A stretch of DNA of 64,000 nt, from positions 1 to 64,000 of the forward strand of contig JAAXIB010000038.1 in NCBI GenBank assembly GCA_012270585.1, read 5' to 3'. The position numbers and the translations under genes were made by a program. Shown piece by piece: positions 1 to 64,000 of this stretch (position 1 is its first letter; each line of letters starts with the position of its first letter). Below the pieces are notes generated by a model. The model saw only the letters and a program-made list of their open reading frames with translations. It did not search any database and was not told where the DNA came from. The stretch is from Nitrospirales bacterium (lineage in GTDB: Bacteria > Nitrospirota > Nitrospiria > Nitrospirales > UBA8639).

Positions 1-1056
1 GGCATCTGCGCCATCTTCCTGCACTATTGCCTGACCACGGCGCCAAGGGCGTTGCCGGGCGGACTGCGACGCGCCTTTCCCGTGCTCACGGGCGCGTTGT
101 TGTGCGTGACGACGTTCGCGACGAACGTCGACAGGAATGACATGCGCAACAACACCTTCGCGTTCGACTACGCCAGGACAGTGCTCGAAGCCCTGCCCAA
201 GGGAGCCGCGCTGTTCCTGTTTGCCGACGATGGGCCTGTGACATACGCCCATTACGGTGCGCAGATCCGACCGGATGTTCGCCTGTATTCCCAGGTTGGG
301 TATTTGTTCGGAAACCGCCTGGTCAAGCCTCAAACGGTCGCGGAGGCGTCGACGTTGCTCGCGTTTCTGGACGGAGAGGATGAGAAGCGGTTTTTTCTTA
401 CGTTCCTGACGAAACCGTTTCTTGCATTGACCGAACAGGGCGTCCACCTCCACGACCACGGGTATCTCTATGAATTATCGCGGTCGGAGACGAAAACCAC
501 TTTGGAATTGTCGCCGGATGCCGCGCGCACCTTTCTGGACCGGCACTGGCCTGATGTCTACAGGGACTCCTGGGCATACTACCGACAACGATTCGTTGGT
601 CGGTTCTGCCACGCCTTGATGCTGCAGGATGAACGCCATCCCGCCTTTGAACGGCATTATTACTGCAAAATCCTTTTTGCCGGGCATCTTAAGAAACGAG
701 GGGAGCACGAACGCGCCGCCGGGCTGTTCCGCGAGGTGCTGGCCATCCGTATGCCCTGGCTTAAAAATGAACTCGCGCAGGTGTATTTTGATTATGGTGT
801 TGCGGCTCTCGCCGCGATCAACCAGAACCCGGCGGAAACCGGTTCAAAGAATGCCGACTACCAGCGTCTGGTGAACGAGATGTATCCGGCGACAACCATG
901 TGGCCGGTGTGTGACAATGCCGTCACGCAGGGCCTCCTTGAGTTAAACTTACAGATCCCCGTGGACGTCCGCCTCGACGAATTGACGGAGACATTTGGAC
1001 ATTGCGACAACCTGGCACCGCTCTTCACGAAAGTGAAACGCAGATCTTCACCATGA
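1..1056 (+). CDS. DUF2723-family membrane protein, 3' part only (cut by window edge)
   Basis: The reading frame is already open at base 1 and ends with TGA at 1054-1056, so only the C-terminal ~351 residues are present. The first ~40 residues are hydrophobic (end of the membrane region). The rest is a soluble domain that matches the C-terminal third of the next gene: both have an 'R/TVLE/FELLP' start, a short acidic segment, 'RPDV' and 'FGNRL/FSNRL' blocks, and a TPR-like helical tail. The parent family (DUF2723, related to protein O-mannosyltransferase-like TMEM260) consists of multi-span membrane enzymes thought to transfer sugars from lipid carriers; the substrate here is unknown. It lies 14 bp upstream of a paralogue, so this is a tandem duplication. 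The true start is outside the window. Confidence 0.75.
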   Translation, partial: GICAIFLHYCLTTAPRALPGGLRRAFPVLTGALLCVTTFATNVDRNDMRNNTFAFDYARTVLEALPKGAALFLFADDGPVTYAHYGAQIRPDVRLYSQVGYLFGNRLVKPQTVAEASTLLAFLDGEDEKRFFLTFLTKPFLALTEQGVHLHDHGYLYELSRSETKTTLELSPDAARTFLDRHWPDVYRDSWAYYRQRFVGRFCHALMLQDERHPAFERHYYCKILFAGHLKKRGEHERAAGLFREVLAIRMPWLKNELAQVYFDYGVAALAAINQNPAETGSKNADYQRLVNEMYPATTMWPVCDNAVTQGLLELNLQIPVDVRLDELTETFGHCDNLAPLFTKVKRRSSP

Positions 1057-1070
1057 ACCGCTGATACACG

Positions 1071-3113
1071 ATGAGATTCAACCTGCCAATTCCGCGTCGC
1101 TTGCCCGGTGACCTGATCAGCGTACCGGCTTTTGCCGCGGCAGTGATCGGCCCTCTCGGCGCGTATGTGCTTACCTTGCCCCGCACCGTGGTCCTGGAGG
1201 ACGACGGCCTGTTTCTGATGGCCGGCGCCTCCTTGGGCGTTGCCCACCCGCCCGGCTACCCGCTCTATACCTTGATCTGCCACCTGTTCATGCAACTGCC
1301 GTTCGGCACGCCGGCGTTCCTGGGTCATTTGTCGAGCGCGGTGCTCGGGGCTCTCGCGTGCGGTGCCGTGTTCGTCTGTGCGCGCCTGCTCGGAGCAGCG
1401 AGCGTACCGGCGCTGGTCGCGGCGTGGTTGTTCGGCGCTTCGGAGCACGTCTGGTCCCAGGCGATCATCGCCGAGGTCTATACCCTGAACGCGCTGTTGT
1501 TTTTCGCAACGTATGGGCTGTTGCTATACGGCGTTCGGCAGCCACAACGTGATTGGGTCTGGCTTACGGCCGCGGTGGTCTACGGGCTGAGCCTGACCAA
1601 TCACTGGCCGCTGATGGCGCTGGCCGCCCCCGGTTTGGCACTGGTGGCGCTGCCGGCCTGGCGGATGCTCCTGCGGAGATGGCCGCTTCTCCTGGCCGGC
1701 TTGCTGTCGAGCGCGGTGTTGCCCTACGTGTGGATGGTCCGGCGCTCCCATCAGAATCCGTTGCTCAACTTCTATGGACCGATCGACAGCTTGCGGGATC
1801 TGTGGTTCTACATCAGCCGGAGCGGCTATTCCCATATCGACCTCAGCCCCAGTGCCGGCTGGGGCGACCGGCTTCAGTTTCTGCAATGGCTGGGCCACGA
1901 GACGGTCTGGCAGTTGACGCTGCCGGGGTTCATCCTGGCCGCGGTGGGTCTGTGGAGCCTGCTGTATCGCCGGCAGTGGGTGGTGGCCGGTTCCGGGCTG
2001 CTGGTGTTCTTGGGCAACAGCGTGGTGCTGGTGGTGTTGCTCGGTTTCGATTTCGATTATTTCCACCTGGTGCTCTTTCGCCCCTATTCGTTGGTCTGTT
2101 ATGGGCTTGTGGCCCTCTGGCTGGCCGTGGGGTTTCATTTCCTGCTCGACCGGCTGCCGATCTGGCTCCCCTTCACGTTCAGCCGTCCGGCATGGCTGAA
2201 ATCTTTTGTGGCGGTGCTGGCAGGGGTGGGGATGGCCATGTTCGCCGTGCAGGCGCACTGGCAGTCGAACGATCGCGCCGGCAGTCACTTTACCGAGCGC
2301 TATGCGGAAACCGTGTTTGAACTCCTGCCGCGCGATGCGGTGCTGTTCACGTACGGTGACCCGGATAGCATCCCGTTCGGCTACTATCGATTCGTGGAAG
2401 ACCGCCGTCCGGACGTCACGCTTTTGAATACGCAGGGGCTTGTCTTCAGCAATCGCCTGTACAACTGGCGGCTTCCTCGAGAACGCAAACAGAAAGTTCT
2501 GCGGGAATTCGTGAACAAGACCGAACGCCCCGTGTTCTTCACCGACGATTCAATAATGCCATACCTTGGATTCGGTATTCGACACCACGGATTCGTCAAG
2601 GAAATCGTCCGCGCTGGAACCCAAATAGAAGTGGCAATCCAACCGGCGGGAAAACGGTTTTTTGAGGAACTGCTGAGCCATCCTCCCCAGGATCGCCGGG
2701 AGTGGCACGAGCGCAACCGACAGATTTCCCTGTTCGCCAACTATCTGGGACTCGCCATGTTGTCGGGCGCTACAACTTCCGTGGAATGGCTTCAGCATTC
2801 AGTGGCGCTTGCCGAGCAAAACATCCACGGCCTCATGGGCATGGCGGATGCGTTATTGGGGCATGGAGATCCCTCGCACTACGCACAAATCGAAGCTTGG
2901 CTGGAAAAAGCAAAACCCTTGCAGGATGAGCTCGTGGACAAGGAACAGCGTGCCCGTTTTCTGTATATGCAGGGATTTCTGCGCCATTACCGCGGTGAGA
3001 CGGAGGCTGCCAGGGTCTTGTTCAAGCAGTCGCTCACCATCTATCCCCATCCGAGTAATGCGTCTATCAACGCGCTCAGACAGTTGGCTGCGGCGCGCAA
3101 GGGGAATCAATGA
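1071..3113 (+). CDS. DUF2723-family multi-pass membrane protein (putative glycosyltransferase)
   Basis: 680 residues. About ten hydrophobic segments lie in residues 15-400, followed by a soluble ~280-residue C-terminal domain ending in TPR-like helices. The N-terminal part shows the hallmarks of DUF2723: an acidic pair after the first membrane span (E43-D45), the motif HPPGYPL at 59-65, and the EVYTLNALLF block around residue 135. Family members resemble GT-C fold enzymes that use polyprenyl-linked sugars; the reaction is not established for this protein. The C-terminal domain is homologous to the partial upstream protein, and a third degraded copy follows directly. The start ATG at 1071 lies 14 bp after the upstream stop, suggesting one transcript. 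The family assignment is strong; the enzymatic role is an inference. Confidence 0.82.
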   Translation: MRFNLPIPRRLPGDLISVPAFAAAVIGPLGAYVLTLPRTVVLEDDGLFLMAGASLGVAHPPGYPLYTLICHLFMQLPFGTPAFLGHLSSAVLGALACGAVFVCARLLGAASVPALVAAWLFGASEHVWSQAIIAEVYTLNALLFFATYGLLLYGVRQPQRDWVWLTAAVVYGLSLTNHWPLMALAAPGLALVALPAWRMLLRRWPLLLAGLLSSAVLPYVWMVRRSHQNPLLNFYGPIDSLRDLWFYISRSGYSHIDLSPSAGWGDRLQFLQWLGHETVWQLTLPGFILAAVGLWSLLYRRQWVVAGSGLLVFLGNSVVLVVLLGFDFDYFHLVLFRPYSLVCYGLVALWLAVGFHFLLDRLPIWLPFTFSRPAWLKSFVAVLAGVGMAMFAVQAHWQSNDRAGSHFTERYAETVFELLPRDAVLFTYGDPDSIPFGYYRFVEDRRPDVTLLNTQGLVFSNRLYNWRLPRERKQKVLREFVNKTERPVFFTDDSIMPYLGFGIRHHGFVKEIVRAGTQIEVAIQPAGKRFFEELLSHPPQDRREWHERNRQISLFANYLGLAMLSGATTSVEWLQHSVALAEQNIHGLMGMADALLGHGDPSHYAQIEAWLEKAKPLQDELVDKEQRARFLYMQGFLRHYRGETEAARVLFKQSLTIYPHPSNASINALRQLAAARKGNQ

Positions 3114-3245
3114 CATGATCGGCTGCCGCGCGTCGTTCCTCTGCTCGATGGCGCGTTGTGCCGTGTGACCGCGTTCGTGGCGAACGTCGCCGGGAACGAC
3201 ATGTGCGAGAACACATTCGCGTTGTTTAGGGCAAATTCAGAATGA
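3114..3245 (+). pseudogene. Remnant of a third DUF2723-family copy
   Basis: Directly after the stop of the 680-residue gene, the frame starting at 3123 reads LPRVVPLLDGAL..., then NDM and ENTFAL, and stops at 3243-3245. Without gaps it lines up with residues of the partial gene encoded at bases 64-165 (LRRAFPVLTGAL..., then NDM, NNTFAF). The nucleotide match over about 105 bp is clear (for example gcgaacgtcg against acgaacgtcg). Only the junction between the last membrane span and the soluble domain survives, with no start codon and no downstream domain. It therefore looks like the leftover of a deleted tandem copy rather than a gene. Confidence 0.7.
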
Positions 3246-3275
3246 CGGCTATGGTGTGTCAGTCCCTTCATTTTA

Positions 3276-3307
3276 TCAACGAATGACTGAACATCTACAG
3301 GAATGAC
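3276..3307 (+). repeat. Dispersed 'TCAACGAATGACTGAAC' repeat overlapping the pyrE stop
   Basis: One of several copies in this window of a ~32 bp motif (consensus TGTCAACGAATGACTGAAC, then AYWTACARGAATGAC). This copy overlaps the last codons of the minus-strand pyrE gene, so the terminal residues TSFL and the TAG stop (3295-3297) are written by the repeat. Confidence 0.7.
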
Positions 3308-3933
3308 GTGTCGGGTCGGGCGGCTTTCAAATCGTCCAGAGTTAATAAACTGATCAATGGCACTCCTTGCGCTTCGACTGTCTGTTTGCCCTCTTGTTCT
3401 TGCCGGTCCACGATCACCAGGGCGTGCGAGGCCTGCAGTTGCGCTTCCCTGGCGGCCCGGAGGGCTTGCAGGAGCGACCCGCCGCTCGTCAGCACGTCAT
3501 CGACGACCAATACGCGCGCGTCGGTCTTGACCGCGCCTTCGATTCGTTTCTCGAGTCCATGATCCTTGGCGTGTTTGCGAACGATAAAGGTATCGTAGGT
3601 TTTCGACGGTTGAGTGGCAAAGGCATAATCGGATATAGCTGTTGCCAGGGGAATGGCTCCGATCTCCAAGCCACCCACCGCGTCAAGGGAGAGGTCGCTG
3701 ATGGCCGCACACGCGAGTTGCGCCACGAGCCACCGGGCATCGGGATGCGCGAGCAGAGCCCGGCAGTCCACGTAATAGGGACTCGTTTCTCCGGAGGCTA
3801 GCACAAAGCCTTTTCGGGGATCCCATTGAAAGGCATGGTATCGCCAGAACAACGTTGCCAGTTGTCGCGGGCCGTCCATGAAAAGCAGATCTAGCATTTG
3901 ACGACCGGGAATGACAACGATGAAAATCGGCAT
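3295..3933 (-). CDS. pyrE: Orotate phosphoribosyltransferase
   Basis: 212 residues. It catalyses orotate + PRPP to orotidine 5'-monophosphate, the fifth step of de novo UMP synthesis, in the cytosol. The PRPP-binding signature VLVVDDVLTSGGS is intact (acidic pair followed by TSGGS), and the upstream SPYYVDCR block and the basic catalytic-loop region (RKHAKDHG) fit the family. The start at 3933 is supported by an AGGAGA Shine-Dalgarno seven bases upstream. The protein has a ~20-residue N-terminal extension relative to a start at the internal Met before DGPRQL, so a shorter product is possible. It is divergent from the gene at 3960. The last residues and the stop codon come from a dispersed repeat. 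Confidence 0.9.
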   Translation of the reverse strand: MPIFIVVIPGRQMLDLLFMDGPRQLATLFWRYHAFQWDPRKGFVLASGETSPYYVDCRALLAHPDARWLVAQLACAAISDLSLDAVGGLEIGAIPLATAISDYAFATQPSKTYDTFIVRKHAKDHGLEKRIEGAVKTDARVLVVDDVLTSGGSLLQALRAAREAQLQASHALVIVDRQEQEGKQTVEAQGVPLISLLTLDDLKAARPDTSFL

Positions 3934-3959
3934 GACGCCGTCTCCTGCCGGACACGATC

Positions 3960-4811
3960 ATGTTTAAGATAAAAAAGCGGCCGCTTAAACCGGCCAAAGA
4001 GCCGCAACTCTATAACGTGTTGGAGAATTACACGGATTTTGATCCTCCGGGGAACGTCATGGTGTGCGCCATGGCCGGCGAGGAAAATATCGAGCATCAC
4101 GCCAAGATCCTCGGGGAAAGTTATGAGATCCCGGTTGACGACATGCTCCGGTTGTTATCGGGAGGGGGGCTGTATACGTATCCGGAAACCGGGGGGGTGG
4201 TGACGCGCGGATTGTTCGTGTGCAGAGTCGATCCGACAGGACAGGAACCCAAGCAGACCTGGGTTCTGGATTTGGAACAGACCGCGCAGGCCGAACAACT
4301 CGCGAGATTTTCGGATATTCCCTTGGCCGAGGCCGCGGCGCGCGTGTTTTACCGGGGACTTCCCGAGGAATTGCAGGAACACCTCAAACAGAAGAATCTG
4401 GGGCTTGATGACGGCAAACCGGAGCGGGCTCAAGGGGGAGATCTTCGCTATATTGATTTTCGTAAAGACTGGTCGCCCTATTTCAAACGCAAGTGTTCGA
4501 TGCCGGACGGGTCGATGGTGGAAACCGGCGGGATCGGAGAATTTGCCCAGCTCCACGGCATCACGGTTGCGCAGGCGCAGACGTTGATGGAGCAGGGCGG
4601 CACGTTGGACCTTGAAGACGGGGTGCTGGCGTGTCAGGTGATCAACAACCAACCGACGGTCGCCCGCTTCAATGCCAAACAGTACGCCAAGGCCAAGGAG
4701 TTGATGGAAACCAAAGGCCTTCACGTCATGGACGCGCTGAGTGAGATGGCGTTGAACGACCCGGTGCTGATGCGCGCGTTGAGACGGGCCGAGCAGGAAA
4801 ACACGGGTTGA
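3960..4811 (+). CDS. Hypothetical soluble protein, 283 residues
   Basis: Not recognised. A full-length, well-biased reading frame with no signal peptide or membrane segment, so probably cytoplasmic. The N-terminus is basic (KIKKRPLKP). The rest is mixed alpha/beta with three similar sub-blocks in which a short acidic stretch precedes a glycine pair (around 'SGGGLYTYPETGG', 'METGGIGEF' and 'EQGGTLDLEDG'), hinting at internal repetition. There is no catalytic motif I can name. It begins 26 bp from the divergent pyrE start, so the two share an upstream region. No clear Shine-Dalgarno precedes ATG 3960, so the start is uncertain. The SUMF1-like gene follows 76 bp downstream and may be co-transcribed. 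Confidence 0.65.
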   Translation: MFKIKKRPLKPAKEPQLYNVLENYTDFDPPGNVMVCAMAGEENIEHHAKILGESYEIPVDDMLRLLSGGGLYTYPETGGVVTRGLFVCRVDPTGQEPKQTWVLDLEQTAQAEQLARFSDIPLAEAAARVFYRGLPEELQEHLKQKNLGLDDGKPERAQGGDLRYIDFRKDWSPYFKRKCSMPDGSMVETGGIGEFAQLHGITVAQAQTLMEQGGTLDLEDGVLACQVINNQPTVARFNAKQYAKAKELMETKGLHVMDALSEMALNDPVLMRALRRAEQENTG

Positions 4812-4887
4812 CGAGGCAAGCGTGGTTCAGCCGCCTTCACGTCGCTCGACACAGGCTTCGGTCGTTTTGGCGTACGGAGGAGAGACG

Positions 4888-5730
4888 ATGACGAAGTTTG
4901 CAAGGTTGCTGGTTATTGTCGCGTGTGCGTTCATGGGGACGGGCGTGAACGATGCCGTCATCGAGCAGGCTCAAGCGGACGTGGCCGTTTCCGGCACGGA
5001 TGGCGCGCCTATGGTGGTCATTCCCGCCGGTCCGTTTTTTATGGGTGTGCCCAAATGGGCACGGGATGGTGGGCTGGATGAATACCCCAATCACGAAGTC
5101 GAATTGGACTCCTATGCCATTGACAAATATGAAGTGACCAATGGCCTGTATTTGGAATTTATTCGCTCGACCGGCCATCGAACGCCGTCGCACCCGACCG
5201 ATCCGTCGAAAAATTTATGGCAGGGTGGACTTATGCCGGAGTCCATTGCTTCCTTGCCGGTGGTCAATGTGGATTGGTTTGACGCCGATGCCTATTGTCG
5301 ATGGGCGGGCAAGCGATTGCCGACCGAAGCCGAATGGGAAAAAGCCGGTCGCGGGACCGATGATCGACGGTTCCCGTGGGGGAACGTCGAACCCACGCAT
5401 CGCCATCTTAATTTCAATCAGTCCTGGCAGGGTGAAAAAACCCTGGTGCCGGTGGGGATTTATGAAAAGGGTAAAAGCCCCTACGGGGTCTATGATATGG
5501 CGGGTAACGTCTGGGAATGGGTCGCCGATTGGTATGACGCGGCGTATTATTCAAAGAGCCCACGTCGGAATCCTCAGGGGCCCTCGACAGGGACCCGCCG
5601 GGTCATTCGCAGTTCCGGGTGGCAGGTGGAAACCCCACAGGTGAGAATTTTTACCCGGGTCGCCAGCAATCCGCTGGACCGGAATCATTCAACCGGGTTC
5701 CGATGTGCCACCGATCTTCCGATGCCGTAG
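4888..5730 (+). CDS. Exported SUMF1/FGE-fold protein lacking the catalytic cysteines
   Basis: 280 residues from ATG 4888, which has a GGAGGA Shine-Dalgarno seven bases upstream (an in-frame GTG at 4822 is less likely). Residues 1-32 form a signal peptide. The rest is a formylglycine-generating-enzyme sulfatase fold: MVVIPAGPFFMG, then DEYPNHEVELDSYAIDKYEVTN, KRLPTEAEWEKAGRG, YDMAGNVWEWVADWYD and the final STGFRC. Genuine formylglycine-generating enzymes use two cysteines in the segment after the 'RGGSW' block. Here that segment reads RSSGWQVETPQVR with no cysteine. So sulfatase activation is unlikely; related non-FGE members (EgtB-like, NirV-like, binding proteins) share the fold. The function is unknown, probably periplasmic. 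Confidence 0.8.
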   Translation: MTKFARLLVIVACAFMGTGVNDAVIEQAQADVAVSGTDGAPMVVIPAGPFFMGVPKWARDGGLDEYPNHEVELDSYAIDKYEVTNGLYLEFIRSTGHRTPSHPTDPSKNLWQGGLMPESIASLPVVNVDWFDADAYCRWAGKRLPTEAEWEKAGRGTDDRRFPWGNVEPTHRHLNFNQSWQGEKTLVPVGIYEKGKSPYGVYDMAGNVWEWVADWYDAAYYSKSPRRNPQGPSTGTRRVIRSSGWQVETPQVRIFTRVASNPLDRNHSTGFRCATDLPMP

Positions 5731-6090
5731 TGTTGGAACCCATTGCGGCCACAGGCTTGTCGGTTTGGTGCCGTGATTTCCCCTCAAAGGTGGAGTGGTG
5801 AAGCAGGGGGGATTCCCGCTTCCACAAGACGGGGATAGGCTTGCAGAAATTAAAGTATAAAAATGTAATTATAAGAGCTTATATCAAAAAATTTAAGTGA
5901 AGGGGTTCGGTTGGTTAAAGCGAATCTACTTCCCAACCACAACTTATAGTTGTTTAAAAAGTGAACATTGAAATGAGCCTACCAGATATTGATTTTGCAG
6001 TCAGGTATATATAAGCCCAATATTAAGTTCTTGACAGAGGAGTTCGTTCCGGTTACATTTTGAAATCACGTGGCAACATCAGAATAAAAT
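5731..6090. other. AT-rich intergenic region
   Basis: About 360 bp without a gene between the SUMF1-like gene and mltD. From ~5850 on it is much more AT-rich than its surroundings, with no dispersed repeat of the kinds found elsewhere. It ends in the promoter described for mltD. Nothing else was recognised. Confidence 0.6.
6031..6059 (+). promoter_or_regulatory. Sigma70-type promoter for mltD
   Basis: TTGACA at 6031-6036, a 17-bp spacer and TACATT at 6054-6059. The -35 matches consensus fully and the -10 matches five of six. Expected transcription start is near 6066, giving a leader of about 25 nt before ATG 6091. Confidence 0.6.
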
Positions 6091-7488
6091 ATGAGAAAAA
6101 TCAACTTGTTGAGACGAAACAGGTGTTTTTTGACGGCTAAGGTCGTCTTTCTGCTCTGTTTATCAGGGTTTTTCTTTAGTTCCGGCGACGTTGTCGCTTC
6201 CGGAGTACCCCAACCGCTGCATGTCGCTGTTTCGTCTGCTCTGCCCTCACCGGTGAACACCGGGGACCTTATGTATTTCCCCCCGAACCCCCGACCCGAT
6301 TCACCCGCTCAAGCCTCCCTCGCCCCGGATCCCGGAGCGAGTCCAAAGAAGGTTCTTTCTCTCCAGGGGAGAGGAGTCCACACGTATGAGAAGATTCCCG
6401 TTATCGTGAATCCCGAGGTTGAACGCAATATTCACTACTTTCAAAACGTGATTCACGACCGCTTTCAAGAATGGTTGACCAGATTCTATGCCTACCAGCC
6501 ATTGGTCGAGCAGATCTTCGTGGAGTTCGGCCTGCCGAAGGAATTGATGTATCTGTCGTTGGTCGAGAGTGGATTTAACCCAAGGGCCTATTCGCGCGCG
6601 CGCGCGTCGGGTCCCTGGCAGTTTATCAAGAGCACGGGCCGGATTTACGGCTTGACGGTCAATTGGTTCGTGGATGAACGCCGGGACCCCATCAAGTCCA
6701 CGGTCGCGGCGGCCGTCCACTTGCGTGATCTCTATGACCTTTTCGGCTCATGGCCTCTGGCACTCGCGGCGTATAATGCCGGGGCGGGGAAAATCAGTCG
6801 GGCAATTGAAAAAACCGGCACCCGGGATTTCTGGACGATCGCCCGGACTCGCTATATCCGCCGGGAAACGAGGCAATACGTTCCCAAATTCATGGCCGCC
6901 ATGATTATCGCCACGCGTCCCGCGCTGTTCGGTTTTCACGGCCATTCCCAACCGGTTCATCAATACGAAGAGATTTCCATGGACGCCTCCATCCATTTGC
7001 GATCCATTGCCAAAGAGACGGGGATTTCTTTTGAGGAGCTTCGGCGGTTGAATCCTGAACTCCGTCGCAGCGTCATTCCACCGGGTCCAGACGGCTATTC
7101 TTTAAAGGTCCCCGTGGGAACGGCAGGGCACGTGGAGCAGGCCAAATCACGAATGAAGCCGTGGACGCAACTTCCGCCCCAGCGGACGTGGTATCGCGTG
7201 CGCCGGGGAGACTGCCTGTCGGTGATTGCGCATCGTTTCGGGACGAGCGTGAGGCAATTGAAGAACCTCAATGATCTCTCGGGGAGTTTAATCAGGGTCG
7301 GACAACGGTTGCGCGTCAACAAAGACGTGACGGAGGTCGGGGAGGTGAAGTGGTATCGTGTGCGGCGCGGCGACAGTCTCTGGAGTATTGCCAAACGGTT
7401 TCGGGTGTCGGTGCAGGACTTGAAGATGTTGAATAATCTGCGAAGCAGTCTGATTCGAGCCGGGCGGATGTTGATGATCACTTCCTGA
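6091..7488 (+). CDS. mltD: MltD-like membrane-bound lytic murein transglycosylase with LysM repeats
   Basis: 465 residues. It cleaves the MurNAc-GlcNAc bond of peptidoglycan to give 1,6-anhydro products, in the periplasm. After a basic N-terminus and hydrophobic signal segment (~residues 15-32) comes an SLT domain with the catalytic-glutamate motif LSLVESGFNP (Glu159), then ASGPWQFI and AYNAGAGKI. The C-terminus has two clear LysM domains (each starting WYRVRRGD, ~residues 370-413 and 419-462), and a third degenerate LysM-like block precedes them (~290-345). LysM domains bind peptidoglycan. Length and order fit E. coli MltD, though no lipobox is evident, so it may be secreted or anchored by its N-terminus. 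It has its own promoter and is convergent with the next gene. Confidence 0.88.
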   Translation: MRKINLLRRNRCFLTAKVVFLLCLSGFFFSSGDVVASGVPQPLHVAVSSALPSPVNTGDLMYFPPNPRPDSPAQASLAPDPGASPKKVLSLQGRGVHTYEKIPVIVNPEVERNIHYFQNVIHDRFQEWLTRFYAYQPLVEQIFVEFGLPKELMYLSLVESGFNPRAYSRARASGPWQFIKSTGRIYGLTVNWFVDERRDPIKSTVAAAVHLRDLYDLFGSWPLALAAYNAGAGKISRAIEKTGTRDFWTIARTRYIRRETRQYVPKFMAAMIIATRPALFGFHGHSQPVHQYEEISMDASIHLRSIAKETGISFEELRRLNPELRRSVIPPGPDGYSLKVPVGTAGHVEQAKSRMKPWTQLPPQRTWYRVRRGDCLSVIAHRFGTSVRQLKNLNDLSGSLIRVGQRLRVNKDVTEVGEVKWYRVRRGDSLWSIAKRFRVSVQDLKMLNNLRSSLIRAGRMLMITS

Positions 7489-7516
7489 GAAACCGTCTCT
7501 CATTCCACGGTTTCTT
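7487..7516. terminator. Bidirectional hairpin between convergent genes
   Basis: GAAACCGT (7489-7496) pairs with ACGGTTTC (7507-7514) across a 10-nt loop; the stem can extend by one A-T and one G-T pair. It lies over the 11-bp gap between the stops of mltD and the minus-strand TPR gene. The T-rich run after it on the plus strand is short, so its efficiency is uncertain. Confidence 0.5.
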
Positions 7517-8279
7517 TCCGCTCCTGCCTCTCTTCTTGTTCGGTTCCCTCCTTTGGAGCTTCAGGTTCCTCTGCGGGCGGTTCAAGAATCCTGACTCGCA
7601 TGGCGGCTTCACTTGCATAGGGCGAGTTCGGATGTTCACCCAATAATTGTTTGTAACGGGCGAGTGCCTCGTCAGTGCGTTCTTCATATTCTTCGAGTTT
7701 TGCGAGTTCGAAGAGCACCTGATCCTTGTTGAGCGTTTGGGGCATTTGAAGCACTTGTGTGTAGGCGTTGATTCCCTTTTCGCGTTCCCCGCTTGCCAGA
7801 TAGCTGGCCCCCAGTCGCTGGTAGACCAATCCGAGCAGGGCGGGAGGGGTTCCCGCCTGGTCGATGAAATGCTGATATGCGTCGATGGCCCCTGCGTGGT
7901 CGTTTTGTTCGGCTAAGGCATTTCCAATAAAATACCACGCCGATTGGGCGCTGGCGGTACCGGGAAACTCCTCGATGATCCGTCGATACAGGGTCACGGC
8001 TTTTTGCAGTTTCTCTCTTGCAGCGTCGGCGTCATCAAGAAATCGGTCAAGGTAGGTTTGAGAGGCTTGATGTTCGAGGGCCAACGCTTCCTGTTTCTGT
8101 TGGTGCTGTATCCAGAAAAGGGCTCCCAGAAGGATCATCACCATGACCGCTACGACGATTCCGGTAATGAGCGCCCGACGATGGAGTTCGGCAAAGAGCC
8201 ACACCCGTTCGCTTCGGGATAACAGTTGCGGGTTCTCGGCACCTACCTGTTTGCTGATGTGTCTGATTTTGTAGGACAT
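7500..8279 (-). CDS. YfgM-like inner-membrane TPR protein
   Basis: 259 residues. A short cytoplasmic N-terminus (~35 residues) leads to one transmembrane helix (residues ~36-57, ALITGIVVAVMVMILLGALF). A periplasmic helical region of TPR units follows (YRRIIEEFPGTASAQSAWYFIGNAL, YQHFIDQ, YLASGEREKGINAYTQ), with a Pro/Glu-rich tail. This layout matches the YfgM/TPR_21 family, which in E. coli works with the periplasmic chaperone PpiD at the Sec translocon; that role is known only for the E. coli protein. The gene is convergent with mltD and its stop lies inside the shared hairpin. The 5' side faces the tRNA-Val promoter region. The family call is fairly sure, the partner is not. Confidence 0.72.
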   Translation of the reverse strand: MSYKIRHISKQVGAENPQLLSRSERVWLFAELHRRALITGIVVAVMVMILLGALFWIQHQQKQEALALEHQASQTYLDRFLDDADAAREKLQKAVTLYRRIIEEFPGTASAQSAWYFIGNALAEQNDHAGAIDAYQHFIDQAGTPPALLGLVYQRLGASYLASGEREKGINAYTQVLQMPQTLNKDQVLFELAKLEEYEERTDEALARYKQLLGEHPNSPYASEAAMRVRILEPPAEEPEAPKEGTEQEERQERKETVE

Positions 8280-8405
8280 TGTTCGATCTCGGCATTCATC
8301 CCATGTGACAAAGGTTGCACTCTAAAGGGTCTCACCCGTATTTCTCAAGGGTACCGTTGATTTTTTGTGCCGACGTGATCATGGAACGGTCGGTATTCCT
8401 TACGG

Positions 8406-8433
8406 TTGACACAGCATACTTGGCTGATATAAT
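8406..8433 (+). promoter_or_regulatory. Consensus sigma70 promoter for the tRNA pair
   Basis: TTGACA at 8406-8411, a 16-bp spacer and TATAAT at 8428-8433, both perfect hexamers. The start would be near 8440, about 27 bp before tRNA-Val. Confidence 0.75.
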
Positions 8434-8466
8434 GAAAAAAATTGGATTCTTGAATGCAGGGGCGTG

Positions 8467-8542
8467 GGGCGGATAGCTCAGTTGGGAGAGCGTTGCCCTT
8501 ACAAGGCAGAGGTCGCAGGTTCGAGCCCTGTTCCGCCTACCA
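8467..8542 (+). tRNA. tRNA-Val (anticodon TAC)
   Basis: 76 nt including an encoded CCA. The acceptor stem GGGCGGA pairs with TCCGCCT, with one G-T at the end. The D arm GCTC...GAGC, the anticodon loop CTTACAA giving anticodon TAC, and the TTCGAGC T loop are all present. It decodes GTA and, with modification, other Val codons. Confidence 0.95.
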
Positions 8543-8656
8543 TAATATCTCAGACTATCCATATAGAGTGTCGAACGTGAAAACTGAAGGGCTTCGTGGC
8601 CCAGGCAGGGGGCTCGATTCGACATCACAGTCAAAAGGCTACCCTCTTACGTGAAT

Positions 8657-8734
8657 GGGGCCGTCGTTCAGCCAGGTTAGGACGCCAGATTGTCAATCTG
8701 GAAGTCGCGGGTTCAAATCCCGTCGGCCCCGCCA
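8657..8734 (+). tRNA. tRNA-Asp (anticodon GTC)
   Basis: 78 nt including an encoded CCA. The acceptor stem GGGGCCG/CGGCCCC is perfect. The anticodon stem CCAGA/TCTGG holds loop TTGTCAA with anticodon GTC; the T loop is TTCAAAT. It follows tRNA-Val by 114 bp and probably shares its promoter. Confidence 0.95.
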
Positions 8735-8819
8735 TTCACGTCGTTGTGGCTGTTCTCACTTGCACGGTGAGTTTTCATTTTTCGCGTTCCATCACGTTTC
8801 GGGCTGAGCGTCACATCCG

Positions 8820-9548
8820 ATGTTTTCAACCGACCCTCTTGAACTGTTTGGTTCCCTGGGGACCATCTCGATCATCGTCTTATTGATCTTGCTGGGGTTT
8901 TCCGTCTTTTCGTGGGGGATCATCCTGTATAAATGGCGCATGATTCGGCTGATCAAAAAAGAGGAACGACGGTTCCTCCAAGCCTATCAGGAAGAAGCGT
9001 TCAGTGAAAAAACACTGCAACCACTTCAACGCTTGGCCGTGGAATTGCCCCATAGTCCCAGCGGTTCTGTTTTTCTTGAAGTGTTGAATCGTATGGGTCA
9101 TCTTGTCGATCTCAACGTGGACGACGTCACGGTGACGGCCCGGAGGGCGCCGCACTGGCCCGACCGCCAGTATCTGGAAAAAGTCATACAGTATCTCGTT
9201 CAGCAACAAATCACCCTGCAGGAAGCTTACCTGCCCTTCCTGGCCACCACGGGAAATATTACTCCCTTCATCGGGTTATTGGGAACGGTCGTCGGGGTCA
9301 TTAATGCCTTTCAGCAAATCGGCATCGAAGGCACGGCCAGTATCGCTTCGGTGGCGCCGGGTCTTGCCGAAGCCCTCCTTGCGACCGCGGCCGGACTGTT
9401 TGCCGCGATTCCCGCAGTCATCGGATATAATTATTACCTTTCCCAAATTCGAAAAACCATATTCGGCGTAGAAGCCTTCAGTATCGAATTTCTGAATGTC
9501 CTTGACGCGCCGGCCCCTGTCGGCAAAAAAGGTCGAAGTCGCTCGTGA
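8820..9548 (+). CDS. tolQ: TolQ/ExbB-type proton channel subunit
   Basis: 242 residues. An inner-membrane subunit that with TolR forms the proton-driven stator energising TolA. Three membrane segments are visible: ~14-37, ~130-155 (the region TGNITPFIGLLGTVVGVINAF, with the conserved glycines and threonine of the family) and ~172-195 (LAEALLATAAGLFAAIPAVIGYN). The cytoplasmic loop between the first two is basic, as usual. The length is typical. It is followed with a 4-bp overlap by tolR, then by a TolA-like gene and tolB, which identifies it as TolQ rather than ExbB. No good Shine-Dalgarno precedes ATG 8820. Confidence 0.88.
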   Translation: MFSTDPLELFGSLGTISIIVLLILLGFSVFSWGIILYKWRMIRLIKKEERRFLQAYQEEAFSEKTLQPLQRLAVELPHSPSGSVFLEVLNRMGHLVDLNVDDVTVTARRAPHWPDRQYLEKVIQYLVQQQITLQEAYLPFLATTGNITPFIGLLGTVVGVINAFQQIGIEGTASIASVAPGLAEALLATAAGLFAAIPAVIGYNYYLSQIRKTIFGVEAFSIEFLNVLDAPAPVGKKGRSRS

Positions 9549-9979
9549 TTGTTGAACCCCAGCATCGTCGGTTTCTTTCTGAAATCAACATTGTTCCTCT
9601 CGTTGACGTGGTCCTTGTGCTGTTGGTGATCTTTATGGTGACGACGCCGATGCTGCACCGGGGCATTGATATTTCACTCCCGCGTTCACAATCGAATACC
9701 GTCGTCCCCATGGAGCGTCTCGTGATTACCATCGAACCCGACAAACGGGTTTACCTGGGGAAAGATCTGGTGACATTGCTTCATTTACGGAAACGTTTGG
9801 ATGAAGCCAAAGCGCTGAACCCATTGGTGTCGGTGTATCTTCGAGCCGATCGTCAGGTTCCCTATGGCCGGATTGTCCAAGTCATGGATGAAGTCAAGGG
9901 GGCGGGAATCGAACGGTTGGGCATGGTCACGAACCCCCAGGGGACCGTGGTTGAAGAAGAGGTTTTCGATCCTCTGTAA
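9545..9979 (+). CDS. tolR: TolR/ExbD-type protein
   Basis: 144 residues, GTG start at 9545 overlapping the tolQ stop (GTGA). One membrane helix (~residues 15-37) carries the conserved aspartate (NIVPLVDVVLVLLVIFMVT) thought to take part in proton conduction. A periplasmic ~100-residue domain follows, with the pattern RADRQVPYGRIVQVMDEVKGAGIERLGMVT typical of ExbD/TolR. It works with TolQ to energise the TolA-like protein encoded next. The translational overlap implies tight co-expression. Confidence 0.88.
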   Translation: MIVEPQHRRFLSEINIVPLVDVVLVLLVIFMVTTPMLHRGIDISLPRSQSNTVVPMERLVITIEPDKRVYLGKDLVTLLHLRKRLDEAKALNPLVSVYLRADRQVPYGRIVQVMDEVKGAGIERLGMVTNPQGTVVEEEVFDPL

Positions 9980-9993
9980 GTTGGAATGACGCA

Positions 9994-11514
9994 ATGTCGT
10001 ATGCGGTGCCTTTCAGTCTTTTGTCGTTTCATCTGCCGGATCGTGACGATTCGGCGGAAGAACGCCTGACGTGGCCCCTTGCCGGTTCGTTGGTCATTCA
10101 TGTGGTTGTGTTCATCGCTTTTCTGAGTTTGCGTTTCACCTCATCGCTTGAACAATCTTCAGGGTCTTACGAGGTCACGCTCGTCACACTTCCGGAGATC
10201 GTGTCGTCTCCGACTGCTCCGTCTGCAAACAAGTCGAGACCGGAACAGAACGCGGACAAGGTTCCCCCTCCGCCGAAGGCCGCAGAAGCCCCTAAAGCCG
10301 CACCGCCAAGAAAAGCGGTCAGTTCTCCCAGTCCCGTGCCCCAGGAGAAGCCGAGGGTGCCGGAACTGGTGACGGATTCGCTCATGAGTGCGCTGGATTC
10401 CGTGGTCGTGCCGAAGCCGCAAGTCCCGGCATTGCCCCAAAAGGCGGACCCCGTGCCGGCTCCGGCCTCTCCCCCTGCCCCTATCAGGCAACCGCCTGCC
10501 TCGGAGATGAACGTTCAGCCAATCCAAGCGCCCCCGGAACCTCCGAAATTGGCTCCTGGGCCTGTAACCGGGAAGACGGAAACGCCCACTCCCGACCCGA
10601 GTGTTGACCTGCTGGCCAAAGAGTTAAAGCAGGCCGTCGGCGCCATCGTCGTCCCCAAGAACCCAAATCAGGCTTCCAGCCGTGTGACGGTTACGGCAGA
10701 CGATAAGCGGAAACAGGACCCAACCAAGACGCCTCGATCATCGGGCATTACCCTGCCCTCCCGGGCACCGCGCCTGGCGGACGTCTCGCCGCCCGAGGCG
10801 CCGAAAAAGGAAACGCCGCTGCAAAGTGCGCGGAATAGCAGCACCGTGGAATCGTTGACGCAGGCGATTCAATCGGTGCGGGTCCCCGAGATCGTCCGCA
10901 AAAGCAAGACTCCGCAACCTGTCTCAGAAGCGGTTCCACTCGTTCGTGAACGGTCACCGAAACACCCAAACCCTGACCAGGCTCGACACGTGCCGCCAAC
11001 TATCGTGCCGCCCCAGGCTCCGCAACTGACTGAGGTACCAGTGGAGCAAGACCCGGTCTCTGCGCAATCCACGGTTCCAAAAACCACGCCCGAACCGGAT
11101 ATCCTGGGAAGTCAGATCGCCAAACTTGCTATTCCGGAGGTGCCGGCTTTTGACGCCCAGCCGGGTTCCGAACAAGTGGAGAGTCGTTCGCATGAGACAC
11201 CGGGCCTGCTGGTGGCGGGATCCTGTTCGCCCCAAAATCCCTATTGGAAGAAGATAAACAACAAGATTGATAAAATTCATGAAAAAAATTATTGGTACAC
11301 GCATCGCGTTGAATCCCCGGCGGTTTTGACTTTTCGCGTCGAGCGGAATGGTCAGGTGGCGGATTTGGCCGTCTTCCAGTCATCGGGAAACGAAAAATTT
11401 GACTTGGCTGCGAAACGTGCGGTTTTGGCGGCCGTCCCGTTACCGCCGTTTCCCACGAACATGCCGAAGCCCTTTTGTCAGGTCCAACACACGTTTAAGT
11501 CGCTGAATCGATGA
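9994..11514 (+). CDS. tolA: TolA/TonB-like energy transducer with long Pro-rich linker
   Basis: 506 residues. There is one N-terminal membrane helix (~residues 30-48, LAGSLVIHVVVFIAFLSL). A very long proline/alanine/lysine-rich periplasmic linker (~60-405) follows, then a C-terminal TolA/TonB-type domain (~410-506: NNKIDKIHEKNYWY, VLTFRVERNGQVADLAVFQSSG, FDLAAKRAVLAAVPLPPFP). Its place between tolR and tolB argues for the TolA role, a span from inner membrane to the outer envelope. The linker is not the Ala/Lys/Glu helix of E. coli TolA. It holds four copies of a short motif (L..A...V.VP) near residues 130, 206, 287 and 370, about 80 residues apart. The 4-bp overlap with tolB indicates one operon. 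Confidence 0.78.
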   Translation: MSYAVPFSLLSFHLPDRDDSAEERLTWPLAGSLVIHVVVFIAFLSLRFTSSLEQSSGSYEVTLVTLPEIVSSPTAPSANKSRPEQNADKVPPPPKAAEAPKAAPPRKAVSSPSPVPQEKPRVPELVTDSLMSALDSVVVPKPQVPALPQKADPVPAPASPPAPIRQPPASEMNVQPIQAPPEPPKLAPGPVTGKTETPTPDPSVDLLAKELKQAVGAIVVPKNPNQASSRVTVTADDKRKQDPTKTPRSSGITLPSRAPRLADVSPPEAPKKETPLQSARNSSTVESLTQAIQSVRVPEIVRKSKTPQPVSEAVPLVRERSPKHPNPDQARHVPPTIVPPQAPQLTEVPVEQDPVSAQSTVPKTTPEPDILGSQIAKLAIPEVPAFDAQPGSEQVESRSHETPGLLVAGSCSPQNPYWKKINNKIDKIHEKNYWYTHRVESPAVLTFRVERNGQVADLAVFQSSGNEKFDLAAKRAVLAAVPLPPFPTNMPKPFCQVQHTFKSLNR

Positions 11515-12857
11515 TGAAAAAAACCACCGTCTTGCTGGTGTTCTTTTTCATTCAGCCTTTCTTTGCGGATGCGGGGGCAAACGAAGCCGATGTGTTTTTG
11601 GAAACGAGACGATCTGAATTTCAAAAAATTCCCATCTGGATCATGGGGTTCGCCGATGGTGAAACCCGGCAACAGGATGACGCCGGAATAGGCGAGCAAG
11701 TCAACGCTATTCTGAAGGCTGATTTGCGGCGCACCCAGGTGTTCGAGGTCCTTGACCGATCGACGGAGATTTTCCCTCTTTCCAAGTCGGGGTGTCGGGG
11801 AAAGGCATCCATGGCGAAAGCCAAGGAAAGCACGGCTCCGGTGGTCACGTGGGGAAGAGTCGGTCGAAAAGATGGAAAATTGTTGATGGAGGCCTGTGCC
11901 TACGATGGAGGGGAGACGGATTTGATCGCGGTTGGCAAACGGTATACCGGTGCTCCGATTACCGTAAGGCTCCTGCGGTCGATGGTTCATCGATGGGCTG
12001 ATGAATTGGTCTCGCATTACACGGGTGATCCCGGCATTGCCCGGACGAAGATCATCTATGTTTCCGAAGACAAGGCCGGCCGACGGGATTTGTTCGTGAT
12101 GGATTATGACGGGTTCGGTCCCAAGCGCGTGACGTCGGATCCTAAATTAAGCCTCATGCCGAACTGGTCGCCCGACCGCCGATCCGTCGTGTATACGACC
12201 TATCGCCACAACAATCAGGAAATCGTTTGGCTCGAGTTGGGCAAAGGGAACAGACGCATCCTGGTGTCTCCCAAAACGTTGAATATTACCCCGGCGGTTT
12301 CCCCGAATGGTCGATTGTTGGCGTATGCTTCCGCCAGTAAGGGGAATTCCGATATCTTTATATTGAACCTGAGCACGAAAAAGAGAGAGCAATTAACTTC
12401 TCATCGCAGCAGGGCGGACTTGTCGCCCACGTGGTCGCCGGATGGGCGAGAATTGGCTTTTACGTCGGACCGGAAAGGTCGGCCGCAAATTTACATCATG
12501 CGGGCTGACGGCTCAAACGTCCGCCGGTTGACCCGTGAAGGGAGTTACAATGCCGCCCCGGCTTGGTCGCCGCGGGGAGATTGGATCGCCTACGTCTGTC
12601 GCAGACCCGGCTATGGGCTGAAGTTGTGCCGGATTTCCCCAGATGGGAAGCGGAATGTTCAAATGACGAAAGGCCCCCCCAAGGAAATCGATGATTCGCC
12701 TTCGTGGGCGCCCGATGGCCGGCACTTGGTTTTTAGTTCGACGCGAGGCGGGCGGAGTCATATTTACATGATTTATTTCGATGGTACGGGGTTGGAACGG
12801 TTGACAGAAGGCGGGATACACCATAGTTCTCCTGCCTGGTCTCCTTTATCGGAGTAA
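11511..12857 (+). CDS. tolB: Tol-Pal system beta-propeller protein TolB
   Basis: 448 residues. A signal peptide (~1-22, ending in ADAGA) is followed by an N-terminal alpha/beta domain (IPIWIMGFADGE..., ~35-160) and a six-bladed beta propeller (~175-448). The repeated PD40 motifs include NWSPDRRSVVYTT, SPNGRLLAYAS, TWSPDGRELAFTSDRKG, AWSPRGDWIAYV and SWAPDGRHLVFSSTRGG. In other bacteria TolB is periplasmic and binds Pal and TolA. No pal gene follows; a coiled-coil lipoprotein gene does. The start ATG overlaps the tolA-like stop (ATGA). Confidence 0.88.
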   Translation: MMKKTTVLLVFFFIQPFFADAGANEADVFLETRRSEFQKIPIWIMGFADGETRQQDDAGIGEQVNAILKADLRRTQVFEVLDRSTEIFPLSKSGCRGKASMAKAKESTAPVVTWGRVGRKDGKLLMEACAYDGGETDLIAVGKRYTGAPITVRLLRSMVHRWADELVSHYTGDPGIARTKIIYVSEDKAGRRDLFVMDYDGFGPKRVTSDPKLSLMPNWSPDRRSVVYTTYRHNNQEIVWLELGKGNRRILVSPKTLNITPAVSPNGRLLAYASASKGNSDIFILNLSTKKREQLTSHRSRADLSPTWSPDGRELAFTSDRKGRPQIYIMRADGSNVRRLTREGSYNAAPAWSPRGDWIAYVCRRPGYGLKLCRISPDGKRNVQMTKGPPKEIDDSPSWAPDGRHLVFSSTRGGRSHIYMIYFDGTGLERLTEGGIHHSSPAWSPLSE

Positions 12858-12994
12858 TGGTTTCCTGCCGGGAGAACCGGACCATCACTGGATCATCAGC
12901 GCACCAATGACCGAAGTTCGGCGAACGAGTCGCCTTCCCGGAAGCAGGAGAATGGGGGACTACACAGGAAGAAATCATAAGGGAGTGAAAAACC
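12858..12994. other. tolB-lipoprotein spacer
   Basis: 137 bp. Contains an imperfect inverted repeat (TCCTGCCGGGAGAA near 12863 against TTCCCGGAAGCAGGA near 12934) that may fold in the mRNA, with no T-run. No clear promoter. Confidence 0.35.
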
Positions 12995-14857
12995 ATGTTG
13001 ATTGAGCCTGTTTCTTTCTTGATCTCAAAAGACTCTACACGAAAAGCCGGTCGCGCCCTGAAGACGGGATTGCTCCTGACCTGTCTGGTCTTCACCCTGA
13101 CCGCCTGTGCCCAGCAGTCAGATTTGGTGAAAGTGAAAAAAGACCTTGGGGGCAAAATCACCAAATTGGATCAGGAAAAAAAGGTTCTGGCCCAGGTCCT
13201 TAAGCAGGCCAAACAGGAAATAGCGGATGCCTTGGAGCAACAAAAAGCCGAGTTAAAGCAACAAAAAGCCGAGTTAGACGAGGAAATCGTGCAGGCCCGT
13301 GCGCAATTGAACGAGGAAATCCTGAAGGCCCGTGCGCAATTAAAAAGTGAGTTGCGGAGCCTGAGAGAGGAGATTCTGCCAAAAAAAATCGATGACCTGG
13401 AGAGGCAATTACATCAGGTCAGCAGGAACCTTGAGAAGGCTCTGGAGCGGCAGAGCCAAAACGTCAGTGCCCTGAAGGAACGTCGGGAACAACGTGAAGC
13501 CGAACTGTCCAATCAGATCACCACCTTGGGCCGGAATCTTGAGCACACCTTGGCGCAGCGTGACCAAAAAGTGACAGACCGGTTTGCCGCGTTTCAGGGT
13601 TCCTTGGGTCAGTTTAAGGAAGCCTTGACTGGGGTTAACAAACGATTGGACGCGGAAGGGAAGCGGGCAACGAGTTCCGAGACGAAAATACGACAAGACT
13701 TCGACAGGCGACAGCAGGCCTTTCAAGCCAAACTCGATTCTGATACTCGGGCGTTGACAACCTATTTGGAAACCGAGGTCAAGACTGCAATCGAATCCAT
13801 CAATACCGCCCTGAATGAAGGCAATCGGAACCTGAGGACTGACATTGACGCCCAGGCTGCCCGCTTGTCCGAGATCAGCGCCAAATTGGGCACTGAACTC
13901 GCGGGACTACGACAGACTGATACCCTGCACGGCAAAAACTTGGAGGGGGTCACCCGGTCCTTGGCCCAACTCCGTGACGTGTTGGGAACGACCGGGACCC
14001 AACTTGGCACCAAGCTGGACAGCCAGGCAAGAGGGATGGAACAGACGGCCAACCGGATTGAGCAATTACAGGGTCAGTATGCGATGTTGGCTAAAAAGTT
14101 GGACGTCGACATGAAAGGCCTTCACGGATATTTGGACAAGGACGTTCGACCAAGTTTGGTATCGATCGCCAAAACTTTTGATCAGGAGAAGAATCGAGTC
14201 TCTCAGGAGTTCATAAAGATCAAATCCAGTCTTCAACGCGTCGAACAAACGAGCGCCTCGAACGTCACCCAAGCCCGAACGCAATTGGACGCTCAAGCCA
14301 AACACGTTCAAGAACTGAGTGAAGCGATGGCCGGCATGCGAGAGGTGTTGGATTCCATGGCCGGCATGTTGGGCAACCGAACTGATCAGCACATGAATCA
14401 GCTTGGGCAGTTGACGGCACGAATGGAGCGATTGGAGAAGGAGCAGTCAACCGAGGCCGCCAAACAGGCATCGAATACCCAGGCCGTCTCAACCCATCTC
14501 AACGAGGTGACAGCGAGCGTGCAGTCGATCGGGGAATCGTTTGAGCAATTCAAGAACTTGGTGTCCACCAAGCTGAACGAGCAGGCCAACCGGATCCAGG
14601 CCCAGGCCCGGCAGGTGTCGAAATCGATGGGGCCGTCTTCTTCTACCGTCACAAAGCTTCAGCAGGGCTTAAAGACCAACGTCACGCAACTGAATGAACT
14701 AATCAAATCCGTCGCGCAGTTGAAGAAGGTGGTCAAGGCCATGGGGGAAAAACTGGGCTCCAAGGTGGATGCACACGAATCCCAACTCATCAAAGTAGAG
14801 CAGGCCCTCAAGAAGATCAAACAACCGGCTGGCTCCAAGAAGTCCCGTTCCCCCTAG
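12995..14857 (+). CDS. Large coiled-coil lipoprotein in the position of pal
   Basis: 620 residues. An N-terminal signal with lipobox LTAC (Cys38) predicts a lipid anchor. The remainder is almost entirely heptad-rich coiled coil: a strongly charged block (~65-190, with near-repeats QQKAEL and ARAQLNEEI/ARAQLKSEL) and then several ~80-residue units containing similar phrases (TQLGTKLDSQAR..., RTQLDAQAKHVQEL..., STKLNEQANRIQAQAR). There is no OmpA-like peptidoglycan-binding domain and no recognised catalytic domain. The C-terminus is basic and Pro/Ser-rich. The gene sits 137 bp after tolB, where pal and cpoB normally lie. I do not recognise the family; a structural role bridging the envelope is an inference from its anchor, shape and context. 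A GGGAG sequence precedes ATG 12995. Confidence 0.75.
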   Translation: MLIEPVSFLISKDSTRKAGRALKTGLLLTCLVFTLTACAQQSDLVKVKKDLGGKITKLDQEKKVLAQVLKQAKQEIADALEQQKAELKQQKAELDEEIVQARAQLNEEILKARAQLKSELRSLREEILPKKIDDLERQLHQVSRNLEKALERQSQNVSALKERREQREAELSNQITTLGRNLEHTLAQRDQKVTDRFAAFQGSLGQFKEALTGVNKRLDAEGKRATSSETKIRQDFDRRQQAFQAKLDSDTRALTTYLETEVKTAIESINTALNEGNRNLRTDIDAQAARLSEISAKLGTELAGLRQTDTLHGKNLEGVTRSLAQLRDVLGTTGTQLGTKLDSQARGMEQTANRIEQLQGQYAMLAKKLDVDMKGLHGYLDKDVRPSLVSIAKTFDQEKNRVSQEFIKIKSSLQRVEQTSASNVTQARTQLDAQAKHVQELSEAMAGMREVLDSMAGMLGNRTDQHMNQLGQLTARMERLEKEQSTEAAKQASNTQAVSTHLNEVTASVQSIGESFEQFKNLVSTKLNEQANRIQAQARQVSKSMGPSSSTVTKLQQGLKTNVTQLNELIKSVAQLKKVVKAMGEKLGSKVDAHESQLIKVEQALKKIKQPAGSKKSRSP

Positions 14858-14896
14858 TAGAAGAGGAAGCGAGGCACAAGGATTTAAGCGTTTTGC

Positions 14897-16681
14897 ATGG
14901 AGTCTGTTGAATCCAGAATCAAAGTCCTCCCGGAGTCCGTGGCTTCTCAAATCGCCGCCGGAGAGATCGTGGAACGTCCGGCGTCAGTCGTGAAAGAATT
15001 GCTTGATAACAGCGTGGATGCCGGAAGTACGGTGATCTCCATCGACGTGGTCAACGGCGGGAGGACCCTGATCCGGGTGATCGACGACGGCGAAGGGATG
15101 AGTCGAGCCGACGCCCCGCTGGCCTGCCAACGATTCGCTACCAGCAAAATCAGGCATCCACGCGATCTTTCGGGCATTGCCACCTATGGATTTCGCGGGG
15201 AGGCCCTGCCCAGTATTGCCGCGGTTTCACGCTTTCGGATGCTGACGGCCAGGCATCAGTCTCTTACAGGGACTGCCGTGGTGATTGAGGGAGGAGACGT
15301 CCGATCGGTCGAAGAGCGAGGCGCCGCACCAGGAACGCGAATCGAGGTCGAAGAGTTGTTTTTCAACACCCCGGGCCGGAGGAAATTTCTGAAGACCACG
15401 GCCACGGAGTTTTCCCACATTACGCACGTTGTCCAGCAAGCCGCTTTGGCGAACCTTCACACACAAGTGCGCTTGACGCACAATGACCACGTGGTGTTCG
15501 ACTATCCCAAGGTCACTACGTTGGAGGATCGGCTGCTCCAGGTGTTTGGCCCGAGAGTCATGGAGATGATGATGCCCATTCACCACGAGCAGGCCGACGT
15601 GCACGTGCGAGGGATGATCGTCAATCCGTATCATTCGAAAACCGGTCGAACCCCACAGGAAATTTTTGTGAACCGGCGTTTCGTCAAAAACACGACGATT
15701 GCACATGCCGTGTATGAATCGTATGGCTCCTTTTTACCGAAAGGACGACATCCGACGTTTGCGCTGATGGTGGAAGTCGATCCCCATGATGTGGACGTCA
15801 ACGTGCATCCCTCAAAACGGGAAGTGAAATTTCGCAGCCCCGATCTGATCCATCGAGCGATCAAGACCGCAGTTCGTGGTCCGTTGCAAAAACACGTGAT
15901 GGGGTCGCCGACCTTTTCCCCCGGACTTGAAGAACGGGCGCCTGATGTCGTCGATAAGGAGAAGCCTGCGCAGGTGAGGATGGGCGAGCCGTTGATCGAA
16001 CGGTCGTTCCCTTCCGGTGCGAGCGACGTGCAGACGAGTTCCGGGAGAGGGCAAAGAGGCGAAGCAGGCCAAGTCAAAGAATCGCCGGTCCTCTATCCGC
16101 TTGAGCCTGAAGTGCGGATTCTCGGGCAAATCCATGCCACCTATATCGTCGCACACGTTGGAGATGAATTGCACGTGCTGGACCAGCATACGATTCACGA
16201 GCGCGTGCTTTTCGAAGGATTGTGGAGAGAGTGGAAGGATCGCCATATCCAGACTCAGCCGCTCCTCATTCCTGAACCGGTGGACGTTCCGGTCGCGGCG
16301 GCGACGCAGTTGGCGGAGATCCTGCCGGAGTTGGCCAACGTGGGACTCGAACTGGAGTGCTTTGGCCCTTCCTCTTTTGTCATTCGATCGGTGCCGGCGC
16401 TTGTCGGACAGATGGACTATGTCGCCTTACTCGAGGATATCTTGGAGGACCTGTCGGAATGGAACTCCGTCGATTCTCTCGACAAACGTATACGATCCGT
16501 CCTGGCGTCGGTGGCCTGCAAGGGTGCGGTCCAGGCCGGTCGCCGGATGGAAGCACCGGAAATGAAACACGTAGTGAACGATTGGCTCCGTGAAGGGAGC
16601 CCCATGACCTGCCCCCATGGCCGAAGGATCTCTTTACGTTTCGGCAGTGAGGAACTGCATCGAATCTTTCGGCGTCTATGA
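14897..16681 (+). CDS. mutL: DNA mismatch repair protein MutL
   Basis: 594 residues. The N-terminal GHKL ATPase has all family blocks: IAAGEIVERPASVVKELLDNS, IDDGEGM, FATSKI, YGFRGEALPSI and GTRIEVEELFFNTPGRRKF. After a Gly/Ser/Glu-rich linker (~345-395), the C-terminal domain carries DQHTIHERVLFE, a variant (Thr for Ala) of the DQHA(X)2E(X)4E metal-binding endonuclease motif, together with ACKGAVQAG and CPHGRR. This points to a nicking-type MutL, as in bacteria without MutH. It couples MutS mismatch recognition to strand incision. The last codon overlaps the miaA start by 4 bp, as in many genomes where mutL and miaA are neighbours. Confidence 0.95.
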   Translation: MESVESRIKVLPESVASQIAAGEIVERPASVVKELLDNSVDAGSTVISIDVVNGGRTLIRVIDDGEGMSRADAPLACQRFATSKIRHPRDLSGIATYGFRGEALPSIAAVSRFRMLTARHQSLTGTAVVIEGGDVRSVEERGAAPGTRIEVEELFFNTPGRRKFLKTTATEFSHITHVVQQAALANLHTQVRLTHNDHVVFDYPKVTTLEDRLLQVFGPRVMEMMMPIHHEQADVHVRGMIVNPYHSKTGRTPQEIFVNRRFVKNTTIAHAVYESYGSFLPKGRHPTFALMVEVDPHDVDVNVHPSKREVKFRSPDLIHRAIKTAVRGPLQKHVMGSPTFSPGLEERAPDVVDKEKPAQVRMGEPLIERSFPSGASDVQTSSGRGQRGEAGQVKESPVLYPLEPEVRILGQIHATYIVAHVGDELHVLDQHTIHERVLFEGLWREWKDRHIQTQPLLIPEPVDVPVAAATQLAEILPELANVGLELECFGPSSFVIRSVPALVGQMDYVALLEDILEDLSEWNSVDSLDKRIRSVLASVACKGAVQAGRRMEAPEMKHVVNDWLREGSPMTCPHGRRISLRFGSEELHRIFRRL

Positions 16682-17697
16682 ATCCACTCTCCGAGCATCG
16701 CCCTTCTTCGAACCACGGGCTCCGCACCTTCGTGGAGGCTTCCACCGCGTTGCAGCCACTCGTCGTTCTGGTCGGCCCGACAGCAATCGGGAAGAGTCGT
16801 ATTGCCATTGAAGTGGCCCAGGCCCTGGGAACGGAGATCTTGACCGCGGATTCGACCCAGGTCTATCGAGGCATGAATGTCGGGACGGATACCCCCTCGG
16901 AAGAGGACCGGCAACGCGTCCCCCACCGGTTGATTGACCTAGTGGAGCCGGATGAGCCGTTTAATGCCGGCGAGTTCCGGCGGCAGGCCCTTCGAGAAAT
17001 CTCCCGTCTGTATGAAAACGGTCTGCTCCCTTTGGTGGTTGGCGGGACGGGGCTCTACGTTCGGGCGTTGTTGAACGGGTTATGGGCCGGTCCTCCCAGC
17101 GATCGCATCCTTCGCCGGAAACTCGAAGAAGAAGCACGTGCCCGGGGAGGGGAATCAATGTATCAGGAGTTGAGCCGCGTGGATCCGGCAACCGCACGTC
17201 GCCTGCATCCGCGCGATACCGTGAAAGTGCTCCGGGCTCTGGAAGTGTACCGGCAAACCGGCGTTCCTCTTTCGAAAGCCCATGAAGCACATCGCGAACG
17301 GGCAACCACCCCTTTTCGGACCCTGATATTGGGATTGACCATGGAGCGGGCCGTTCTTTATCAACGGATTGATCAGCGAGTCGACGTTGAGTTGGCAAAA
17401 GGATTGGTTGACGAAACCAGGACCCTCTTGGAGAAGGGATACTCCAGAGATCTTGTCTCAATGAAAAGTTTGGGCTATCGTCAGATGGCGGGGTATCTGG
17501 AAGGAGAGTATTCATTCGACGATGCGGTGAGGCGATTGAAGCGAGACACTCGTCATTTCGCGAAACGGCAAATGACGTGGTTCAGAAAGGAACCGGATCT
17601 GACGTGGGTAGAGGTGCAACCGGACGAGTCCGTTCGATCGGTTTCTCAACGCGTCGTCACGCTCATTGACCGATTCCTGAGAACCCTCCAGGGATAA
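16678..17697 (+). CDS. miaA: tRNA dimethylallyltransferase
   Basis: 339 residues. Transfers a dimethylallyl group to N6 of A37 in tRNAs reading UNN codons. The P-loop GPTAIGKS is at residues 33-40. The family blocks DSTQVYRGMNVGTDTPS, PHRLIDLVEPDEPFNAGEFR and VGGTGLYVRALLNG follow, then the tRNA-binding region ending QMTWFRKEP. The N-terminus is ~25 residues longer than usual before the P-loop; a later start is possible, but ATG 16678 overlaps the mutL stop and fits translational coupling. Downstream mtnP starts 18 bp later. Confidence 0.94.
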   Translation: MNPLSEHRPSSNHGLRTFVEASTALQPLVVLVGPTAIGKSRIAIEVAQALGTEILTADSTQVYRGMNVGTDTPSEEDRQRVPHRLIDLVEPDEPFNAGEFRRQALREISRLYENGLLPLVVGGTGLYVRALLNGLWAGPPSDRILRRKLEEEARARGGESMYQELSRVDPATARRLHPRDTVKVLRALEVYRQTGVPLSKAHEAHRERATTPFRTLILGLTMERAVLYQRIDQRVDVELAKGLVDETRTLLEKGYSRDLVSMKSLGYRQMAGYLEGEYSFDDAVRRLKRDTRHFAKRQMTWFRKEPDLTWVEVQPDESVRSVSQRVVTLIDRFLRTLQG

Positions 17698-17715
17698 TCC
17701 ACAAGGAAGAAGCCC

Positions 17716-18603
17716 GTGCCAGCGAAACCACGTGCCGATATTGCCGTCATTGGAGGCAGCGGGTTGTACGAAATGGAAGGCTTGGAACATGTGCGAGAAA
17801 CGCGCGTGTCCACCCCGTTCGGCCGGCCATCGGACGCCGTGATTCTTGGAACCTTGTCCGGCAGGCGCGTCGCGTTTCTCTCGCGTCATGGACGAGGGCA
17901 TCGCATCAGTCCTTCCATGATCAACTATCGGGCAAACGTGTACGCGCTCAAATCACTCGGCGTGACGCGGATTTTTTCCGTCAGCGCGGTGGGGAGCATG
18001 AAAGAATGCATCCATCCCGGTCACATGGTCCTTCCCGACCAATTTATCGATCGGACGACTAAGCGAATGAATACGTTCTTCGATCAAGGGCTTGTGGCAC
18101 ACGTGACGTTTGCCGATCCCGTTTGCCACGCCTTGGCGGATCAACTGGGCGAAGCTGCCCGGTCGATGGGGACCACGTTCCACGTGGGCGGCACGTATCT
18201 CTGTATCGAAGGGCCGCAGTTTTCAACCAAGGCGGAATCATTGCTGTATCGGCAATGGGGCGTGGATATCATCGGGATGACCAATGCGACGGAAGCCAAG
18301 CTCGCCAGGGAGGCCGAAATCTGTTATGCGACGTTGGCCCTGGTGACGGATTACGATTGCTGGCATCAGAGTGAAGAGCCCGTCTCCGTCGAAGCGATTT
18401 TGCACGTTATGCACGCGAACGTGGCCCAAGCGAAAACTCTGCTCCGGGACGCCATTCAACGGACCGGTGGGCCGAGAGCCTGTCCATGCGCGATGGCACT
18501 TCGGCAAACCATCGTGACCGCGCCGAAAGCCGTGACGGCTACAGTTAAGCAGCGCTACGGCCTCTTTTTGAAACAAGTGAAAACCTCAAATGGGAGTCGA
18601 TGA
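17716..18603 (+). CDS. mtnP: S-methyl-5'-thioadenosine phosphorylase
   Basis: 295 residues, GTG start with an AAGGAAG Shine-Dalgarno. Phosphorolysis of methylthioadenosine to adenine and 5-methylthioribose 1-phosphate, part of methionine salvage and polyamine by-product recycling. Family II purine phosphorylase blocks: IGGSGLYEMEGL, RHGRGHRISPSMINYRANV, SAVGSMKE, YLCIEGPQFSTKAES and the substrate-binding MTNATEAKLAREAEICYATLALVTDYDCW. The aspartate in the TDYDCW segment and the MTNATEAKL block are typical of MTAP rather than guanosine/inosine enzymes. It overlaps the following PfkB kinase reading frame, so the two are probably translated from one mRNA. Confidence 0.9.
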   Translation: MPAKPRADIAVIGGSGLYEMEGLEHVRETRVSTPFGRPSDAVILGTLSGRRVAFLSRHGRGHRISPSMINYRANVYALKSLGVTRIFSVSAVGSMKECIHPGHMVLPDQFIDRTTKRMNTFFDQGLVAHVTFADPVCHALADQLGEAARSMGTTFHVGGTYLCIEGPQFSTKAESLLYRQWGVDIIGMTNATEAKLAREAEICYATLALVTDYDCWHQSEEPVSVEAILHVMHANVAQAKTLLRDAIQRTGGPRACPCAMALRQTIVTAPKAVTATVKQRYGLFLKQVKTSNGSR

Positions 18604-18604
18604 C

Positions 18605-19519
18605 ATGGGCAGATTGTTGGTGGTGGGTTCTGTGGCGTTTGATACGGTTCGCACTCCTTTCGGGGAAGCGACGGAAGTGTTGGGAGGATCGGCCACCTAT
18701 TTTTCCACGGCCGCCAGTTTTTTTACCGAGGTTGATTTGATCGCCGTCGTTGGGGAAGATTTTCCGGACGAACATGTCGCCTTTTTGAAAAGTCGCGGGA
18801 TCGATTTGTCCGGCCTGGAACGCCGCAGTGGTAAAACCTTTCGCTGGCAAGGGGAATACACCTATCAACTCAATGAGGCCCACACGCTTGATACCCAACT
18901 CAACGTCCTGGAGTCCTTCCGTCCCAAAATCCCGGACCACTATCGGACTCCGGACGCGTTGTTCCTGGGGAACATCGACCCCGAGCTTCAAATGGACGTA
19001 CTGAATCAAGTCGAACGGCCTCGAATCGTCGCCTGCGACACCATGAATTTTTGGATTCATGGAAAACGGGAAGCCCTATGGAACGTACTGGAAAAGATCG
19101 ACGTGCTCGTCATCAATGACGGAGAAGCTCGTGAACTCGGCCAGGACTTCAGTTTGGTCAAAGTCGCGAAAGACGTTCTGGCCCGCGGGCCAAAATATTT
19201 CATCATTAAACGAGGAGAGTATGGCGTCTTGATGTTTCATGAAAAAGGCGTTTTTGGTGCGCCGGCGTTTCCGTTGGAAATCGTGAAAGATCCGACCGGT
19301 GCCGGTGATACGTTCGCTGGCGGGTTCATGGGGCATCTGTCATCTACGGGAGATTTTTCAGATATCGGCTTGAGGCGGGCGATTATTTTCGGAAGTGTCA
19401 TGGCGTCATTTACCGTGGAGGGCTTTAGTCTCGACCGTCTGCGGCAACTGGAACGTCGGGACATTGAATCCCGTTTCCGCGACTTCAAACGTCTCACCCA
19501 TTTCGAGGACCTTTCATGA
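18605..19519 (+). CDS. PfkB-family sugar/nucleoside kinase
   Basis: 304 residues from ATG 18605, which has GGGAG eight bases upstream. An in-frame ATG at 18590 inside mtnP would add five residues. A ribokinase-fold kinase: GGSATYFSTAASFF near the N-terminus binds the sugar, and DPTGAGDTFAGGFMGHL carries the catalytic aspartate and anion hole. The substrate is unknown. Adjacency to mtnP suggests a nucleoside or pentose in the methylthioadenosine/adenosine salvage area; adenosine-kinase-like or ribokinase-like activity are both possible. The frame starts 1 bp after the mtnP stop. Confidence 0.82.
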   Translation: MGRLLVVGSVAFDTVRTPFGEATEVLGGSATYFSTAASFFTEVDLIAVVGEDFPDEHVAFLKSRGIDLSGLERRSGKTFRWQGEYTYQLNEAHTLDTQLNVLESFRPKIPDHYRTPDALFLGNIDPELQMDVLNQVERPRIVACDTMNFWIHGKREALWNVLEKIDVLVINDGEARELGQDFSLVKVAKDVLARGPKYFIIKRGEYGVLMFHEKGVFGAPAFPLEIVKDPTGAGDTFAGGFMGHLSSTGDFSDIGLRRAIIFGSVMASFTVEGFSLDRLRQLERRDIESRFRDFKRLTHFEDLS

Positions 19520-19525
19520 TCGCTC

Positions 19526-19593
19526 AACGTTCCTCACGTTCAGTTGATTCTCTTCCGTTCTTCTTTTCGGAAAAAGAAGAACGGAGGAACGTT
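19526..19593. other. Nested palindrome / hairpin in the pfkB-rodZ spacer
   Basis: Inner stem of 13 perfect pairs (19555-19567 with 19572-19584, loop CGGA), extendable to 16 with one G-T. An outer 10-bp inverted repeat, AACGTTCCTC (19526-19535) with GAGGAACGTT (19584-19593), shares bases with it, so the two pairings are alternatives. No T-run follows, so it is not a standard intrinsic terminator. The two mutually exclusive folds could act as an mRNA switch or processing site. Confidence 0.6.
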
Positions 19594-19653
19594 TCCGCTC
19601 GCACATGAAGACGTTCTCCGCAGGTTGTCCGGTCACGTTCGACGTCTGAGCAT

Positions 19654-20571
19654 ATGGACTCGTTAGGCAACAAATTCCGAACCGTCCGTGAGTCTCAAGG
19701 GTTGACTCTTGAGCAGATGGCCGCAAGGACCCGAATCCAAAAGGCGCATCTGAAAGCCCTGGAAGATGACGCTTTTGCGCAATTGCCCGAACGGGTTTTC
19801 ACCAAAGGCTTTGTCCGAGCCTACGCCCGATCGCTCGATCTCGATGAAGAAGAATGTCTGCGGTTGTTTGCGGAATGTTCCGCGTCATTCTATCAGGAAG
19901 AAAAGGAGGGCAAGCAGTTGCGGAAAATGTTTCTTCTGAAGGAAGACCGGCATAGAGAGAAAACCAGCCGAGTCATGGTGGTTCTGCTCGTTGGAGGGCT
20001 CTTCCTACTGGGAGGGATGGTCCTATTCCATCAACAATCTCCTTCAACATCCATATTTTCCCGTTTTTCGCAACAGGCCGTTGAACCTCGCGACGAGGTG
20101 GCATCGAAACCGGAGCAACGCGGTAAGGTGAACGAAATCGCCGAGGACCGTCTGCCTTCTGCGATCGAAGGGCAAGTTGACGCCTCGGCGGCCGTGAATA
20201 CGGAGGCAGCCTCAAAGACGGACGTCGCCGGAACGCTTGCGGAATCGTCGGTTGATGACGGAGTGTCCACACCGTCCTTCCAGCCTCCGGATTCCACGTC
20301 AATTTCCTCTCCCGCGACAAGATCGGAAGACGGCCCTTTGGTTCTTGAAATCCGGACTCTGGAAACCACTTGGATCGTGGTTCGTTCCGATGAAAATGAA
20401 CCCCAGGAAGCCTTGTTGCAGGCTGGTGAAACTGTGAAATGGCAGGCCCGTGAGCGGTTTCTATTGACGCTTGGGAACGCCGGAGGGGTCGAGGTCAGGC
20501 TCAATGGCCAGTTGCGAGGTCCTTTTGGTGAAGTTGGCGTTGTGGTTCGAGATTTGGAATTAAGACCGTAA
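19654..20571 (+). CDS. rodZ: RodZ-like cell-shape protein
   Basis: 305 residues. A cytoplasmic N-terminal helix-turn-helix of the HTH_25 type (residues ~5-75: LGNKFRTVRESQGLTLEQMAARTRI, then FTKGFVRAYAR). One membrane helix follows (~108-130, VMVVLLVGGLFLLGGMVLF), then a low-complexity Ser/Thr/Glu-rich periplasmic linker. A C-terminal DUF4115 beta domain (~225-305, LVLEIRTLETTWIVVRSD, FLLTLGNAGGVEVRLNG) ends the protein. This is the standard RodZ architecture; RodZ links MreB filaments to the wall-elongation complex. It is set off from the upstream kinase by a 134-bp spacer with a large palindrome. Confidence 0.88.
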   Translation: MDSLGNKFRTVRESQGLTLEQMAARTRIQKAHLKALEDDAFAQLPERVFTKGFVRAYARSLDLDEEECLRLFAECSASFYQEEKEGKQLRKMFLLKEDRHREKTSRVMVVLLVGGLFLLGGMVLFHQQSPSTSIFSRFSQQAVEPRDEVASKPEQRGKVNEIAEDRLPSAIEGQVDASAAVNTEAASKTDVAGTLAESSVDDGVSTPSFQPPDSTSISSPATRSEDGPLVLEIRTLETTWIVVRSDENEPQEALLQAGETVKWQARERFLLTLGNAGGVEVRLNGQLRGPFGEVGVVVRDLELRP

Positions 20572-20587
20572 CGCCGATTTTGATTTC

Positions 20588-20616
20588 TTGACAGGGGAAA
20601 ATCACATTGATATGTT
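20588..20616 (+). promoter_or_regulatory. Sigma70-type promoter for the cytochrome gene
   Basis: TTGACA at 20588-20593, 17-bp spacer, TATGTT at 20611-20616 (perfect -35, four of six in the -10). Transcription would start near 20623 and leave a ~125 nt leader before ATG 20749, in which I see no known riboswitch. Confidence 0.55.
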
Positions 20617-20748
20617 CGGCAGGTTTGGAGATTCCGAAATTGATTTTGATGAGGGGTAGTAGACAAACGTCGATGCTCTGAGGGCCTTTACCCTCAATCC
20701 AAACGGCCTTCCAGACAAGGGATGCAATCATTATCAAAGGAGGGATTC

Positions 20749-21231
20749 ATGAAGCGGTTTGTAGCGATTTGTAGTTTGTTGACGGCATTTGCCTTTGTCG
20801 GTGGCGATTTGGCCTTTGCCGGAGCCGAAAAAGACCCGTTGAAGCCACGGGTTCCGAAGGCTGAGCGCGGGAAGGCCAAGAAAACCAAACCACCCGCCGA
20901 GTTGTACAAGAAAACGAAAAAGGCCTCCGACGAGATTGTTGCCGAAGGCAAGAAGATTTTTGAAGGAAAAGGTACCTGCGTCAATTGTCACGGGAAAAAG
21001 GGAGACGGCACCGGTCCGGCCGGAAAAGTGTTGAATCCCGGCCCGCGGAATTTTACCAATTGCAAATTCCACAAGAAACGGAAAGATGGTGAATTGTTCT
21101 GGATTATCAAGAACGGCAGCCCGGGGACCGGCATGGTGTCCATGGTGCCCGCGACCATTACGGAGGAAGAAGCGTGGAAGGTATTGGCCTACGAGCGAAG
21201 CTTCTGTAAGAAATGGCGCAAGAAGAAGTAG
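20749..21231 (+). CDS. Small periplasmic monohaem c-type cytochrome
   Basis: 160 residues. ATG 20749 follows an AAGGAGG Shine-Dalgarno (20737-20743), better than the in-frame ATG at 20722. Residues 1-24 are a signal peptide (ending FAGA). After a Lys-rich stretch comes one haem-attachment motif, CVNCH (77-81), in the context EGKGTCVNCHGKKGDG. A methionine in NGSPGTGMVSM is a candidate distal ligand. Two further cysteines (in FTNCKFH and RSFCK) are conserved in the tandem paralogue downstream. It probably acts as an electron carrier or a subunit of a periplasmic redox complex; no partner gene is adjacent. It has its own promoter and terminator, so it is likely monocistronic. Confidence 0.85.
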   Translation: MKRFVAICSLLTAFAFVGGDLAFAGAEKDPLKPRVPKAERGKAKKTKPPAELYKKTKKASDEIVAEGKKIFEGKGTCVNCHGKKGDGTGPAGKVLNPGPRNFTNCKFHKKRKDGELFWIIKNGSPGTGMVSMVPATITEEEAWKVLAYERSFCKKWRKKK

Positions 21232-21258
21232 TCCTATCGCTTGAGTGCGTGTCCAAAA

Positions 21259-21292
21259 CCCCGTTCAGGGTTGAACCTGAACGGGGTTTTTT
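21259..21292 (+). terminator. Strong intrinsic terminator
   Basis: CCCCGTTCAGG (21259-21269) pairs perfectly with CCTGAACGGGG (21276-21286) over a 6-nt loop and is followed by TTTTTT. It ends the first cytochrome gene and separates it from the duplicated copy. Confidence 0.9.
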
Positions 21293-21305
21293 CTCTTAAC
21301 CAAAC

Positions 21306-21814
21306 GTGCAACTCTTCTCGCGAACTCTCTCATTCATATGCCCGGGCAGATGCCTGCTGGCCGTGAGTTTCGTTCTGATGATGGGGGGGGTAGTCCAACG
21401 CCCGGCTTGGCTGACGAAGTACAACCATTGCGGCCAAGGGTGCCCATGAGTGAAAGAATATGGGCCAGGAAATTGGTCCCGCCATTCGGTTCGACGAAAA
21501 CGGCTTCCGCCGAGATCATCGACCAAGGCAGAGTCCTGTATGAAGGGAAAGGTGCCTGTGTGTCGTGCCATGGGAAAGCCGGACGGGGAGATGGTCCGGT
21601 CGGCAGGCGCCTGAATCCCGGTCCTCGTAATTTCACCAATTGCAAATTCCACAAGAAACGGAAAGATGGCGAATTGTTTTGGATCATTAAGAACGGCAGT
21701 CCGGGGACCGGCATGGTGCCGATGATTCCAGTGACGATTACCGAAGAAGAGGCCTGGAAAATATTGGCCTATGAACGAAGTTTCTGCAAAGATTGGCAAC
21801 ATCGCGCACAGTGA
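21306..21814 (+). pseudogene. Second c-type cytochrome copy, frameshifted at a G8 tract
   Basis: Paralogue of the preceding cytochrome. The haem motif CVSCH and the block FTNCKFHKKRKDGELFWIIK are intact in the frame ending at TGA 21812. In that frame the sequence upstream (from ATG 21338) is not a signal peptide. In another frame, from GTG 21306, a typical signal peptide is encoded (CLLAVSFVLMMGG), which then runs out of frame. The two frames meet at eight consecutive G (21383-21390). Adding one G would join signal peptide and cytochrome (…MMGGGSPTPGLADEVQ…). It may be a pseudogene, a phase-variable gene, or a sequencing/assembly error in the homopolymer. There is no promoter between the upstream terminator and this gene. 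Without repair the product would lack export and haem attachment. Confidence 0.65.
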
Positions 21815-21825
21815 TGGACGTCCGG

Positions 21826-21855
21826 TTGACACCCGTAAGAACCGTTGACTAGACT
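21826..21855 (+). promoter_or_regulatory. Possible promoter for the small basic protein gene
   Basis: TTGACA at 21826-21831, an 18-bp spacer and TAGACT at 21850-21855 (four of six). It lies just after the second cytochrome stop and ~50 bp before ATG 21906. Confidence 0.4.
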
Positions 21856-21905
21856 CGGTTGTTCAATGAACAAGAGTTATCCAACGTGTTGAGGAGAATG
21901 CAGAA

Positions 21906-22106
21906 ATGGCAAGCAAGCGAACGCAAGAAGATGATAAGGCTGTCCTTGAAAAGAAGGTCAAAGAAAGACGAGCCAACAGTGAAAACCCCGAAGGGGACAA
22001 GGACGTACGACAGTTGCGAAAACGTCTCAAACGGGTCCAGCGAAAAATTCGTCTCGGGGCGTCACGTATAGCCAAGGCTGCCGCGGAAAAACCCAAGGCG
22101 GCGTAA
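21906..22106 (+). CDS. Small, highly charged basic protein (66 residues)
   Basis: Not recognised. ATG 21906 has a GAGGAG Shine-Dalgarno nine bases upstream, and the frame is the best of three overlapping ones. The product is about one third Lys/Arg (QLRKRLKRVQRKIRLGASRIAKAAAEKPKAA), with an acidic N-terminal part and no hydrophobic segment. The basic C-terminal helix suggests nucleic-acid or ribosome contact, but this is only composition-based. It lies between the cytochrome pair and the HEAT-repeat gene, which begins 53 bp later, and is likely co-transcribed with it. Confidence 0.6.
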   Translation: MASKRTQEDDKAVLEKKVKERRANSENPEGDKDVRQLRKRLKRVQRKIRLGASRIAKAAAEKPKAA

Positions 22107-22159
22107 TTCCGGAAACCGGGGACGACAAGCCTGCTGAATGCAGTGAAAGGGAAACGTTT

Positions 22160-23023
22160 ATGACTGACGATGTTCAATCTTCCGCCGAAGATCCTCAAAC
22201 GCCACATGAGGAAACCGAAGCCGTCCCTCCGGGTGAAGTGACGGATGAATTTGTGGACGAAGTATCGGAATCCTTGTTGGAAAGCGACGCCGTCGCGCCG
22301 GTGGAAGCCGGGGAAGAGGAAGGCGAGGAACAGGCAGAGGAAGAAGAGCCTGAAATAGAAGAAGAGAAGGTCAAAGATGAGATCGATATCCAAATCGACC
22401 TTCTTCATGATCCGGATTGGGTCGTCCGACGTGAAGCGGTCGTCACGCTTGGTGAAATGGGAGACGAACGTTGCGTGGAGCCGCTCGTCAAAGCGCTTCG
22501 TGACGGGGACTGGCAGGTCCGGGAAGCGGCGGTGGAGGCTATTGCTGAAGTAGGATCTCCCGCCGTCGAGTTGTTGATCCGGTATATGCGCGATTGGGAG
22601 GCCCGGAAGTACGTGATCCAGGCATTGGGGAAGATCAATGACGAGCGGGTCCTGGACCCCCTGATGTCGATGCTGCACAACGACGAGTTTAAGGATGACA
22701 CCACGAGGGCCCTTATCGACCTGGGGAAACCAGCCGTCCCCAAATTGATTGCGGCCTTGACCGATAGAGAAGAGTTCGTGCGAAAACAGGCTATTTTGGC
22801 ACTCGGCGAGATTAAGGATCCGGAGGCGGTCGATCCCTTGATCGCCATGCTTCAGGATCAGGATTGGTTTACGCGTCTGACCGCTGCGGCTGCGTTGGAA
22901 GGAATCGGGGACTTGCGTGGCCGGGATGCGATCAAGCCCTTGATGAAAGATCCTGACCTCGTCGTTCGGCTACGGGTAGAACGTATTCTCGCCGCGTGGA
23001 AAAAACAGCCGGCCAACGCCTGA
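22160..23023 (+). CDS. HEAT-repeat (PBS-lyase-like) scaffold protein
   Basis: 287 residues. A very acidic N-terminal third (~1-75, runs of Glu) precedes about six HEAT/PBS-lyase repeats. Each has the pattern DPDWVVRREAVVTLGEMGDERCVEPLVKAL, with an Asp-x-x-x-Val-Arg and a Leu-Gly-x-h-x-D core (…KALRDGDWQVREAAVEAIAEVG…, …ALTDREEFVRKQAILALGEI…). Such repeats are protein-binding scaffolds; in phycobilin lyases they hold chromophore-protein pairs. No signal peptide is present, so it should be cytoplasmic. The partner is unknown. The adjacency to cytochrome genes may be coincidental. Confidence 0.8.
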   Translation: MTDDVQSSAEDPQTPHEETEAVPPGEVTDEFVDEVSESLLESDAVAPVEAGEEEGEEQAEEEEPEIEEEKVKDEIDIQIDLLHDPDWVVRREAVVTLGEMGDERCVEPLVKALRDGDWQVREAAVEAIAEVGSPAVELLIRYMRDWEARKYVIQALGKINDERVLDPLMSMLHNDEFKDDTTRALIDLGKPAVPKLIAALTDREEFVRKQAILALGEIKDPEAVDPLIAMLQDQDWFTRLTAAAALEGIGDLRGRDAIKPLMKDPDLVVRLRVERILAAWKKQPANA

Positions 23024-23027
23024 ACCC

Positions 23028-23087
23028 CTCACCCCAGCCCTCTCCCACCGCGGGGAGAGGGTGTAGGGACAGGCCCCTGTGCCTGTC
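23028..23087. repeat. Two intergenic palindromic repeats
   Basis: 23028-23062 is a palindrome of the type CCCTCTCCCACCGCGGGGAGAGGG framed by CCCCTCACCCCAG (also at ~30650, ~41640 and ~48150). 23061-23087 is a GTAGGGACAGGCCCCTGTGCCTGTC unit, a relative of units at ~57330, ~62110 and ~62290. Both sit between the convergent HEAT and coiled-coil genes. Confidence 0.6.
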
Positions 23088-23111
23088 TTGGTAACCGATC
23101 GGTCACCACAT

Positions 23112-23549
23112 TTACCCCTGGAACAGGAGGGCTTCCAGTTTTTCTTGAGCTTCCTCCAGTGCTTCCCGAGAGACGGCTTGGCCGTCGGCCAAAGATCGTC
23201 GAAGATCGGCTATTTTCGACATGGCTTCGAGGAGTGCGTCCGAGGTTTCCGTTCCCTTCATCTTGACGGCTTCTTCCAGATAATCAACCGTTGCCTCCAG
23301 TTCGGCTACGGCTTCCTCAGGTTTACCGTCCAGGATTTTGGCTTTGCCGTTCAAAAACCCTGACATGGCCTGTACTAATTTTTTTTGAACGAGCAAGGTT
23401 TCCTCTCCTAGGCCGATCGTTTGCTCCACCACCTCTTGCGACAAATCCTGGAGTTGCTTTTTGACCTCCTCCGGTGGTTGCTGCCCCACGTAATATCCTG
23501 CCCCAAAAGCGGCACCCAGGATCAGGATAATGGCCAAAAATTTTTTCAT
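23112..23549 (-). CDS. Small membrane-anchored coiled-coil protein
   Basis: 145 residues, not recognised. An N-terminal hydrophobic segment with a glycine zipper (MKKFLAIILILGAAFGAGYYVG) could be a signal anchor, leaving the rest in the periplasm. The remainder is helical: EEVKKQLQDLSQEVVEQT, then a TPR-like hairpin (GFLNGKAKILDGKPEEAVAELEATVDYLEEA) and a final helix LEEAQEKLEALLFQ. It is convergent with the HEAT-repeat gene and has a ~200 bp upstream spacer shared with the TonB receptor promoter. The function is unknown. Confidence 0.65.
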   Translation of the reverse strand: MKKFLAIILILGAAFGAGYYVGQQPPEEVKKQLQDLSQEVVEQTIGLGEETLLVQKKLVQAMSGFLNGKAKILDGKPEEAVAELEATVDYLEEAVKMKGTETSDALLEAMSKIADLRRSLADGQAVSREALEEAQEKLEALLFQG

Positions 23550-23758
23550 CTTTGGTTTCTACCTACGGGATTCTGGCAGTCGGTTTCAGAAGAGACAATC
23601 ATTATAGACTTCGTGGATAGAAAAAAAAAGAGGGAAAGAAGGATCAAAATACCACTCATGAGTTGAAACAGTGGAGGCATGCAAGTCGCGGGCCGTCAAG
23701 TGAACTCAGCTAGTAGCAGGAACGGCATGTGCCATGAACTCATGACGGAAGTTTTTTG

Positions 23759-23820
23759 TTGACATAAGAGCCAGATGGCTTTAGTATAAATGAAATTGAA
23801 ATCAATAATCATTATTTTCA
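23759..23820 (+). promoter_or_regulatory. Promoter with Fur-box-like operator upstream of TonB receptor
   Basis: TTGACA at 23759-23764, 17-bp spacer, TAGTAT at 23782-23787. Just downstream, 23798-23820 reads GAAATCAATAATCATTATTTTCA, close to the Fur consensus (GATAATGATAATCATTATC) and centred on ATAATCATTAT. An operator overlapping the start of transcription is typical of Fur repression. It argues that the gene is iron-regulated and that translation starts downstream of 23820. Confidence 0.65.
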
Positions 23821-23852
23821 TAGGCGAGGGATATGGCGCGCGAAGCACCCTG

Positions 23853-26141
23853 ATGAAGATGACTTACAAGCTGATGAAAATGGTGACACAAAACTATTGC
23901 CTGCAGTGGTGTTTCATCGGTGTCGTAGTGGCACTGCTCGTGCCGTCAATGCCGGACACCGCGTTTGCGCAGTCTGCAACCCCGGGTTCTGTCATCGTGC
24001 TTGAGGAAATTGTCGTTGAAGGTCGTCGAATGGGAGAGGAAGATCTGGCCAGAGAGAAACTGGAGGCCATACCCGGCGGTACGGGACTGATCGTTGATAG
24101 TGCCCTTACGGGTAAGACAAACCTGAATATCTCCGACGCTCTTGTCTCGACACCTGGGGTGATCGTGCAGAACTTCTTTGGCAGCAATGATCAACCACGC
24201 ATTCAGATCCGCGGGTCCGGGTTGCAGCAAAATCCCGTTGAGCGCGGGGTGCTGGTGCTGCAAAATGGGCTGCCGATCAATCGGGCCGACGGCTCATATG
24301 CCGTGGGCCTCGCCAATGCGAGGCAGGCTCAGTTTACCGAAGTGTATCGCGGTTACACGGCCAACCGGCTCGGAGCCACCGTCCTCGGCGGCGCACTCAA
24401 TTTCGTCTCGCCGACCGGTTCGTCGGCACCCGGTGTCACCGTGGGAGTGGAAGGTGGAAGTTTTGGCCAATTGTCCGCCACCGCCCAGGCCGGCGCAAAG
24501 CAGGGAAATCTCGATGGACTCGCGCAGGTGCATTTCAGTCAACGGAATGGATTTCGTGTGTACAATGAGTCGGACCGGCTGAACGTCGATGCCAACATTG
24601 GTACCGAACTGACCGATGAAATTTCCAGCCGCCTCTTTGTGGGGTATACGGATCTGAGTTTCGACGTTGCCGGTTCGTTGACCAAGCAAACACTCAACCA
24701 TGATCCCACGCAAATCCACACGGGTCCCACGGTCCGCCCCAACCCGACACCGCCGCCAGGGTTGCTCGTGTCCAATCCCGGGCCGAACGTCGTTCGTGAC
24801 CGACCGCAACGCGAGGTGGACCAATTTCGTATCGTCAGCAGGACAACCGCAACGTCCGGCGCGCAACTTGTCGACCTGGTTCTTGGGTACTCGCACACCG
24901 ATGACGCATTCCGGTTTCCCATCCCCGCCGGGATTCGCGAGACGCAAGGCGGGGATTTTACTTCCGTCTTGCGCTATGCCTATAGTCCGGACGAGACCCG
25001 GACGCTTCCTCTGCTCGAGGCCACCGCCAAATACGTCGTGGGGTCGGCCGACCGGCACAATTTCATCAACAGGGCGGGAACCAAGGGACCGCTGTTCGGT
25101 CAAAGCGAACTTGACGCCAGCACGCTTTCGCTCTATGCCGGGCTGAACATTCCCTTCGGCGACGTCTTCACGCTCTCGCCGACCCTTGCCTATGCCCGAG
25201 CGAAACGCAACAACGCTGATACCTTCGATTCGCCAACGCGGCCGACTATCGCTTTTAATCCTGGGAATCAGACGATGCCATTGCCAGGCGGTCAGGTGCC
25301 GGCAGGCGACACCAGCTACTCGCGGACTTATGACGGTTGGAGCCCAAGCCTCGGTCTGACCATTCAGCCCATGGAACACCATACGTTGTTCGCAGCGGTC
25401 AGCCGCAGCTTCGAACCCCCGACCCATGACGACCTGATTGCCACCGTGGGTGGCACGCCTTTCAGTAGCCCCGGCCGGCCGATGCCTCCCAACCCGGCCT
25501 TTCCCGCCCCCGCTTTCCGTACTCCGGATCTCAAAGCGCAAACAGCGACGACAATCGAGGCCGGCTGGCGCGGCAGGTCCGGAATGATCGCTTGGGATGT
25601 CGTGACCTATTATGCGTGGGTGAAGAACGAGTTGCTGAGTCTGCGTGACGTGACCGGTGCACCACTGGGTGCCGTGAATGCCGACAAGACCACCCATTTT
25701 GGTATTGAGCTTGGACTCAGCGCACAATTGGTCGAGGAACTCAGTACCCGGCTCGCCTATACCTATCAGGATTTCCGCTTTGATGGAGATCCGCTACGTG
25801 GGAATAACCGTTTGGCGGGTGCGCCGCCGCACGTGGTCAACGCGATCGTGCAGTATGATCTTCTGCCGGAACTGTTTGTCCAGACGGAAATCAACTGGCG
25901 CGCCGCTCGGACTCCGGTCGACAATATGAACACGCTGTTCAACGATTCGTTCGTGATCGTTGATGTCCGCGCAAACTATGACTTCAATGATCACGTCAGT
26001 GTGTTCGGAGAGGCACGCAATGTCTTCGATAAGGTGTATGCTTCATCGACCCTGATCGTCGATCAGGCCAGACCCGATCAGGCGGCGTTTCTGCCCGGTG
26101 ACGGGCAGGCCTTTTACGCTGGACTGAAGGCGAGATTTTGA
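23853..26141 (+). CDS. TonB-dependent outer-membrane receptor (iron-type)
   Basis: About 763 residues from ATG 23853; an in-frame ATG at 23790 lies inside the operator and is unlikely. An N-terminal signal peptide ends PDTAFAQS. The TonB box EEIVVEGRR follows, then the plug domain (NISDALVSTPGVIVQNFFGSNDQPRIQIRG, VLVLQNGLPINRADGSY, GYTANRLGATVLGGALNFVS) and a 22-strand-type barrel ending in the aromatic terminus FYAGLKARF. It transports a chelated metal or similar ligand across the outer membrane using energy from TonB-ExbB-ExbD. The Fur-like operator favours ferric siderophore or related iron uptake, but the ligand is not visible from sequence. It is convergent with the next gene (18 bp apart). 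Confidence 0.88.
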   Translation: MKMTYKLMKMVTQNYCLQWCFIGVVVALLVPSMPDTAFAQSATPGSVIVLEEIVVEGRRMGEEDLAREKLEAIPGGTGLIVDSALTGKTNLNISDALVSTPGVIVQNFFGSNDQPRIQIRGSGLQQNPVERGVLVLQNGLPINRADGSYAVGLANARQAQFTEVYRGYTANRLGATVLGGALNFVSPTGSSAPGVTVGVEGGSFGQLSATAQAGAKQGNLDGLAQVHFSQRNGFRVYNESDRLNVDANIGTELTDEISSRLFVGYTDLSFDVAGSLTKQTLNHDPTQIHTGPTVRPNPTPPPGLLVSNPGPNVVRDRPQREVDQFRIVSRTTATSGAQLVDLVLGYSHTDDAFRFPIPAGIRETQGGDFTSVLRYAYSPDETRTLPLLEATAKYVVGSADRHNFINRAGTKGPLFGQSELDASTLSLYAGLNIPFGDVFTLSPTLAYARAKRNNADTFDSPTRPTIAFNPGNQTMPLPGGQVPAGDTSYSRTYDGWSPSLGLTIQPMEHHTLFAAVSRSFEPPTHDDLIATVGGTPFSSPGRPMPPNPAFPAPAFRTPDLKAQTATTIEAGWRGRSGMIAWDVVTYYAWVKNELLSLRDVTGAPLGAVNADKTTHFGIELGLSAQLVEELSTRLAYTYQDFRFDGDPLRGNNRLAGAPPHVVNAIVQYDLLPELFVQTEINWRAARTPVDNMNTLFNDSFVIVDVRANYDFNDHVSVFGEARNVFDKVYASSTLIVDQARPDQAAFLPGDGQAFYAGLKARF

Positions 26142-26159
26142 CCCAGGCACAAACGACAA

Positions 26160-26999
26160 TCAGGCGTTCCCAACGGGCGGGTCGGCTTTGCCCAAGACCT
26201 TGGAGGATTCGATGGCAAAACGGTCGCCTACGATGCGAGCCACGCGGTTCATATAGTCGGTGAGGGTATTCACTTGATCCGGCTTCAGATCCCGTCGAAA
26301 TTGTGGAAGCAGACCCCATCGGGTTTCAAATTCTTCTCCTGAAATTGAGGCCACCACGCTGATCAGTTTGATTACTTGGGTGTCGGAAGGGGCAGGTGAT
26401 TGCCCTGTCGCCTGCGGTTGAGTCGTAGGGGACGCCTTTGCTCCGGGTTCCGGGGGTTTCCCTTCAAAGAGAGCCGTCAATGCGGGAAGCACGGCACTGA
26501 TACAAAGGACGGTCGCCGACACGATGGCCTGGTTGTTGCCGGCACCGGCCCGGCCGGCCACGCGTTCACCGACGTGTTGGAAAAAAGCATTTCGCTCTTT
26601 ACTGTCTTCCGAAAACACGAATTTGTAGGGTTCGTACATCTCGCGGCTTTCAGCCACGGCTTGGCCGACGGTGACAACGATTTCCTGGTCATCGATGTCA
26701 GAGGAACTCAGAGAGGGCGCCAACAGGGTTTTGAGTCGCTCACTTACGTGATCTTCAAGACTGTTCATGAATTCCGGCTGCTGTTGGATGGGAACGTAGA
26801 ACGCGGAAACGCGATCCGCCAGATTGAACAGGACCTTCAGAAATTCCAGGTAAATGGCCCATTCCTGCTGTTGACTGAGTTTGATCGTGGCGGAGTGATC
26901 GCTCCGTTTAATCAGCGTCACGGATTCCCGGCACACGTCCAATATGGTGTTGGACAGGTCTTTGAGAATGGGTTCGTGCTCTTGGAGGGAATGCTTCAT
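26160..26999 (-). CDS. Hypothetical soluble protein, 279 residues
   Basis: Not recognised. A mostly helical, probably cytoplasmic protein with a Pro/Ala/Thr/Gln-rich linker (~residues 178-205) between an N-terminal helical domain and a ~70-residue C-terminal domain (DTQVIKLISVVASISGEEFETRWGLL, then KPDQVNTLTDYMNRVARIVG). One moderately hydrophobic stretch (IVSATVLCISAVLPALTALF, ~155-175) could be a membrane helix or a buried helix. The start ATG at 26999 abuts a CCCGGGTCAAGCCCGGG palindrome and no Shine-Dalgarno is visible. Convergent with the TonB receptor gene. Confidence 0.6.
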   Translation of the reverse strand: MKHSLQEHEPILKDLSNTILDVCRESVTLIKRSDHSATIKLSQQQEWAIYLEFLKVLFNLADRVSAFYVPIQQQPEFMNSLEDHVSERLKTLLAPSLSSSDIDDQEIVVTVGQAVAESREMYEPYKFVFSEDSKERNAFFQHVGERVAGRAGAGNNQAIVSATVLCISAVLPALTALFEGKPPEPGAKASPTTQPQATGQSPAPSDTQVIKLISVVASISGEEFETRWGLLPQFRRDLKPDQVNTLTDYMNRVARIVGDRFAIESSKVLGKADPPVGNA

Positions 27000-27459
27000 G
27001 AATGGAAAAACCCCGGGTCAAGCCCGGGGCAAGCCTGATACAGGCGTATCTAATCAAATGGAGGGCAGGCTTCGCAAGTAGGGACCAACGATCGTTGGTC
27101 TCTACTTGGTCAAACCCCGGGCTCCGTCATTGCAAGGGAGCAGGCCCTATGCTATACACGGGAGATTAGTGGTATGAAAAGAGCCAACGGCACTCCGAAT
27201 CTGTCATTGATACGAAAGTAGCCTTCCTGTTCCCCTCCTTTGTGAGGAAGGGTGCGGGGAGGCAGAGAGTCTGCGGGTAGGACGGCGAACCTTCGTGCTC
27301 TATGGGCGTTCAATTCTACCCCACCTACCCTTCCCTTACTAAGGGGAGGAAAAGAAAACAAGGCCTACGCAGGGCTGGAGACCAGCGCGTCTCATTTTCA
27401 TCACTTCGCGTGCAGGCAGCAAGCCTGCATGCGAGATTCCCACAAACCAATTTTCCCGC
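27000..27459. repeat. Block of dispersed intergenic repeats
   Basis: No gene. 27010-27029: CCCGGGTCAAGCCCGGG palindrome (similar at 36838-36858). 27078-27106: GTAGGGACCAACGATCGTTGGTCTCTAC, a perfect-core palindrome. 27230-27352: a CCCCTCCTTTGTGAGGA ... CTACCCCACCTACCC...AAGGGGAGGA unit like those at ~30465-30592, ~54801-54845 and ~59225-59350. 27389-27446: a GTGCAGGCAGCAAGCCTGCAT unit, which recurs inverted at ~37020-37075. The helicase gene begins immediately after. Confidence 0.65.
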
Positions 27460-29472
27460 GTGTCCGTGATGGACTCCGTCAATGCCGATTCCAAAGTCTA
27501 CGTGTTGAAGCGTGCCGAGGCACCGCTCAAACCCCTTTCTCGAGATTACGCACAGGAATTAAATCCCCAGCAACTCGCCGCGGTGGAAGTCGTCGATGGC
27601 CCGGCTCTGGTCATTGCCGGCGCCGGAAGCGGCAAGACCCGGGTCCTCGTGTACCGCGTGGCCAGGCTGATCGATATGGGCGTCGCTCCGGCCTCAATCC
27701 TGCTGTTGACGTTCACGCGAAAGGCCGCCCAGGAAATGTTGGGGCGGGTGGGCCTGCTGATCGGTCCGCAAAGCGATCGGGTGATGGGAGGGACGTTTCA
27801 CTCCGTGGCCAACGTGCTGCTCCGCCGCTATGGCCGAACCATCGGCCTGGATCCGGGATTTACGATTCTGGATCGCGGCGATTCTGAAGATCTGGTCAAC
27901 CTCGTTCGTATCCAAACCGGTTTCACCGGGACCGGCAAGCGCTTTCCACGCAAGAAGACGATTGCCGACCTGTTCAGCAAATGTGCCAATACCATGCAAT
28001 CGCTCGAGGACGTGCTTTTTGCCGAATACAGTCATTTTGGAGAATATCTCGGCGAGTTGACCAAACTGCAGGAAGCGTATGAATCAACCAAGCGCCAGAG
28101 ACAACTGGTCGATTATGATGACCTGCTGATCCGCCTCCGGGAACTGCTGACGGTCGATGAACGGGCCAGGCTGATGATCTCGGAAACCTATCGCTACATG
28201 TTGGTCGACGAATATCAGGACACCAACCGGCTTCAAGCGGACGTGGTACGGAAACTCGCCGCCACCCATGAGAACGTGATGGTCGTCGGGGATGATTCGC
28301 AATCGATCTACTCGTTCCGTGGCGCCACGTTTCGGAACATTATGGAATTTCCCGCGTTGTTTCCTGGGGCCAGCATTTTCAAGCTGGAAGAGAATTACCG
28401 GAGTACCCAATCCATTCTGGCGTTGGCCAACGACATCATTAAAGGCGCGACGGAAAAATACAGTAAAACATTGTTTACCCAAAAAGGGCAGGGCGAACGA
28501 CCGGCCCTGGTCCAAACGGTTGGTGAAAATCCTCAGTCCCGGTTCGTTGCCCAGAAAATCCTGGAGTTGCGGGAGGAGGGCGTGCCGTTGGATGAAATCG
28601 CGGTCTTGTTTCGCTCCAGTTTTCACGCCTTTGATTTGGAAATCGAGTTGGCCAAGCGGGACGTCCCGTTTGTCAAGCGAGGCGGGTTCAAATTTCTCGA
28701 GACCGCGCACGTCAAGGATGTCCTGGCCCATTTGCGCATCGTGCATAACCCACTGGATACCGTCAGTTGGAACCGTTCGTTGCTGTTGGTCGACGGGGTC
28801 GGGCAAAAGCGGGCGAGAGACCTGATGAACCACCTCGTGACCAGCGAGGCGCCGTATGAGACGTTACGGCAAGGGGGCGGGCGGGCGGCTTTGGGGTTGC
28901 GCAACCTTGCTGCGGCATTGGAATCCGTCGGCGGCGTGGAGGACGGATCGCCTGCCGATCAAGTCAATCGTCTCCTGGAATATTATTATCCGATCCTCAA
29001 GGAGCAATACGACGACTATCCTAAACGCATTCGGGATTTGGAGCATCTTATGGTTATGGCTGAACGCTACGGGGCCTTGGAAGAGTTTCTTGCCGACGTG
29101 ACGCTCGAACCGCCGGACGAAAGCGTGACGGGTATCGAAGCCCCGGACCGCGATGATGAACGGCTCGTGTTATCCACCATCCATTCCGCCAAAGGCCTCG
29201 AATGGCGATGCGTGTTCGTCATTTGGCTGGTCGATGGACGGTTCCCGTCCTCCTATTCATTTCTCACCGGGGAAGAACTCGAAGAGGAACGGCGGTTGCT
29301 GTACGTCGCGGTGACCCGGGCCAAGCAGTTCCTCTATCTGACGTTTCCCGTCCAGGTCTATGATAAAATCACGGGGTCGGTGCTCTCGAAACCGTCACGA
29401 TTTCTCGATGACGTCCCTGCGTCCCTGGTCGAACCCTGGAGCGTGGTTGAAAATGGTGAACCCTGGAGGTAA
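27460..29472 (+). CDS. UvrD/PcrA-type superfamily 1 DNA helicase
   Basis: 670 residues (GTG 27460 or ATG 27469). All SF1A motifs are present: Walker A AGAGSGKT (53-60), motif Ia LLLTFTRKAAQEM, Walker B DEYQDTN (from 250), GDDSQSIYSFRGA, the fifth-motif VLSTIHSAKGLEW and motif VI LLYVAVTRAK. It unwinds DNA 3' to 5' in repair or restart of replication. Compared with E. coli UvrD (720) it is a little short, chiefly at the C-terminus. Whether it is the housekeeping UvrD/PcrA or a paralogue cannot be decided here. It starts right after a block of dispersed repeats and is followed 6 bp later by a putative metalloprotease gene, suggesting an operon. Confidence 0.9.
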   Translation: MSVMDSVNADSKVYVLKRAEAPLKPLSRDYAQELNPQQLAAVEVVDGPALVIAGAGSGKTRVLVYRVARLIDMGVAPASILLLTFTRKAAQEMLGRVGLLIGPQSDRVMGGTFHSVANVLLRRYGRTIGLDPGFTILDRGDSEDLVNLVRIQTGFTGTGKRFPRKKTIADLFSKCANTMQSLEDVLFAEYSHFGEYLGELTKLQEAYESTKRQRQLVDYDDLLIRLRELLTVDERARLMISETYRYMLVDEYQDTNRLQADVVRKLAATHENVMVVGDDSQSIYSFRGATFRNIMEFPALFPGASIFKLEENYRSTQSILALANDIIKGATEKYSKTLFTQKGQGERPALVQTVGENPQSRFVAQKILELREEGVPLDEIAVLFRSSFHAFDLEIELAKRDVPFVKRGGFKFLETAHVKDVLAHLRIVHNPLDTVSWNRSLLLVDGVGQKRARDLMNHLVTSEAPYETLRQGGGRAALGLRNLAAALESVGGVEDGSPADQVNRLLEYYYPILKEQYDDYPKRIRDLEHLMVMAERYGALEEFLADVTLEPPDESVTGIEAPDRDDERLVLSTIHSAKGLEWRCVFVIWLVDGRFPSSYSFLTGEELEEERRLLYVAVTRAKQFLYLTFPVQVYDKITGSVLSKPSRFLDDVPASLVEPWSVVENGEPWR

Positions 29473-29478
29473 ACAGCC

Positions 29479-30369
29479 GTGATGCCGGGAACGATAAAAT
29501 GGATGTTGGCCGTTCTCTTGTTGGGGGGTGTGCTGGGCCTGACCGGGTTTGCTCACGGTGCCCAGGGTCCCGACAGGACCGTCAACACCTGGATCAATCT
29601 CATTGAACAAGCCAAATTCCTGGCTCTGCCGACGGGGTTCCTCAAGGAGATCGACCCCGATTTTGTCACGGTGACGTTCGAAGATCTGCGGACCTATGCC
29701 GCGGAATATCATCCCGAAGATCATCGTATGATTTTGAACCTGCGGTTGTCGTTCAACAGGGCCGGTGGGGCGTTGATGGATCTGGATCGTATGACCCATC
29801 ATGACGTCAGCCTGTTGTATCATGAACTGCTCCATGCCTATCTGGATTACCTTTTCAATGGTCCGGGTCCCGAGGCGTTGAGTCCCCGGGCCAATCGCGT
29901 CCTGGCGTTTGCCCGGGAACAAATGCGCTGTCACTACCGTTTCGTGCGCATTAATCCGATCCGCCAGCGGCGGGACATGACAGAAATCCGGTTTCTTTCC
30001 GAGGAGGACGCCTGGGAAGTGTTGAACGAAACCTGGGCGGTGTTTATCGGATGGCAAATTTGGACAAAGCTGGAGCAGCAGGTCAACGGGATTGGCCCAT
30101 GGACCGAGCCCTTGATTGATGCTTGGGTGTCCTTGCTGTCGCGGGCCAATACGAGCGGAGAATTACTCGGATATTACGAACCGGACGACCCGGAGGAACG
30201 CCGGGTGGCGCGTAAACGGTTTATTGCGCCCTCCAACGGGCTGACCCCGGAAGGCGCCGAACTCTTGCTGGCAGTCGTGTTAGAGGAACCCGATGCCGTC
30301 GTCGATAAGGGCGGCCTTGTCATCAAGGCCACCAACGATACCGCCGTCCAAGCCCTTTCGTGTGATTAA
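29479..30369 (+). CDS. Putative exported zinc metallopeptidase (HExxH) of unknown family
   Basis: 296 residues, GTG 29479 (or ATG 29482), with GGAGG 9-12 bases upstream inside the helicase stop region. A signal peptide (residues ~8-30, ending AHGAQG) predicts export. The zincin motif YHELLHAYLDY (H115, E116, H119) is clear. A later glutamate in LNETWAVFIGW (E184) is a candidate third ligand, giving a gluzincin-like layout. I do not recognise the family; overall it is helical. Another reading is a non-catalytic metal-binding protein. It follows the helicase by 6 bp although helicase and exported protease have no obvious common task. The 3' side is a long repeat block. Confidence 0.65.
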   Translation: MMPGTIKWMLAVLLLGGVLGLTGFAHGAQGPDRTVNTWINLIEQAKFLALPTGFLKEIDPDFVTVTFEDLRTYAAEYHPEDHRMILNLRLSFNRAGGALMDLDRMTHHDVSLLYHELLHAYLDYLFNGPGPEALSPRANRVLAFAREQMRCHYRFVRINPIRQRRDMTEIRFLSEEDAWEVLNETWAVFIGWQIWTKLEQQVNGIGPWTEPLIDAWVSLLSRANTSGELLGYYEPDDPEERRVARKRFIAPSNGLTPEGAELLLAVVLEEPDAVVDKGGLVIKATNDTAVQALSCD

Positions 30370-30800
30370 CTGGATGAGTCATTGATACGAATATAGCCCC
30401 ATTCTGTCACTTGTATGTGTTCAGTAATTCGTTGACAATTTTTGCCGTCTCCTTTTGTGCCCCAATTCCCCTCCTTTGTAAGGAGGGGCGTGGGGAGGTA
30501 GAGACGGTGACCAGGACGGCAACTCCCCATGCTTCTGGGACGGGTGGCTCTACCCCACCTCTCCTCCCCTTACAAAGGGGAGGAACCAACCGGCCCTGCT
30601 GTCTTTTGTGGTCGGCTCCGCATTTTGTCAACGAATTTACAATCCCGATTCCCCCTCTCCCCATCGTGGGAGAGGGCTGGGGTGAGGGGACAAAAGCAAA
30701 AAACCCTGGATCCTCGATTAAAAATGTCGAGGATGACAGAAGGAGAGGAGCCCATATACGGGTTGGCGGAGCGTAACCCGACAGGGGGGCCGGAGAACTG
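30370..30800. repeat. Composite block of dispersed palindromic repeats
   Basis: No gene. In order: 30406-30438, inverted copy of the TGTCAACGAATGACTGAAC motif; 30463-30592, left and right halves of the CCCCTCCTTTGTAAGGAGGGG / CTACCCCACC unit; 30626-30641, a shortened TGTCAACGAATTTACAA copy; 30650-30690, CCCCTCTCCCCATCGTGGGAGAGGG with GGGGTGAGGGG; 30705-30746, GGATCCTCGATTAAAAATGTCGAGGATGACAGAAGGAG; 30757-30784, GGGTTGGCGGAGCGTAACCCGACA. Bases 30541-30636 match 54801-54896 at 91 of 96 positions by my count. Confidence 0.75.
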
Positions 30801-30902
30801 AGCGTCCCATTTACCATCCCCTTGTCACTCTGGACAATCACCATTCAAAGATGCTAGCGTCGCTTCAGGTATTGCAGTTTTGTGTTGTACCGAAATTGGA
30901 TA

Positions 30903-30978
30903 GCGCCTGTAGCTCAGTGGATAGAGCACTGGCCTCCGGAGCCAGGTGCCGCAGGTTCAAATCCTGCCAGGCGCGCCA
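30903..30978 (+). tRNA. tRNA-Arg (anticodon CCG)
   Basis: 76 nt with encoded CCA. Acceptor GCGCCTG/CAGGCGC is perfect. Anticodon stem CTGGC/GCCAG holds loop CTCCGGA, anticodon CCG, reading CGG. T loop TTCAAAT. Confidence 0.95.
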
Positions 30979-31002
30979 TAACAGACATCTCGCCCCTTGA
31001 GT

Positions 31003-31078
31003 GGGTCGTTAGCTCAGCTGGTAGAGCAGCTGACTCTTAATCAGCGGGCCACAGGTTCGATCCCTGTACGACCCACCA
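31003..31078 (+). tRNA. tRNA-Lys (anticodon CTT)
   Basis: 76 nt with encoded CCA. Acceptor GGGTCGT/ACGACCC is perfect. Anticodon stem GCTGA/TCAGC with loop CTCTTAA, anticodon CTT, reading AAG. It follows tRNA-Arg by 24 bp, so one transcript is likely. Confidence 0.95.
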
Positions 31079-31100
31079 TTTTTCATCAGGCCTCCCTCGG

Positions 31101-31147
31101 GCCAGGCAAGCGGGCAGGATGTGCAGCCCACTTGCCTGGCTTCGTTT
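31101..31147 (+). terminator. Terminator after the tRNA pair
   Basis: GCCAGGCAAGCGGGC (31101-31115) pairs with GCCCACTTGCCTGGC (31126-31140), one C-A mismatch, 10-nt loop, followed by TTCGTTT. It also faces the convergent minus-strand TPR gene. Confidence 0.75.
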
Positions 31148-31168
31148 CCCCGCAGGAAATGCCGGACG

Positions 31169-31561
31169 TCACATGCCTTTCTCGAGCATCTTGACGTGAC
31201 CTAGAAGAATCTTCGAATTCTGAATGTCGGGATTGTCTTTGCCCAGATCCTGAGCCATTTTAAACTCATTGGCCGCTTCCTTGTGCTTGTCCGTCTTGTC
31301 CAACGCGAGCGCAAGGTTATAGTGCGCTTCCGCCGACCCCGGATCGGCCTCAACTGCTTTGATAAAGTGACCGAGAGCCACGTCCCAATGCTCCTGGTTA
31401 TAATGCTCGATGCCCTCGTTGTTTGCGGCATGGGCTTTGGAGTCAGCGGCGGTCATGAGCGCCGGTGGGCCGCCGGCAACGGCCGTTCCAATGCCGAAGC
31501 CCACCATGGTGACAAACGCAACGAAAGAAGTACAAAGAATCAGTCTGAAGAAATGCTTCAT
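31169..31561 (-). CDS. Small exported TPR protein
   Basis: 130 residues from ATG 31561, which has an AAGGAGG Shine-Dalgarno nine bases upstream; a longer in-frame start at 31633 would put 24 odd residues before the signal peptide. Residues 1-30 are a signal peptide (TMVGFGIGTAVAGG). The mature part has two TPR repeats (NEGIEHYNQEHWDVALGHFIKAVEADPGSAEAHYNLALAL, then DKHKEAANEFKMAQDLG). TPRs mediate protein contacts; the partner is unknown. Convergent with the tRNA pair; the Slp lipoprotein gene lies upstream on the same strand. Confidence 0.75.
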   Translation of the reverse strand: MKHFFRLILCTSFVAFVTMVGFGIGTAVAGGPPALMTAADSKAHAANNEGIEHYNQEHWDVALGHFIKAVEADPGSAEAHYNLALALDKTDKHKEAANEFKMAQDLGKDNPDIQNSKILLGHVKMLEKGM

Positions 31562-31683
31562 CACGAAACCTCCTTTTTGAAATGTAAATGAACGGGCATC
31601 ATATTCGTCCACCGATGGGTGGGGAACCGGCAACGATCAGTTTTGCGACTCAGAGCACATTCGGTGACCAGATTGCGTGAACT

Positions 31684-32271
31684 TTACCAATAGACAAATC
31701 GGAACGGCCTGTAAAACCCGTAATAAGGGCCCCAATATGGGCCCCAGTAGGGTCCGGCGTACCAGTAAGGATACCCATAAGAATAGGGAGAAAAACCGTA
31801 ACGCGCGTACCTGGGAGGAAGTTGCATGGCTTCTGGCCAAACTTTAAGGAATAGGATGGTAACCGTCGGGTACGTATAGTCCATTTCATCAAGTAACTCG
31901 GTGGTTGCTCCGGAAATTTTCCCGACGATCGTGATTCGGGTTCCACTCGGTACCGTGGCCGGATCCAGAAATTCGGTCTGAAACGCCAGAAAGCGTCCCT
32001 GGGACATCGTGCGGTCCATGGTCGGTGCGTGATTCCTGCCAGTCGGAAGCTGTAGTATGGTCAGGCGGGTGTGCTCCTTGAGGCGCGTGGCATCCAGGAC
32101 TTCACCGCCCAGCACAAGGACCTTTCCCAGATGGGTCCTCGGCGTTTCTTTGACCTGAGTAAATGAAAGCGTTGAGTCAACCTGTTTTTCGATCTCCAGC
32201 GGGATCAACGACTGCCCGGCACAGGCCGGAAGCAAGAAGAACACTACCGGGAGTATTCGGAAACGGGCCAT
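31684..32271 (-). CDS. slp: Slp-family outer-membrane lipoprotein
   Basis: 195 residues. Signal peptide with lipobox LPAC (Cys17). The body has the Slp pattern: PRTHLGKVLVLGGEVLDA, TRLTILQLPT, GRFLAFQTEFLDPATVPSGTRITIVGKISG, then YTYPTVTILFLKVW. Slp is an outer-membrane lipoprotein induced by starvation or acid in E. coli; the molecular role is not well known. The final ~40 residues are strongly Tyr/Gly/Pro/Trp-rich (YGYPYWYAGPYWGPYWG), which is common in environmental Slp homologues. A GGGGAAAT Shine-Dalgarno-like sequence precedes ATG 32271. The 244 bp upstream hold nothing recognisable. Confidence 0.82.
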   Translation of the reverse strand: MARFRILPVVFFLLPACAGQSLIPLEIEKQVDSTLSFTQVKETPRTHLGKVLVLGGEVLDATRLKEHTRLTILQLPTGRNHAPTMDRTMSQGRFLAFQTEFLDPATVPSGTRITIVGKISGATTELLDEMDYTYPTVTILFLKVWPEAMQLPPRYARYGFSPYSYGYPYWYAGPYWGPYWGPYYGFYRPFRFVYW

Positions 32272-32515
32272 GGATTATTTCCCCTGCATGAGAACGCATA
32301 CCTGAACAGAGTCCCTGCCCTATACCGTTCAGCCTACTCCCACCGCTGTCTTTTCTCAAGCCCTGAAAGAACGGAAATCGTTTGTTGTGGGGTGGCGACA
32401 ACGATCTTCAGTGCAACAGGGCAAAAACAAAGGCCGGATAGGCTCCCACGGTAAGCTCCGGTTTCGCCGAAGGGCCTTGCCTCTCTTGTCGACATATTCG
32501 ATCTGCAGACGATGT

Positions 32516-34000
32516 CTATCTTGATGTCGGAGGTGCTTTGAGCAATGGAATCAGAAACGCCAATGCAATGACGATAAAAACAATCGTCGTACTCGTTGCT
32601 GCCGGCGACGTAAAGTTTTCCTTGTGAACAGATAAGTGGGCAAACGTGGCAATGAGCAGGACGACACCCGTCCCCCCGCGTAACCATTGCCCCAGCAATT
32701 TCCATTTCGGAGTCGTGATGGCGATGAACAGTGTAAGACCGAGGCTAATCCAGAACACCGCGGGCAGTGCCGCGGCGGGTATGGTGCCCGTCACACTGCC
32801 GAGCAGGGCAAGGGAAAGCGCGACTGGCGTTCCCCACATCACGCCGGTCCAAGCCGCCTCAAGACGTAGCGAATCGCTCCCCTTTTCACGCTGTTTGAGA
32901 AGATAGATTTTGAATCCCGAGGAAACAACATAACCGAGGATCACGCCGAAAATCACATAAGCGGCTTTTACCGGAAGACCGCCGAACGATCCAAAATGGA
33001 CGGGATAAATTGAGGCGACGATCTGTTGGCCAATCTTCCCGTCGGCCATGCCGACGGTTTGAACAAACTCTCCATTTTGGTCGAAATTATAATATTCGCC
33101 GAAAACGAGACGGCGTGGATGGATTCCAAGCACCTGAAGATGCTGCCCTTTCGTCTTGGGTTCGTGCATGATCACGTAATTGGCCTCAATATCCGGATGC
33201 TCGGCTTGCATATAGGTCAGGGCCCTGGCAATGCCGGCCAGTGGGGCCGGTTCGGCGTTTTCTTCGGGTTCCTCTCCGAACACGGGAGCAAACACAGCTT
33301 CCGTATTGCCTTCATGGTCGAGAGTGGCGATGGCAAACGCCGTGATGGAGGCAAGTCCCAACACCGCTCCGGTTAATGCAATGCTGACGTGAAACGGAGA
33401 CGTCCAGACACTCAGGCGATTGTGCAGGTCGGCCTGTGCCAAACGCGCGGAGCCGGAAAACCGAAAGGCGAAAGCGTCTCGAAAAATGCTGGGATGAGCC
33501 AGGAAGCCGGAAATCGAAGAACCAAGCAACAGCACGCCCAGCATGCCAACGACGGTGAGGCCGATCTTCTCCGGTAAATGCAGGTAATAGTGCAGATCCA
33601 GAACGAACTGGGTCCATGGATGGGCTTCTTCGGTCACGATCGTGCCGGTACCGTCGGTAACGACCGCTCTGGTGTCCGTCGTCAGGACGACGCGTGGCAG
33701 ATCATCTGTCGGCAATTGAATGAAAAAATGAGAAGTCGTGGTTTCTTCGATAGTCAACATGGAAATGGCCGCACGTTCTGCGGCTTGTGGAGAGATGGAC
33801 GCGAGTTCAGGCGCTCCAGGTTGCTCCCAGCGCTGCAGTTCATGATTGAAAACCGAAATCGTTCCGCTGACGGTCAAGATATAGAGAAAGGCCGCGGTGG
33901 TGAGGCCCAGCGCTGAATGGCCGGATAAAGCTTTCGTGACAAATTTGGGAGATGCCCTATCTCCAATTTGTCCTGGCATTTCCGAACCTATTGCACCCAT
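32516..34000 (-). CDS. PepSY-type transmembrane protein (iron-uptake associated)
   Basis: 494 residues if read from ATG 34000 (MGAIGSEMPGQ), which overlaps the upstream gene by 13 bp; the open frame reaches 34252, but that part reads as the antisense of the neighbour. The first membrane span (ALGLTTAAFLYILTVSG) and periplasmic PepSY-like segments are followed by a second span with PFHVSIALTGAVLGL (conserved His). A further periplasmic loop and a C-terminal cluster of three to four spans come next. This matches the PepSY_TM family (PiuB-like), which is repeatedly found beside siderophore receptors and is thought to reduce or handle iron at the inner membrane. The TonB receptor gene is divergent, 725 bp away across the small membrane gene. 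Confidence 0.8.
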   Translation of the reverse strand: MGAIGSEMPGQIGDRASPKFVTKALSGHSALGLTTAAFLYILTVSGTISVFNHELQRWEQPGAPELASISPQAAERAAISMLTIEETTTSHFFIQLPTDDLPRVVLTTDTRAVVTDGTGTIVTEEAHPWTQFVLDLHYYLHLPEKIGLTVVGMLGVLLLGSSISGFLAHPSIFRDAFAFRFSGSARLAQADLHNRLSVWTSPFHVSIALTGAVLGLASITAFAIATLDHEGNTEAVFAPVFGEEPEENAEPAPLAGIARALTYMQAEHPDIEANYVIMHEPKTKGQHLQVLGIHPRRLVFGEYYNFDQNGEFVQTVGMADGKIGQQIVASIYPVHFGSFGGLPVKAAYVIFGVILGYVVSSGFKIYLLKQREKGSDSLRLEAAWTGVMWGTPVALSLALLGSVTGTIPAAALPAVFWISLGLTLFIAITTPKWKLLGQWLRGGTGVVLLIATFAHLSVHKENFTSPAATSTTIVFIVIALAFLIPLLKAPPTSR

Positions 34001-34608
34001 GCAAGATGAAGTGCGCTTAAGGCGGCAAAACAGAAAAGCAGCGTTGTTTTTCGCGCTATCGTGGTGTCGATAACCATCCATGTGGCAATCGTAGTCCAGA
34101 GGAACGGTGTGAGAAAGAACGTCGTCACGATGCCATTCGCCGTCTCGACTCCAAAGGTTTGAAGCAGTTCGAATACGGACAGTGTCAGAATGATCGCAAT
34201 TCCGCCCCCTATCGGAGCAGCCAGAAAAAACGCGGAAAGGTGTTTGGCACAAACGCCGCGTGGCGTTTGATCGGATATTTGCGACTCATTAGTCCTGGGG
34301 GCAGGAGGTGGTTTTCTGTCACGATTGACGAAAGCCGGCCAAGCATTGAACCCGAGTAGGATCATGGCGAGACATATGAAGAGAAGTGTCCCGAGCGCAA
34401 TGCCCCAATCCGCGCTGCCAACCTGGCCCCAAAGGAATAGGCCACCCAAAATGATCATCCATCCACCAAGGATGATCAAGGAGTGCATTCGGTTTTTTCT
34501 TCGCCAGGCAAAACGCAGTACTCCAACCCCTAGAGCGATACTCATCGTTCCGAAGAAGGCTGGAAACATCTTCATCGAATAGAAAGCCCTTTTGTGCCAG
34601 TGAACCAT
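33988..34608 (-). CDS. Small multi-pass membrane protein, iron-locus associated
   Basis: 206 residues with about five to six hydrophobic helices (FPAFFGTMSIALGVGVL, SLIILGGWMIILGGLFLW, WGIALGTLLFICLAMILLGF, and so on) and a charged Pro-rich cytoplasmic loop (~98-120). Not recognised at family level. Overlap with the PepSY gene (13 bp) and divergence from a TonB receptor gene resemble iron-uptake loci of Proteobacteria, in which small membrane proteins accompany the PepSY protein. The role is inferred from context only. Confidence 0.65.
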   Translation of the reverse strand: MVHWHKRAFYSMKMFPAFFGTMSIALGVGVLRFAWRRKNRMHSLIILGGWMIILGGLFLWGQVGSADWGIALGTLLFICLAMILLGFNAWPAFVNRDRKPPPAPRTNESQISDQTPRGVCAKHLSAFFLAAPIGGGIAIILTLSVFELLQTFGVETANGIVTTFFLTPFLWTTIATWMVIDTTIARKTTLLFCFAALSALHLAWVQ

Positions 34609-34725
34609 TGAAATGGATTATTCATTCTGCTATCTTAAACGATAATAGATATAAAACTCAATATTAAGATTATTGAAGCTGCTAGGCCTCATATGACTCG
34701 GCTGAGGAAAAAAGGAGATATGAGT
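34609..34725. promoter_or_regulatory. Divergent AT-rich control region
   Basis: A strongly AT-rich spacer between the divergent membrane gene and the TonB receptor. GATAATAGATATAAAA (34641-34656) partly fits stacked Fur hexamers and also contains a GATAAT -10-like hexamer. No second box or clear -35 was found, so the assignment to Fur is weak. Confidence 0.35.
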
Positions 34726-36828
34726 ATGTCCTCAAAAAATCTATGCGCAGCCATCGTGTTGATGTTGACCCTGATGCCTATCCATTTCGTGATGGCTCAG
34801 GATGTCGAGAAAGATGAAGAGAAACAACCCAAGAAAATCAAACTCAAGGAGATTGTCGTCGAATCGGTTAGCCGTGTGGCCACCCCCGTGTCGGACGTGA
34901 CCCGGTCAGTAACCGTCGTCACCAATGAAGAACTTCTAACTCAGAGCCGCCTGGACCGCTCCGCGGGGTCGGTTCTTGCCCAGAAGGTGCCAGGGTTCAG
35001 TCCGTCGACCGTCTCGCTCACGAACTACGGGCAGACGCTTCGAGGCCGCAACTTTCAGACGTTGATTGACGGTGTTCCGCAGGATACCCCGCTACGCAAT
35101 GGCTTACGTTCACTCCAATCCATCGACATTAATGCCGTCGAGCAGATCGAGATCATCCGTGGGGGAACGGCAGTCTATGGTTTCGGTGCTGAAGGCGGTC
35201 TGATCAACTACATTACCAAAAGGCCGGAAGATGGAGCCGTCAACGTACTCGTCAGCGGGGGACTCAGTTTTTCGACTGTTCATGCAAATGATTCGCTTGT
35301 CGGGGACACGCATCTCCAGGTATCCGGTCGACGCGACAAAGTTGATTATATGCTTGACGGAACGTTTGTCGACCGGAACAACACGTTCGACGCCGATGGC
35401 AGACGTCGTCTGGTCGACCCTGTAGGAAGACAGGGGGGACTGGATGAATCCCGCGAATATAATCTGCTCGCCAAGCTGGGTTACCAGTTTAACAACAGCC
35501 AACGGTTAGAGGCCTCACTCAACTACTTCGATCTCCGGCAGGATGCGGATTACGGCGGCCGGTCTTCGGATGCGACCGGCAGACTTTTTGCCCCCCGGCC
35601 CTTTACACCTGAGATTGCGGTGCCGGGAAAAGTTGATGACATCGATCCAGGTAATGAAACCATAAATCTCAACCTTGTGTATTCCAACGAAGACATTCTG
35701 GGCAGCTACTTGAAAATTCAGGGTTACTATCAGTATATCGATACGACCTTTACCCTGTTTCCGGGTTTTCTCAATTACGTGGTCGAGTCTGAGAAACTTG
35801 GAGTCCGCACAACCGTCAATACGCCGGTCTCACTTCCCAATATCCCGTTCGAGGTCACGTGGGGCCTCGATTATCTGAAAGATGACACCAGCCAGTATGA
35901 TGTCATGGGTGACGTAGACCCGAACGCAGACCAGGATGCGATTGCGGGGTTTGCACAGGTTGAATTCCCTGTCGGCGAGATTGGAATCCTGACCGGAGGG
36001 ATACGACACGAGAGCATCTCAATCGAAATGTCTGGCGCGGCGGTAAACGGAGAACTTTCCGCATCGGAAACGCTCTTCAATGCCTCTGCGAGCGCGTTTT
36101 TGACAGAGGATTTGACCCTGTTCGGGGGATTTTCCGAGTCCTTTTCACCGGGCGACGTTCTTCGGCAGGTTAATGACAATACTTTCGCCGATATCAAAGA
36201 AATCGAGTTCGAGTTTGTGCATACGAGCAACTACGAGGCAGGCTTGCGCGCCGAGTCTGGGACCTGGAACACCTCGCTCATCGGTTTTTACAGTACTACA
36301 GATAATGGGACGAATTTTGACGCGGATCTGAATATTGTGACGCAACCGGAACGGATTTATGGGTTGGAAGCATCCGCAAGCGGTCGTCCAGTGGATAAAC
36401 TTCAGGTCGGCGGGACGTTCACCTGGATGCAAGGCGAGATCGACAATGATAATGACGGCACGTATGATGAAGATTTGCCGACTTTGCGTATTCCCCCCGT
36501 CAAGGTGACCGGCTCCGTCACCTATGAATTTTTAGACTGGTTGAGTGCCGGGACTCAGGTCTTTTATTCGGGAACACAGTCGAACAACTCAGGCTTATTC
36601 GGAGGAGGGTGCCCCAGTTGGAAGGACTACTGTTTTGACATTGACAGCTATTTTCTGATTGACATGTTCAGCAACATTGCCGTGGGTCCGGGAGTGTTGA
36701 ATGTCAACGTCACGAATTTGTTCAATAATGCTTATTTCCCACTCATCAATCAGGCGTATGATTCTCAATTCTCGAACGTACAGGGTCTTGGACGCAGACT
36801 GTCGCTCGGGTACACGATGAAATTTTAG
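34726..36828 (+). CDS. TonB-dependent siderophore-type receptor
   Basis: 700 residues from ATG 34726, which lies 8 bases after GGAG (34714-34717); two further in-frame ATGs upstream are less well spaced. Signal peptide ends HFVMAQD. After an acidic/basic stretch the TonB box KEIVVES is followed by the plug (VLAQKVPGFSPSTVSLTNYGQTLRGRNFQTLIDGVPQD, VEQIEIIRGGTAVYGFGAEGGLINYITKRP). The barrel ends with the aromatic terminus LSLGYTMKF. Plug and barrel resemble ferric-siderophore receptors of the FecA/FhuE group. The divergent PepSY gene supports iron uptake; the ligand is unknown. It would be energised by the TonB-ExbB-ExbD genes at 38.6-40.6 kb or another TonB system. Confidence 0.88.
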   Translation: MSSKNLCAAIVLMLTLMPIHFVMAQDVEKDEEKQPKKIKLKEIVVESVSRVATPVSDVTRSVTVVTNEELLTQSRLDRSAGSVLAQKVPGFSPSTVSLTNYGQTLRGRNFQTLIDGVPQDTPLRNGLRSLQSIDINAVEQIEIIRGGTAVYGFGAEGGLINYITKRPEDGAVNVLVSGGLSFSTVHANDSLVGDTHLQVSGRRDKVDYMLDGTFVDRNNTFDADGRRRLVDPVGRQGGLDESREYNLLAKLGYQFNNSQRLEASLNYFDLRQDADYGGRSSDATGRLFAPRPFTPEIAVPGKVDDIDPGNETINLNLVYSNEDILGSYLKIQGYYQYIDTTFTLFPGFLNYVVESEKLGVRTTVNTPVSLPNIPFEVTWGLDYLKDDTSQYDVMGDVDPNADQDAIAGFAQVEFPVGEIGILTGGIRHESISIEMSGAAVNGELSASETLFNASASAFLTEDLTLFGGFSESFSPGDVLRQVNDNTFADIKEIEFEFVHTSNYEAGLRAESGTWNTSLIGFYSTTDNGTNFDADLNIVTQPERIYGLEASASGRPVDKLQVGGTFTWMQGEIDNDNDGTYDEDLPTLRIPPVKVTGSVTYEFLDWLSAGTQVFYSGTQSNNSGLFGGGCPSWKDYCFDIDSYFLIDMFSNIAVGPGVLNVNVTNLFNNAYFPLINQAYDSQFSNVQGLGRRLSLGYTMKF

Positions 36829-36837
36829 GGACGGCAT

Positions 36838-37206
36838 CCCGGGTCAAAGCCCGGGACATGTCTTGTGCCGCCAAGAATGCGGGCACCAGCCTCCGTAGGT
36901 CGGGTTAGCCGCAGGCGTAACCCGACAACCTGCCGAACCTTCGGATTACGCTTCGCTAATCCGACCTACAACTCTGCGTTTCCAGGCGTTTGGCGGTTGA
37001 AACGACGAGATTCTTCGCCTCCGGCCCAGAATCTCTCATGCAGGCTTGCCGCCTGCACACCAAGGAATGAAAATGGGGATGCCTCTCCAATCTGTCATCC
37101 TCGACATTTTTAATCGAGGATCCAGGGTTTTTGTTTTGTTCTTCGTCTGTGAAGCCAAAAGACACTGGATTTCCGATTACTAACGTCGGGAATGACAAAA
37201 GGAGGT
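36838..37206. repeat. Block of dispersed repeats after the TonB receptor
   Basis: No gene. 36838-36858: CCCGGGTCAAAGCCCGGG. 36894-36928: GTAGGTCGGGTTAGCCGCAGGCGTAACCCGACA, and 36945-36970 a sister unit with ATTACGCTTCGCTAATCCGACCTAC; related copies lie at ~30760 and ~62155. 37020-37075: inverted copy of the GTGCAGGC...AGCCTGCATG unit of 27.4 kb. 37092-37130: TGTCATCCTCGACATTTTTAATCGAGGATCCAGGG, and 37164-37206: an inverted sister with ATGACAAAAGGAGG. Confidence 0.7.
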
Positions 37207-37352
37207 TATTTTCATACCAATCCAAGGTCATTCTCCTGACGAATGAATCCCCAAATCCACAATCTCTGCGGTGGTACCTTCACGTGGAAGCAGGGGCAGT
37301 CGATAATGATAACGACGGCAGGCACTCCTCGGCAATCAAATTTTTGTATATA

Positions 37353-37384
37353 TTGACATTAAATTACGCCGTTTTATAATGTCA
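37353..37384 (+). promoter_or_regulatory. Consensus promoter overlapped by an 8-bp inverted repeat
   Basis: TTGACA (37353-37358), 16-bp spacer, TATAAT (37375-37380), both perfect hexamers. TGACATTA (37354-37361) and its exact inverse TAATGTCA (37377-37384) lie over the -35 and -10, an arrangement expected for a repressor operator. The predicted start (~37387) is only ~2 bp from ATG 37389, so the transcript should be leaderless or nearly so. Confidence 0.7.
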
Positions 37385-37388
37385 TAGT

Positions 37389-38537
37389 ATGAAATTGTAT
37401 GCACGCCTTTTTGAATGCCCAAAGTCCAGTTTCTTTCTGTTAGGCCCGAGAGGCACGGGAAAAACCACGTTGGTTCGCACCCTCCGCCTGGCCAACCATG
37501 AGGTTTCCCTCTTTGATGAAGAAACGTTCCAACGGTATCTCGTCCGGCCGCGGACGTTTTACGAAGAATTATACTCATTAAAAGCTGGAGAGTGGGCCTT
37601 CATTGACGAAATCCAACGCCTTCCCAATTTATTAAACGAGATTCATCGTCTCATAGAGGATAAAAAGTTGCGCTTTATTCTCACCGGTTCCAGTGCGCGA
37701 AAACTGCGACGCGCAGGAGTCAATTTACTGGCAGGAAGGGCCAGTACCCGCTATCTGTATCCGTTAACTCCAATGGAAATGGGGGAAGATTTTTGCCTGA
37801 ATGCGGCATTGGAAATAGGGACGATCCCACTTGTCCATAATGCTGAAGATAAGCGAGAAACGTTGAAAAGCTACGTCCGAACGTATCTCAAAGAAGAAAT
37901 TCAGGCCGAAGCCATTGTTCGGAACCTTGCAGGGTTTTCTCGCTTTCTTCCCGTCGCGGCCCTCTTGCACGGACAGATGATGAATCTGTCGAATATCGCA
38001 AGAGATTGCGAAGTCGGGCGCCCTACGGTTTCAGGATTTTTTCAGATCTTACAGGATACCCTTCTCCTCAAGACCCTCAGTGCTTATGACGTCAAGCTGC
38101 GCGTTCGTGAGCGGAAACGCGCAAAATGTTATTTTATCGATCCGGGCCTGGTGAGAGCGATCAAACACCAATACGGGCCGGTGACGGCAGAAGAGAAAGG
38201 CCCGCTGTTTGAAGGATTGATTTTTACCTTGTTGATGTTTCAGAAAGACACGTTTGGCGACTTCGAAGAATTGTTTTACTGGGCTCCCGCGGAATCCAAA
38301 CACGTCGAGGTTGATTTTCTCCTGACACAAGGAAAAGACAAAGTTGCCATTGAGGCAAAATCCACTGACACGATTCGCCCCGAGTACCTTAAAGGTCTGC
38401 GGGCGATTGCCGACCTGAAAGGAATCAAAAGAAGAATGCTGGTGTACTGTGGTCAAAGCCGTCGAACGACGCAAGATGGCATTGAAATGCTGCCCTTTGT
38501 CGATTTCGTCGACGCGCTCCGAAAAAGAACGCTGTAG
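37389..38537 (+). CDS. AAA-type ATPase with DUF4143 domain
   Basis: 382 residues. N-terminal P-loop ATPase (AAA_14): Walker A GPRGTGKT (~residues 19-26), Walker B EWAFIDEIQRL, then sensor block RFILTGSSARKLRRAGVNLLAGR. The C-terminal DUF4143 part has LSNIARDCEVGRPTVSGFFQILQDTLLLKTL (winged-helix-like) and the endonuclease-like FEGLI...WAPAESKHVEVDFLL...AIEAKST pattern. Proteins of this type are widespread in bacteria and archaea, often near mobile or defence genes, and their function is unknown. It stands alone, with a strong promoter and near-leaderless start, and is flanked by repeats. The DNA-binding-like domain plus operator-like promoter suggests possible autoregulation (inference). Confidence 0.85.
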   Translation: MKLYARLFECPKSSFFLLGPRGTGKTTLVRTLRLANHEVSLFDEETFQRYLVRPRTFYEELYSLKAGEWAFIDEIQRLPNLLNEIHRLIEDKKLRFILTGSSARKLRRAGVNLLAGRASTRYLYPLTPMEMGEDFCLNAALEIGTIPLVHNAEDKRETLKSYVRTYLKEEIQAEAIVRNLAGFSRFLPVAALLHGQMMNLSNIARDCEVGRPTVSGFFQILQDTLLLKTLSAYDVKLRVRERKRAKCYFIDPGLVRAIKHQYGPVTAEEKGPLFEGLIFTLLMFQKDTFGDFEELFYWAPAESKHVEVDFLLTQGKDKVAIEAKSTDTIRPEYLKGLRAIADLKGIKRRMLVYCGQSRRTTQDGIEMLPFVDFVDALRKRTL

Positions 38538-38597
38538 CGCTGCCGGATTGACAACGGAAGGTCAACGGATGGCGGGGTCCGGCCGTGACTCGCTTTC

Positions 38598-39011
38598 CTA
38601 CGACGCAGCCTTGTCCGGCTTGGTCGCAATCGCCATGTTGAAAATGCCGGCTTCTCTCACGGCATCCATGACCTCGATCACTTGACCGTGCGAGACGGCT
38701 TCATCGGCGTTGATCACCACCGCGGGTTTTTCCCCATAATACAGGAGATCGTGTAGCCGCAACTCGAGTTCCGAGATCGTGCAACTGTCTTTATTGAAAT
38801 AGAGATCGCCTTTACTGGAGATGGAGAGGGTGACTTGTTCGGGAAGATCATCCGTCGCGGAACTGGCCTTCGGCAAGTTCACTTCCATGCCTTTCTGTAG
38901 AGTCATGGACAATGTGGAGATCATGAAAAACACCAACAGAAAAAACATGGTGTCGATCATGGGAATAATCTCAATCCGGGCTTTTTTCTTGTCGCCAGCA
39001 GACAGCTTCAT
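38598..39011 (-). CDS. exbD: ExbD-type protein
   Basis: 137 residues. A cytoplasmic basic start leads to one membrane helix with the conserved aspartate (RIEIIPMIDTMFFLLVFFMI, residues ~13-35). A ~100-residue periplasmic domain follows (PEQVTLSISSKGDLYFNKD, AVVINADEAVSHGQVIEVMDAVREAG). With ExbB it uses the proton-motive force to drive TonB. It overlaps the exbB stop by 4 bp and is the last gene of the minus-strand TonB cluster. Confidence 0.88.
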   Translation of the reverse strand: MKLSAGDKKKARIEIIPMIDTMFFLLVFFMISTLSMTLQKGMEVNLPKASSATDDLPEQVTLSISSKGDLYFNKDSCTISELELRLHDLLYYGEKPAVVINADEAVSHGQVIEVMDAVREAGIFNMAIATKPDKAAS

Positions 39012-39634
39012 GATGCCACCTGTACGGCAGTGGCTTGCAGGGCCGCCTCATTGCGCGTGGCATAGTGCTCGATCTGTTCGGTGATGCCTTCCGCGCGAGC
39101 CAGGAAGTAGTTGTAGGGGATGAGGGCCAGCACGGCAACAGTAATGCCGCCGGCCGTACAGATGAGCGCTTCGGCGACTCCGCCGGTGACGGCATGCGGG
39201 GAGCCCATACCTTCAATGGCCATGATGCCGAAGGAATCAATCATCCCGATGATGGTACCCAACAACCCCAACAACGGGGCGAGCGTAATGATGGTGTCCA
39301 ACGACGGAAAGCCTCGTTTCATGCGGCTCACCTCGACCAGGCCCGTGGCTTCCATGGCCTTCTCCGGAGCGGAGGCGCGCGAGCGAATGCCCGATGCCAG
39401 CACCCGAAACACGGGATGCTGGATCTGCTCGCTGAGAGAGAGCGCGTCGTCGAATTTTCCCTGGGCGACCAACTCGATCATCTCATCGGCTTTCCCGGAG
39501 GAGGGGAGCTTGTAAAAAAACCATCCTCGTTCAAGAATAATGGCCAAGGCCACCAGCGAACACAGGATGATGGGAAGCATGAGCAATCCGCCGGCCATCA
39601 GGACTTTGATGAAAGCAAATGACATGTCAATCAT
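39008..39634 (-). CDS. exbB: ExbB-type proton channel protein
   Basis: 208 residues with three membrane helices (~10-32; ~105-130, TIITLAPLLGLLGTIIGMIDSF; ~145-170, GVAEALICTAGGITVAVLALIPYNYF). Forms the pentameric stator with ExbD. Together with tonB (29 bp upstream) and exbD (4-bp overlap) it forms a dedicated TonB energising set. Compared with the TolQ in this window it lacks the longer loop, and its neighbours identify it as ExbB. Confidence 0.88.
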   Translation of the reverse strand: MIDMSFAFIKVLMAGGLLMLPIILCSLVALAIILERGWFFYKLPSSGKADEMIELVAQGKFDDALSLSEQIQHPVFRVLASGIRSRASAPEKAMEATGLVEVSRMKRGFPSLDTIITLAPLLGLLGTIIGMIDSFGIMAIEGMGSPHAVTGGVAEALICTAGGITVAVLALIPYNYFLARAEGITEQIEHYATRNEAALQATAVQVAS

Positions 39635-39663
39635 GACGTGTGATCCTTATGGGTGAAGAGGGG

Positions 39664-40569
39664 TTAGCTTTGTTTGCTCAAAGAAAACTTGAGGGGAATG
39701 ACCACGACGCTACGAATGGGGATGTTCCCGTCCCGTGCGGGACGGAAAGCCCATTTTCTGATTGCTTGAATCGCTGCGTCATCCAAAACTTTATGTCCGC
39801 TGCTTCGTGACACGTCAACCTTGCTGGCCCTGCCGTTGGCCTCAACCGTCACGCGAACGAGCACCGTCCCTTCCCACCCGGACTTTTTGGCGATCCGTGG
39901 ATAGATCGGATGAACGGAGCGTAACACCCCGACGCTGGTCGTGGCTTGAGCTTCGCCGCGAGTGGCCTGCAGGGTTCTCCTTCCGCGGCCGGGAGTCGTT
40001 GGCGGTAAAGACGAGCGTACGACGTGCCGCCGGTTTGCGGCTCCTTGCAAGGCGGCGACGGTCGAAACCCCGGGAACGAACATCGATGGTGCCTCGGCAA
40101 CCTTGGTTGTCGTTTTGGTGGTGGTTTTGCGTGACGCGGTTTTAGTCAGGGTGCGTGCTTTTAAGGTGTCCGTGGCACGGTTATCCTGAAGGACTCGTCG
40201 TTTCATAGGCTGGGGGGGCGGTTGTTGGGGCGGCGGCGCCGAGACGACCTTGGGCATCTCGACCGGTTGAGAAATGTCCGGCGGTGTCGGCGTAGGCTGA
40301 ACCTGTTTCCGTTGGATCGGCTGCGGTTGCAGCCGTTGAGCCTGGAGCATGGGCGGGGCCTGGGGCTCAGGTTCGGGTTGGGGTGGTTCGGGCGCCGGGA
40401 CTTCAACGAAGGTGACCTTGACCGTCGGCGGGGGTTTTTCCACTTGGAGAGAAAAATGCACGAAACTGACGAACACGAAAAAGAGAACGTGCAATACAAG
40501 GGACCACGTCCCGAATCGCAGAAAGGACGAATCCTGGTCGAGTTCATTCATGGAGGCGACGTGGTTCAC
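39664..40569 (-). CDS. tonB: TonB energy-transducing protein
   Basis: 301 residues. N-terminal membrane helix (~22-41, WSLVLHVLFFVFVSFVHFSL, with the histidine typical of TonB/TolA anchors). A Pro/Gln/Pro-Glu-rich periplasmic region follows (~45-115), then a basic middle and the C-terminal TonB domain (~215-301: SVHPIYPRIAKKSGWEGTVLVRVTVEANGRASKVDVSRSSG, KWAFRPARDGN). It carries energy from ExbB-ExbD to outer-membrane receptors by binding their TonB box. The start ATG overlaps the stop of the TPR gene by 4 bp. The nearby receptor at 41.7-44.3 kb is the natural client. Confidence 0.9.
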   Translation of the reverse strand: MNHVASMNELDQDSSFLRFGTWSLVLHVLFFVFVSFVHFSLQVEKPPPTVKVTFVEVPAPEPPQPEPEPQAPPMLQAQRLQPQPIQRKQVQPTPTPPDISQPVEMPKVVSAPPPQQPPPQPMKRRVLQDNRATDTLKARTLTKTASRKTTTKTTTKVAEAPSMFVPGVSTVAALQGAANRRHVVRSSLPPTTPGRGRRTLQATRGEAQATTSVGVLRSVHPIYPRIAKKSGWEGTVLVRVTVEANGRASKVDVSRSSGHKVLDDAAIQAIRKWAFRPARDGNIPIRSVVVIPLKFSLSKQS

Positions 40570-41621
40570 GACCCGACTTTTTTCAGCAGTTTTCGCACCC
40601 GGTCGTCCTGGCCGCCGAGTTCGATGTATTTACGGTATTGTTCGAGGGCTTTCGTCGTATCCTTGCGGTGAAACTCGTAGAAGACCCCCAGGTTGTAATA
40701 GCCTTCGACCAGCTTCGGGTTCAACTTCAGGGCGGCCAGATAGGCCTGCTCGGCTTCATCGAGCTTGTCGAGGTTCGCCAGGAGCACGCCCAGGTTGAGT
40801 TGCGCTTCAGCGTGCTTCGGATTCAGACGGACCACCTCCTGGAAGTGGTTCACCGCTTGTTTCGGTTGGTCCTGGGCCTGCATGAGATACCCCAGGGCGT
40901 AATGGGCCTCAAGCAGGTCAGGTGAGATTTTCAAGGCCTTTTGGTACGCCTCGATCGCCTGCGTCTCGCGTAGGGCCTTTTCGGACAACTGGGCCAGCAG
41001 GAGCCAGGCATTGGCGTCCTGGGGGTCCAGGCTCGTCAATTTTTCCAGTTGCTTCGTGGCCTGGTCCGTGTCGCCCTGCATATCGTAGAGAGTCGCCAGG
41101 TTATACCGGGCGGTGAGTTGTTTGGGCTCCAGTTTCAGCACGGCCTGGTAGGCACTAATGGCCTGTTCGCGTTCATCCAGTTGGTCATAGGTAAACGCCA
41201 GGTTCAGTTGCGCATCGGCAAAGCGCGGATAAATCTTGATGGCTTTCTTGAAAACCTTCTTGGCTGCCTCCAGATTTTTCTGATCTCGATAGATCAACCC
41301 GAGTTCCATATAGGCGCTGGCGAAATTGGGGTGCAACTCAACGGCTTTTTTCAGGTGGGCGACGGCTTGGTCGGGTTGCTGCAAGCCTCTAGACGAGACG
41401 ACTCCCAGCAGATGATGCGCGGCTGCAAAACGAGGAAACACTTTCAAGGCTTGTTGCAGTGATTTGGCGGCTTGCTGGAACTCTCCATTATTAAAGTGAA
41501 TCGCGCCTTGGTTAAACAAGGTTTGGGCTTCATCCGCGGCCAGGCTTGTGAGAGGAGGGGTAAGGCCCAGCGTGAGGCCCAGGACACCGATGGACATGAT
41601 TCGCAACAGTTGTCTGTTCAT
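40566..41621 (-). CDS. Exported TPR-repeat protein in TonB cluster
   Basis: 351 residues from ATG 41621 (MNRQLLRIMS); the longer open frame to 41720 runs into a palindromic repeat and is not coding. A signal peptide ends SLAADE. About nine TPR repeats of 34 residues follow, unusually regular (for example AHHLLGVVSSRGLQQPDQAVAHLKKAVELHP, AQLNLAFTYDQLDEREQAISAYQAVLKLEP). Probably a periplasmic scaffold. Translational coupling to tonB and position directly after a TonB receptor suggest a role in assembling or serving that receptor; similar TPR-TonB pairs occur elsewhere, but the function is not established. Confidence 0.82.
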   Translation of the reverse strand: MNRQLLRIMSIGVLGLTLGLTPPLTSLAADEAQTLFNQGAIHFNNGEFQQAAKSLQQALKVFPRFAAAHHLLGVVSSRGLQQPDQAVAHLKKAVELHPNFASAYMELGLIYRDQKNLEAAKKVFKKAIKIYPRFADAQLNLAFTYDQLDEREQAISAYQAVLKLEPKQLTARYNLATLYDMQGDTDQATKQLEKLTSLDPQDANAWLLLAQLSEKALRETQAIEAYQKALKISPDLLEAHYALGYLMQAQDQPKQAVNHFQEVVRLNPKHAEAQLNLGVLLANLDKLDEAEQAYLAALKLNPKLVEGYYNLGVFYEFHRKDTTKALEQYRKYIELGGQDDRVRKLLKKVGS

Positions 41622-41638
41622 AACGCCTCTATGTTCTC

Positions 41639-41683
41639 TTTCTCCCTCTCCACCACGAGGGAGAGGGCCGGGGTGAGGGGGTG
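41639..41683. repeat. Palindromic intergenic repeat
   Basis: CCCTCTCCACCACGAGGGAGAGGG followed by CCGGGGTGAGGGG, same family as at ~23030, ~30650 and ~48150. It lies between the receptor gene and the TPR gene of the minus-strand cluster and could act as a hairpin in their mRNA. Confidence 0.65.
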
Positions 41684-41709
41684 AGTAAAGTGAGCGTGTG
41701 TCAAGGTGG

Positions 41710-44286
41710 TTAGAATGCATACAACGCCCTCAGGTAATAGAATCCACCGTTGAATCCATAGGGAGAATACTCGGGATATTTCGTGCCTGCCGCCCCACTG
41801 GTTCGGTCCGGTACCGCGTCGAACAGGTTTTGCGCCCCTCCTGCGATCGTCAGCCCGGTTTTCATGGTATACGAAGCTTCCAGATCCGCGAGCAGCCGTG
41901 AACTGGCGTCTATACGTGCGTCAGGGTCGTCCGTTGTAAACTCGGTAAAGCTGTCGTAGTAGTAGAGCCGGCCCAGGAACCGCCAGGGCCCCTCTCTGTA
42001 GTCGCCCGTCAGGGTGACCCGGAAATTCGGCAGAAGTTGTTCCAACTCGGTCACCCGCTGATCGTTGATGATCTCCGGATCACGCTCGGTCACCTGGGTG
42101 TCATTCCAGTTGCCCGCCAACGTCCAGAGGATGTTTCCGCCGCCCATCTGCACCGGGTAGGTCGCCACGAGGTCGATGCCCTGCGTGGTCGTATCAAACG
42201 CGTTGGTGTAGAATTTCACGCTCGTGACGTCGCTAAAACCATAATCTCGCAAGACAGCTTTGTCCGTCTCATCCAAATCCTGGTTGCTCCCCAGTGAGAT
42301 GCGGTCCTGTACCTTGATCCGGTAGTAATCGACGGTCACGGACAGGTTCCCCACGTCCAGCACCGTGCCCGCGGACAGGTTGAAGGATTTTTCCGGCTTC
42401 AGTTGCTGAGCACCGTGCTTGGCCGGCACTCCACTCGGATGAGTCGGCGGCAGGGCGAGTCGGTCAGCGAGCGCTCCGGCGACGAATGCCGTGGTCACGT
42501 TTTGAAGGTTCGCTTGTCCCACGGTCGGGGCACGGAAACCCGTGCTGATCGAACCGCGAAGCGCCATGAAGGGCGTGGCTTGCCAACGGGTGTCCAACTT
42601 GCCGTTCGTGGTGTCTCCAAAGGTTTCGTATTCCTCAAACCGTCCGGCCACACCGACCAGCAGGTCCTTGGACACGTTGGTTTCCAAATCGAGATAGGCA
42701 GCGTAGCTGCCCCGGTTGTTTGCCCCCGCGATCCTGGGCGGGCGTCCGGGGAATCCATTGGATCCGACGCCGAATCCCTGCTCCGCAAGACCTCCACTGC
42801 TGTCGTCAATATACCAGGAATTCTCCCCGCCGGCTTCGATCTCGTATTCCTCTATTCGATACTCCAGGCCGAGGCCGACGTTCAGGGGCGAGGGTAACAT
42901 GGCGGTCTGCAGGACCCTGGACAGGTCCAGGTTGAATACGCGATCTCTCTCTATGTCGGCACCAGGATTGTAATTCGTCGGAATATCGGTTCTCAGTCCG
43001 GCGAGCTGCGGATTGATGGTGTTGGTCATGAAATAGTCAGTGCTGTGGTGCCCGAACACGGCACTGAGATCATAGTGCCAGTCGTCCAGCCAGGGATTGT
43101 CGCTGGACAGGTCCCCGCGGATACCCACTGCTCCACTCCAGTCGCGCACCGTCCCTCCGAACGTCGGGGTGAATCCGCCTGGGAACTTCTCGTTGAACAT
43201 GAAGCAGTGATCGGGAAGTGTCGCGATAACATCAGAATAGTCGGCCGCATTGTTCGCCGGTACGACAGGGCAGTTCCCTTGGGTCGGGTCGAGGTTCGCG
43301 ACCCTTACTGTAGGACCACCATTGACCTCCTCCCCTTTGAATACTCCACCGCGCGTATTCGGGTTGCGGAAGTAGAACCCGCCTTCTATTTTGCGTTGGG
43401 CAAAGTTGCCCCAGCCGTAGAGTTCGGCTTTGCTGTTCAGTTTCATGCCGAAGTTCCCGAAGAGTTTGTAGTCATAGTGAAACTCGGGTGCGCCCCAGAC
43501 CTGGGCGTGGGGTTGCCGCACGTACTTGTTGCCCGCGTCAATCAGTGCCTGCGCATCGGTGCGTTGGATGCTGCGATCGGTCGGATCGGATGCTCCATAT
43601 TCGAAGCTGAAGTTGGCAAACCCGGACTGGACGAACGGGAGTGGCAGGGGCACGCCCAGGTTGCCCGCAATATTGCGGGACTGGCCGTCTCCCAGATAGA
43701 ACTGACCCCAGCGGGCTTCCACCGTCCCGCTGTCGGGGGCGTCTTTCAACACGAAATTCATCACACCGGCCACGGCGTCGGACCCGTACTGCGCCGCCGC
43801 GCCGTCGCGCAGGATTTCCACGCGCTTGAGGGCAATGGCCGGGATTGCAGCCAGATCAACCGCGTGCGCCCCGTCTGAAATGCCGCCGCCCAGGAGGCTG
43901 ATGACGGAAGACCGGTGACGCCGTTTGCCGTTGACCAGAACCAGGGTGGAGTCGGGGGGCAGGCCACGCAGGTTTGCCGGGCGCACCAGCGTGGCGGCAT
44001 CGCCGATGGGTTGCTGGTTCACGTTGTAGGACGGCACGGTGGCCCTCAGGAGGGAGTCCAAGTCCCTGACCCCATAGTTCCTGAACGATTTCCCTTCCAG
44101 CACGTCAACCGGAACCGGAGAATCATGGGCCGAGCGACTCGGAACACGGGACCCGACCACGATCACTTCTTCGAGTTTGACAACGTCCGTGTCCTGACCT
44201 GCGGCTTCCTGTGCAAGAGATTGTTGAATCGGAATAGCCAACAGGCACAACAGTATCATAGAAGGAATTATTCGATGATGGTTCAT
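41710..44286 (-). CDS. TonB-dependent outer-membrane receptor, large type
   Basis: 858 residues. ATG 44286 follows AAGGAG eight bases upstream. Signal peptide ends SLAQEA. TonB box EEVIVVGSR, then the plug (NYGVRDLDSLLRATVPSYNV, RPANLRGLPPDSTLVLVNGKRRHRSS, VEILRDGAAAQYGSDAVAGVMNFVLK) and a large barrel ending GFYYLRALYAF. The SVIS-GGGISDGAHAVDLAAIP stretch is typical of a group of large receptors seen in Proteobacteria and environmental bacteria whose ligands (plant or microbial carbon compounds, peptides or chelates) are mostly unknown. It sits in a minus-strand cluster with a TonB-like protein upstream and TPR, tonB, exbB and exbD downstream. Confidence 0.88.
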   Translation of the reverse strand: MNHHRIIPSMILLCLLAIPIQQSLAQEAAGQDTDVVKLEEVIVVGSRVPSRSAHDSPVPVDVLEGKSFRNYGVRDLDSLLRATVPSYNVNQQPIGDAATLVRPANLRGLPPDSTLVLVNGKRRHRSSVISLLGGGISDGAHAVDLAAIPAIALKRVEILRDGAAAQYGSDAVAGVMNFVLKDAPDSGTVEARWGQFYLGDGQSRNIAGNLGVPLPLPFVQSGFANFSFEYGASDPTDRSIQRTDAQALIDAGNKYVRQPHAQVWGAPEFHYDYKLFGNFGMKLNSKAELYGWGNFAQRKIEGGFYFRNPNTRGGVFKGEEVNGGPTVRVANLDPTQGNCPVVPANNAADYSDVIATLPDHCFMFNEKFPGGFTPTFGGTVRDWSGAVGIRGDLSSDNPWLDDWHYDLSAVFGHHSTDYFMTNTINPQLAGLRTDIPTNYNPGADIERDRVFNLDLSRVLQTAMLPSPLNVGLGLEYRIEEYEIEAGGENSWYIDDSSGGLAEQGFGVGSNGFPGRPPRIAGANNRGSYAAYLDLETNVSKDLLVGVAGRFEEYETFGDTTNGKLDTRWQATPFMALRGSISTGFRAPTVGQANLQNVTTAFVAGALADRLALPPTHPSGVPAKHGAQQLKPEKSFNLSAGTVLDVGNLSVTVDYYRIKVQDRISLGSNQDLDETDKAVLRDYGFSDVTSVKFYTNAFDTTTQGIDLVATYPVQMGGGNILWTLAGNWNDTQVTERDPEIINDQRVTELEQLLPNFRVTLTGDYREGPWRFLGRLYYYDSFTEFTTDDPDARIDASSRLLADLEASYTMKTGLTIAGGAQNLFDAVPDRTSGAAGTKYPEYSPYGFNGGFYYLRALYAF

Positions 44287-44331
44287 AAGCGGGTCTCCTT
44301 GGGTGTGCTATTCAGCGATTCTTGTCTCCTA

Positions 44332-45087
44332 TTATTTGTTATATTCCTCAAGGTCGAATCTGATGGGCAGGTCGACCGCGGTGGAAATGGGAAATTCTCC
44401 ATCTTTCGCCGGATCGAATCGCCACGTTTTGACTGACTGCGCGGCGCTCTCGTCAAGCGCGGGAAATCCCGAGCTTGTTTGAGTCGTGACGTTTTCCACG
44501 TCCCCGCCGGCACCGATGGTGATTCGTAACACGACCGTGCCTTCCCAGCCCTCCCGGCGAGCCGCTTGCGGATACAGGGGACGTTCGGATTTGATCAGCC
44601 TGACGGTTTTCCGAAGTCCTTGGCGGTCCGCAATGGAATCCCGCATGAGTTGAGACCTGTCTTGCGACACGATAGAGTTTTTGGGGATCGTGGCGACCAT
44701 GAAGCCGGTGAACGGCACGATTTTCGCGACGTCGGGTTCGGCCAGGCTGATGAGGCGTTCTGTCTGGATCATTGTTCTGACCGATTTCCACAGTCCTTGG
44801 CGGTCCGCAATGGAATCCCGCATGAGTTGAGACCTGTCTTGCGACACGATAGAGTTTTTGGGGATCGTGGCGCCCATGAGGCCGCTCAACGGCACCAACG
44901 TCAGGGTATCGGGTTTGGGTATACTGATTTCCCGCTCTTCTTCAACGGCGAGAGCGGGAATTTCGATGGTCTCCAGGAACTCGATTGGTTGATCCGGCAA
45001 GCCCTGTGCCCCCGCGGGAGGACAGACGACACACCCCAGTAACGGCACAAGAACTGCCCCCATAACCTTTGAAAATGCGGAAGCCAT
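44332..45087 (-). CDS. Exported TonB-C-domain protein with internal duplication
   Basis: 251 residues from ATG 45087 (an ATG at 45120 is also in frame). The N-terminal hydrophobic segment (VMGAVLVPLLGCVVCPPAGAQG) can be a signal peptide, or with LLGC a weak lipobox. Two copies of a 59-residue unit follow, containing ATIPKNSIVSQDRSQLMRDS and then IADRQGL (residues ~75-135 and ~134-190). The C-terminal ~85 residues are a TonB-type domain (RPLYPQAARREGWEGTVVLRI, SVKTWRFDPAKDGEFPI). There is no long Pro-rich linker, so it is unlikely to reach the outer membrane like TonB. It may instead be periplasmic and modulate the receptor encoded 45 bp downstream. Confidence 0.75.
   Translation of the reverse strand: MASAFSKVMGAVLVPLLGCVVCPPAGAQGLPDQPIEFLETIEIPALAVEEEREISIPKPDTLTLVPLSGLMGATIPKNSIVSQDRSQLMRDSIADRQGLWKSVRTMIQTERLISLAEPDVAKIVPFTGFMVATIPKNSIVSQDRSQLMRDSIADRQGLRKTVRLIKSERPLYPQAARREGWEGTVVLRITIGAGGDVENVTTQTSSGFPALDESAAQSVKTWRFDPAKDGEFPISTAVDLPIRFDLEEYNK
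44615..44872 (-). repeat. Exact 81-bp direct repeat inside the TonB-like gene
   Basis: 44615-44695 and 44792-44872 are identical over 81 bp by direct reading, 177 bp (59 codons) apart, in frame. The surrounding sequence of each 177-bp unit is diverged, so the identical core points to recent gene conversion or strong constraint. Confidence 0.9.
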
Positions 45088-45348
45088 TTTGTTGGTTTTC
45101 TGGATCGTGTATGCGGGCAACGGCCTGGCTTTTAATTCGGTCGTAAGTATAGCATATGCAGAAAAGAGATTTAAACCTCCTGCCTACGTAGTAGTTGCTA
45201 CCAGGCCGGTTGTCTTCTTTCAATCAGGGGTTCGATTCATGAACCCATTCAGGTATACTAGGTGAAAAGGCGTTCTGCCCCGAGGGATTCCTTCTGTCCG
45301 GGGAACCCTCAAGATTACATTCGTTTCTCCAGAGGTATTGACCCCATC
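45088..45348. other. Divergent spacer between TonB cluster and secA
   Basis: About 260 bp. It holds the minus-strand promoter and, for secA, a TATACT at 45254-45259 without a convincing -35. No dispersed repeat is seen. Confidence 0.5.
45146..45174 (-). promoter_or_regulatory. Extended -10 promoter for the TonB cluster
   Basis: On the minus strand TGCTATACT (45146-45154) gives an extended -10 (TG then TATACT), with a weak TTTAAT -35 17 bp upstream (45169-45174). The start would be ~45139, ~50 nt before ATG 45087. Confidence 0.45.
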
Positions 45349-48072
45349 ATGTTCGTGAGACTGCTCAACCTGTTGTTCGGAAGCAAAAACGATCGTGAGT
45401 TGAAGGTGCTTCAACCCATTGTCGCGCGGATTAACGAATTGGAACCCGGCTTGCAGGCGCTTTCGGACGAGGCGCTGGCGGATCAGACCCAGGCGTTCAA
45501 AAAGCGTCTCGACGCAGGCGAAACGCTGGACGAGTTGCTCCCCGAAGCCTTTGCCGTGTGCCGGGAGGCCTCACGGCGAAAAATCGGACTGCGCCACTTC
45601 GACGTCCAACTCGTGGGCGGCATGGTGTTGCACGCGGGGAAAATTTCGGAAATGAAGACCGGCGAGGGAAAGACGCTGGTCGCCACCCTGCCCATGTACT
45701 TGAACGCCTTGGCGGGCAAAGGCGCGCACTTGGTGACGGTCAATGACTACCTGGCGAAACGTGACGCGCAATGGATGGGCCCCGTGTATCACGCGTTGGG
45801 TTGCACCGTCGGCGTGATCCAGCATGAATCCTCGTTCCTGTTCGATCCCGAATACGAGGCAACGGATAAACGGTTGAACCACCTGCGTCCCTGTACGAGA
45901 CCCGAAGCCTATCGTGCCGACATCACGTACGGCACCAACAACGAGTTCGGGTTCGATTACCTTCGGGACAATCTGGTCATCAATGACCTGCGCCAGCGAG
46001 TCCAACGGGAGTTGTCGTACGCGATCGTGGACGAGGTGGACAGCATCCTGATCGATGAAGCGCGCACGCCGCTCATCATCTCCGGTCCGGCCGAACAGAG
46101 CACGGAACTCTACAACCGGATCAACCGGCTCATTCCCAGGCTCACCGCCGAACGGGACTATACCATCGAGGAAAAATCAAGGACGGTGGCGCTGACGGAA
46201 GAAGGGAACGCCCGCGCGGAAAAATTGCTGGCCGGGGAGGGCCTGCTGGCGGGCGACAACCTGTATGACCCGAAAAATCTCGACGTGGTGCACCACGTCA
46301 TCAAAGCCTTGCAGGCCCATGCCATTTATAAACGCGACGTGGACTACGTGGTCAAGGAAGGCGAAGTGCAAATCGTCGACGAGTTTACGGGACGCCTGAT
46401 GCCGGGCCGGCGGTGGAGCGACGGGTTGCACCAGGCGGTCGAAGCCAAGGAGGGCGTGAAAATCGCCAACGAAAATCAGACCCTGGCGTCCATCACGTTC
46501 CAGAACTATTTTCGGATGTACGACAAACTGGCGGGAATGACCGGAACCGCGGATACGGAAGCCGCGGAGTTTGCCAAGATCTACAACCTGGACGTCAACG
46601 TGATTCCGACCAACCGGGCGATGGTTCGCCAGGATCATTCGGACGTGGTGTATCGCACGGAGAAGGAAAAATTCGAGGCGATCGCCCAGGAAGTCCTGGA
46701 CTATCACGAGCGGGGCCAGCCCGTGCTGGTGGGCACGATTTCAATTGAAAAGTCGGAGCGACTCTCCAAAATTCTCAAGCAACGAGGCGTGAAACACCAC
46801 GTCCTGAACGCCAAGTTTCATGAAAAGGAAGCGGAGATCATTTCCCAGGCCGGGGGCAAGGGCGGGGTGACGTTGGCCACCAACATGGCCGGTCGGGGAA
46901 CGGATATTATTCTGGGCGGCAACCCGGATGCCTTGTACAAGCAGCAGGTGGTCTACCGGGGTGAAGACCTGACTGATGAACAGAAACAGGCGGCGTTTGA
47001 ACGGATTCAACGGCAATGCGAAACGGAAAAGGGGGAAGTCCTGCGATTGGGCGGGTTGCATATCGTCGGCACCGAGCGCCATGAGAGTCGCCGGATCGAC
47101 AACCAGCTTCGAGGCCGGTCCGGTCGCCAGGGCGACCCGGGGTCGTCCCGGTTCTTTTTATCCCTGGAAGACGATCTGATGCGCATTTTTGCGTCCGAGC
47201 GGGTCTCCAACCTGATGTTGAAGCTGGGGATGGAAGAAGGCGTGCCGATCGAGCACCGGATGGTCACCAAGTCCATTGAGAACGCCCAGAAGAAAGTCGA
47301 AGCTCATAATTTCGACATCCGGAAACACATTCTCGAATACGATGACGTCATGAACAAACAGCGGGAAATCATCTATGCCCATCGAGCCGGCGTCCTTGGG
47401 GGCAGTTCCATTCAGGAGGACGCGGAGGATTGGCTCGTGGACGTGGTGGACGCCTCGATCAACACCCACTGCCCGGAAGAAGTCTATGCCGAAGCCTGGG
47501 ACCTGGCTGGACTGCGTGAAGCCGCCCTCGCGCAATTCGGCACGGAAATCCTGGCGACCGGGGACATGGCGGACATGGGGCGGGACGGCCTGCGGGACGA
47601 ATTGCTGGAACACGTCCAGCAACTCTTCAGGCAAAGACAACGGGAGCGCGAAGAGCAAATCGGTCCCGAGCTTCGCTCGCAGCTTGAACGGAGCCTGGTG
47701 TTGCAGGTCATCGATCATCATTGGAAGGAGCATCTTCTGGGCATGGATCAGCTCCGGGACGGCATCGGGCTCAGGGGCTATGGCCAGAAAGATCCCCTGG
47801 CGGAATATAAACGGGAAGGCTTCGACATGTTTGCCGCCATGATGGACCGCATCAAGTCCGATGCCCTTGAGCGGCTGTTTAAAGTCCAGGTCGTCAAAGG
47901 GGAGCGCCCGCCCATTGAAGAAGATGCGGCCCTGCCTCCCCCTATGATCTTCAACCGTGGAGATGGTGAATCCGCGCCACGGCCGGTCCAACGGTCCCAG
48001 GCAAAAGTCGGCCGAAACGAGCCCTGCCCATGCGGCAGCGGCAAGAAATATAAAAAATGTCACGGGATGTAA
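45349..48072 (+). CDS. secA: Preprotein translocase ATPase SecA
   Basis: 907 residues from ATG 45349 (AGAGG upstream). The motor that pushes unfolded preproteins through SecYEG. Blocks in order: [35 protein letters not shown] (Walker A), [52 protein letters not shown] (DEAD-type Walker B), [21 protein letters not shown] and [31 protein letters not shown], then the scaffold helices. The C-terminal zinc-binding tail [17 protein letters not shown] binds SecB or lipids. Length and order are canonical. A frame extension upstream to 45262 is not supported by a ribosome-binding site. Confidence 0.97.
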
Positions 48073-48147
48073 GTGACGAACCCTCGGTCTTCCTCGCCCT
48101 GGAGAGGGTGGGTATGTGATTGGCTCGATGCTTGGGAACCGCTTCAG

Positions 48148-48200
48148 CTCCAATCTTCCTCGCCCCCGAAGAGGGGAGAGGAGTGAGGTAAGGGGGGTGA
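48148..48200. repeat. Palindromic intergenic repeat after secA
   Basis: TCTTCCTCGCCCCCGAAGAGGGGAGAGGAGTGAGGTAAGGGGGG, a diverged member of the CCCTCTCCCC family. A half-unit, CTTCCTCGCCCTGGAGAGGG, lies at ~48090. They separate secA from the accessory region. Confidence 0.55.
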
Positions 48201-48254
48201 TGCGAATTTGGTTTCACACAATTTCCTGAGACCCAACGGAATACCTCGTCTCTG

Positions 48255-48899
48255 ATGATGTCTCTGCATTTGGATCTTCTTTCCCCTGCTCAACGCCGAT
48301 TGTGGGATGAACTTGGTGACGTCCCTCCACAATTTACGCTGTACGGTGGTACCGCCATTGCCTTGTATCTAGGACACCGGAAATCAATAGATTTCGATTT
48401 CTTTGGCTCCGAGTCCTTCGATCCTCAACGACTCTATGCGGCTGTCCCGTTTTTGAAAGGGGCTAAAATCGTTCAGCAGGCACCCAATACCCTGACCTGT
48501 CTGGTTGATCGGGACGGGAACGTGCAGGTCTCGTTTTTTGGAGTGCCGAACATGGTGGTTCTCCGTGAACCCTTGCAGTTCCCGGACAACGGGATCCGAA
48601 TTGCCTCACTCATCGACTTGGCCGGCATGAAAGCAGCGGTGGTACAACAGCGGGCCGAAGCCAAAGATTACTTGGATCTTCACGCACTCATAAACCAGGA
48701 AGCGGTAGACCTGCCTATGGCATTGGCGGCGGCAAACCGAATCTATTCGGATTCTTTTCAATCTCAATTGACCTTGAAAGCTCTCACGTATTTCGGCGAT
48801 GGTGATTTACACACTCTGCCTGATTCAGTCAGGTTGGGGTTAGTAGAGTCGGTCCGCGCTGTCGATTTGAATCGTTTGCCTAATCCCGGGAACTCGTGA
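48255..48899 (+). CDS. AbiEii/AbiGii-type nucleotidyltransferase
   Basis: 214 residues (ATG 48255 or 48258). The nucleotidyltransferase core is visible: FTLYGGTAIALYLGHRKSIDFDFF gives the GG...hxDxD signature, followed by the short strand with VQVSFFG (third acidic position replaced here by polar residues) and the helical tail MKAAVVQQRAEAKDYLDLHALI typical of AbiEii. Such proteins act as toxins that modify tRNA or other targets in AbiE-like abortive infection and toxin-antitoxin pairs; solitary members are of unknown function. A small gene follows 49 bp downstream on the same strand, likely its partner. Confidence 0.82.
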   Translation: MMSLHLDLLSPAQRRLWDELGDVPPQFTLYGGTAIALYLGHRKSIDFDFFGSESFDPQRLYAAVPFLKGAKIVQQAPNTLTCLVDRDGNVQVSFFGVPNMVVLREPLQFPDNGIRIASLIDLAGMKAAVVQQRAEAKDYLDLHALINQEAVDLPMALAAANRIYSDSFQSQLTLKALTYFGDGDLHTLPDSVRLGLVESVRAVDLNRLPNPGNS

Positions 48900-48948
48900 T
48901 TGATTTGTACTTGAACGCAGAGAGATTGAAGGATGTGGAGAGTGGCTT

Positions 48949-49239
48949 GTGAAAAAGCTGACATTTACTGATGAGATGACAAAAGTCGCTTCCCGGGTCC
49001 TTTGGTTTGAACCTCCGGAAAAGGCCTTATCCGATCAGGTTCGGTTTTTAACGTATGCCATGACCTACGGGACCCATGAGGATATGAATATTGTTCGGCA
49101 GTATGTCTCCGATCAGGAATTGCTGGAAGCCCTCGACCATGCACCACCGGGAATTTTCGATGCCCGGTCCTGGGCGTATTGGAACGTCATGCTTGGACGG
49201 TATCCCACCCCACCATTGCCCGAACGGCAGCTTAGCTGA
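48949..49239 (+). CDS. Small partner protein of the AbiEii-type gene (possible antitoxin)
   Basis: 96 residues, GTG start at 48949. Soluble, helical: VASRVLWFEPPEKALSDQVRFLTYAMTYG, EDMNIVRQYVSDQELLEALDHAP, then FDARSWAYWNVMLG. The order 'LWF...P...L....FL.YA..YG..ED...V...V....L...L...P.G.....W.YW' resembles small proteins (DUF6922-like) that commonly sit beside AbiEii-type nucleotidyltransferases. I place it in that group by pattern, not by a search. It would be the antitoxin or specificity factor if the pair is a toxin-antitoxin system. Here the gene comes after the transferase. Confidence 0.65.
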   Translation: MKKLTFTDEMTKVASRVLWFEPPEKALSDQVRFLTYAMTYGTHEDMNIVRQYVSDQELLEALDHAPPGIFDARSWAYWNVMLGRYPTPPLPERQLS

Positions 49240-49315
49240 TGTCCGGGATAACCGGTTGACCAGCTAGTTCACCGGTGCAACACCAACCGCCGATTATCTG
49301 AGCACCCGTATTCCA

Positions 49316-50026
49316 TTATCGTTGCCCTTCAGCCAGTGCCTTCAACTTCATACGTAAACGTTTCACAAAGGGGTCTTGTTGGCCTCGGTAGTAGGCATTG
49401 AGGCCAACTTGAAAGTAATCTCCGAGTGCACCTTCTACCACTATGTCTTGTTGGCTCGTGGGGACGGTTTGAAATCGTCGAAATGCTGCCTTAAGTTTCT
49501 TTACAAGGGCGGTTGAGATGTGGGCAACCAACTGATCCACACCGTTGGCCGCCGCGACATTTTCCGCGATGTAGTTCCTGAACGCATCCATATCCTGAGC
49601 TTCAAGAATTTTGATGGCGTATGGGTCGACGATGCGTCTGAGTTGGCGTTGATGCTCGATATACGCATCAGTCAGAAGGTCTTTGATGATTTCCTGTCGA
49701 TAATCCGTAACGGTCTCCTCGTAGCCTATTGTGATACCCTCGAGATAGGCCGCCTGAATTACCGTCCTGGAATGATTCATGATTCGTTTCACGAGATCTT
49801 CTATGGCGGCATCCTGTTCGACTGTGGGGAGGGTTTCAATGATCATAAAGACGGCCACAATGCGCGTCTTCAGGACATCTTTCTGGTCCTCAATCGTTGA
49901 CTGATAGCCTTCCACAAAGGAGTCCCCGGCAGATCCTCTCTCAATGGCAATGGCTTGCTCACCGGCTCCGATTAACAAGATCAGCCCTGCCGCGCATGCC
50001 AGGATGTGATTAGTATGACGAATCAT
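49316..50026 (-). CDS. Exported helical protein of unknown function
   Basis: 236 residues, not recognised. A signal peptide (~1-27, ending QAIAIE) is followed by an almost entirely helical mature part with many charged residues. A conserved-looking centre reads YLEGITIGYEETVTDYRQEIIKDLLTDAYIEHQRQLRRIVDP. There are no cysteines after the signal and no catalytic motif. It starts 9 bp after the stop of the upstream membrane gene, so the two form a minus-strand pair. Codon use and GC are visibly lower than in secA or the nuo genes, consistent with acquired DNA. Confidence 0.65.
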   Translation of the reverse strand: MIRHTNHILACAAGLILLIGAGEQAIAIERGSAGDSFVEGYQSTIEDQKDVLKTRIVAVFMIIETLPTVEQDAAIEDLVKRIMNHSRTVIQAAYLEGITIGYEETVTDYRQEIIKDLLTDAYIEHQRQLRRIVDPYAIKILEAQDMDAFRNYIAENVAAANGVDQLVAHISTALVKKLKAAFRRFQTVPTSQQDIVVEGALGDYFQVGLNAYYRGQQDPFVKRLRMKLKALAEGQR

Positions 50027-50035
50027 GTTATCTAG

Positions 50036-50656
50036 TTAAACTTTTGGCCATAAATCGTACAAGTCAAAGCTTCTCACACGGAGATCACACAGTTCCAATT
50101 CAAGTTTTTCGCACCCTTCATCTGTTTTGATTCGAACAAGAGAAAACCGGACCCCATCGGGCGCAGCATCGGTAGCGTTCACCGCCACTTCCATGGGTTT
50201 CAGGCGACGGCACTCCCTCCGAGATATGCGCCTCGGCATCATGAAATCGCTCTCCTTTTCGATTACAGGAAGACGGCCTTCGCACATCGCTTCGTGAAGC
50301 TTAGTGAAAGCTTGCCGCTCGGCCATTCCTGAGCATGTGTATGAGTGTGGTGTGGTCTCGATCAGGTGGCATATGGCTTTGCGGATGGGCGTGTCAAACT
50401 GCTCAAATGAGGTTTCAGATAGCACACTTAGGAATGATCTAAAAGCTAAGTTTTTCCACGTTTCTCTTATTTCTGGCGCGAAAAACAGAGTGATGCCGAT
50501 CAAGAAAAGAGGCCATGATATTTTGTCCAGAATCTCAAGCATTGCTAACCACTCATACCAAGTCTGCAAATTACCCAAATGGCCAGGCAGTTCGTACAAG
50601 CTAATGATGAAAAACGGCAATCCAGTGATGCGCGAGCTAAGGCTTTTTCTCCACAT
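50036..50656 (-). CDS. Membrane-anchored protein of unknown function
   Basis: 206 residues, not recognised. The N-terminal part has two hydrophobic segments (LPFFIISLYEL and WPLFLIGITLFFAPEI); the rest is soluble, with basic blocks (MPRRISRRECRRLKPMEV) and an acidic C-terminal part. A stop codon lies two codons upstream of ATG 50656. A second frame opening with GTG 50751 has a GGAGG and an amphipathic start and runs over the same point, so a frameshift near 50650 that removed the original N-terminus is possible. Lower-GC region. Paired with the exported protein gene downstream. Confidence 0.5.
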   Translation of the reverse strand: MWRKSLSSRITGLPFFIISLYELPGHLGNLQTWYEWLAMLEILDKISWPLFLIGITLFFAPEIRETWKNLAFRSFLSVLSETSFEQFDTPIRKAICHLIETTPHSYTCSGMAERQAFTKLHEAMCEGRLPVIEKESDFMMPRRISRRECRRLKPMEVAVNATDAAPDGVRFSLVRIKTDEGCEKLELELCDLRVRSFDLYDLWPKV

Positions 50657-50999
50657 ACATCAACTTTAATACTCATGGCATTCTTTGTCACACTCTTAAG
50701 TGACATCCTCTTAATTAGGCTGTCGACCATCTCTGCCAATTTTTTTGTCACGCATAAGTCCTCCCCGACTTCTCTTGACGAACAGTTGACGGATAGCTAA
50801 CGTTTATATTCTTTGGCCCATAGCGAGCAGTCTCTTGGGCGGTGTTAGGCAAACAGGTGTAGTGAAACAGGCATAGCTTGCCTGCGCTGAGTATAGTAAG
50901 AGGAGTGGAACAACAAGAGAGCTTTAGGGGTGGTCCCTTCGTAAGACTCAGAGCGATTTCACCGCTGGCGCATAGCACATGAGTGTAGGAACTAATCCT
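50657..50999. other. Lower-GC spacer upstream of the exported-protein gene
   Basis: 343 bp. Holds a GTG-initiated 68-codon minus-strand frame (50545-50751) that may be the displaced N-terminus of the adjacent membrane gene, and the left 48-bp repeat (50774-50821). No confident promoter. Confidence 0.4.
50774..50821 (+). repeat. Left copy of a 48-bp imperfect direct repeat
   Basis: CTTGACGAACAGTTGACGGATAG ... TTTGGCCCAT. It matches 52539-52586 at about three quarters of positions with no gaps, the two cores AGTTGACGGATAG and TTTGGCCCAT being exact. The pair flanks a 1.7 kb segment. Confidence 0.6.
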
Positions 51000-52013
51000 A
51001 TGAACCGTTGCTCGTCGTATGTCCTGACACTGACTTTCCTTTTGTGCTTCATATTTGGTGTAGCGGAGGGTGCGAATGCCGACGAGCAGCCATCCGTTTG
51101 CGCGGATTCGAGGGATGCCTCTCAGGCAGCATATGCATTTGGGCTGAAGGTTCAAAAGGCTGTGCGAGAAAGGGATCTCGCCGCCTTTTTCTCTTTGGTC
51201 GATGGTGAATTGGATTACGGACCCAGGCGGAAGTACGCAGAAAATAAAGCCTTTCACGAGATATTTCCTGATTCCTGGAGAGCAGCGGTCCTGAAGGAGA
51301 AGCCTCCCTGCACTCCTTTTGGATGGCGCGGATTTTGGCTTGCAAACAACGGTCTCGTACGGTATCGGGAAAAACATACCATCGATCTATTTCACATAGT
51401 TGAAGTATACGATTGGGTGCCGGAGAAATTTCCTCATGTCCCCGTAGGGTGGAAAGTTGACGATAGGCTTTTGCCTCCGCAGTGTTTCGTATACGAATGG
51501 AATTCGCATGATAATTTCCAGGAAGTTGCAAGGCTTTTTGGAATACCTGACGACTCTGATACATCAGAATACAGAGATTTTGCACACAACACCGGAAAGT
51601 ATTTTGGTGATCCCATTTACCCATTCAATCGTTCCAGTAGGTACAATATTTGGCAATATGTCCATGAGTGCGTGTTTTCCGTGCAATCGGACCAATTGCA
51701 GATCGGTGATTCGACAGTTCAGTATGTTTATCCGGATTCCAGGGAGGTTCTTCTGTATACGATCCTTGCAGAGGTTTCCCCTGATCTATGTCAAGTCTTT
51801 GCTCCCAATTTGCCTGGGAAGTGCCTCGAATCATATCTCGTGCATATTGCCTCCTGCGGGGGGAGCATGGGTTGTCGTGGTTCACAGTCATATACCATTT
51901 ACGGCATGTTCCAAATGCACGATGGGGAAAGGCACGGTCGTGAAAGGATCATTTTCCCACTAAAGAACTTCCGCACAGAGAATCCCGCGAGAAATTTTCT
52001 GGACAGCAAATGA
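51000..52013 (+). CDS. Exported protein of unknown function, 337 residues
   Basis: Not recognised. ATG 51000 begins a clear signal peptide (MNRCSSYVLTLTFLLCFIFG, ending GANADE); an ATG at 50979 would add seven residues. The mature part starts with a segment like 'DASQAAYAFGLKVQKAVRERDLAAFFSLV' (resembling stress-fold DUF domains with a helix then 'FFSLV.GEL') and contains six to eight cysteines (for example CTPFGW, HECVFS, CQVFAPNLPGKC, CGGSMGC), fitting a disulphide-bonded periplasmic or surface protein. AT content is higher than its neighbours and the gene lies between imperfect direct repeats, so recent transfer is plausible. Confidence 0.65.
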   Translation: MNRCSSYVLTLTFLLCFIFGVAEGANADEQPSVCADSRDASQAAYAFGLKVQKAVRERDLAAFFSLVDGELDYGPRRKYAENKAFHEIFPDSWRAAVLKEKPPCTPFGWRGFWLANNGLVRYREKHTIDLFHIVEVYDWVPEKFPHVPVGWKVDDRLLPPQCFVYEWNSHDNFQEVARLFGIPDDSDTSEYRDFAHNTGKYFGDPIYPFNRSSRYNIWQYVHECVFSVQSDQLQIGDSTVQYVYPDSREVLLYTILAEVSPDLCQVFAPNLPGKCLESYLVHIASCGGSMGCRGSQSYTIYGMFQMHDGERHGRERIIFPLKNFRTENPARNFLDSK

Positions 52014-52230
52014 AGGATGTTTCTCGTGCGTCCGTTGGCCTATGAAGTGTGACCGGCCAGACCAGCTTGACGTTTCTTCTTCCAAGTAGACCACCTTGCC
52101 CAGATAGAGAGGTTGACCTTGAGATATGTCGCCCGACGCCGCTTTCGAGAAGGATCTGCGTTGCAGATTTGGTGTATTGGTGCTATGGTGCCTGCATTGG
52201 TTGCCTGAATGATCTATCGGAGTATTTGCC

Positions 52231-52521
52231 ATGGTTCGTCTGACTATCAGCTTGGCTGACCGCACGCATCGCGCGCTGAAAGAAGCCGCAGCACGGCAGA
52301 ATCGCTCAATGGCCTCGATCATCGAGGAAAGCCTGACGTTGCGAGGGATCCAGCCGCTCGACAGCGCGCGGGAGATCGTCGCCAAGGCGCGGGCGCGGTC
52401 CCGCCTGGCAGCGCCTCCGCGATTTCCCCACCCTCCTTTGCCGATAGTTTCTTGCCCACGAAATAGCGCCTGGACTGACGCTCCGGTTCGCCTAAAAGGG
52501 GACATGACAAAATTGCCCTGA
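52231..52521 (+). CDS. Orphan ribbon-helix-helix antitoxin-like protein, C-terminus altered
   Basis: 96 residues. The first ~50 are a ribbon-helix-helix DNA-binding domain: VRLTISLADRTHRALKEAAARQ, then NRSMASIIEESL. A typical antitoxin linker follows (AREIVAKARARSRL). After residue ~62 the sequence becomes Pro-rich and without family resemblance (APPRFPHPPLPIVSC), as expected after a frameshift. No toxin gene follows; the next 500 bp hold only repeats. It is best read as the remnant of a toxin-antitoxin module whose toxin has been lost. It might still bind DNA. Confidence 0.6.
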   Translation: MVRLTISLADRTHRALKEAAARQNRSMASIIEESLTLRGIQPLDSAREIVAKARARSRLAAPPRFPHPPLPIVSCPRNSAWTDAPVRLKGDMTKLP

Positions 52522-52538
52522 CAATAGGCTGACCTTCC

Positions 52539-52586
52539 CTTGACTAAGAGTTGACGGATAGATAATTTCTAGATCTTTTGGCCCAT
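52539..52586 (+). repeat. Right copy of the 48-bp imperfect direct repeat
   Basis: Partner of 50774-50821. It lies just past the stop of the antitoxin-like gene and just before the long block of dispersed repeats. Confidence 0.6.
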
Positions 52587-52643
52587 GGATGCGATTCGGT
52601 TTGGGTCTTATGGGCTGGTGTCAGGGTAGCGGTGCTATGTTCA

Positions 52644-53030
52644 GAATTGTAAATGTTTGCTCATTCGTTGACAGATAAAGCCTCCCGATGGCTTTTTCTG
52701 TCATCCTTGCGAACGCGAGGATCCAGGGCTTTTGTCTTTATTTTCGCCTTTGTCTTTGTTTGTCATCCCCGACCCCGATCGGGGATCCAGGGTCTTTATT
52801 CTCACAAAGCGGAGGACAAGAAAAGACTCTGGATTCCCGATTTGGATCCTCGATTACCAACGTCGAGGACAAGCATCGGGAATGACAGAAGGAGGCAAAG
52901 ACAAAAAACAACGACACTGGATCCTTGATAGATTGTCTGGATCCCCGATCGAGTCGGGGACAAGCGTCGAGGATGACAGAAGGAGACGGCGGAAATTGTC
53001 AACGAATGACTGAACACATACAAGAATGAC
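52644..53030. repeat. Dense block of palindromic repeats upstream of the midA-nuo region
   Basis: No gene. 52644-52673: inverted TGTCAACGAATGA motif; 52997-53030: direct copy TTGTCAACGAATGACTGAAC. The two frame the block in opposite directions. Between them lie four units of the ATCCAGGG / TGTCATCC type: 52697-52738 (GTCATCCTTGCGAACGCGAGGATCC), 52758-52802 (CCCCGACCCCGATCGGGGATCCAGGG), 52824-52900 (ending ATGACAGAAGGAGG) and 52914-52984 (GGATCCCCGATCGAGTCGGGGACAAG...). The first two are inverted relative to the last two, so the block as a whole can fold back on itself. Confidence 0.75.
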
Positions 53031-53045
53031 CAAAGGCTCAGAATA

Positions 53046-54248
53046 ATGAAGCAGGACGGGAAGCAAGCCATGGAATCGACGGATTCTCCTCTGATGCAGC
53101 ACCTGAGCGCGCTCATTCGGGAAACGGGTCCGTTGACGTTTGCGCGGTTTATGGAACTCGCCCTGTATTATGACGAGTACGGCTACTACATGACGGGCGG
53201 AGGGTCTGCCCGCACGACCTCTCCGATCGGTGGAGAAGGCAGCGACTTTTTCACCGCCCCGTGTCTTTCCCCCGTCCTGGCCAAGTGTCTGGTCCGTCAG
53301 CTCGCGGAGATTGACGAACGACTCGGTCATCCCCGGGTTTTTCATCTCGTGGAAATGGGGCCGGGAGAAGGGACGTTGCTCAGGGATATGTTGCAGGAGT
53401 GCCAGGAGCAACAGGCCTCGCTTCTTCCGCGGTTGACGTGCATCCTGGTCGAACGCAGTCCGGTCTTTCGCCGGCGACAACAGGAAACCCTGGCTGCCTG
53501 GAAGGAGCAGGGGGAGAAGATTCGATGGGTTGACGATCTTCAGGCGATTTCGGACGGAAGCCTGACCGGAACGCTGCTCTCGAATGAATTGGTGGATGCG
53601 TTTCCGGTCCACAGGGTTCGCATGGGGCAGGACGGTCTCCGGGAATTGTACGTGACCAGCCGCGATCATACCTTGCAGGAACGATGGGCAGAGCCGTCCA
53701 CGCCTGAATTGTCGTCGTTCCTGTCCGACCTGGGCGTGGAGTTGCCCGTCGGATTTACCACGGAAATCAGCCTGGAAGCCGTGAAATGGATCAAACGGGT
53801 CGCCAGGGTGCTTGATCGCGGGGTCGTGATCACGATTGATTACGGCCACACCGCCCGGGATTATTTCGCGCCCGAACGAAAGAACGGGACCCTGATGGGG
53901 TACTACCGGCATACGGTTTCGACGAATCCCTATTTCCGGGTCGGGGAACAGGATCTGACGGCGCATGTGAATTTTTCGAGTCTTGCCCGCACCGGCGAAC
54001 AGGTCGGATTGACCACGACGGGATTGACGAATCTCCAGCATTTCTTGATGAGCCTCGGGATCGATGAATTGGTCCGGGAGTGTGACCAGGAATCGGCAAC
54101 GGTCCGGGCGGCAGCCCGGTTGTTGCGACCTCACGGCATGGGCACCACGTTTAAAGTTTTGATGCAGCACAAGGGGCTTGTCGTCCCGACGCTTCGTGGC
54201 TTACGCCACCGGCCGTTTTTTGATTCGGTGTTGGTGGGAGCGGGGTGA
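53046..54248 (+). CDS. MidA/NDUFAF7-type SAM-dependent protein arginine methyltransferase
   Basis: 400 residues. The DUF185 (MidA/NDUFAF7) pattern is clear: GPLTFARFMELALYYDEYGYYMTG at the N-terminus, then SDFFTAPCLSPVLAK, the SAM-binding VEMGPGEGTLLRDML, LLSNELVDAFPVHRV and VITIDYGHTARDYFAPERKNGTLMGYYRH, and AHVNFSSLA near the C-terminus. The mitochondrial homologue NDUFAF7 symmetrically dimethylates an arginine of NDUFS2, the NuoD counterpart, and is needed for complex I assembly. Here the gene lies 86 bp upstream of nuoA and is co-directional, so a matching role is likely. The arginine equivalent to the NDUFS2 site is present in NuoCD (Arg238, in YLHRGVEK). AAAGG precedes ATG 53046. Confidence 0.87.
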   Translation: MKQDGKQAMESTDSPLMQHLSALIRETGPLTFARFMELALYYDEYGYYMTGGGSARTTSPIGGEGSDFFTAPCLSPVLAKCLVRQLAEIDERLGHPRVFHLVEMGPGEGTLLRDMLQECQEQQASLLPRLTCILVERSPVFRRRQQETLAAWKEQGEKIRWVDDLQAISDGSLTGTLLSNELVDAFPVHRVRMGQDGLRELYVTSRDHTLQERWAEPSTPELSSFLSDLGVELPVGFTTEISLEAVKWIKRVARVLDRGVVITIDYGHTARDYFAPERKNGTLMGYYRHTVSTNPYFRVGEQDLTAHVNFSSLARTGEQVGLTTTGLTNLQHFLMSLGIDELVRECDQESATVRAAARLLRPHGMGTTFKVLMQHKGLVVPTLRGLRHRPFFDSVLVGAG

Positions 54249-54334
54249 AAAAATTGTTGATTTTGGATTGCTAATTTTTCAATCCACAATCCACAATCCA
54301 CAATTAGCAATCCACAATAAAGGGATAAACCAGG
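54249..54334. repeat. Tandem CAATCCA repeats inside an inverted repeat upstream of nuoA
   Basis: 54264-54276 (TGGATTGCTAATT) pairs with 54302-54314 (AATTAGCAATCCA), 13 bp. The 25-bp loop consists of CAATCCA repeats in tandem (about three full copies). Sequence of the same character (GGATTGCTGATTGTGGATTG) recurs at 57302-57321 between nuoCD and nuoE. Probably a hairpin in the midA-nuoA mRNA. Confidence 0.65.
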
Positions 54335-54706
54335 ATGGGTGGCGAATCGGTTCCGTTAAATTATATCCCCATCGCGGTTTTTGCCGTGATTGCGCTGGGG
54401 TTCGGCGTGGTGTCGCTGGTGGCGGGATGGATCGTGCGGCCCAGCCGACCCTATCGCGCGAAACTGCTTCCGTATGAGAGCGGAAGTCCGCTTTTCATGG
54501 ACGCCCGAGTTCAATTTCCGATGCGGTATTACATCATCGCGATGTTGTTCGTCGTGTTCGATATTGAAATCGTCTTCATGTTTCCGTGGGCGGTGGTATT
54601 TCATAAGTTGGGATTGTTGGGCCTCATTGAAATGGGAGTCTTCATTGCCATCCTGGTGGTCGGGTTCTGGTACGTCTGGAAAAAAGGTGCGTTGGAATGG
54701 GACTGA
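54335..54706 (+). CDS. nuoA: NADH-quinone oxidoreductase subunit A
   Basis: 123 residues, three membrane helices (~9-32, ~64-85, ~92-114). Family block KLLPYESGSPLFMDARVQFPMRYYIIAMLFVVFDIEIVFMFPWAV is intact, with the acidic residues of the quinone-channel loop and the second helix. Membrane subunit of complex I next to the quinone cavity. First gene of the nuo operon here; AAAGGG precedes the ATG. A 297-bp spacer with repeats separates it from nuoB. Confidence 0.95.
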   Translation: MGGESVPLNYIPIAVFAVIALGFGVVSLVAGWIVRPSRPYRAKLLPYESGSPLFMDARVQFPMRYYIIAMLFVVFDIEIVFMFPWAVVFHKLGLLGLIEMGVFIAILVVGFWYVWKKGALEWD

Positions 54707-54789
54707 GTCATACTGCGTTCTGGAGCGTGTGGAATTCCGCCCCGAGAACGAAAGTCGCCGTTCGTTGTCGCCGTGGCGGGGCGGGTAGT

Positions 54790-54913
54790 TCGGGCGTCGG
54801 CGGGTGGCTCTACCCCACCTTTCCTCCCCTTACAAAGGGGAGGAACCAAACGGCCCTGCGGTCTCTTGTGGTCGGCTCCTCATTTTGTCAACGAATTGCT
54901 GAACATTTACAAT
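54790..54913. repeat. Dispersed repeat unit in the nuoA-nuoB spacer
   Basis: 54801-54896 matches 30541-30636 at 91 of 96 positions: CTACCCCACCT, CCTCCCCTTACAAAGGGGAGG, then the GGTCGGCTCC stretch and the TGTCAACGAAT motif (54886-54913). The core palindrome CCCCTTACAAAGGGG would form a hairpin within the nuo transcript. Confidence 0.8.
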
Positions 54914-55003
54914 TCCCGCGGCACAGGGGATCAAGTCGGGTGGCTCTTTCAACGCGGGAATCCATCCCCCATGCTTGATTTGCACGACGAAAGATAAGAA
55001 ACG

Positions 55004-55483
55004 ATGAGCATGCTCGAACGCCAGTTTGACTCCAATATCATTACCACCAATCTCGATTACCTGGTGAGTTGGTGCCGGAAGTCGGCCTTGTGGCCGATGA
55101 CGTTCGGGCTCGCCTGTTGCGCCATCGAGATGATTGCGTCGGTTTCCTCCCGGTACGACATCGACCGGTTCGGGGCCGGGGTGTTTCGGGCGTCTCCCAG
55201 ACAGTCCGACGTCATGATCGTGGCCGGCACCGTGTGTCGAAAGATGGCACCGGTGATCCGGCGGATCTACGATCAAATGGCCGAACCCCGATACGTGATC
55301 TCCATGGGGTCGTGCGCGACCTCGGGCAATCATTACAACAGTTACAGCGTGGTGCAGGGAGTGGATCAGATCGTGCCGGTGGACGTCTACGTGGCGGGCT
55401 GCCCCCCGCGTCCGGAAGCCTTGCTGGATGCCCTGATCAAGTTGCAGGAGAAAATTCAGAAGGAAAAGGTGTTCGTGAAATAA
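55004..55483 (+). CDS. nuoB: NADH-quinone oxidoreductase subunit B
   Basis: 159 residues. Holds the terminal [4Fe-4S] cluster N2 that reduces quinone. The four ligand cysteines are visible: the tandem pair in [11 protein letters not shown], one in the [19 protein letters not shown] region and one in [10 protein letters not shown]. Start ATG 55004. The usual 'MGAC' appears as MGSC, a common variant. It is separated from nuoA by a repeat-filled spacer and followed 56 bp later by nuoCD. Confidence 0.95.
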
Positions 55484-55539
55484 GAGTAGATTCCAATTAT
55501 CTGGAAGTGACGGCGACGGTTTGACCGTCAACCCATTAT

Positions 55540-57291
55540 ATGCATCGCGTTCTTGAAACCCTACACGAGCGTTTTCCCGAAGCCGTGCTGTCCGTGCGTG
55601 AGGACCCGCAACGGGGAGACTTGTCGGCCCAGGTGCGAGCGCAGGATCTCGTGGACGTGGCGCGCTTCCTGCACGACGATCCCGGAATGGCCTTCGATCA
55701 CATTACCGACATCTGCTCGGCGGATTACCCCGATGACCTGGAACGGTTTGAGGTCATCTACCACTTTCTCTCCCTTTCGCATCACACCCGGATTCGACTG
55801 AAGGCGCGGTTGCCGGAAGACAATCCGACCATCGGGACCGTGACGTCCATTTGGAAAGGCGCGAATTTCCTGGAACGCGAAGTGTTCGATCTCATGGGAA
55901 TCACGTTCGAGGGGCACCCGGACCTGCGACGGATTCTGTTGCCAGACGATTACGCGGAAGGCCATCCGCTTCGGAAGGATTTTCCCACCGAAGGCAAGGG
56001 GTGGAGAAGCACCTTTGATTTTCTTCCCCGTTTGGATGAGCCGGAGAGTGAATGGACCGAACGCGAAATTCCGCAGGATCAGCGGCACGTCTTTCTGACC
56101 GGGGATTCGTCTGAATCCTCGAAGCGCACGACCGAATTGTTGCTGAACATGGGACCGCAGCATCCCAGCACGCACGGCGTCTTGCGGGTGGTGTTGGAAC
56201 TGGACGGCGAGCGAGTGGCCAAAGCCGTGCCCGACATGGGGTATTTGCACCGTGGCGTGGAAAAACTCGCCGAAGGGCTCCATTACATGCAGGTCATTCC
56301 GCATACGGACCGCCTGGATTACGTGTGCGCCATGACGAACAACTACGCCTACGTGCGCGCTGTGGAAAAACTGGTGGGCGTGACCGTGCCGGAGCGGGCC
56401 GAGTACATCCGGACGATCGTGGCCGAAGTGCAGCGCATCGTCGGCCACCTCTTCTGGTTGGGCACGCAGGCCTTGGATATCGGGGCCATGACCGTGTTCT
56501 TCTGGACGTTCCGCGAACGGGAAGTCCTGCTCGACTTTTTCGAACAACTCTGCGGCGCGCGCCTGACGCTGAATTATTATCGAATCGGGGGAATAGACAG
56601 CGACCTCACCCCGGCACTGGTGGACCGCCTGCGCGATTTTTTGAAAACGTTTCCCGAGCACGTGCAGGAATACGACACGTTGCTGCAAAGGAACCGGATC
56701 TGGGTGGCCAGGACCAAGAACGTCGCGGTCATTTCCGGTGAGGACGCGATCAACTTCGGGCTCACGGGGCCGACGCTACGCGGGTCGGGCGTGGCGTACG
56801 ACGTGCGCAAACTCCAACCGTACGGCGTCTACGACCGGGTGGAATGGGACGTGCCGGTCGGCAAAGGCGGGGACACCTATGACCGGTATTGGATTCGCGT
56901 CGAGGAAATGAAGCAGAGTGCTCGCATCATTGCGCAATGCCTGGACCAGTTGCCGGAAGGGCCCATCATGGCGGATATGCCGCAAGTGATTCCCCCGGCC
57001 AAACCCAACGTGATGCGGGACATGGAAAGCCTGATCCATCATTTCATCATCTTTACGCAGGGGTTCAAGCCGCCGAAGGGGGAAACCTATTGCGCGACGG
57101 AGGTGCCCAAGGGTGAACTGGGATTCTTCCTGATCAGCGACGGGAGCCCGCGGCCCTATCGGATGAAAATCCGCTCGCCGTCGTTTGTCCACATGGGCGC
57201 GTTCGATTTTATGGCCCGCGGCTATCTGATTTCTGATATTATCACCATCTTCGGCACCTATGACATCGTCATGGGCGAGTGTGACCGGTAG
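55540..57291 (+). CDS. nuoCD: NADH-quinone oxidoreductase fused subunit C/D
   Basis: 583 residues. Residues ~1-170 are NuoC (30-kDa subunit: [13 protein letters not shown], the [19 protein letters not shown] block, [36 protein letters not shown]). Residues ~195-583 are NuoD (49-kDa: [42 protein letters not shown]). The quinone-site histidine (His212) and tyrosine (Tyr261) are present, 49 residues apart as in other species. Arg238 corresponds to the arginine methylated in mitochondrial NDUFS2. The C-D fusion is known from Enterobacteria and some other phyla. No Shine-Dalgarno is obvious before ATG 55540; the 56-bp spacer from nuoB is short and has no palindrome. Confidence 0.95.
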   Translation: [583 protein letters not shown]

Positions 57292-57372
57292 GGGGAATTG
57301 AGGATTGCTGATTGTGGATTGAAGGAAGTAGGGGACGGCCCCCGTGCCGTCCCGAGATGAGGCAAACGACGC
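57292..57372. repeat. Repeat in the nuoCD-nuoE spacer
   Basis: 57328-57355 (GTAGGGGACGGCCCCCGTGC, then CGTCCCGA) is identical over 28 bp to 62286-62313. It is preceded by a GGATTGCTGATTGTGGATTG stretch. The palindrome GGGACGG...CCGTCCC would form a stem in the mRNA ~18 nt before the nuoE start. Confidence 0.75.
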
Positions 57373-57900
57373 ATGATCTTCGACAAGCATCAAGACACCA
57401 TTGATGACATCCTGAGCCGGTATCCGGTGAGACGCTCGGCGATCCTGCCGTTGTTGAACCTGGCGCAGAAGGAGGAGGGATACGTGAGCCAGGCCGCCAT
57501 GCGGGAAATCGCCGGCATCCTGGATCTCACCCCGCCCCAGGTGTTCGAGACCGCGACGTTTTATACCATGCTCAATCTCAAACCCATCGGCACATTCCAC
57601 ATCCAGGTGTGCCGGTCGTTGATGTGCGCGCTGGTTGGGGCCGATCCCCTGATCGAATGGTTGCGCAAACAGTTGGGGATCGGGGTGGGCCAAACCACCG
57701 GGGACAAGCTGTTCACCCTGAGCACGGTGGAATGTTTGGGGTCGTGTGGAACCGGACCGATGATGCAGATCAACGACGACTATTACGAGCGGCTCACCGA
57801 AGAAAAAGTCGGACGGATTCTGCGGGATTTACGGGAATCCGGCGATTGTTCATTGAAGAGCGGTCCCTTTATGGTTCCCGAACGGATCGTGTCGCCATGA
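57373..57900 (+). CDS. nuoE: NADH-quinone oxidoreductase subunit E
   Basis: 175 residues, thioredoxin-like [2Fe-2S] protein (cluster N1a). The ligand pattern C-x4-C (VCRSLMC) and C-x3-C (ECLGSC) is intact. The N-terminal helical part (YPVRRSAILPLLNLAQKEEGYVS, FETATFYTMLN) is typical. It pairs with NuoF to form the NADH-oxidising tip of complex I. GAGG upstream of ATG 57373; the stop overlaps the nuoF ATG. Confidence 0.95.
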   Translation: MIFDKHQDTIDDILSRYPVRRSAILPLLNLAQKEEGYVSQAAMREIAGILDLTPPQVFETATFYTMLNLKPIGTFHIQVCRSLMCALVGADPLIEWLRKQLGIGVGQTTGDKLFTLSTVECLGSCGTGPMMQINDDYYERLTEEKVGRILRDLRESGDCSLKSGPFMVPERIVSP

Positions 57901-59207
57901 AGACCTTTGAGAAGATTCTCCTGACCAACATGGACCGACCCGGCTACACCGGGTCCCTGTCCGATTATGAAGAGGCCGGCGGGTACAAGGCGTTGAAAAC
58001 CGTCTTGGGGAACGTGCCGCCCACTGACATTATCGAAATGGTGAAGAAATCCGGCCTGCGGGGCCGGGGCGGGGCGGGGTTCCCCACCGGCGTGAAATGG
58101 GGTTTCATTCCCAAGGACCATCCGGGTCCCAGATACCTGTGCTGCAACGCCGATGAAAGCGAGCCCGGCACGTTCAAGGACCGTCAATTGATGGAGCGGG
58201 ATCCCCACCAGGTACTGGAAGGCATTGCGATTTCCTGTTACGCCATCGGCGCGCAAACGGCCTACATCTATATACGAGGTGAATTCCGGCTGGCGGCGAA
58301 GATCCTGGAGCGCGCGATTGTCGAAGCCTGCCAGGCCGGGCACTTGGGTTCCGATATTTACGGCAGCGGCGTCACCGTGCACGTGTACGTCCATGCGGGG
58401 GCCGGGGCCTATATCTGTGGTGAGGAAACCGCGCTGCTCGAATCCCTGGAAGGCAAACGGGGCAAGCCCCGGACCAAGCCGCCGTTCCCCGCCACGCATG
58501 GCCTCTACCAGAAACCCACGGTGGTCAACAACGTCGAAACGCTGGCGAACGTCCCCCATATCGTGAATCGGGGAGCCGAATGGTTTGCCTCCATCGGTGC
58601 TCCGCCCAAGAGCACCGGCACGCGGGTCTTTTGTTTGAGCGGCCACGTGAAACGTCCGGGGAATTATGAATTGCCCGTGAACGCGACGTTTCGGGATTTG
58701 ATTTACGAACTTGGCGGAGGCATGCGGTCGGACAAGCCGCTCAAGGCGTTTATCCCGGGCGGGGCCTCGGCGCCGTTTCTGACCCCGGACCACGTGGACG
58801 TGCAGATGGATTTCGAATCGGTGGCTTTGGCGGGGTCCATGTCGGGGTCCGGCGGGATCACCGTGATGGAAGAAGGCACGAGCATGGTGTGGGCGGCCCT
58901 GCGCTTGATGGAATTTTTCTATCATGAATCGTGTGGAAAGTGTACGCCCTGCCGGGAAGGCAGTTCCTGGATCGTGCAAATCCTCCAACGGATTCTGAAC
59001 AAGCAGGGACGACCGGAAGATTTACGGACGCTCACGGAAATTTGTGAAAATATCGGCGGTCGAACGGTGTGTGCGTTCGGCGACGCGGAAATCGCGCCGG
59101 TGCAGAGCACGTTGAAATATTGGCGGAATGAATACGAGGCCTTGATCGAGGAAGCCGAGGCGCTCAAGGGGAGCAGGAAGGAAATCCCGGTCCTGAGTTT
59201 GGCGTAG
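57897..59207 (+). CDS. nuoF: NADH-quinone oxidoreductase subunit F
   Basis: 436 residues from ATG 57897, which overlaps the nuoE stop (ATGA). An open frame reaching back to 57609 is antisense-like noise over nuoE. Binds NADH and FMN and carries cluster N3. Blocks: KKSGLRGRGGAGFPTGVKWGF and NADESEPGTFKDRQLM (FMN/NADH site), YVHAGAGAYICGEETALLESLEGKRGKPR, and cluster ligands in ESCGKCTPCREG plus the later Cys in GGRTVCAFGD. Length is normal. Confidence 0.95.
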   Translation: MKTFEKILLTNMDRPGYTGSLSDYEEAGGYKALKTVLGNVPPTDIIEMVKKSGLRGRGGAGFPTGVKWGFIPKDHPGPRYLCCNADESEPGTFKDRQLMERDPHQVLEGIAISCYAIGAQTAYIYIRGEFRLAAKILERAIVEACQAGHLGSDIYGSGVTVHVYVHAGAGAYICGEETALLESLEGKRGKPRTKPPFPATHGLYQKPTVVNNVETLANVPHIVNRGAEWFASIGAPPKSTGTRVFCLSGHVKRPGNYELPVNATFRDLIYELGGGMRSDKPLKAFIPGGASAPFLTPDHVDVQMDFESVALAGSMSGSGGITVMEEGTSMVWAALRLMEFFYHESCGKCTPCREGSSWIVQILQRILNKQGRPEDLRTLTEICENIGGRTVCAFGDAEIAPVQSTLKYWRNEYEALIEEAEALKGSRKEIPVLSLA

Positions 59208-59399
59208 GTGAAAATGCTCACTCACCTCTACCTCCCCTCACCCCTCCTTACAAAGGAGGGGAATCAGCGGTGCCTCCAAGGAGAGGAAGTGGCTGATGCG
59301 GGGTGAGGCTTTTGTGCCTCCCCTTTGTAAGGGGAGGGTAGGTGGGGTAGAGCCCGCAATGGTCAACGAATGACTGAACGCATAGAGTAATCATTAACC
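59208..59399. repeat. Dispersed repeat pair in the nuoF-nuoG spacer
   Basis: 59231-59263 (CCCCTCACCCCTCCTTACAAAGGAGGGG) and 59317-59350 (CCTCCCCTTTGTAAGGGGAGG, then TAGGTGGGGTAG) are the two arms of the unit seen at 27.2 and 30.5 kb, here inverted to each other. The TCAACGAATGACTGAAC motif follows (59362-59386) and ends 13 bp before the nuoG ATG, so this repeat occupies the expected ribosome-binding region. Confidence 0.75.
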
Positions 59400-62087
59400 A
59401 TGTCGAACACCCCAAACATGCTGACGATCACGATCGACGGCATCCGCACGCAGGTTCCTGAAGGCACGCTCGTGATCGAGGCGGCCCGGCAGGTGGGCGT
59501 GATGGTGCCCCATTTCTGTTACCATCCGAAGCTGGCGCCCGACGCGAATTGCCGGATGTGTCTGGTGGAAATCGAAAAAATTCCGAAACTCCAGACCTCG
59601 TGCAGCACGCGCGTGGCCGACGGCATGGTCGTGCGGTCGTCGGTGCCGAACGTGGAGAATGCGCGTAAATGGGTGTTGCAGTTGTTGTTGGGCAATCATC
59701 CGCTCGATTGCCCGGTGTGCGACCAGGGCGGCCGCTGCGACTTGCAGGATTTTTCGCACGAATACACGCCCACCGTCAGCCGGTTCAAGGAACTGAAGCG
59801 GGTCTTTCCGAAACAATACCTCGGCCCGGTCATTGAAACCCAGATGAACCGTTGCGTGTCGTGCATGCGCTGCGTCCGGTATTGCGATGAAGTGATTGAC
59901 GCCCAGGCGTTGGCGGCCGACGGCCGCGGCACGCTCACGCAAATTACGCATTGGGCCGGCAATGAACTCGAATGCGACATGTGCGGCGGGTGTATCCAGA
60001 TTTGTCCGGTCGGAGCCATCACCAGCCGGTTGTCGATGTACGACTATCGCCCGTGGATGCTCAAACGGACGGAGACCATTTGTTCCTATTGCGGGGACGG
60101 GTGCCAGATCACGGTCCAGCGAAAGAACGATCAATTGATCGAAGTGAATTCGGCTTTGGGCGCCGGCCGGAACAACGGGGACCTCTGCGCCCGCGGGTAT
60201 TTCGGCTACCACGCCGCGGTCCATCCCGATCGCGTGCGGCACCCGCTCGTGCGGCAGGCCGACGGCTCCTTTGCCGAAGTCACGTGGGAAGAAGCGTTGG
60301 ATCGCGTGGCCCGGGAGTTGACGGCTATGAAGGCGACGCACGGCGCCGATGCGATCGGCGGTCTCATCACGGCTCGCTGTACCAACGAGGATCTGTACGT
60401 ATTCCAGAAATTCATGCGCGTCGTGATCGGAACGAATCAGATCGACAGCAGTGCCCGCTACGGGTACATCAACGGCGTGCGCGCGCTCCGGCGGGTGCAG
60501 GGCACTCATCGCTGGACGGTTCGCTATGAGGACGTGGCCAGGGCCGACGGCATCATGCTGGTCGGCACCAACCTCAATGAGTCCAATCCCATCACCGCCC
60601 TGCACGTCAAGCGAGCCGTGAAACATGCAGGCGCCCAACTGATTACCCTGGAATCCTTGCTTCCGTTCCGTTCGACGGTGAGTAACGTGACGACGCTGGC
60701 CCGGCATCACCTGACGGTGAAGAGCGGCCGGTTCGCCGCGGCCATCCTGGGATTGTTGAAAGCCGTTGTCGAGTCGGACCTGGTTCATGAGGACATCGCC
60801 CGGGAGGCGCCGGAGTTCGTGCAGGCGATCCGGGAGAAGGTGGCCGGGGTCTCCTGGAAAGCGATCCAGGCACAGTCCGGTCTCCCGCAAGCGGAGGTTG
60901 AAGCCGCGGCCCGGACGTATGCACAGGCTGGGCGTGCCGTCGTGCTGGTTGGAAGGGAGGTCCTTCGGTCGCTGGGCGGGGAGGGGATGGTCACCAACCT
61001 CCTGGATCTCCTGATCCTCACGGGACATCTCCGGAGAGATGGTTCGGGCCTGGGTTGTTTGGCTGAAGCGAACAATGAGCAGGGCGCCGTGGAAATGGGG
61101 GCCGTTGCCGAATATTTTCCTGGGCCCGCGGATCTTCACGACGAAGAGAGTCAACGAACCTTGACGCGGGCCTGGGGGCAGGCGGTTCCCGGGGGAGCGT
61201 CCGCCAGTTTGCCGGAACTGTTGAGCCGGGCCAAGACCGGCGCCATCAAATCGTTGTTCATCGTGGGAGAAAATCCGGTTGAATCGTTGCCGGGTGACGC
61301 CGACGTGACCGCGGCGCTGGATGCGCTGGAATTCCTGGTTTGCCAGGACCTGTTTCTGACGGAAACCGCGAAACGGGCGCACGTGGTGTTTCCCGCGTGT
61401 TCGGCCATGGAAAAGGACGGCACGTTTACGAATACGGAAGGTCACGTGCAGCCCGTTCGCCAGTCGATCGAGCCCCTGGGGGAAAGCCTGCCCGATTGGG
61501 AAATGTTTTCGGCCCTGTCGGTGTTGATGGATCAGCCCATCGAGTACGGCGAGGTCAAGGAGATCTTCAAGGAAATACGAGGCGTGATTCCAGGGTATGG
61601 TCTTCTGGGCCCGGCTTCCACGCCCCCGAAAGCCAAAGAGAATACGGTCGCACAATACGTGAAGACGGGGTTCAAGGAGGATATCGACCGGCGATATGCG
61701 CTCGATCCGTTGTCCGCGGCGCCGGAGGGGTCGATGACGCTCCGGTTGGTCCAGTCCCTGTACCATTCCGGAAAATACAGTACGCGCGCGAAGGGGCTGA
61801 TGGAAATCGAAGGAGAAGGTCTGCTGCACGTCAATTCCCGTGAGGCCCGGCGCTTGGGGATTGAAGAGGGCCAGGCCGTCCGGCTCTCGAACGATCGCGG
61901 GCAGGCCAGCGTTTCCGTGAAACTCAATGACCGTGTGCCCGATGCCGTGGCGTGGTTTCCCGAGCATTTCGACCAATCCGTGCGAGCGTTGTTTTCGTTG
62001 AAAGGGCCTGCCCCCGCGGAAGTGGGGGTTGATCCGCAGACCCACGTGCCCGTGTGGAAGACGACTCACGTCACGATGACAAAATGA
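59400..62087 (+). CDS. nuoG: NADH-quinone oxidoreductase subunit G
   Basis: 895 residues. N-terminal [2Fe-2S] ferredoxin domain (N1b: VPHFCYHP, NCRMCLVEIEK, LQTSCS), then the His-Cys [4Fe-4S] region (HPLDCPVCDQGGRCDLQD; N5) and the ferredoxin-like cluster N4 (RCVSCMRCVRYC, ECDMCGGCIQICPVGAI). The molybdopterin-oxidoreductase-like part carries the extra N7-type motif ICSYCGDGCQ with a later DLCARGYFG. This motif is kept in some bacteria such as E. coli and Thermus and absent from mitochondria. The C-terminus ends in a molydopterin-binding-like beta domain. No Shine-Dalgarno is apparent; the region is occupied by a dispersed repeat. Confidence 0.94.
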   Translation: MSNTPNMLTITIDGIRTQVPEGTLVIEAARQVGVMVPHFCYHPKLAPDANCRMCLVEIEKIPKLQTSCSTRVADGMVVRSSVPNVENARKWVLQLLLGNHPLDCPVCDQGGRCDLQDFSHEYTPTVSRFKELKRVFPKQYLGPVIETQMNRCVSCMRCVRYCDEVIDAQALAADGRGTLTQITHWAGNELECDMCGGCIQICPVGAITSRLSMYDYRPWMLKRTETICSYCGDGCQITVQRKNDQLIEVNSALGAGRNNGDLCARGYFGYHAAVHPDRVRHPLVRQADGSFAEVTWEEALDRVARELTAMKATHGADAIGGLITARCTNEDLYVFQKFMRVVIGTNQIDSSARYGYINGVRALRRVQGTHRWTVRYEDVARADGIMLVGTNLNESNPITALHVKRAVKHAGAQLITLESLLPFRSTVSNVTTLARHHLTVKSGRFAAAILGLLKAVVESDLVHEDIAREAPEFVQAIREKVAGVSWKAIQAQSGLPQAEVEAAARTYAQAGRAVVLVGREVLRSLGGEGMVTNLLDLLILTGHLRRDGSGLGCLAEANNEQGAVEMGAVAEYFPGPADLHDEESQRTLTRAWGQAVPGGASASLPELLSRAKTGAIKSLFIVGENPVESLPGDADVTAALDALEFLVCQDLFLTETAKRAHVVFPACSAMEKDGTFTNTEGHVQPVRQSIEPLGESLPDWEMFSALSVLMDQPIEYGEVKEIFKEIRGVIPGYGLLGPASTPPKAKENTVAQYVKTGFKEDIDRRYALDPLSAAPEGSMTLRLVQSLYHSGKYSTRAKGLMEIEGEGLLHVNSREARRLGIEEGQAVRLSNDRGQASVSVKLNDRVPDAVAWFPEHFDQSVRALFSLKGPAPAEVGVDPQTHVPVWKTTHVTMTK

Positions 62088-62397
62088 GGTAACGAGCAGA
62101 CATGAATCCGTAGGGGCGGACCTGCGTGTCCGCCCGGATCAAATAGGGGCTGCGGTGTCGGGTTACGCCTTCGGCTAACCCGACCTACGTCACTGTCTGC
62201 ACGCCAAGAGATGAAAGTGGAAGCATTGGTGGCCGGAGGGCAGGCACAGGGGCCTGCCCCTACAAATACGGGCTCTCTCCCGGCCGTAGGGGACGGCCCC
62301 CGTGCCGTCCCGAATGGATGGCGCCGCTACACCAGAGAGGGCTATTTTCATACCAAAGAGTGAAGATGTGTAAAAAGATCATTAGAGGAGTGTACCC
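62088..62397. repeat. Cluster of repeats in the nuoG-nuoH spacer
   Basis: About 310 bp. 62110-62135: GTAGGGGCGGACCTGCGTGT, then CCGCCC. 62153-62190: TGTCGGGTTACGCCTTCGGC, then TAACCCGACCTACG. 62195-62222: half of the CTGCACGCCAAGAGATGAAA unit. 62236-62262: GGGCAGGCACAGGGGCCTGCCC. 62286-62313: 28-bp identical copy of 57328-57355. The end holds the GAGGAG ribosome-binding site of nuoH. Confidence 0.75.
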
Positions 62398-63459
62398 GTG
62401 TTTGAGACCAGCATTAAATTGGCGTTGACCTTATCCCAGATCGGGGTGGTGATGGGCGTGGTCCTGCTGACCGTGGCGGTGCTCACCCTGTTGGAACGAA
62501 AAGTGCTCAGTTGGATGCAGGACCGTATGGGTCCGATGGAAGTCGGACCGTATGGGGTCCTGCAGCCGGTGGCCGACGGGCTGAAGCTGTTTTTCAAGGA
62601 AGACATCATCCCGGCCGGGGCGAACAAGATCATGTTCAGTCTCGCGCCCATCATCGTGTTGGTGCCGGCCCTGATCGGGTTCGCCGTGATCCCGTTCGGT
62701 CCCAACTGGACGATCGACGTCCTGGGCGTGGAGTTCAAGCCCTTTGTGATCAGCGACATCAACATCGGCGTGTTGTACATCCTGGCGTTCGCGTCCATCG
62801 GGGCGTACGGGGTCATCCTGGGCGGATGGGCCTCCAACAGCAAGTACTCGTTGTTGGGCGGTCTGCGCTCGGCTGCGCAGTTGATCAGCTATGAACTCAA
62901 CGTGGGGCTGGCGATCGTCGGGGTGTTGTTGCTGGCGGGGAGCCTGAGTTTGGTCAAAATCACCGAAGCCCAGGCCGGCGGGTTCTGGAACTGGTTTGCC
63001 TTCGACCCCTTGCCCTTTCCGCAGTTCATCGCCTTTGTCGTTTTTTTGATCGCGTCCGTGGCCGAAACCAACCGGCTCCCTTTTGACCTTCCGGAAGCGG
63101 AAAGCGAATTGGTCGCGGGGTTCTTCACGGAATACAGCGGCATGCGGTTCGCGTTTTTCTTCATGGCAGAATATGCGAACATGATCCTGGTGTCGTGCAT
63201 GTCCACGGTCCTGTTCTTCGGCGGCTGGCACGCCCCCCTGCCGTTCTTGCAGGCACCCGGGATGTTCGCCTGGGTAACGGGAATTTTCTGGTTTACGGTC
63301 AAGGTCTACTTTTTCCTGTTCTTGTTTTTCTGGATCCGCGCCACGTTGCCGCGGTTACGGTACGACCAGTTGATGCGGTTCGGCTGGAAGGTGCTCTTGC
63401 CCATTGCCTTGGGGAACGTGGTGGTGACGTCGCTGCTCGCCTATATCTTCCCCAATTAG
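62398..63459 (+). CDS. nuoH: NADH-quinone oxidoreductase subunit H
   Basis: 353 residues, GTG start seven bases after GAGGAG. Eight to nine membrane helices form the quinone chamber and link peripheral and membrane arms. Family blocks: [93 protein letters not shown] and [15 protein letters not shown]-like [21 protein letters not shown]. The conserved glutamates and the [10 protein letters not shown] loop are intact. Confidence 0.95.
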
Positions 63460-63461
63460 AC

Positions 63462-63499
63462 TAGATCCCCGATCGGGCGGGGACAAGCCACGAGGAGCC
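63462..63499. repeat. Repeat unit between nuoH and nuoI that carries the nuoI ribosome-binding site
   Basis: GATCCCCGATCGGGCGGGGACAAG then CCACGAGGAG, same family as 52936-52984. The CGAGGA of the unit is the Shine-Dalgarno (GAGGAG at 63493-63497 region) placed ~9 bases before ATG 63506. Confidence 0.65.
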
Positions 63500-63505
63500 G
63501 GGTCG

Positions 63506-64000
63506 ATGAAACTCAAGAAGTGGATTCAGTCGCTGATCTTTTATGAAATCCTCCTGGGCATGAAGGAGACGCTCAAACATTTCCTGAAGTATCGTCCCAT
63601 CACGCTGGAATATCCCCACGTCAAGAAACCGCTGCCCGAGAATTACCGGGGCATGTTGGGGTTGCTGCGATACGACGATGATACGGAAAAATGCGTGGGG
63701 TGTGATTTGTGCGAGGCGGCCTGTCCCTCTCGCGTGATTCGCGTGGTCAGCGCCGAGGTGCCCGGGGAACCCACCAAGCGGTTCGCGAAGGAATATTACA
63801 TGGATATGACGCGCTGCCTGTTCTGCGGGCTGTGCGTCGAGGCCTGTCCGGTGGATGCCCTGGGCATGTCGCAGGAATTCGAGTGGGCCGTGTACGACAA
63901 ACGCAATTTGCATTTGAATAAAGAACAACTGTTGGCAATCGGAGATCGGGCGTTTCCGGAACGGGAAAAACGGCTGGAATTCCAGCACCCCAACGTGGCC
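63506..64000 (+). CDS. nuoI: NADH-quinone oxidoreductase subunit I (5' part, runs off the window)
   Basis: 165 residues are seen, with no stop before base 64000. It starts at ATG 63506 (MKLKKWIQSLIFYEILLGMK, an amphipathic membrane-surface helix). Two [4Fe-4S] motifs follow, CVGCDLCEAACP (from residue 68) and CLFCGLCVEACP (from residue ~107), for clusters N6a and N6b that pass electrons from NuoG to NuoB. GMLGLLRYDDDTEKCVGC and EYYMDMTRCLFCGLC are typical. nuoJ and the antiporter-type subunits are expected downstream. Confidence 0.94.
   Translation, partial: MKLKKWIQSLIFYEILLGMKETLKHFLKYRPITLEYPHVKKPLPENYRGMLGLLRYDDDTEKCVGCDLCEAACPSRVIRVVSAEVPGEPTKRFAKEYYMDMTRCLFCGLCVEACPVDALGMSQEFEWAVYDKRNLHLNKEQLLAIGDRAFPEREKRLEFQHPNVA

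Follow-up and report, generated by a model that had tools for sequence, protein, structure and literature searches.

Gene conversion and concerted evolution between paralogous sequences of prokaryotes are treated in PMC6053082 and, for rRNA operons, in PMC8022953. In such systems, paralogs within one genome are more alike than orthologs over a limited tract that has diverged flanks. The locus described here has the same pattern, but its copies are adjacent units of a single gene, with one tract of ~81 bp in one species. The gene encodes a protein that resembles the TonB energy transducers in having a C-terminal domain above the curated cut-offs (PF03544, TIGR01352), a long linker before this domain, and ExbB/ExbD-family genes nearby on the same strand. 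In contrast to those transducers, its N terminus looks by eye like a cleavable signal peptide and not a membrane anchor, and a separate TonB with an anchor-like segment is encoded in the same gene run. A proline-rich spacer is described for most TonBs in PMC9022066; the linker here is instead a duplicated unit and by eye is no such spacer. The protein also matches the profile of the myxochelin receptor MxcH (NF038079), over the N-terminal profile positions 3-87 of 792 only. This partial match suggests that in MxcH a TonB-type domain is joined to a receptor, whereas the two are encoded by adjacent genes here. The match reaches 42.8 bits against a cut-off of 925, and the gene has no receptor barrel. 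No title or abstract opening found in our literature search describes this case, which is not to say that the literature lacks it.

A predicted periplasmic TonB-domain protein with two linker units

The gene lies within the window, the whole 64,000-nucleotide stretch of DNA that was analyzed, and has the following features:

44332-45087, minus strand: predicted secreted TonB C-terminal-domain protein, 251 aa (domain searches, ortholog comparison)
45004-45087, minus strand: signal-peptide-like N terminus, MASAF...PAGAQ (by eye)
44767-44943, minus strand: linker unit 1, 59 codons (unit comparison; low-confidence model)
44792-44872, minus strand: 81-bp tract in unit 1, probable conversion donor (direction not significant)
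44590-44766, minus strand: linker unit 2, 59 codons (unit comparison; low-confidence model)
44615-44695, minus strand: 81-bp tract in unit 2, probable acceptor (direction not significant)
44350-44583, minus strand: TonB C-terminal domain (PF03544), single copy (Pfam, E 3.4e-22)

The open reading frame list places the start at an upstream TTG (45120), but comparison with orthologs makes the ATG at 45087 likelier. The C-terminal domain scores 79.1 bits against PF03544 (curated cut-off 24.6) and 74.8 bits against TIGR01352 (curated cut-off 27.1), and solved TonB domains representing 12 distinct sequences match the same C-terminal part (best E 3.9e-7). Pfam detected this domain alone, at the end of the protein, and no domain in either linker unit. 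An AlphaFold2 model of the protein, built from an alignment of 7 sequences, has a mean pLDDT of 50.2. Averaged in blocks of 10, the pLDDT is 35-43 in unit 1 and 36-49 in unit 2, where a low-confidence helix stands at the end. Most of the TonB domain has values of 64-82. The low values in the units are consistent with a flexible spacer and, given the 7-sequence alignment, are no proof of disorder. Overall, the protein looks like a signal peptide followed by a pair of linker units, each of 59 residues, and a single C-terminal TonB domain, and it is predicted to reside in the periplasm.

An exact 81-bp repeat in diverged units

The sequence-only reading had reported an exact in-frame repeat within diverged 177-bp units, and this was confirmed: positions 44615-44695 equal positions 44792-44872 at an offset of 177, with both copies in frame within the one minus-strand gene (44332-45087, 251 codons). 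Mismatches between unit 1 and unit 2 occur at 38 of the 177 positions, all of them in the 96 positions outside the tract, where 81 of 81 bases are identical; the identity thus extends to every synonymous position of the 81 bases, as had also been claimed. When the 38 mismatches were placed at random over the 177 positions, a run of at least 81 arose in 0 of 200,000 shuffles, and the expectation of an 81-bp match is ~1e-39 if bases are independent. The 64-kb window has one other exact direct repeat of 30 bp or longer, and that second repeat is shorter. The run consists of 26 whole codons with one base before and two after. In the 27-codon frame used for tests, which contains 20.0 synonymous sites, 80 of 81 bases are identical, and the sole difference, at the last base, is synonymous and ends the identical run.

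The two units are old

A full-length or nearly full-length ortholog was found in 11 of the 14 genomes of the genus, including the genome under study. The ortholog of G008 is truncated at the edge of a contig, and the only matches in G002 and G007 by eye resemble ordinary TonB. The six named relative loci are from Nitrospirales or Nitrospira MAGs. Some TonB-domain match exists in 40 of 41 near genomes (own included), many of these being ordinary TonB. In a draw of 61 genomes from the phylum, in which the family of the window had no further representative, two matched a homolog from another genus used as query (L014, E 1e-15), one of them the window's own.

Both units are present in all 11 orthologs of the genus, with unit 1 shortened by loss of its core in L011, and 15 homologs from other genera have by eye one unit. 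Their number, which had been thought liable to vary between strains, is constant between species at two in 11/11 orthologs. In the window, the longest word common to both units has 81 bp and the units are 79% identical. The corresponding word has 8-23 bp in the ten other orthologs, whose units are 75% identical in the outgroup L013 and 54-69% identical in the remaining nine. The unit pair is therefore old, and its duplication precedes the homogenization. The fairly high similarity of the L013 units was counted against a conversion reading.

Tract and flank trees conflict

Trees were built from 20 units of 10 species, with L011 omitted because the core of its unit 1 is deleted. In the flank tree, all copies of unit 1 stand apart from all copies of unit 2 (support 97), and the two window units follow this division. 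The tract tree joins both window copies and unit 1 of L004-L006 in a single clade, the support of 99 being that of the whole clade. Approximately unbiased (AU) tests rejected grouping the tract of the window's unit 2 with its orthologs (p 0.022, a moderate value from a short alignment of 27 codons) and, for the flanks, grouping the two window copies together (p 0.0023). The window copies have a dS of 0.69 from each other in the flanks and of zero over the 81 bp, and the tract dS between the units of a gene is 0.30-0.96 in the four other species compared. The conflict between the trees, observed as directly as the identity and the age of the duplication, indicates that a stretch of one unit was overwritten with sequence from the other, and the 81-bp identity is very probably a gene-conversion tract.

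A rival explanation is that the unit was duplicated in tandem only recently, within this genome, and that its flanks then diverged quickly. The one point in its favor is the high identity of the middle. However, both the presence of the pair in 11/11 orthologs and the affiliation of each unit's flanks with its own orthologs, with the flank support and AU value given above, argue so strongly against it that we give it almost no weight. The same grouping of the flanks counts against an error of the draft assembler, which during repeat resolution may have overwritten the tract of one unit with that of the other. The genome is a draft of 89 contigs, and 81 bp is close to a common assembly k-mer size, which we counted in favor of such an error. 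On the other side, the two-unit layout recurs in 10 other genomes, so the duplication is real, and the locus is interior to a contig of 83,913 bases. Collapse of a repeat would also be expected to delete a unit and not to rewrite 81 bp, and on balance an assembly error appears distinctly unlikely.

If conversion is the explanation, it probably ran from unit 1 into unit 2, although this direction is not significant: it is favored by 2.5 log units, and the alternative pairing with unit 2 orthologs has an AU p of 0.27. In three relatives, 9 single-base sites distinguish unit 1 from unit 2; the copies in the window agree with unit 1 at 5 of them and with unit 2 at 3, and differ from both at 1. A 2-residue insert in the relatives' unit 2 was considered as proof of direction and dropped; it is not diagnostic because the outgroup L013 also lacks it.

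Synonymous conservation does not indicate added constraint

Identity at all synonymous positions could also be maintained by a constraint on the nucleic acid, such as an RNA structure, an overlapping gene, or a binding site, which the sequence-only reading had offered as its other explanation. An antisense open reading frame of 158 codons (44566-45042) spans both tracts, and a stop-free antisense frame covers the units in 10 of 11 species. Yet the two tracts differ from each other in all 10 other species, and synonymous conservation between species, examined as that reading had proposed, is lower in the tract than in the flanks for unit 1 and about equal for unit 2. Among codons for the same amino acid, those identical number 457/706 in the tract and 629/769 in the flanks of unit 1, and 587/803 and 640/906, respectively, in unit 2 (10 species; pairwise and therefore non-independent comparisons). 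The predicted RNA fold of the 81-mer is ordinary (z -0.41, with 59 of 200 shuffles at least as stable), and Rfam gave no match at gathering score in 43500-46000. Synonymous conservation, RNA folding, and Rfam thus all speak against the proposed constraint, which we regard as very improbable.

Age of the event

The 26 whole codons of the run contain ~18.7 synonymous sites with zero differences, so dS is below ~0.16 at 95% by the rule of three, and the true limit is looser because the tract was picked for its identity. For SecA, the closest of the six species compared lies at a dS of 0.28. Given similar rates, the conversion is probably younger than the split from that species. Of the earlier proposal of a very recent conversion, the conversion itself is upheld by the conflict between tract and flank trees, and "very recent" is bounded weakly, by this upper limit on dS.

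TonB domain number and the position of the genome

Two TonB domains connected through a PEPEP linker are present in nine of the 11 orthologs (L004-L012), with the Pfam check made on L004 only, and the window gene and L013 have one. These nine orthologs led us to consider loss of a second domain by recombination, as did the bases that follow the stop codon of the window gene, which are similar to the end of two-domain orthologs; this similarity fits either history. The clade of second domains excludes the window's domain (support 99 for nucleotides and 100 for protein), and the window's domain has the base of L013 at 13 of 17 diagnostic sites; the domain trees do not resolve how it is placed with respect to the first domains. 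From the clade and the diagnostic sites, retention of an ancestral single domain that predates the domain duplication appears to fit better than a loss.

In a tree of SecA from 17 genomes, the genome under study falls together with G001 and G006 (support 86). A tree of the receptor encoded next to the TonB-domain gene (41710-44286), from 11 genomes, places it outside nine other members of the genus (support 100). The receptor may therefore have a different history. Because the two trees put the genome in different positions, the locus has had no simple history, a point weighed against the conversion reading.

The gene heads a Ton gene run

The TonB-domain gene comes first in a run that continues with receptor, TPR, TonB, ExbB-family, and ExbD-family genes, with SecA on the other side:

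45262-48072, plus strand: SecA, divergent neighbor, kept near the locus in relatives
41710-44286, minus strand: TonB-dependent receptor, next gene on the same strand (plug and barrel domains, Pfam)
40566-41720, minus strand: TPR protein (Pfam)
39664-40569, minus strand: TonB with N-terminal membrane-anchor-like segment (domain searches; anchor by eye)
39008-39634, minus strand: ExbB/TolQ-family protein (profile match below curated cut-offs)
38598-39011, minus strand: ExbD/TolR-family protein (profile match below curated cut-offs)

Neighborhoods were compared across 19 stretches. Six from other genera keep the order SecA, TonB-domain gene, TPR, TonB, with no receptor match of this type between those genes. 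Within the genus, the receptor adjoins the TonB-domain gene in all 11 stretches that have the gene, and TPR follows the receptor in 8 of these, the contig ending within the receptor in L039, L047, and L049. Two of the 11 (L040 and L044) end before SecA, and in L046 a gap containing another receptor separates SecA from the TonB-domain gene. L050 (G002) has SecA, TPR, and TonB without the TonB-domain gene, and L051 (G007) has a TonB-type match only. Beside SecA in the window is an AbiEii-type nucleotidyltransferase gene (48255-48899, E 4e-15), and a gene of this type is also SecA-adjacent in L043, L045, and L048.

A TonB-box-like segment near the N terminus

Receptors of these genomes have segments such as VETLDPVVVTAT after their signal peptides, and homologs of the window protein in other genera have VETLDTIEVPAT or VQQLDEVEVTAS at the corresponding N-terminal place. 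The best place in the window protein is:

44953-44985, minus strand: TonB-box-like segment IEFLETIEIPA, degenerate in the genus (PSSM best place; shuffled p = 0.25)

The segment is clearer in the homologs from other genera than in the window. The position-specific scoring matrix (PSSM) was made from the 27 of 30 receptors that fit a chosen pattern (23 distinct), with L067, L072, and L080 dropped as non-fitting. Its best hit falls at the N-terminal place in 13 of 15 homologs outside the genus and 7 of 11 inside, with a shuffled p of at most 0.05 in 8/15 and 0/11, respectively, among homologs that are not independent. Of four controls picked by eye as ordinary TonB, one of which (L022) is cut at its start, one reached p 0.024, elsewhere in its sequence. 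Because 25 of the 26 homologs score below the lowest-scoring receptor, the TonB-box resemblance remains a lead. That the gene belongs to a secreted periplasmic family, present in several families of this order, that combines an N-terminal TonB-box-like segment with a TonB C-terminal domain and acts as a relay is a speculative and unlikely reading.

Other repeats in the window

A near-palindromic 42-bp element occurs in inverted copies at 30699-30740 and 37091-37132. With at most 3 mismatches allowed, the 28-base core matches the genome 91 times (45 and 46 by strand), compared with 0 for a reversed control, and the element resembles REP-type interspersed elements. Two neighboring genes that encode CxxCH motifs (20722-21231 and 21338-21814), cytochrome-c-like by eye, have a 35-bp exact run in common and 76% identity over 300 bp, and are possibly another case of local conversion.

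Mechanism and implications

We propose that homologous recombination between the two units, in the lineage of this genome, copied a tract of ~81 bp, probably from unit 1 to unit 2, and left the flanks untouched. The route would be conversion of the RecA type. The units most likely serve as a flexible spacer that sets the periplasmic reach of the TonB domain, and if they do, homogenizing them would cost little.

The tract is a real but ordinary gene conversion between old tandem linker units. It offers a clean example of conversion between units of one gene, and comparisons made at the level of units in such linkers can be misled by conversion. A predicted secreted TonB-domain protein heading a Ton gene run would matter only if the TonB-box resemblance proves functional. 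Were the relay to be true, the protein would be pulled by TonB and would in turn grip a receptor, lengthening or multiplying the reach of TonB, and the duplicated linker, together with the second TonB domain of nine relatives, would represent tuning of the relay.
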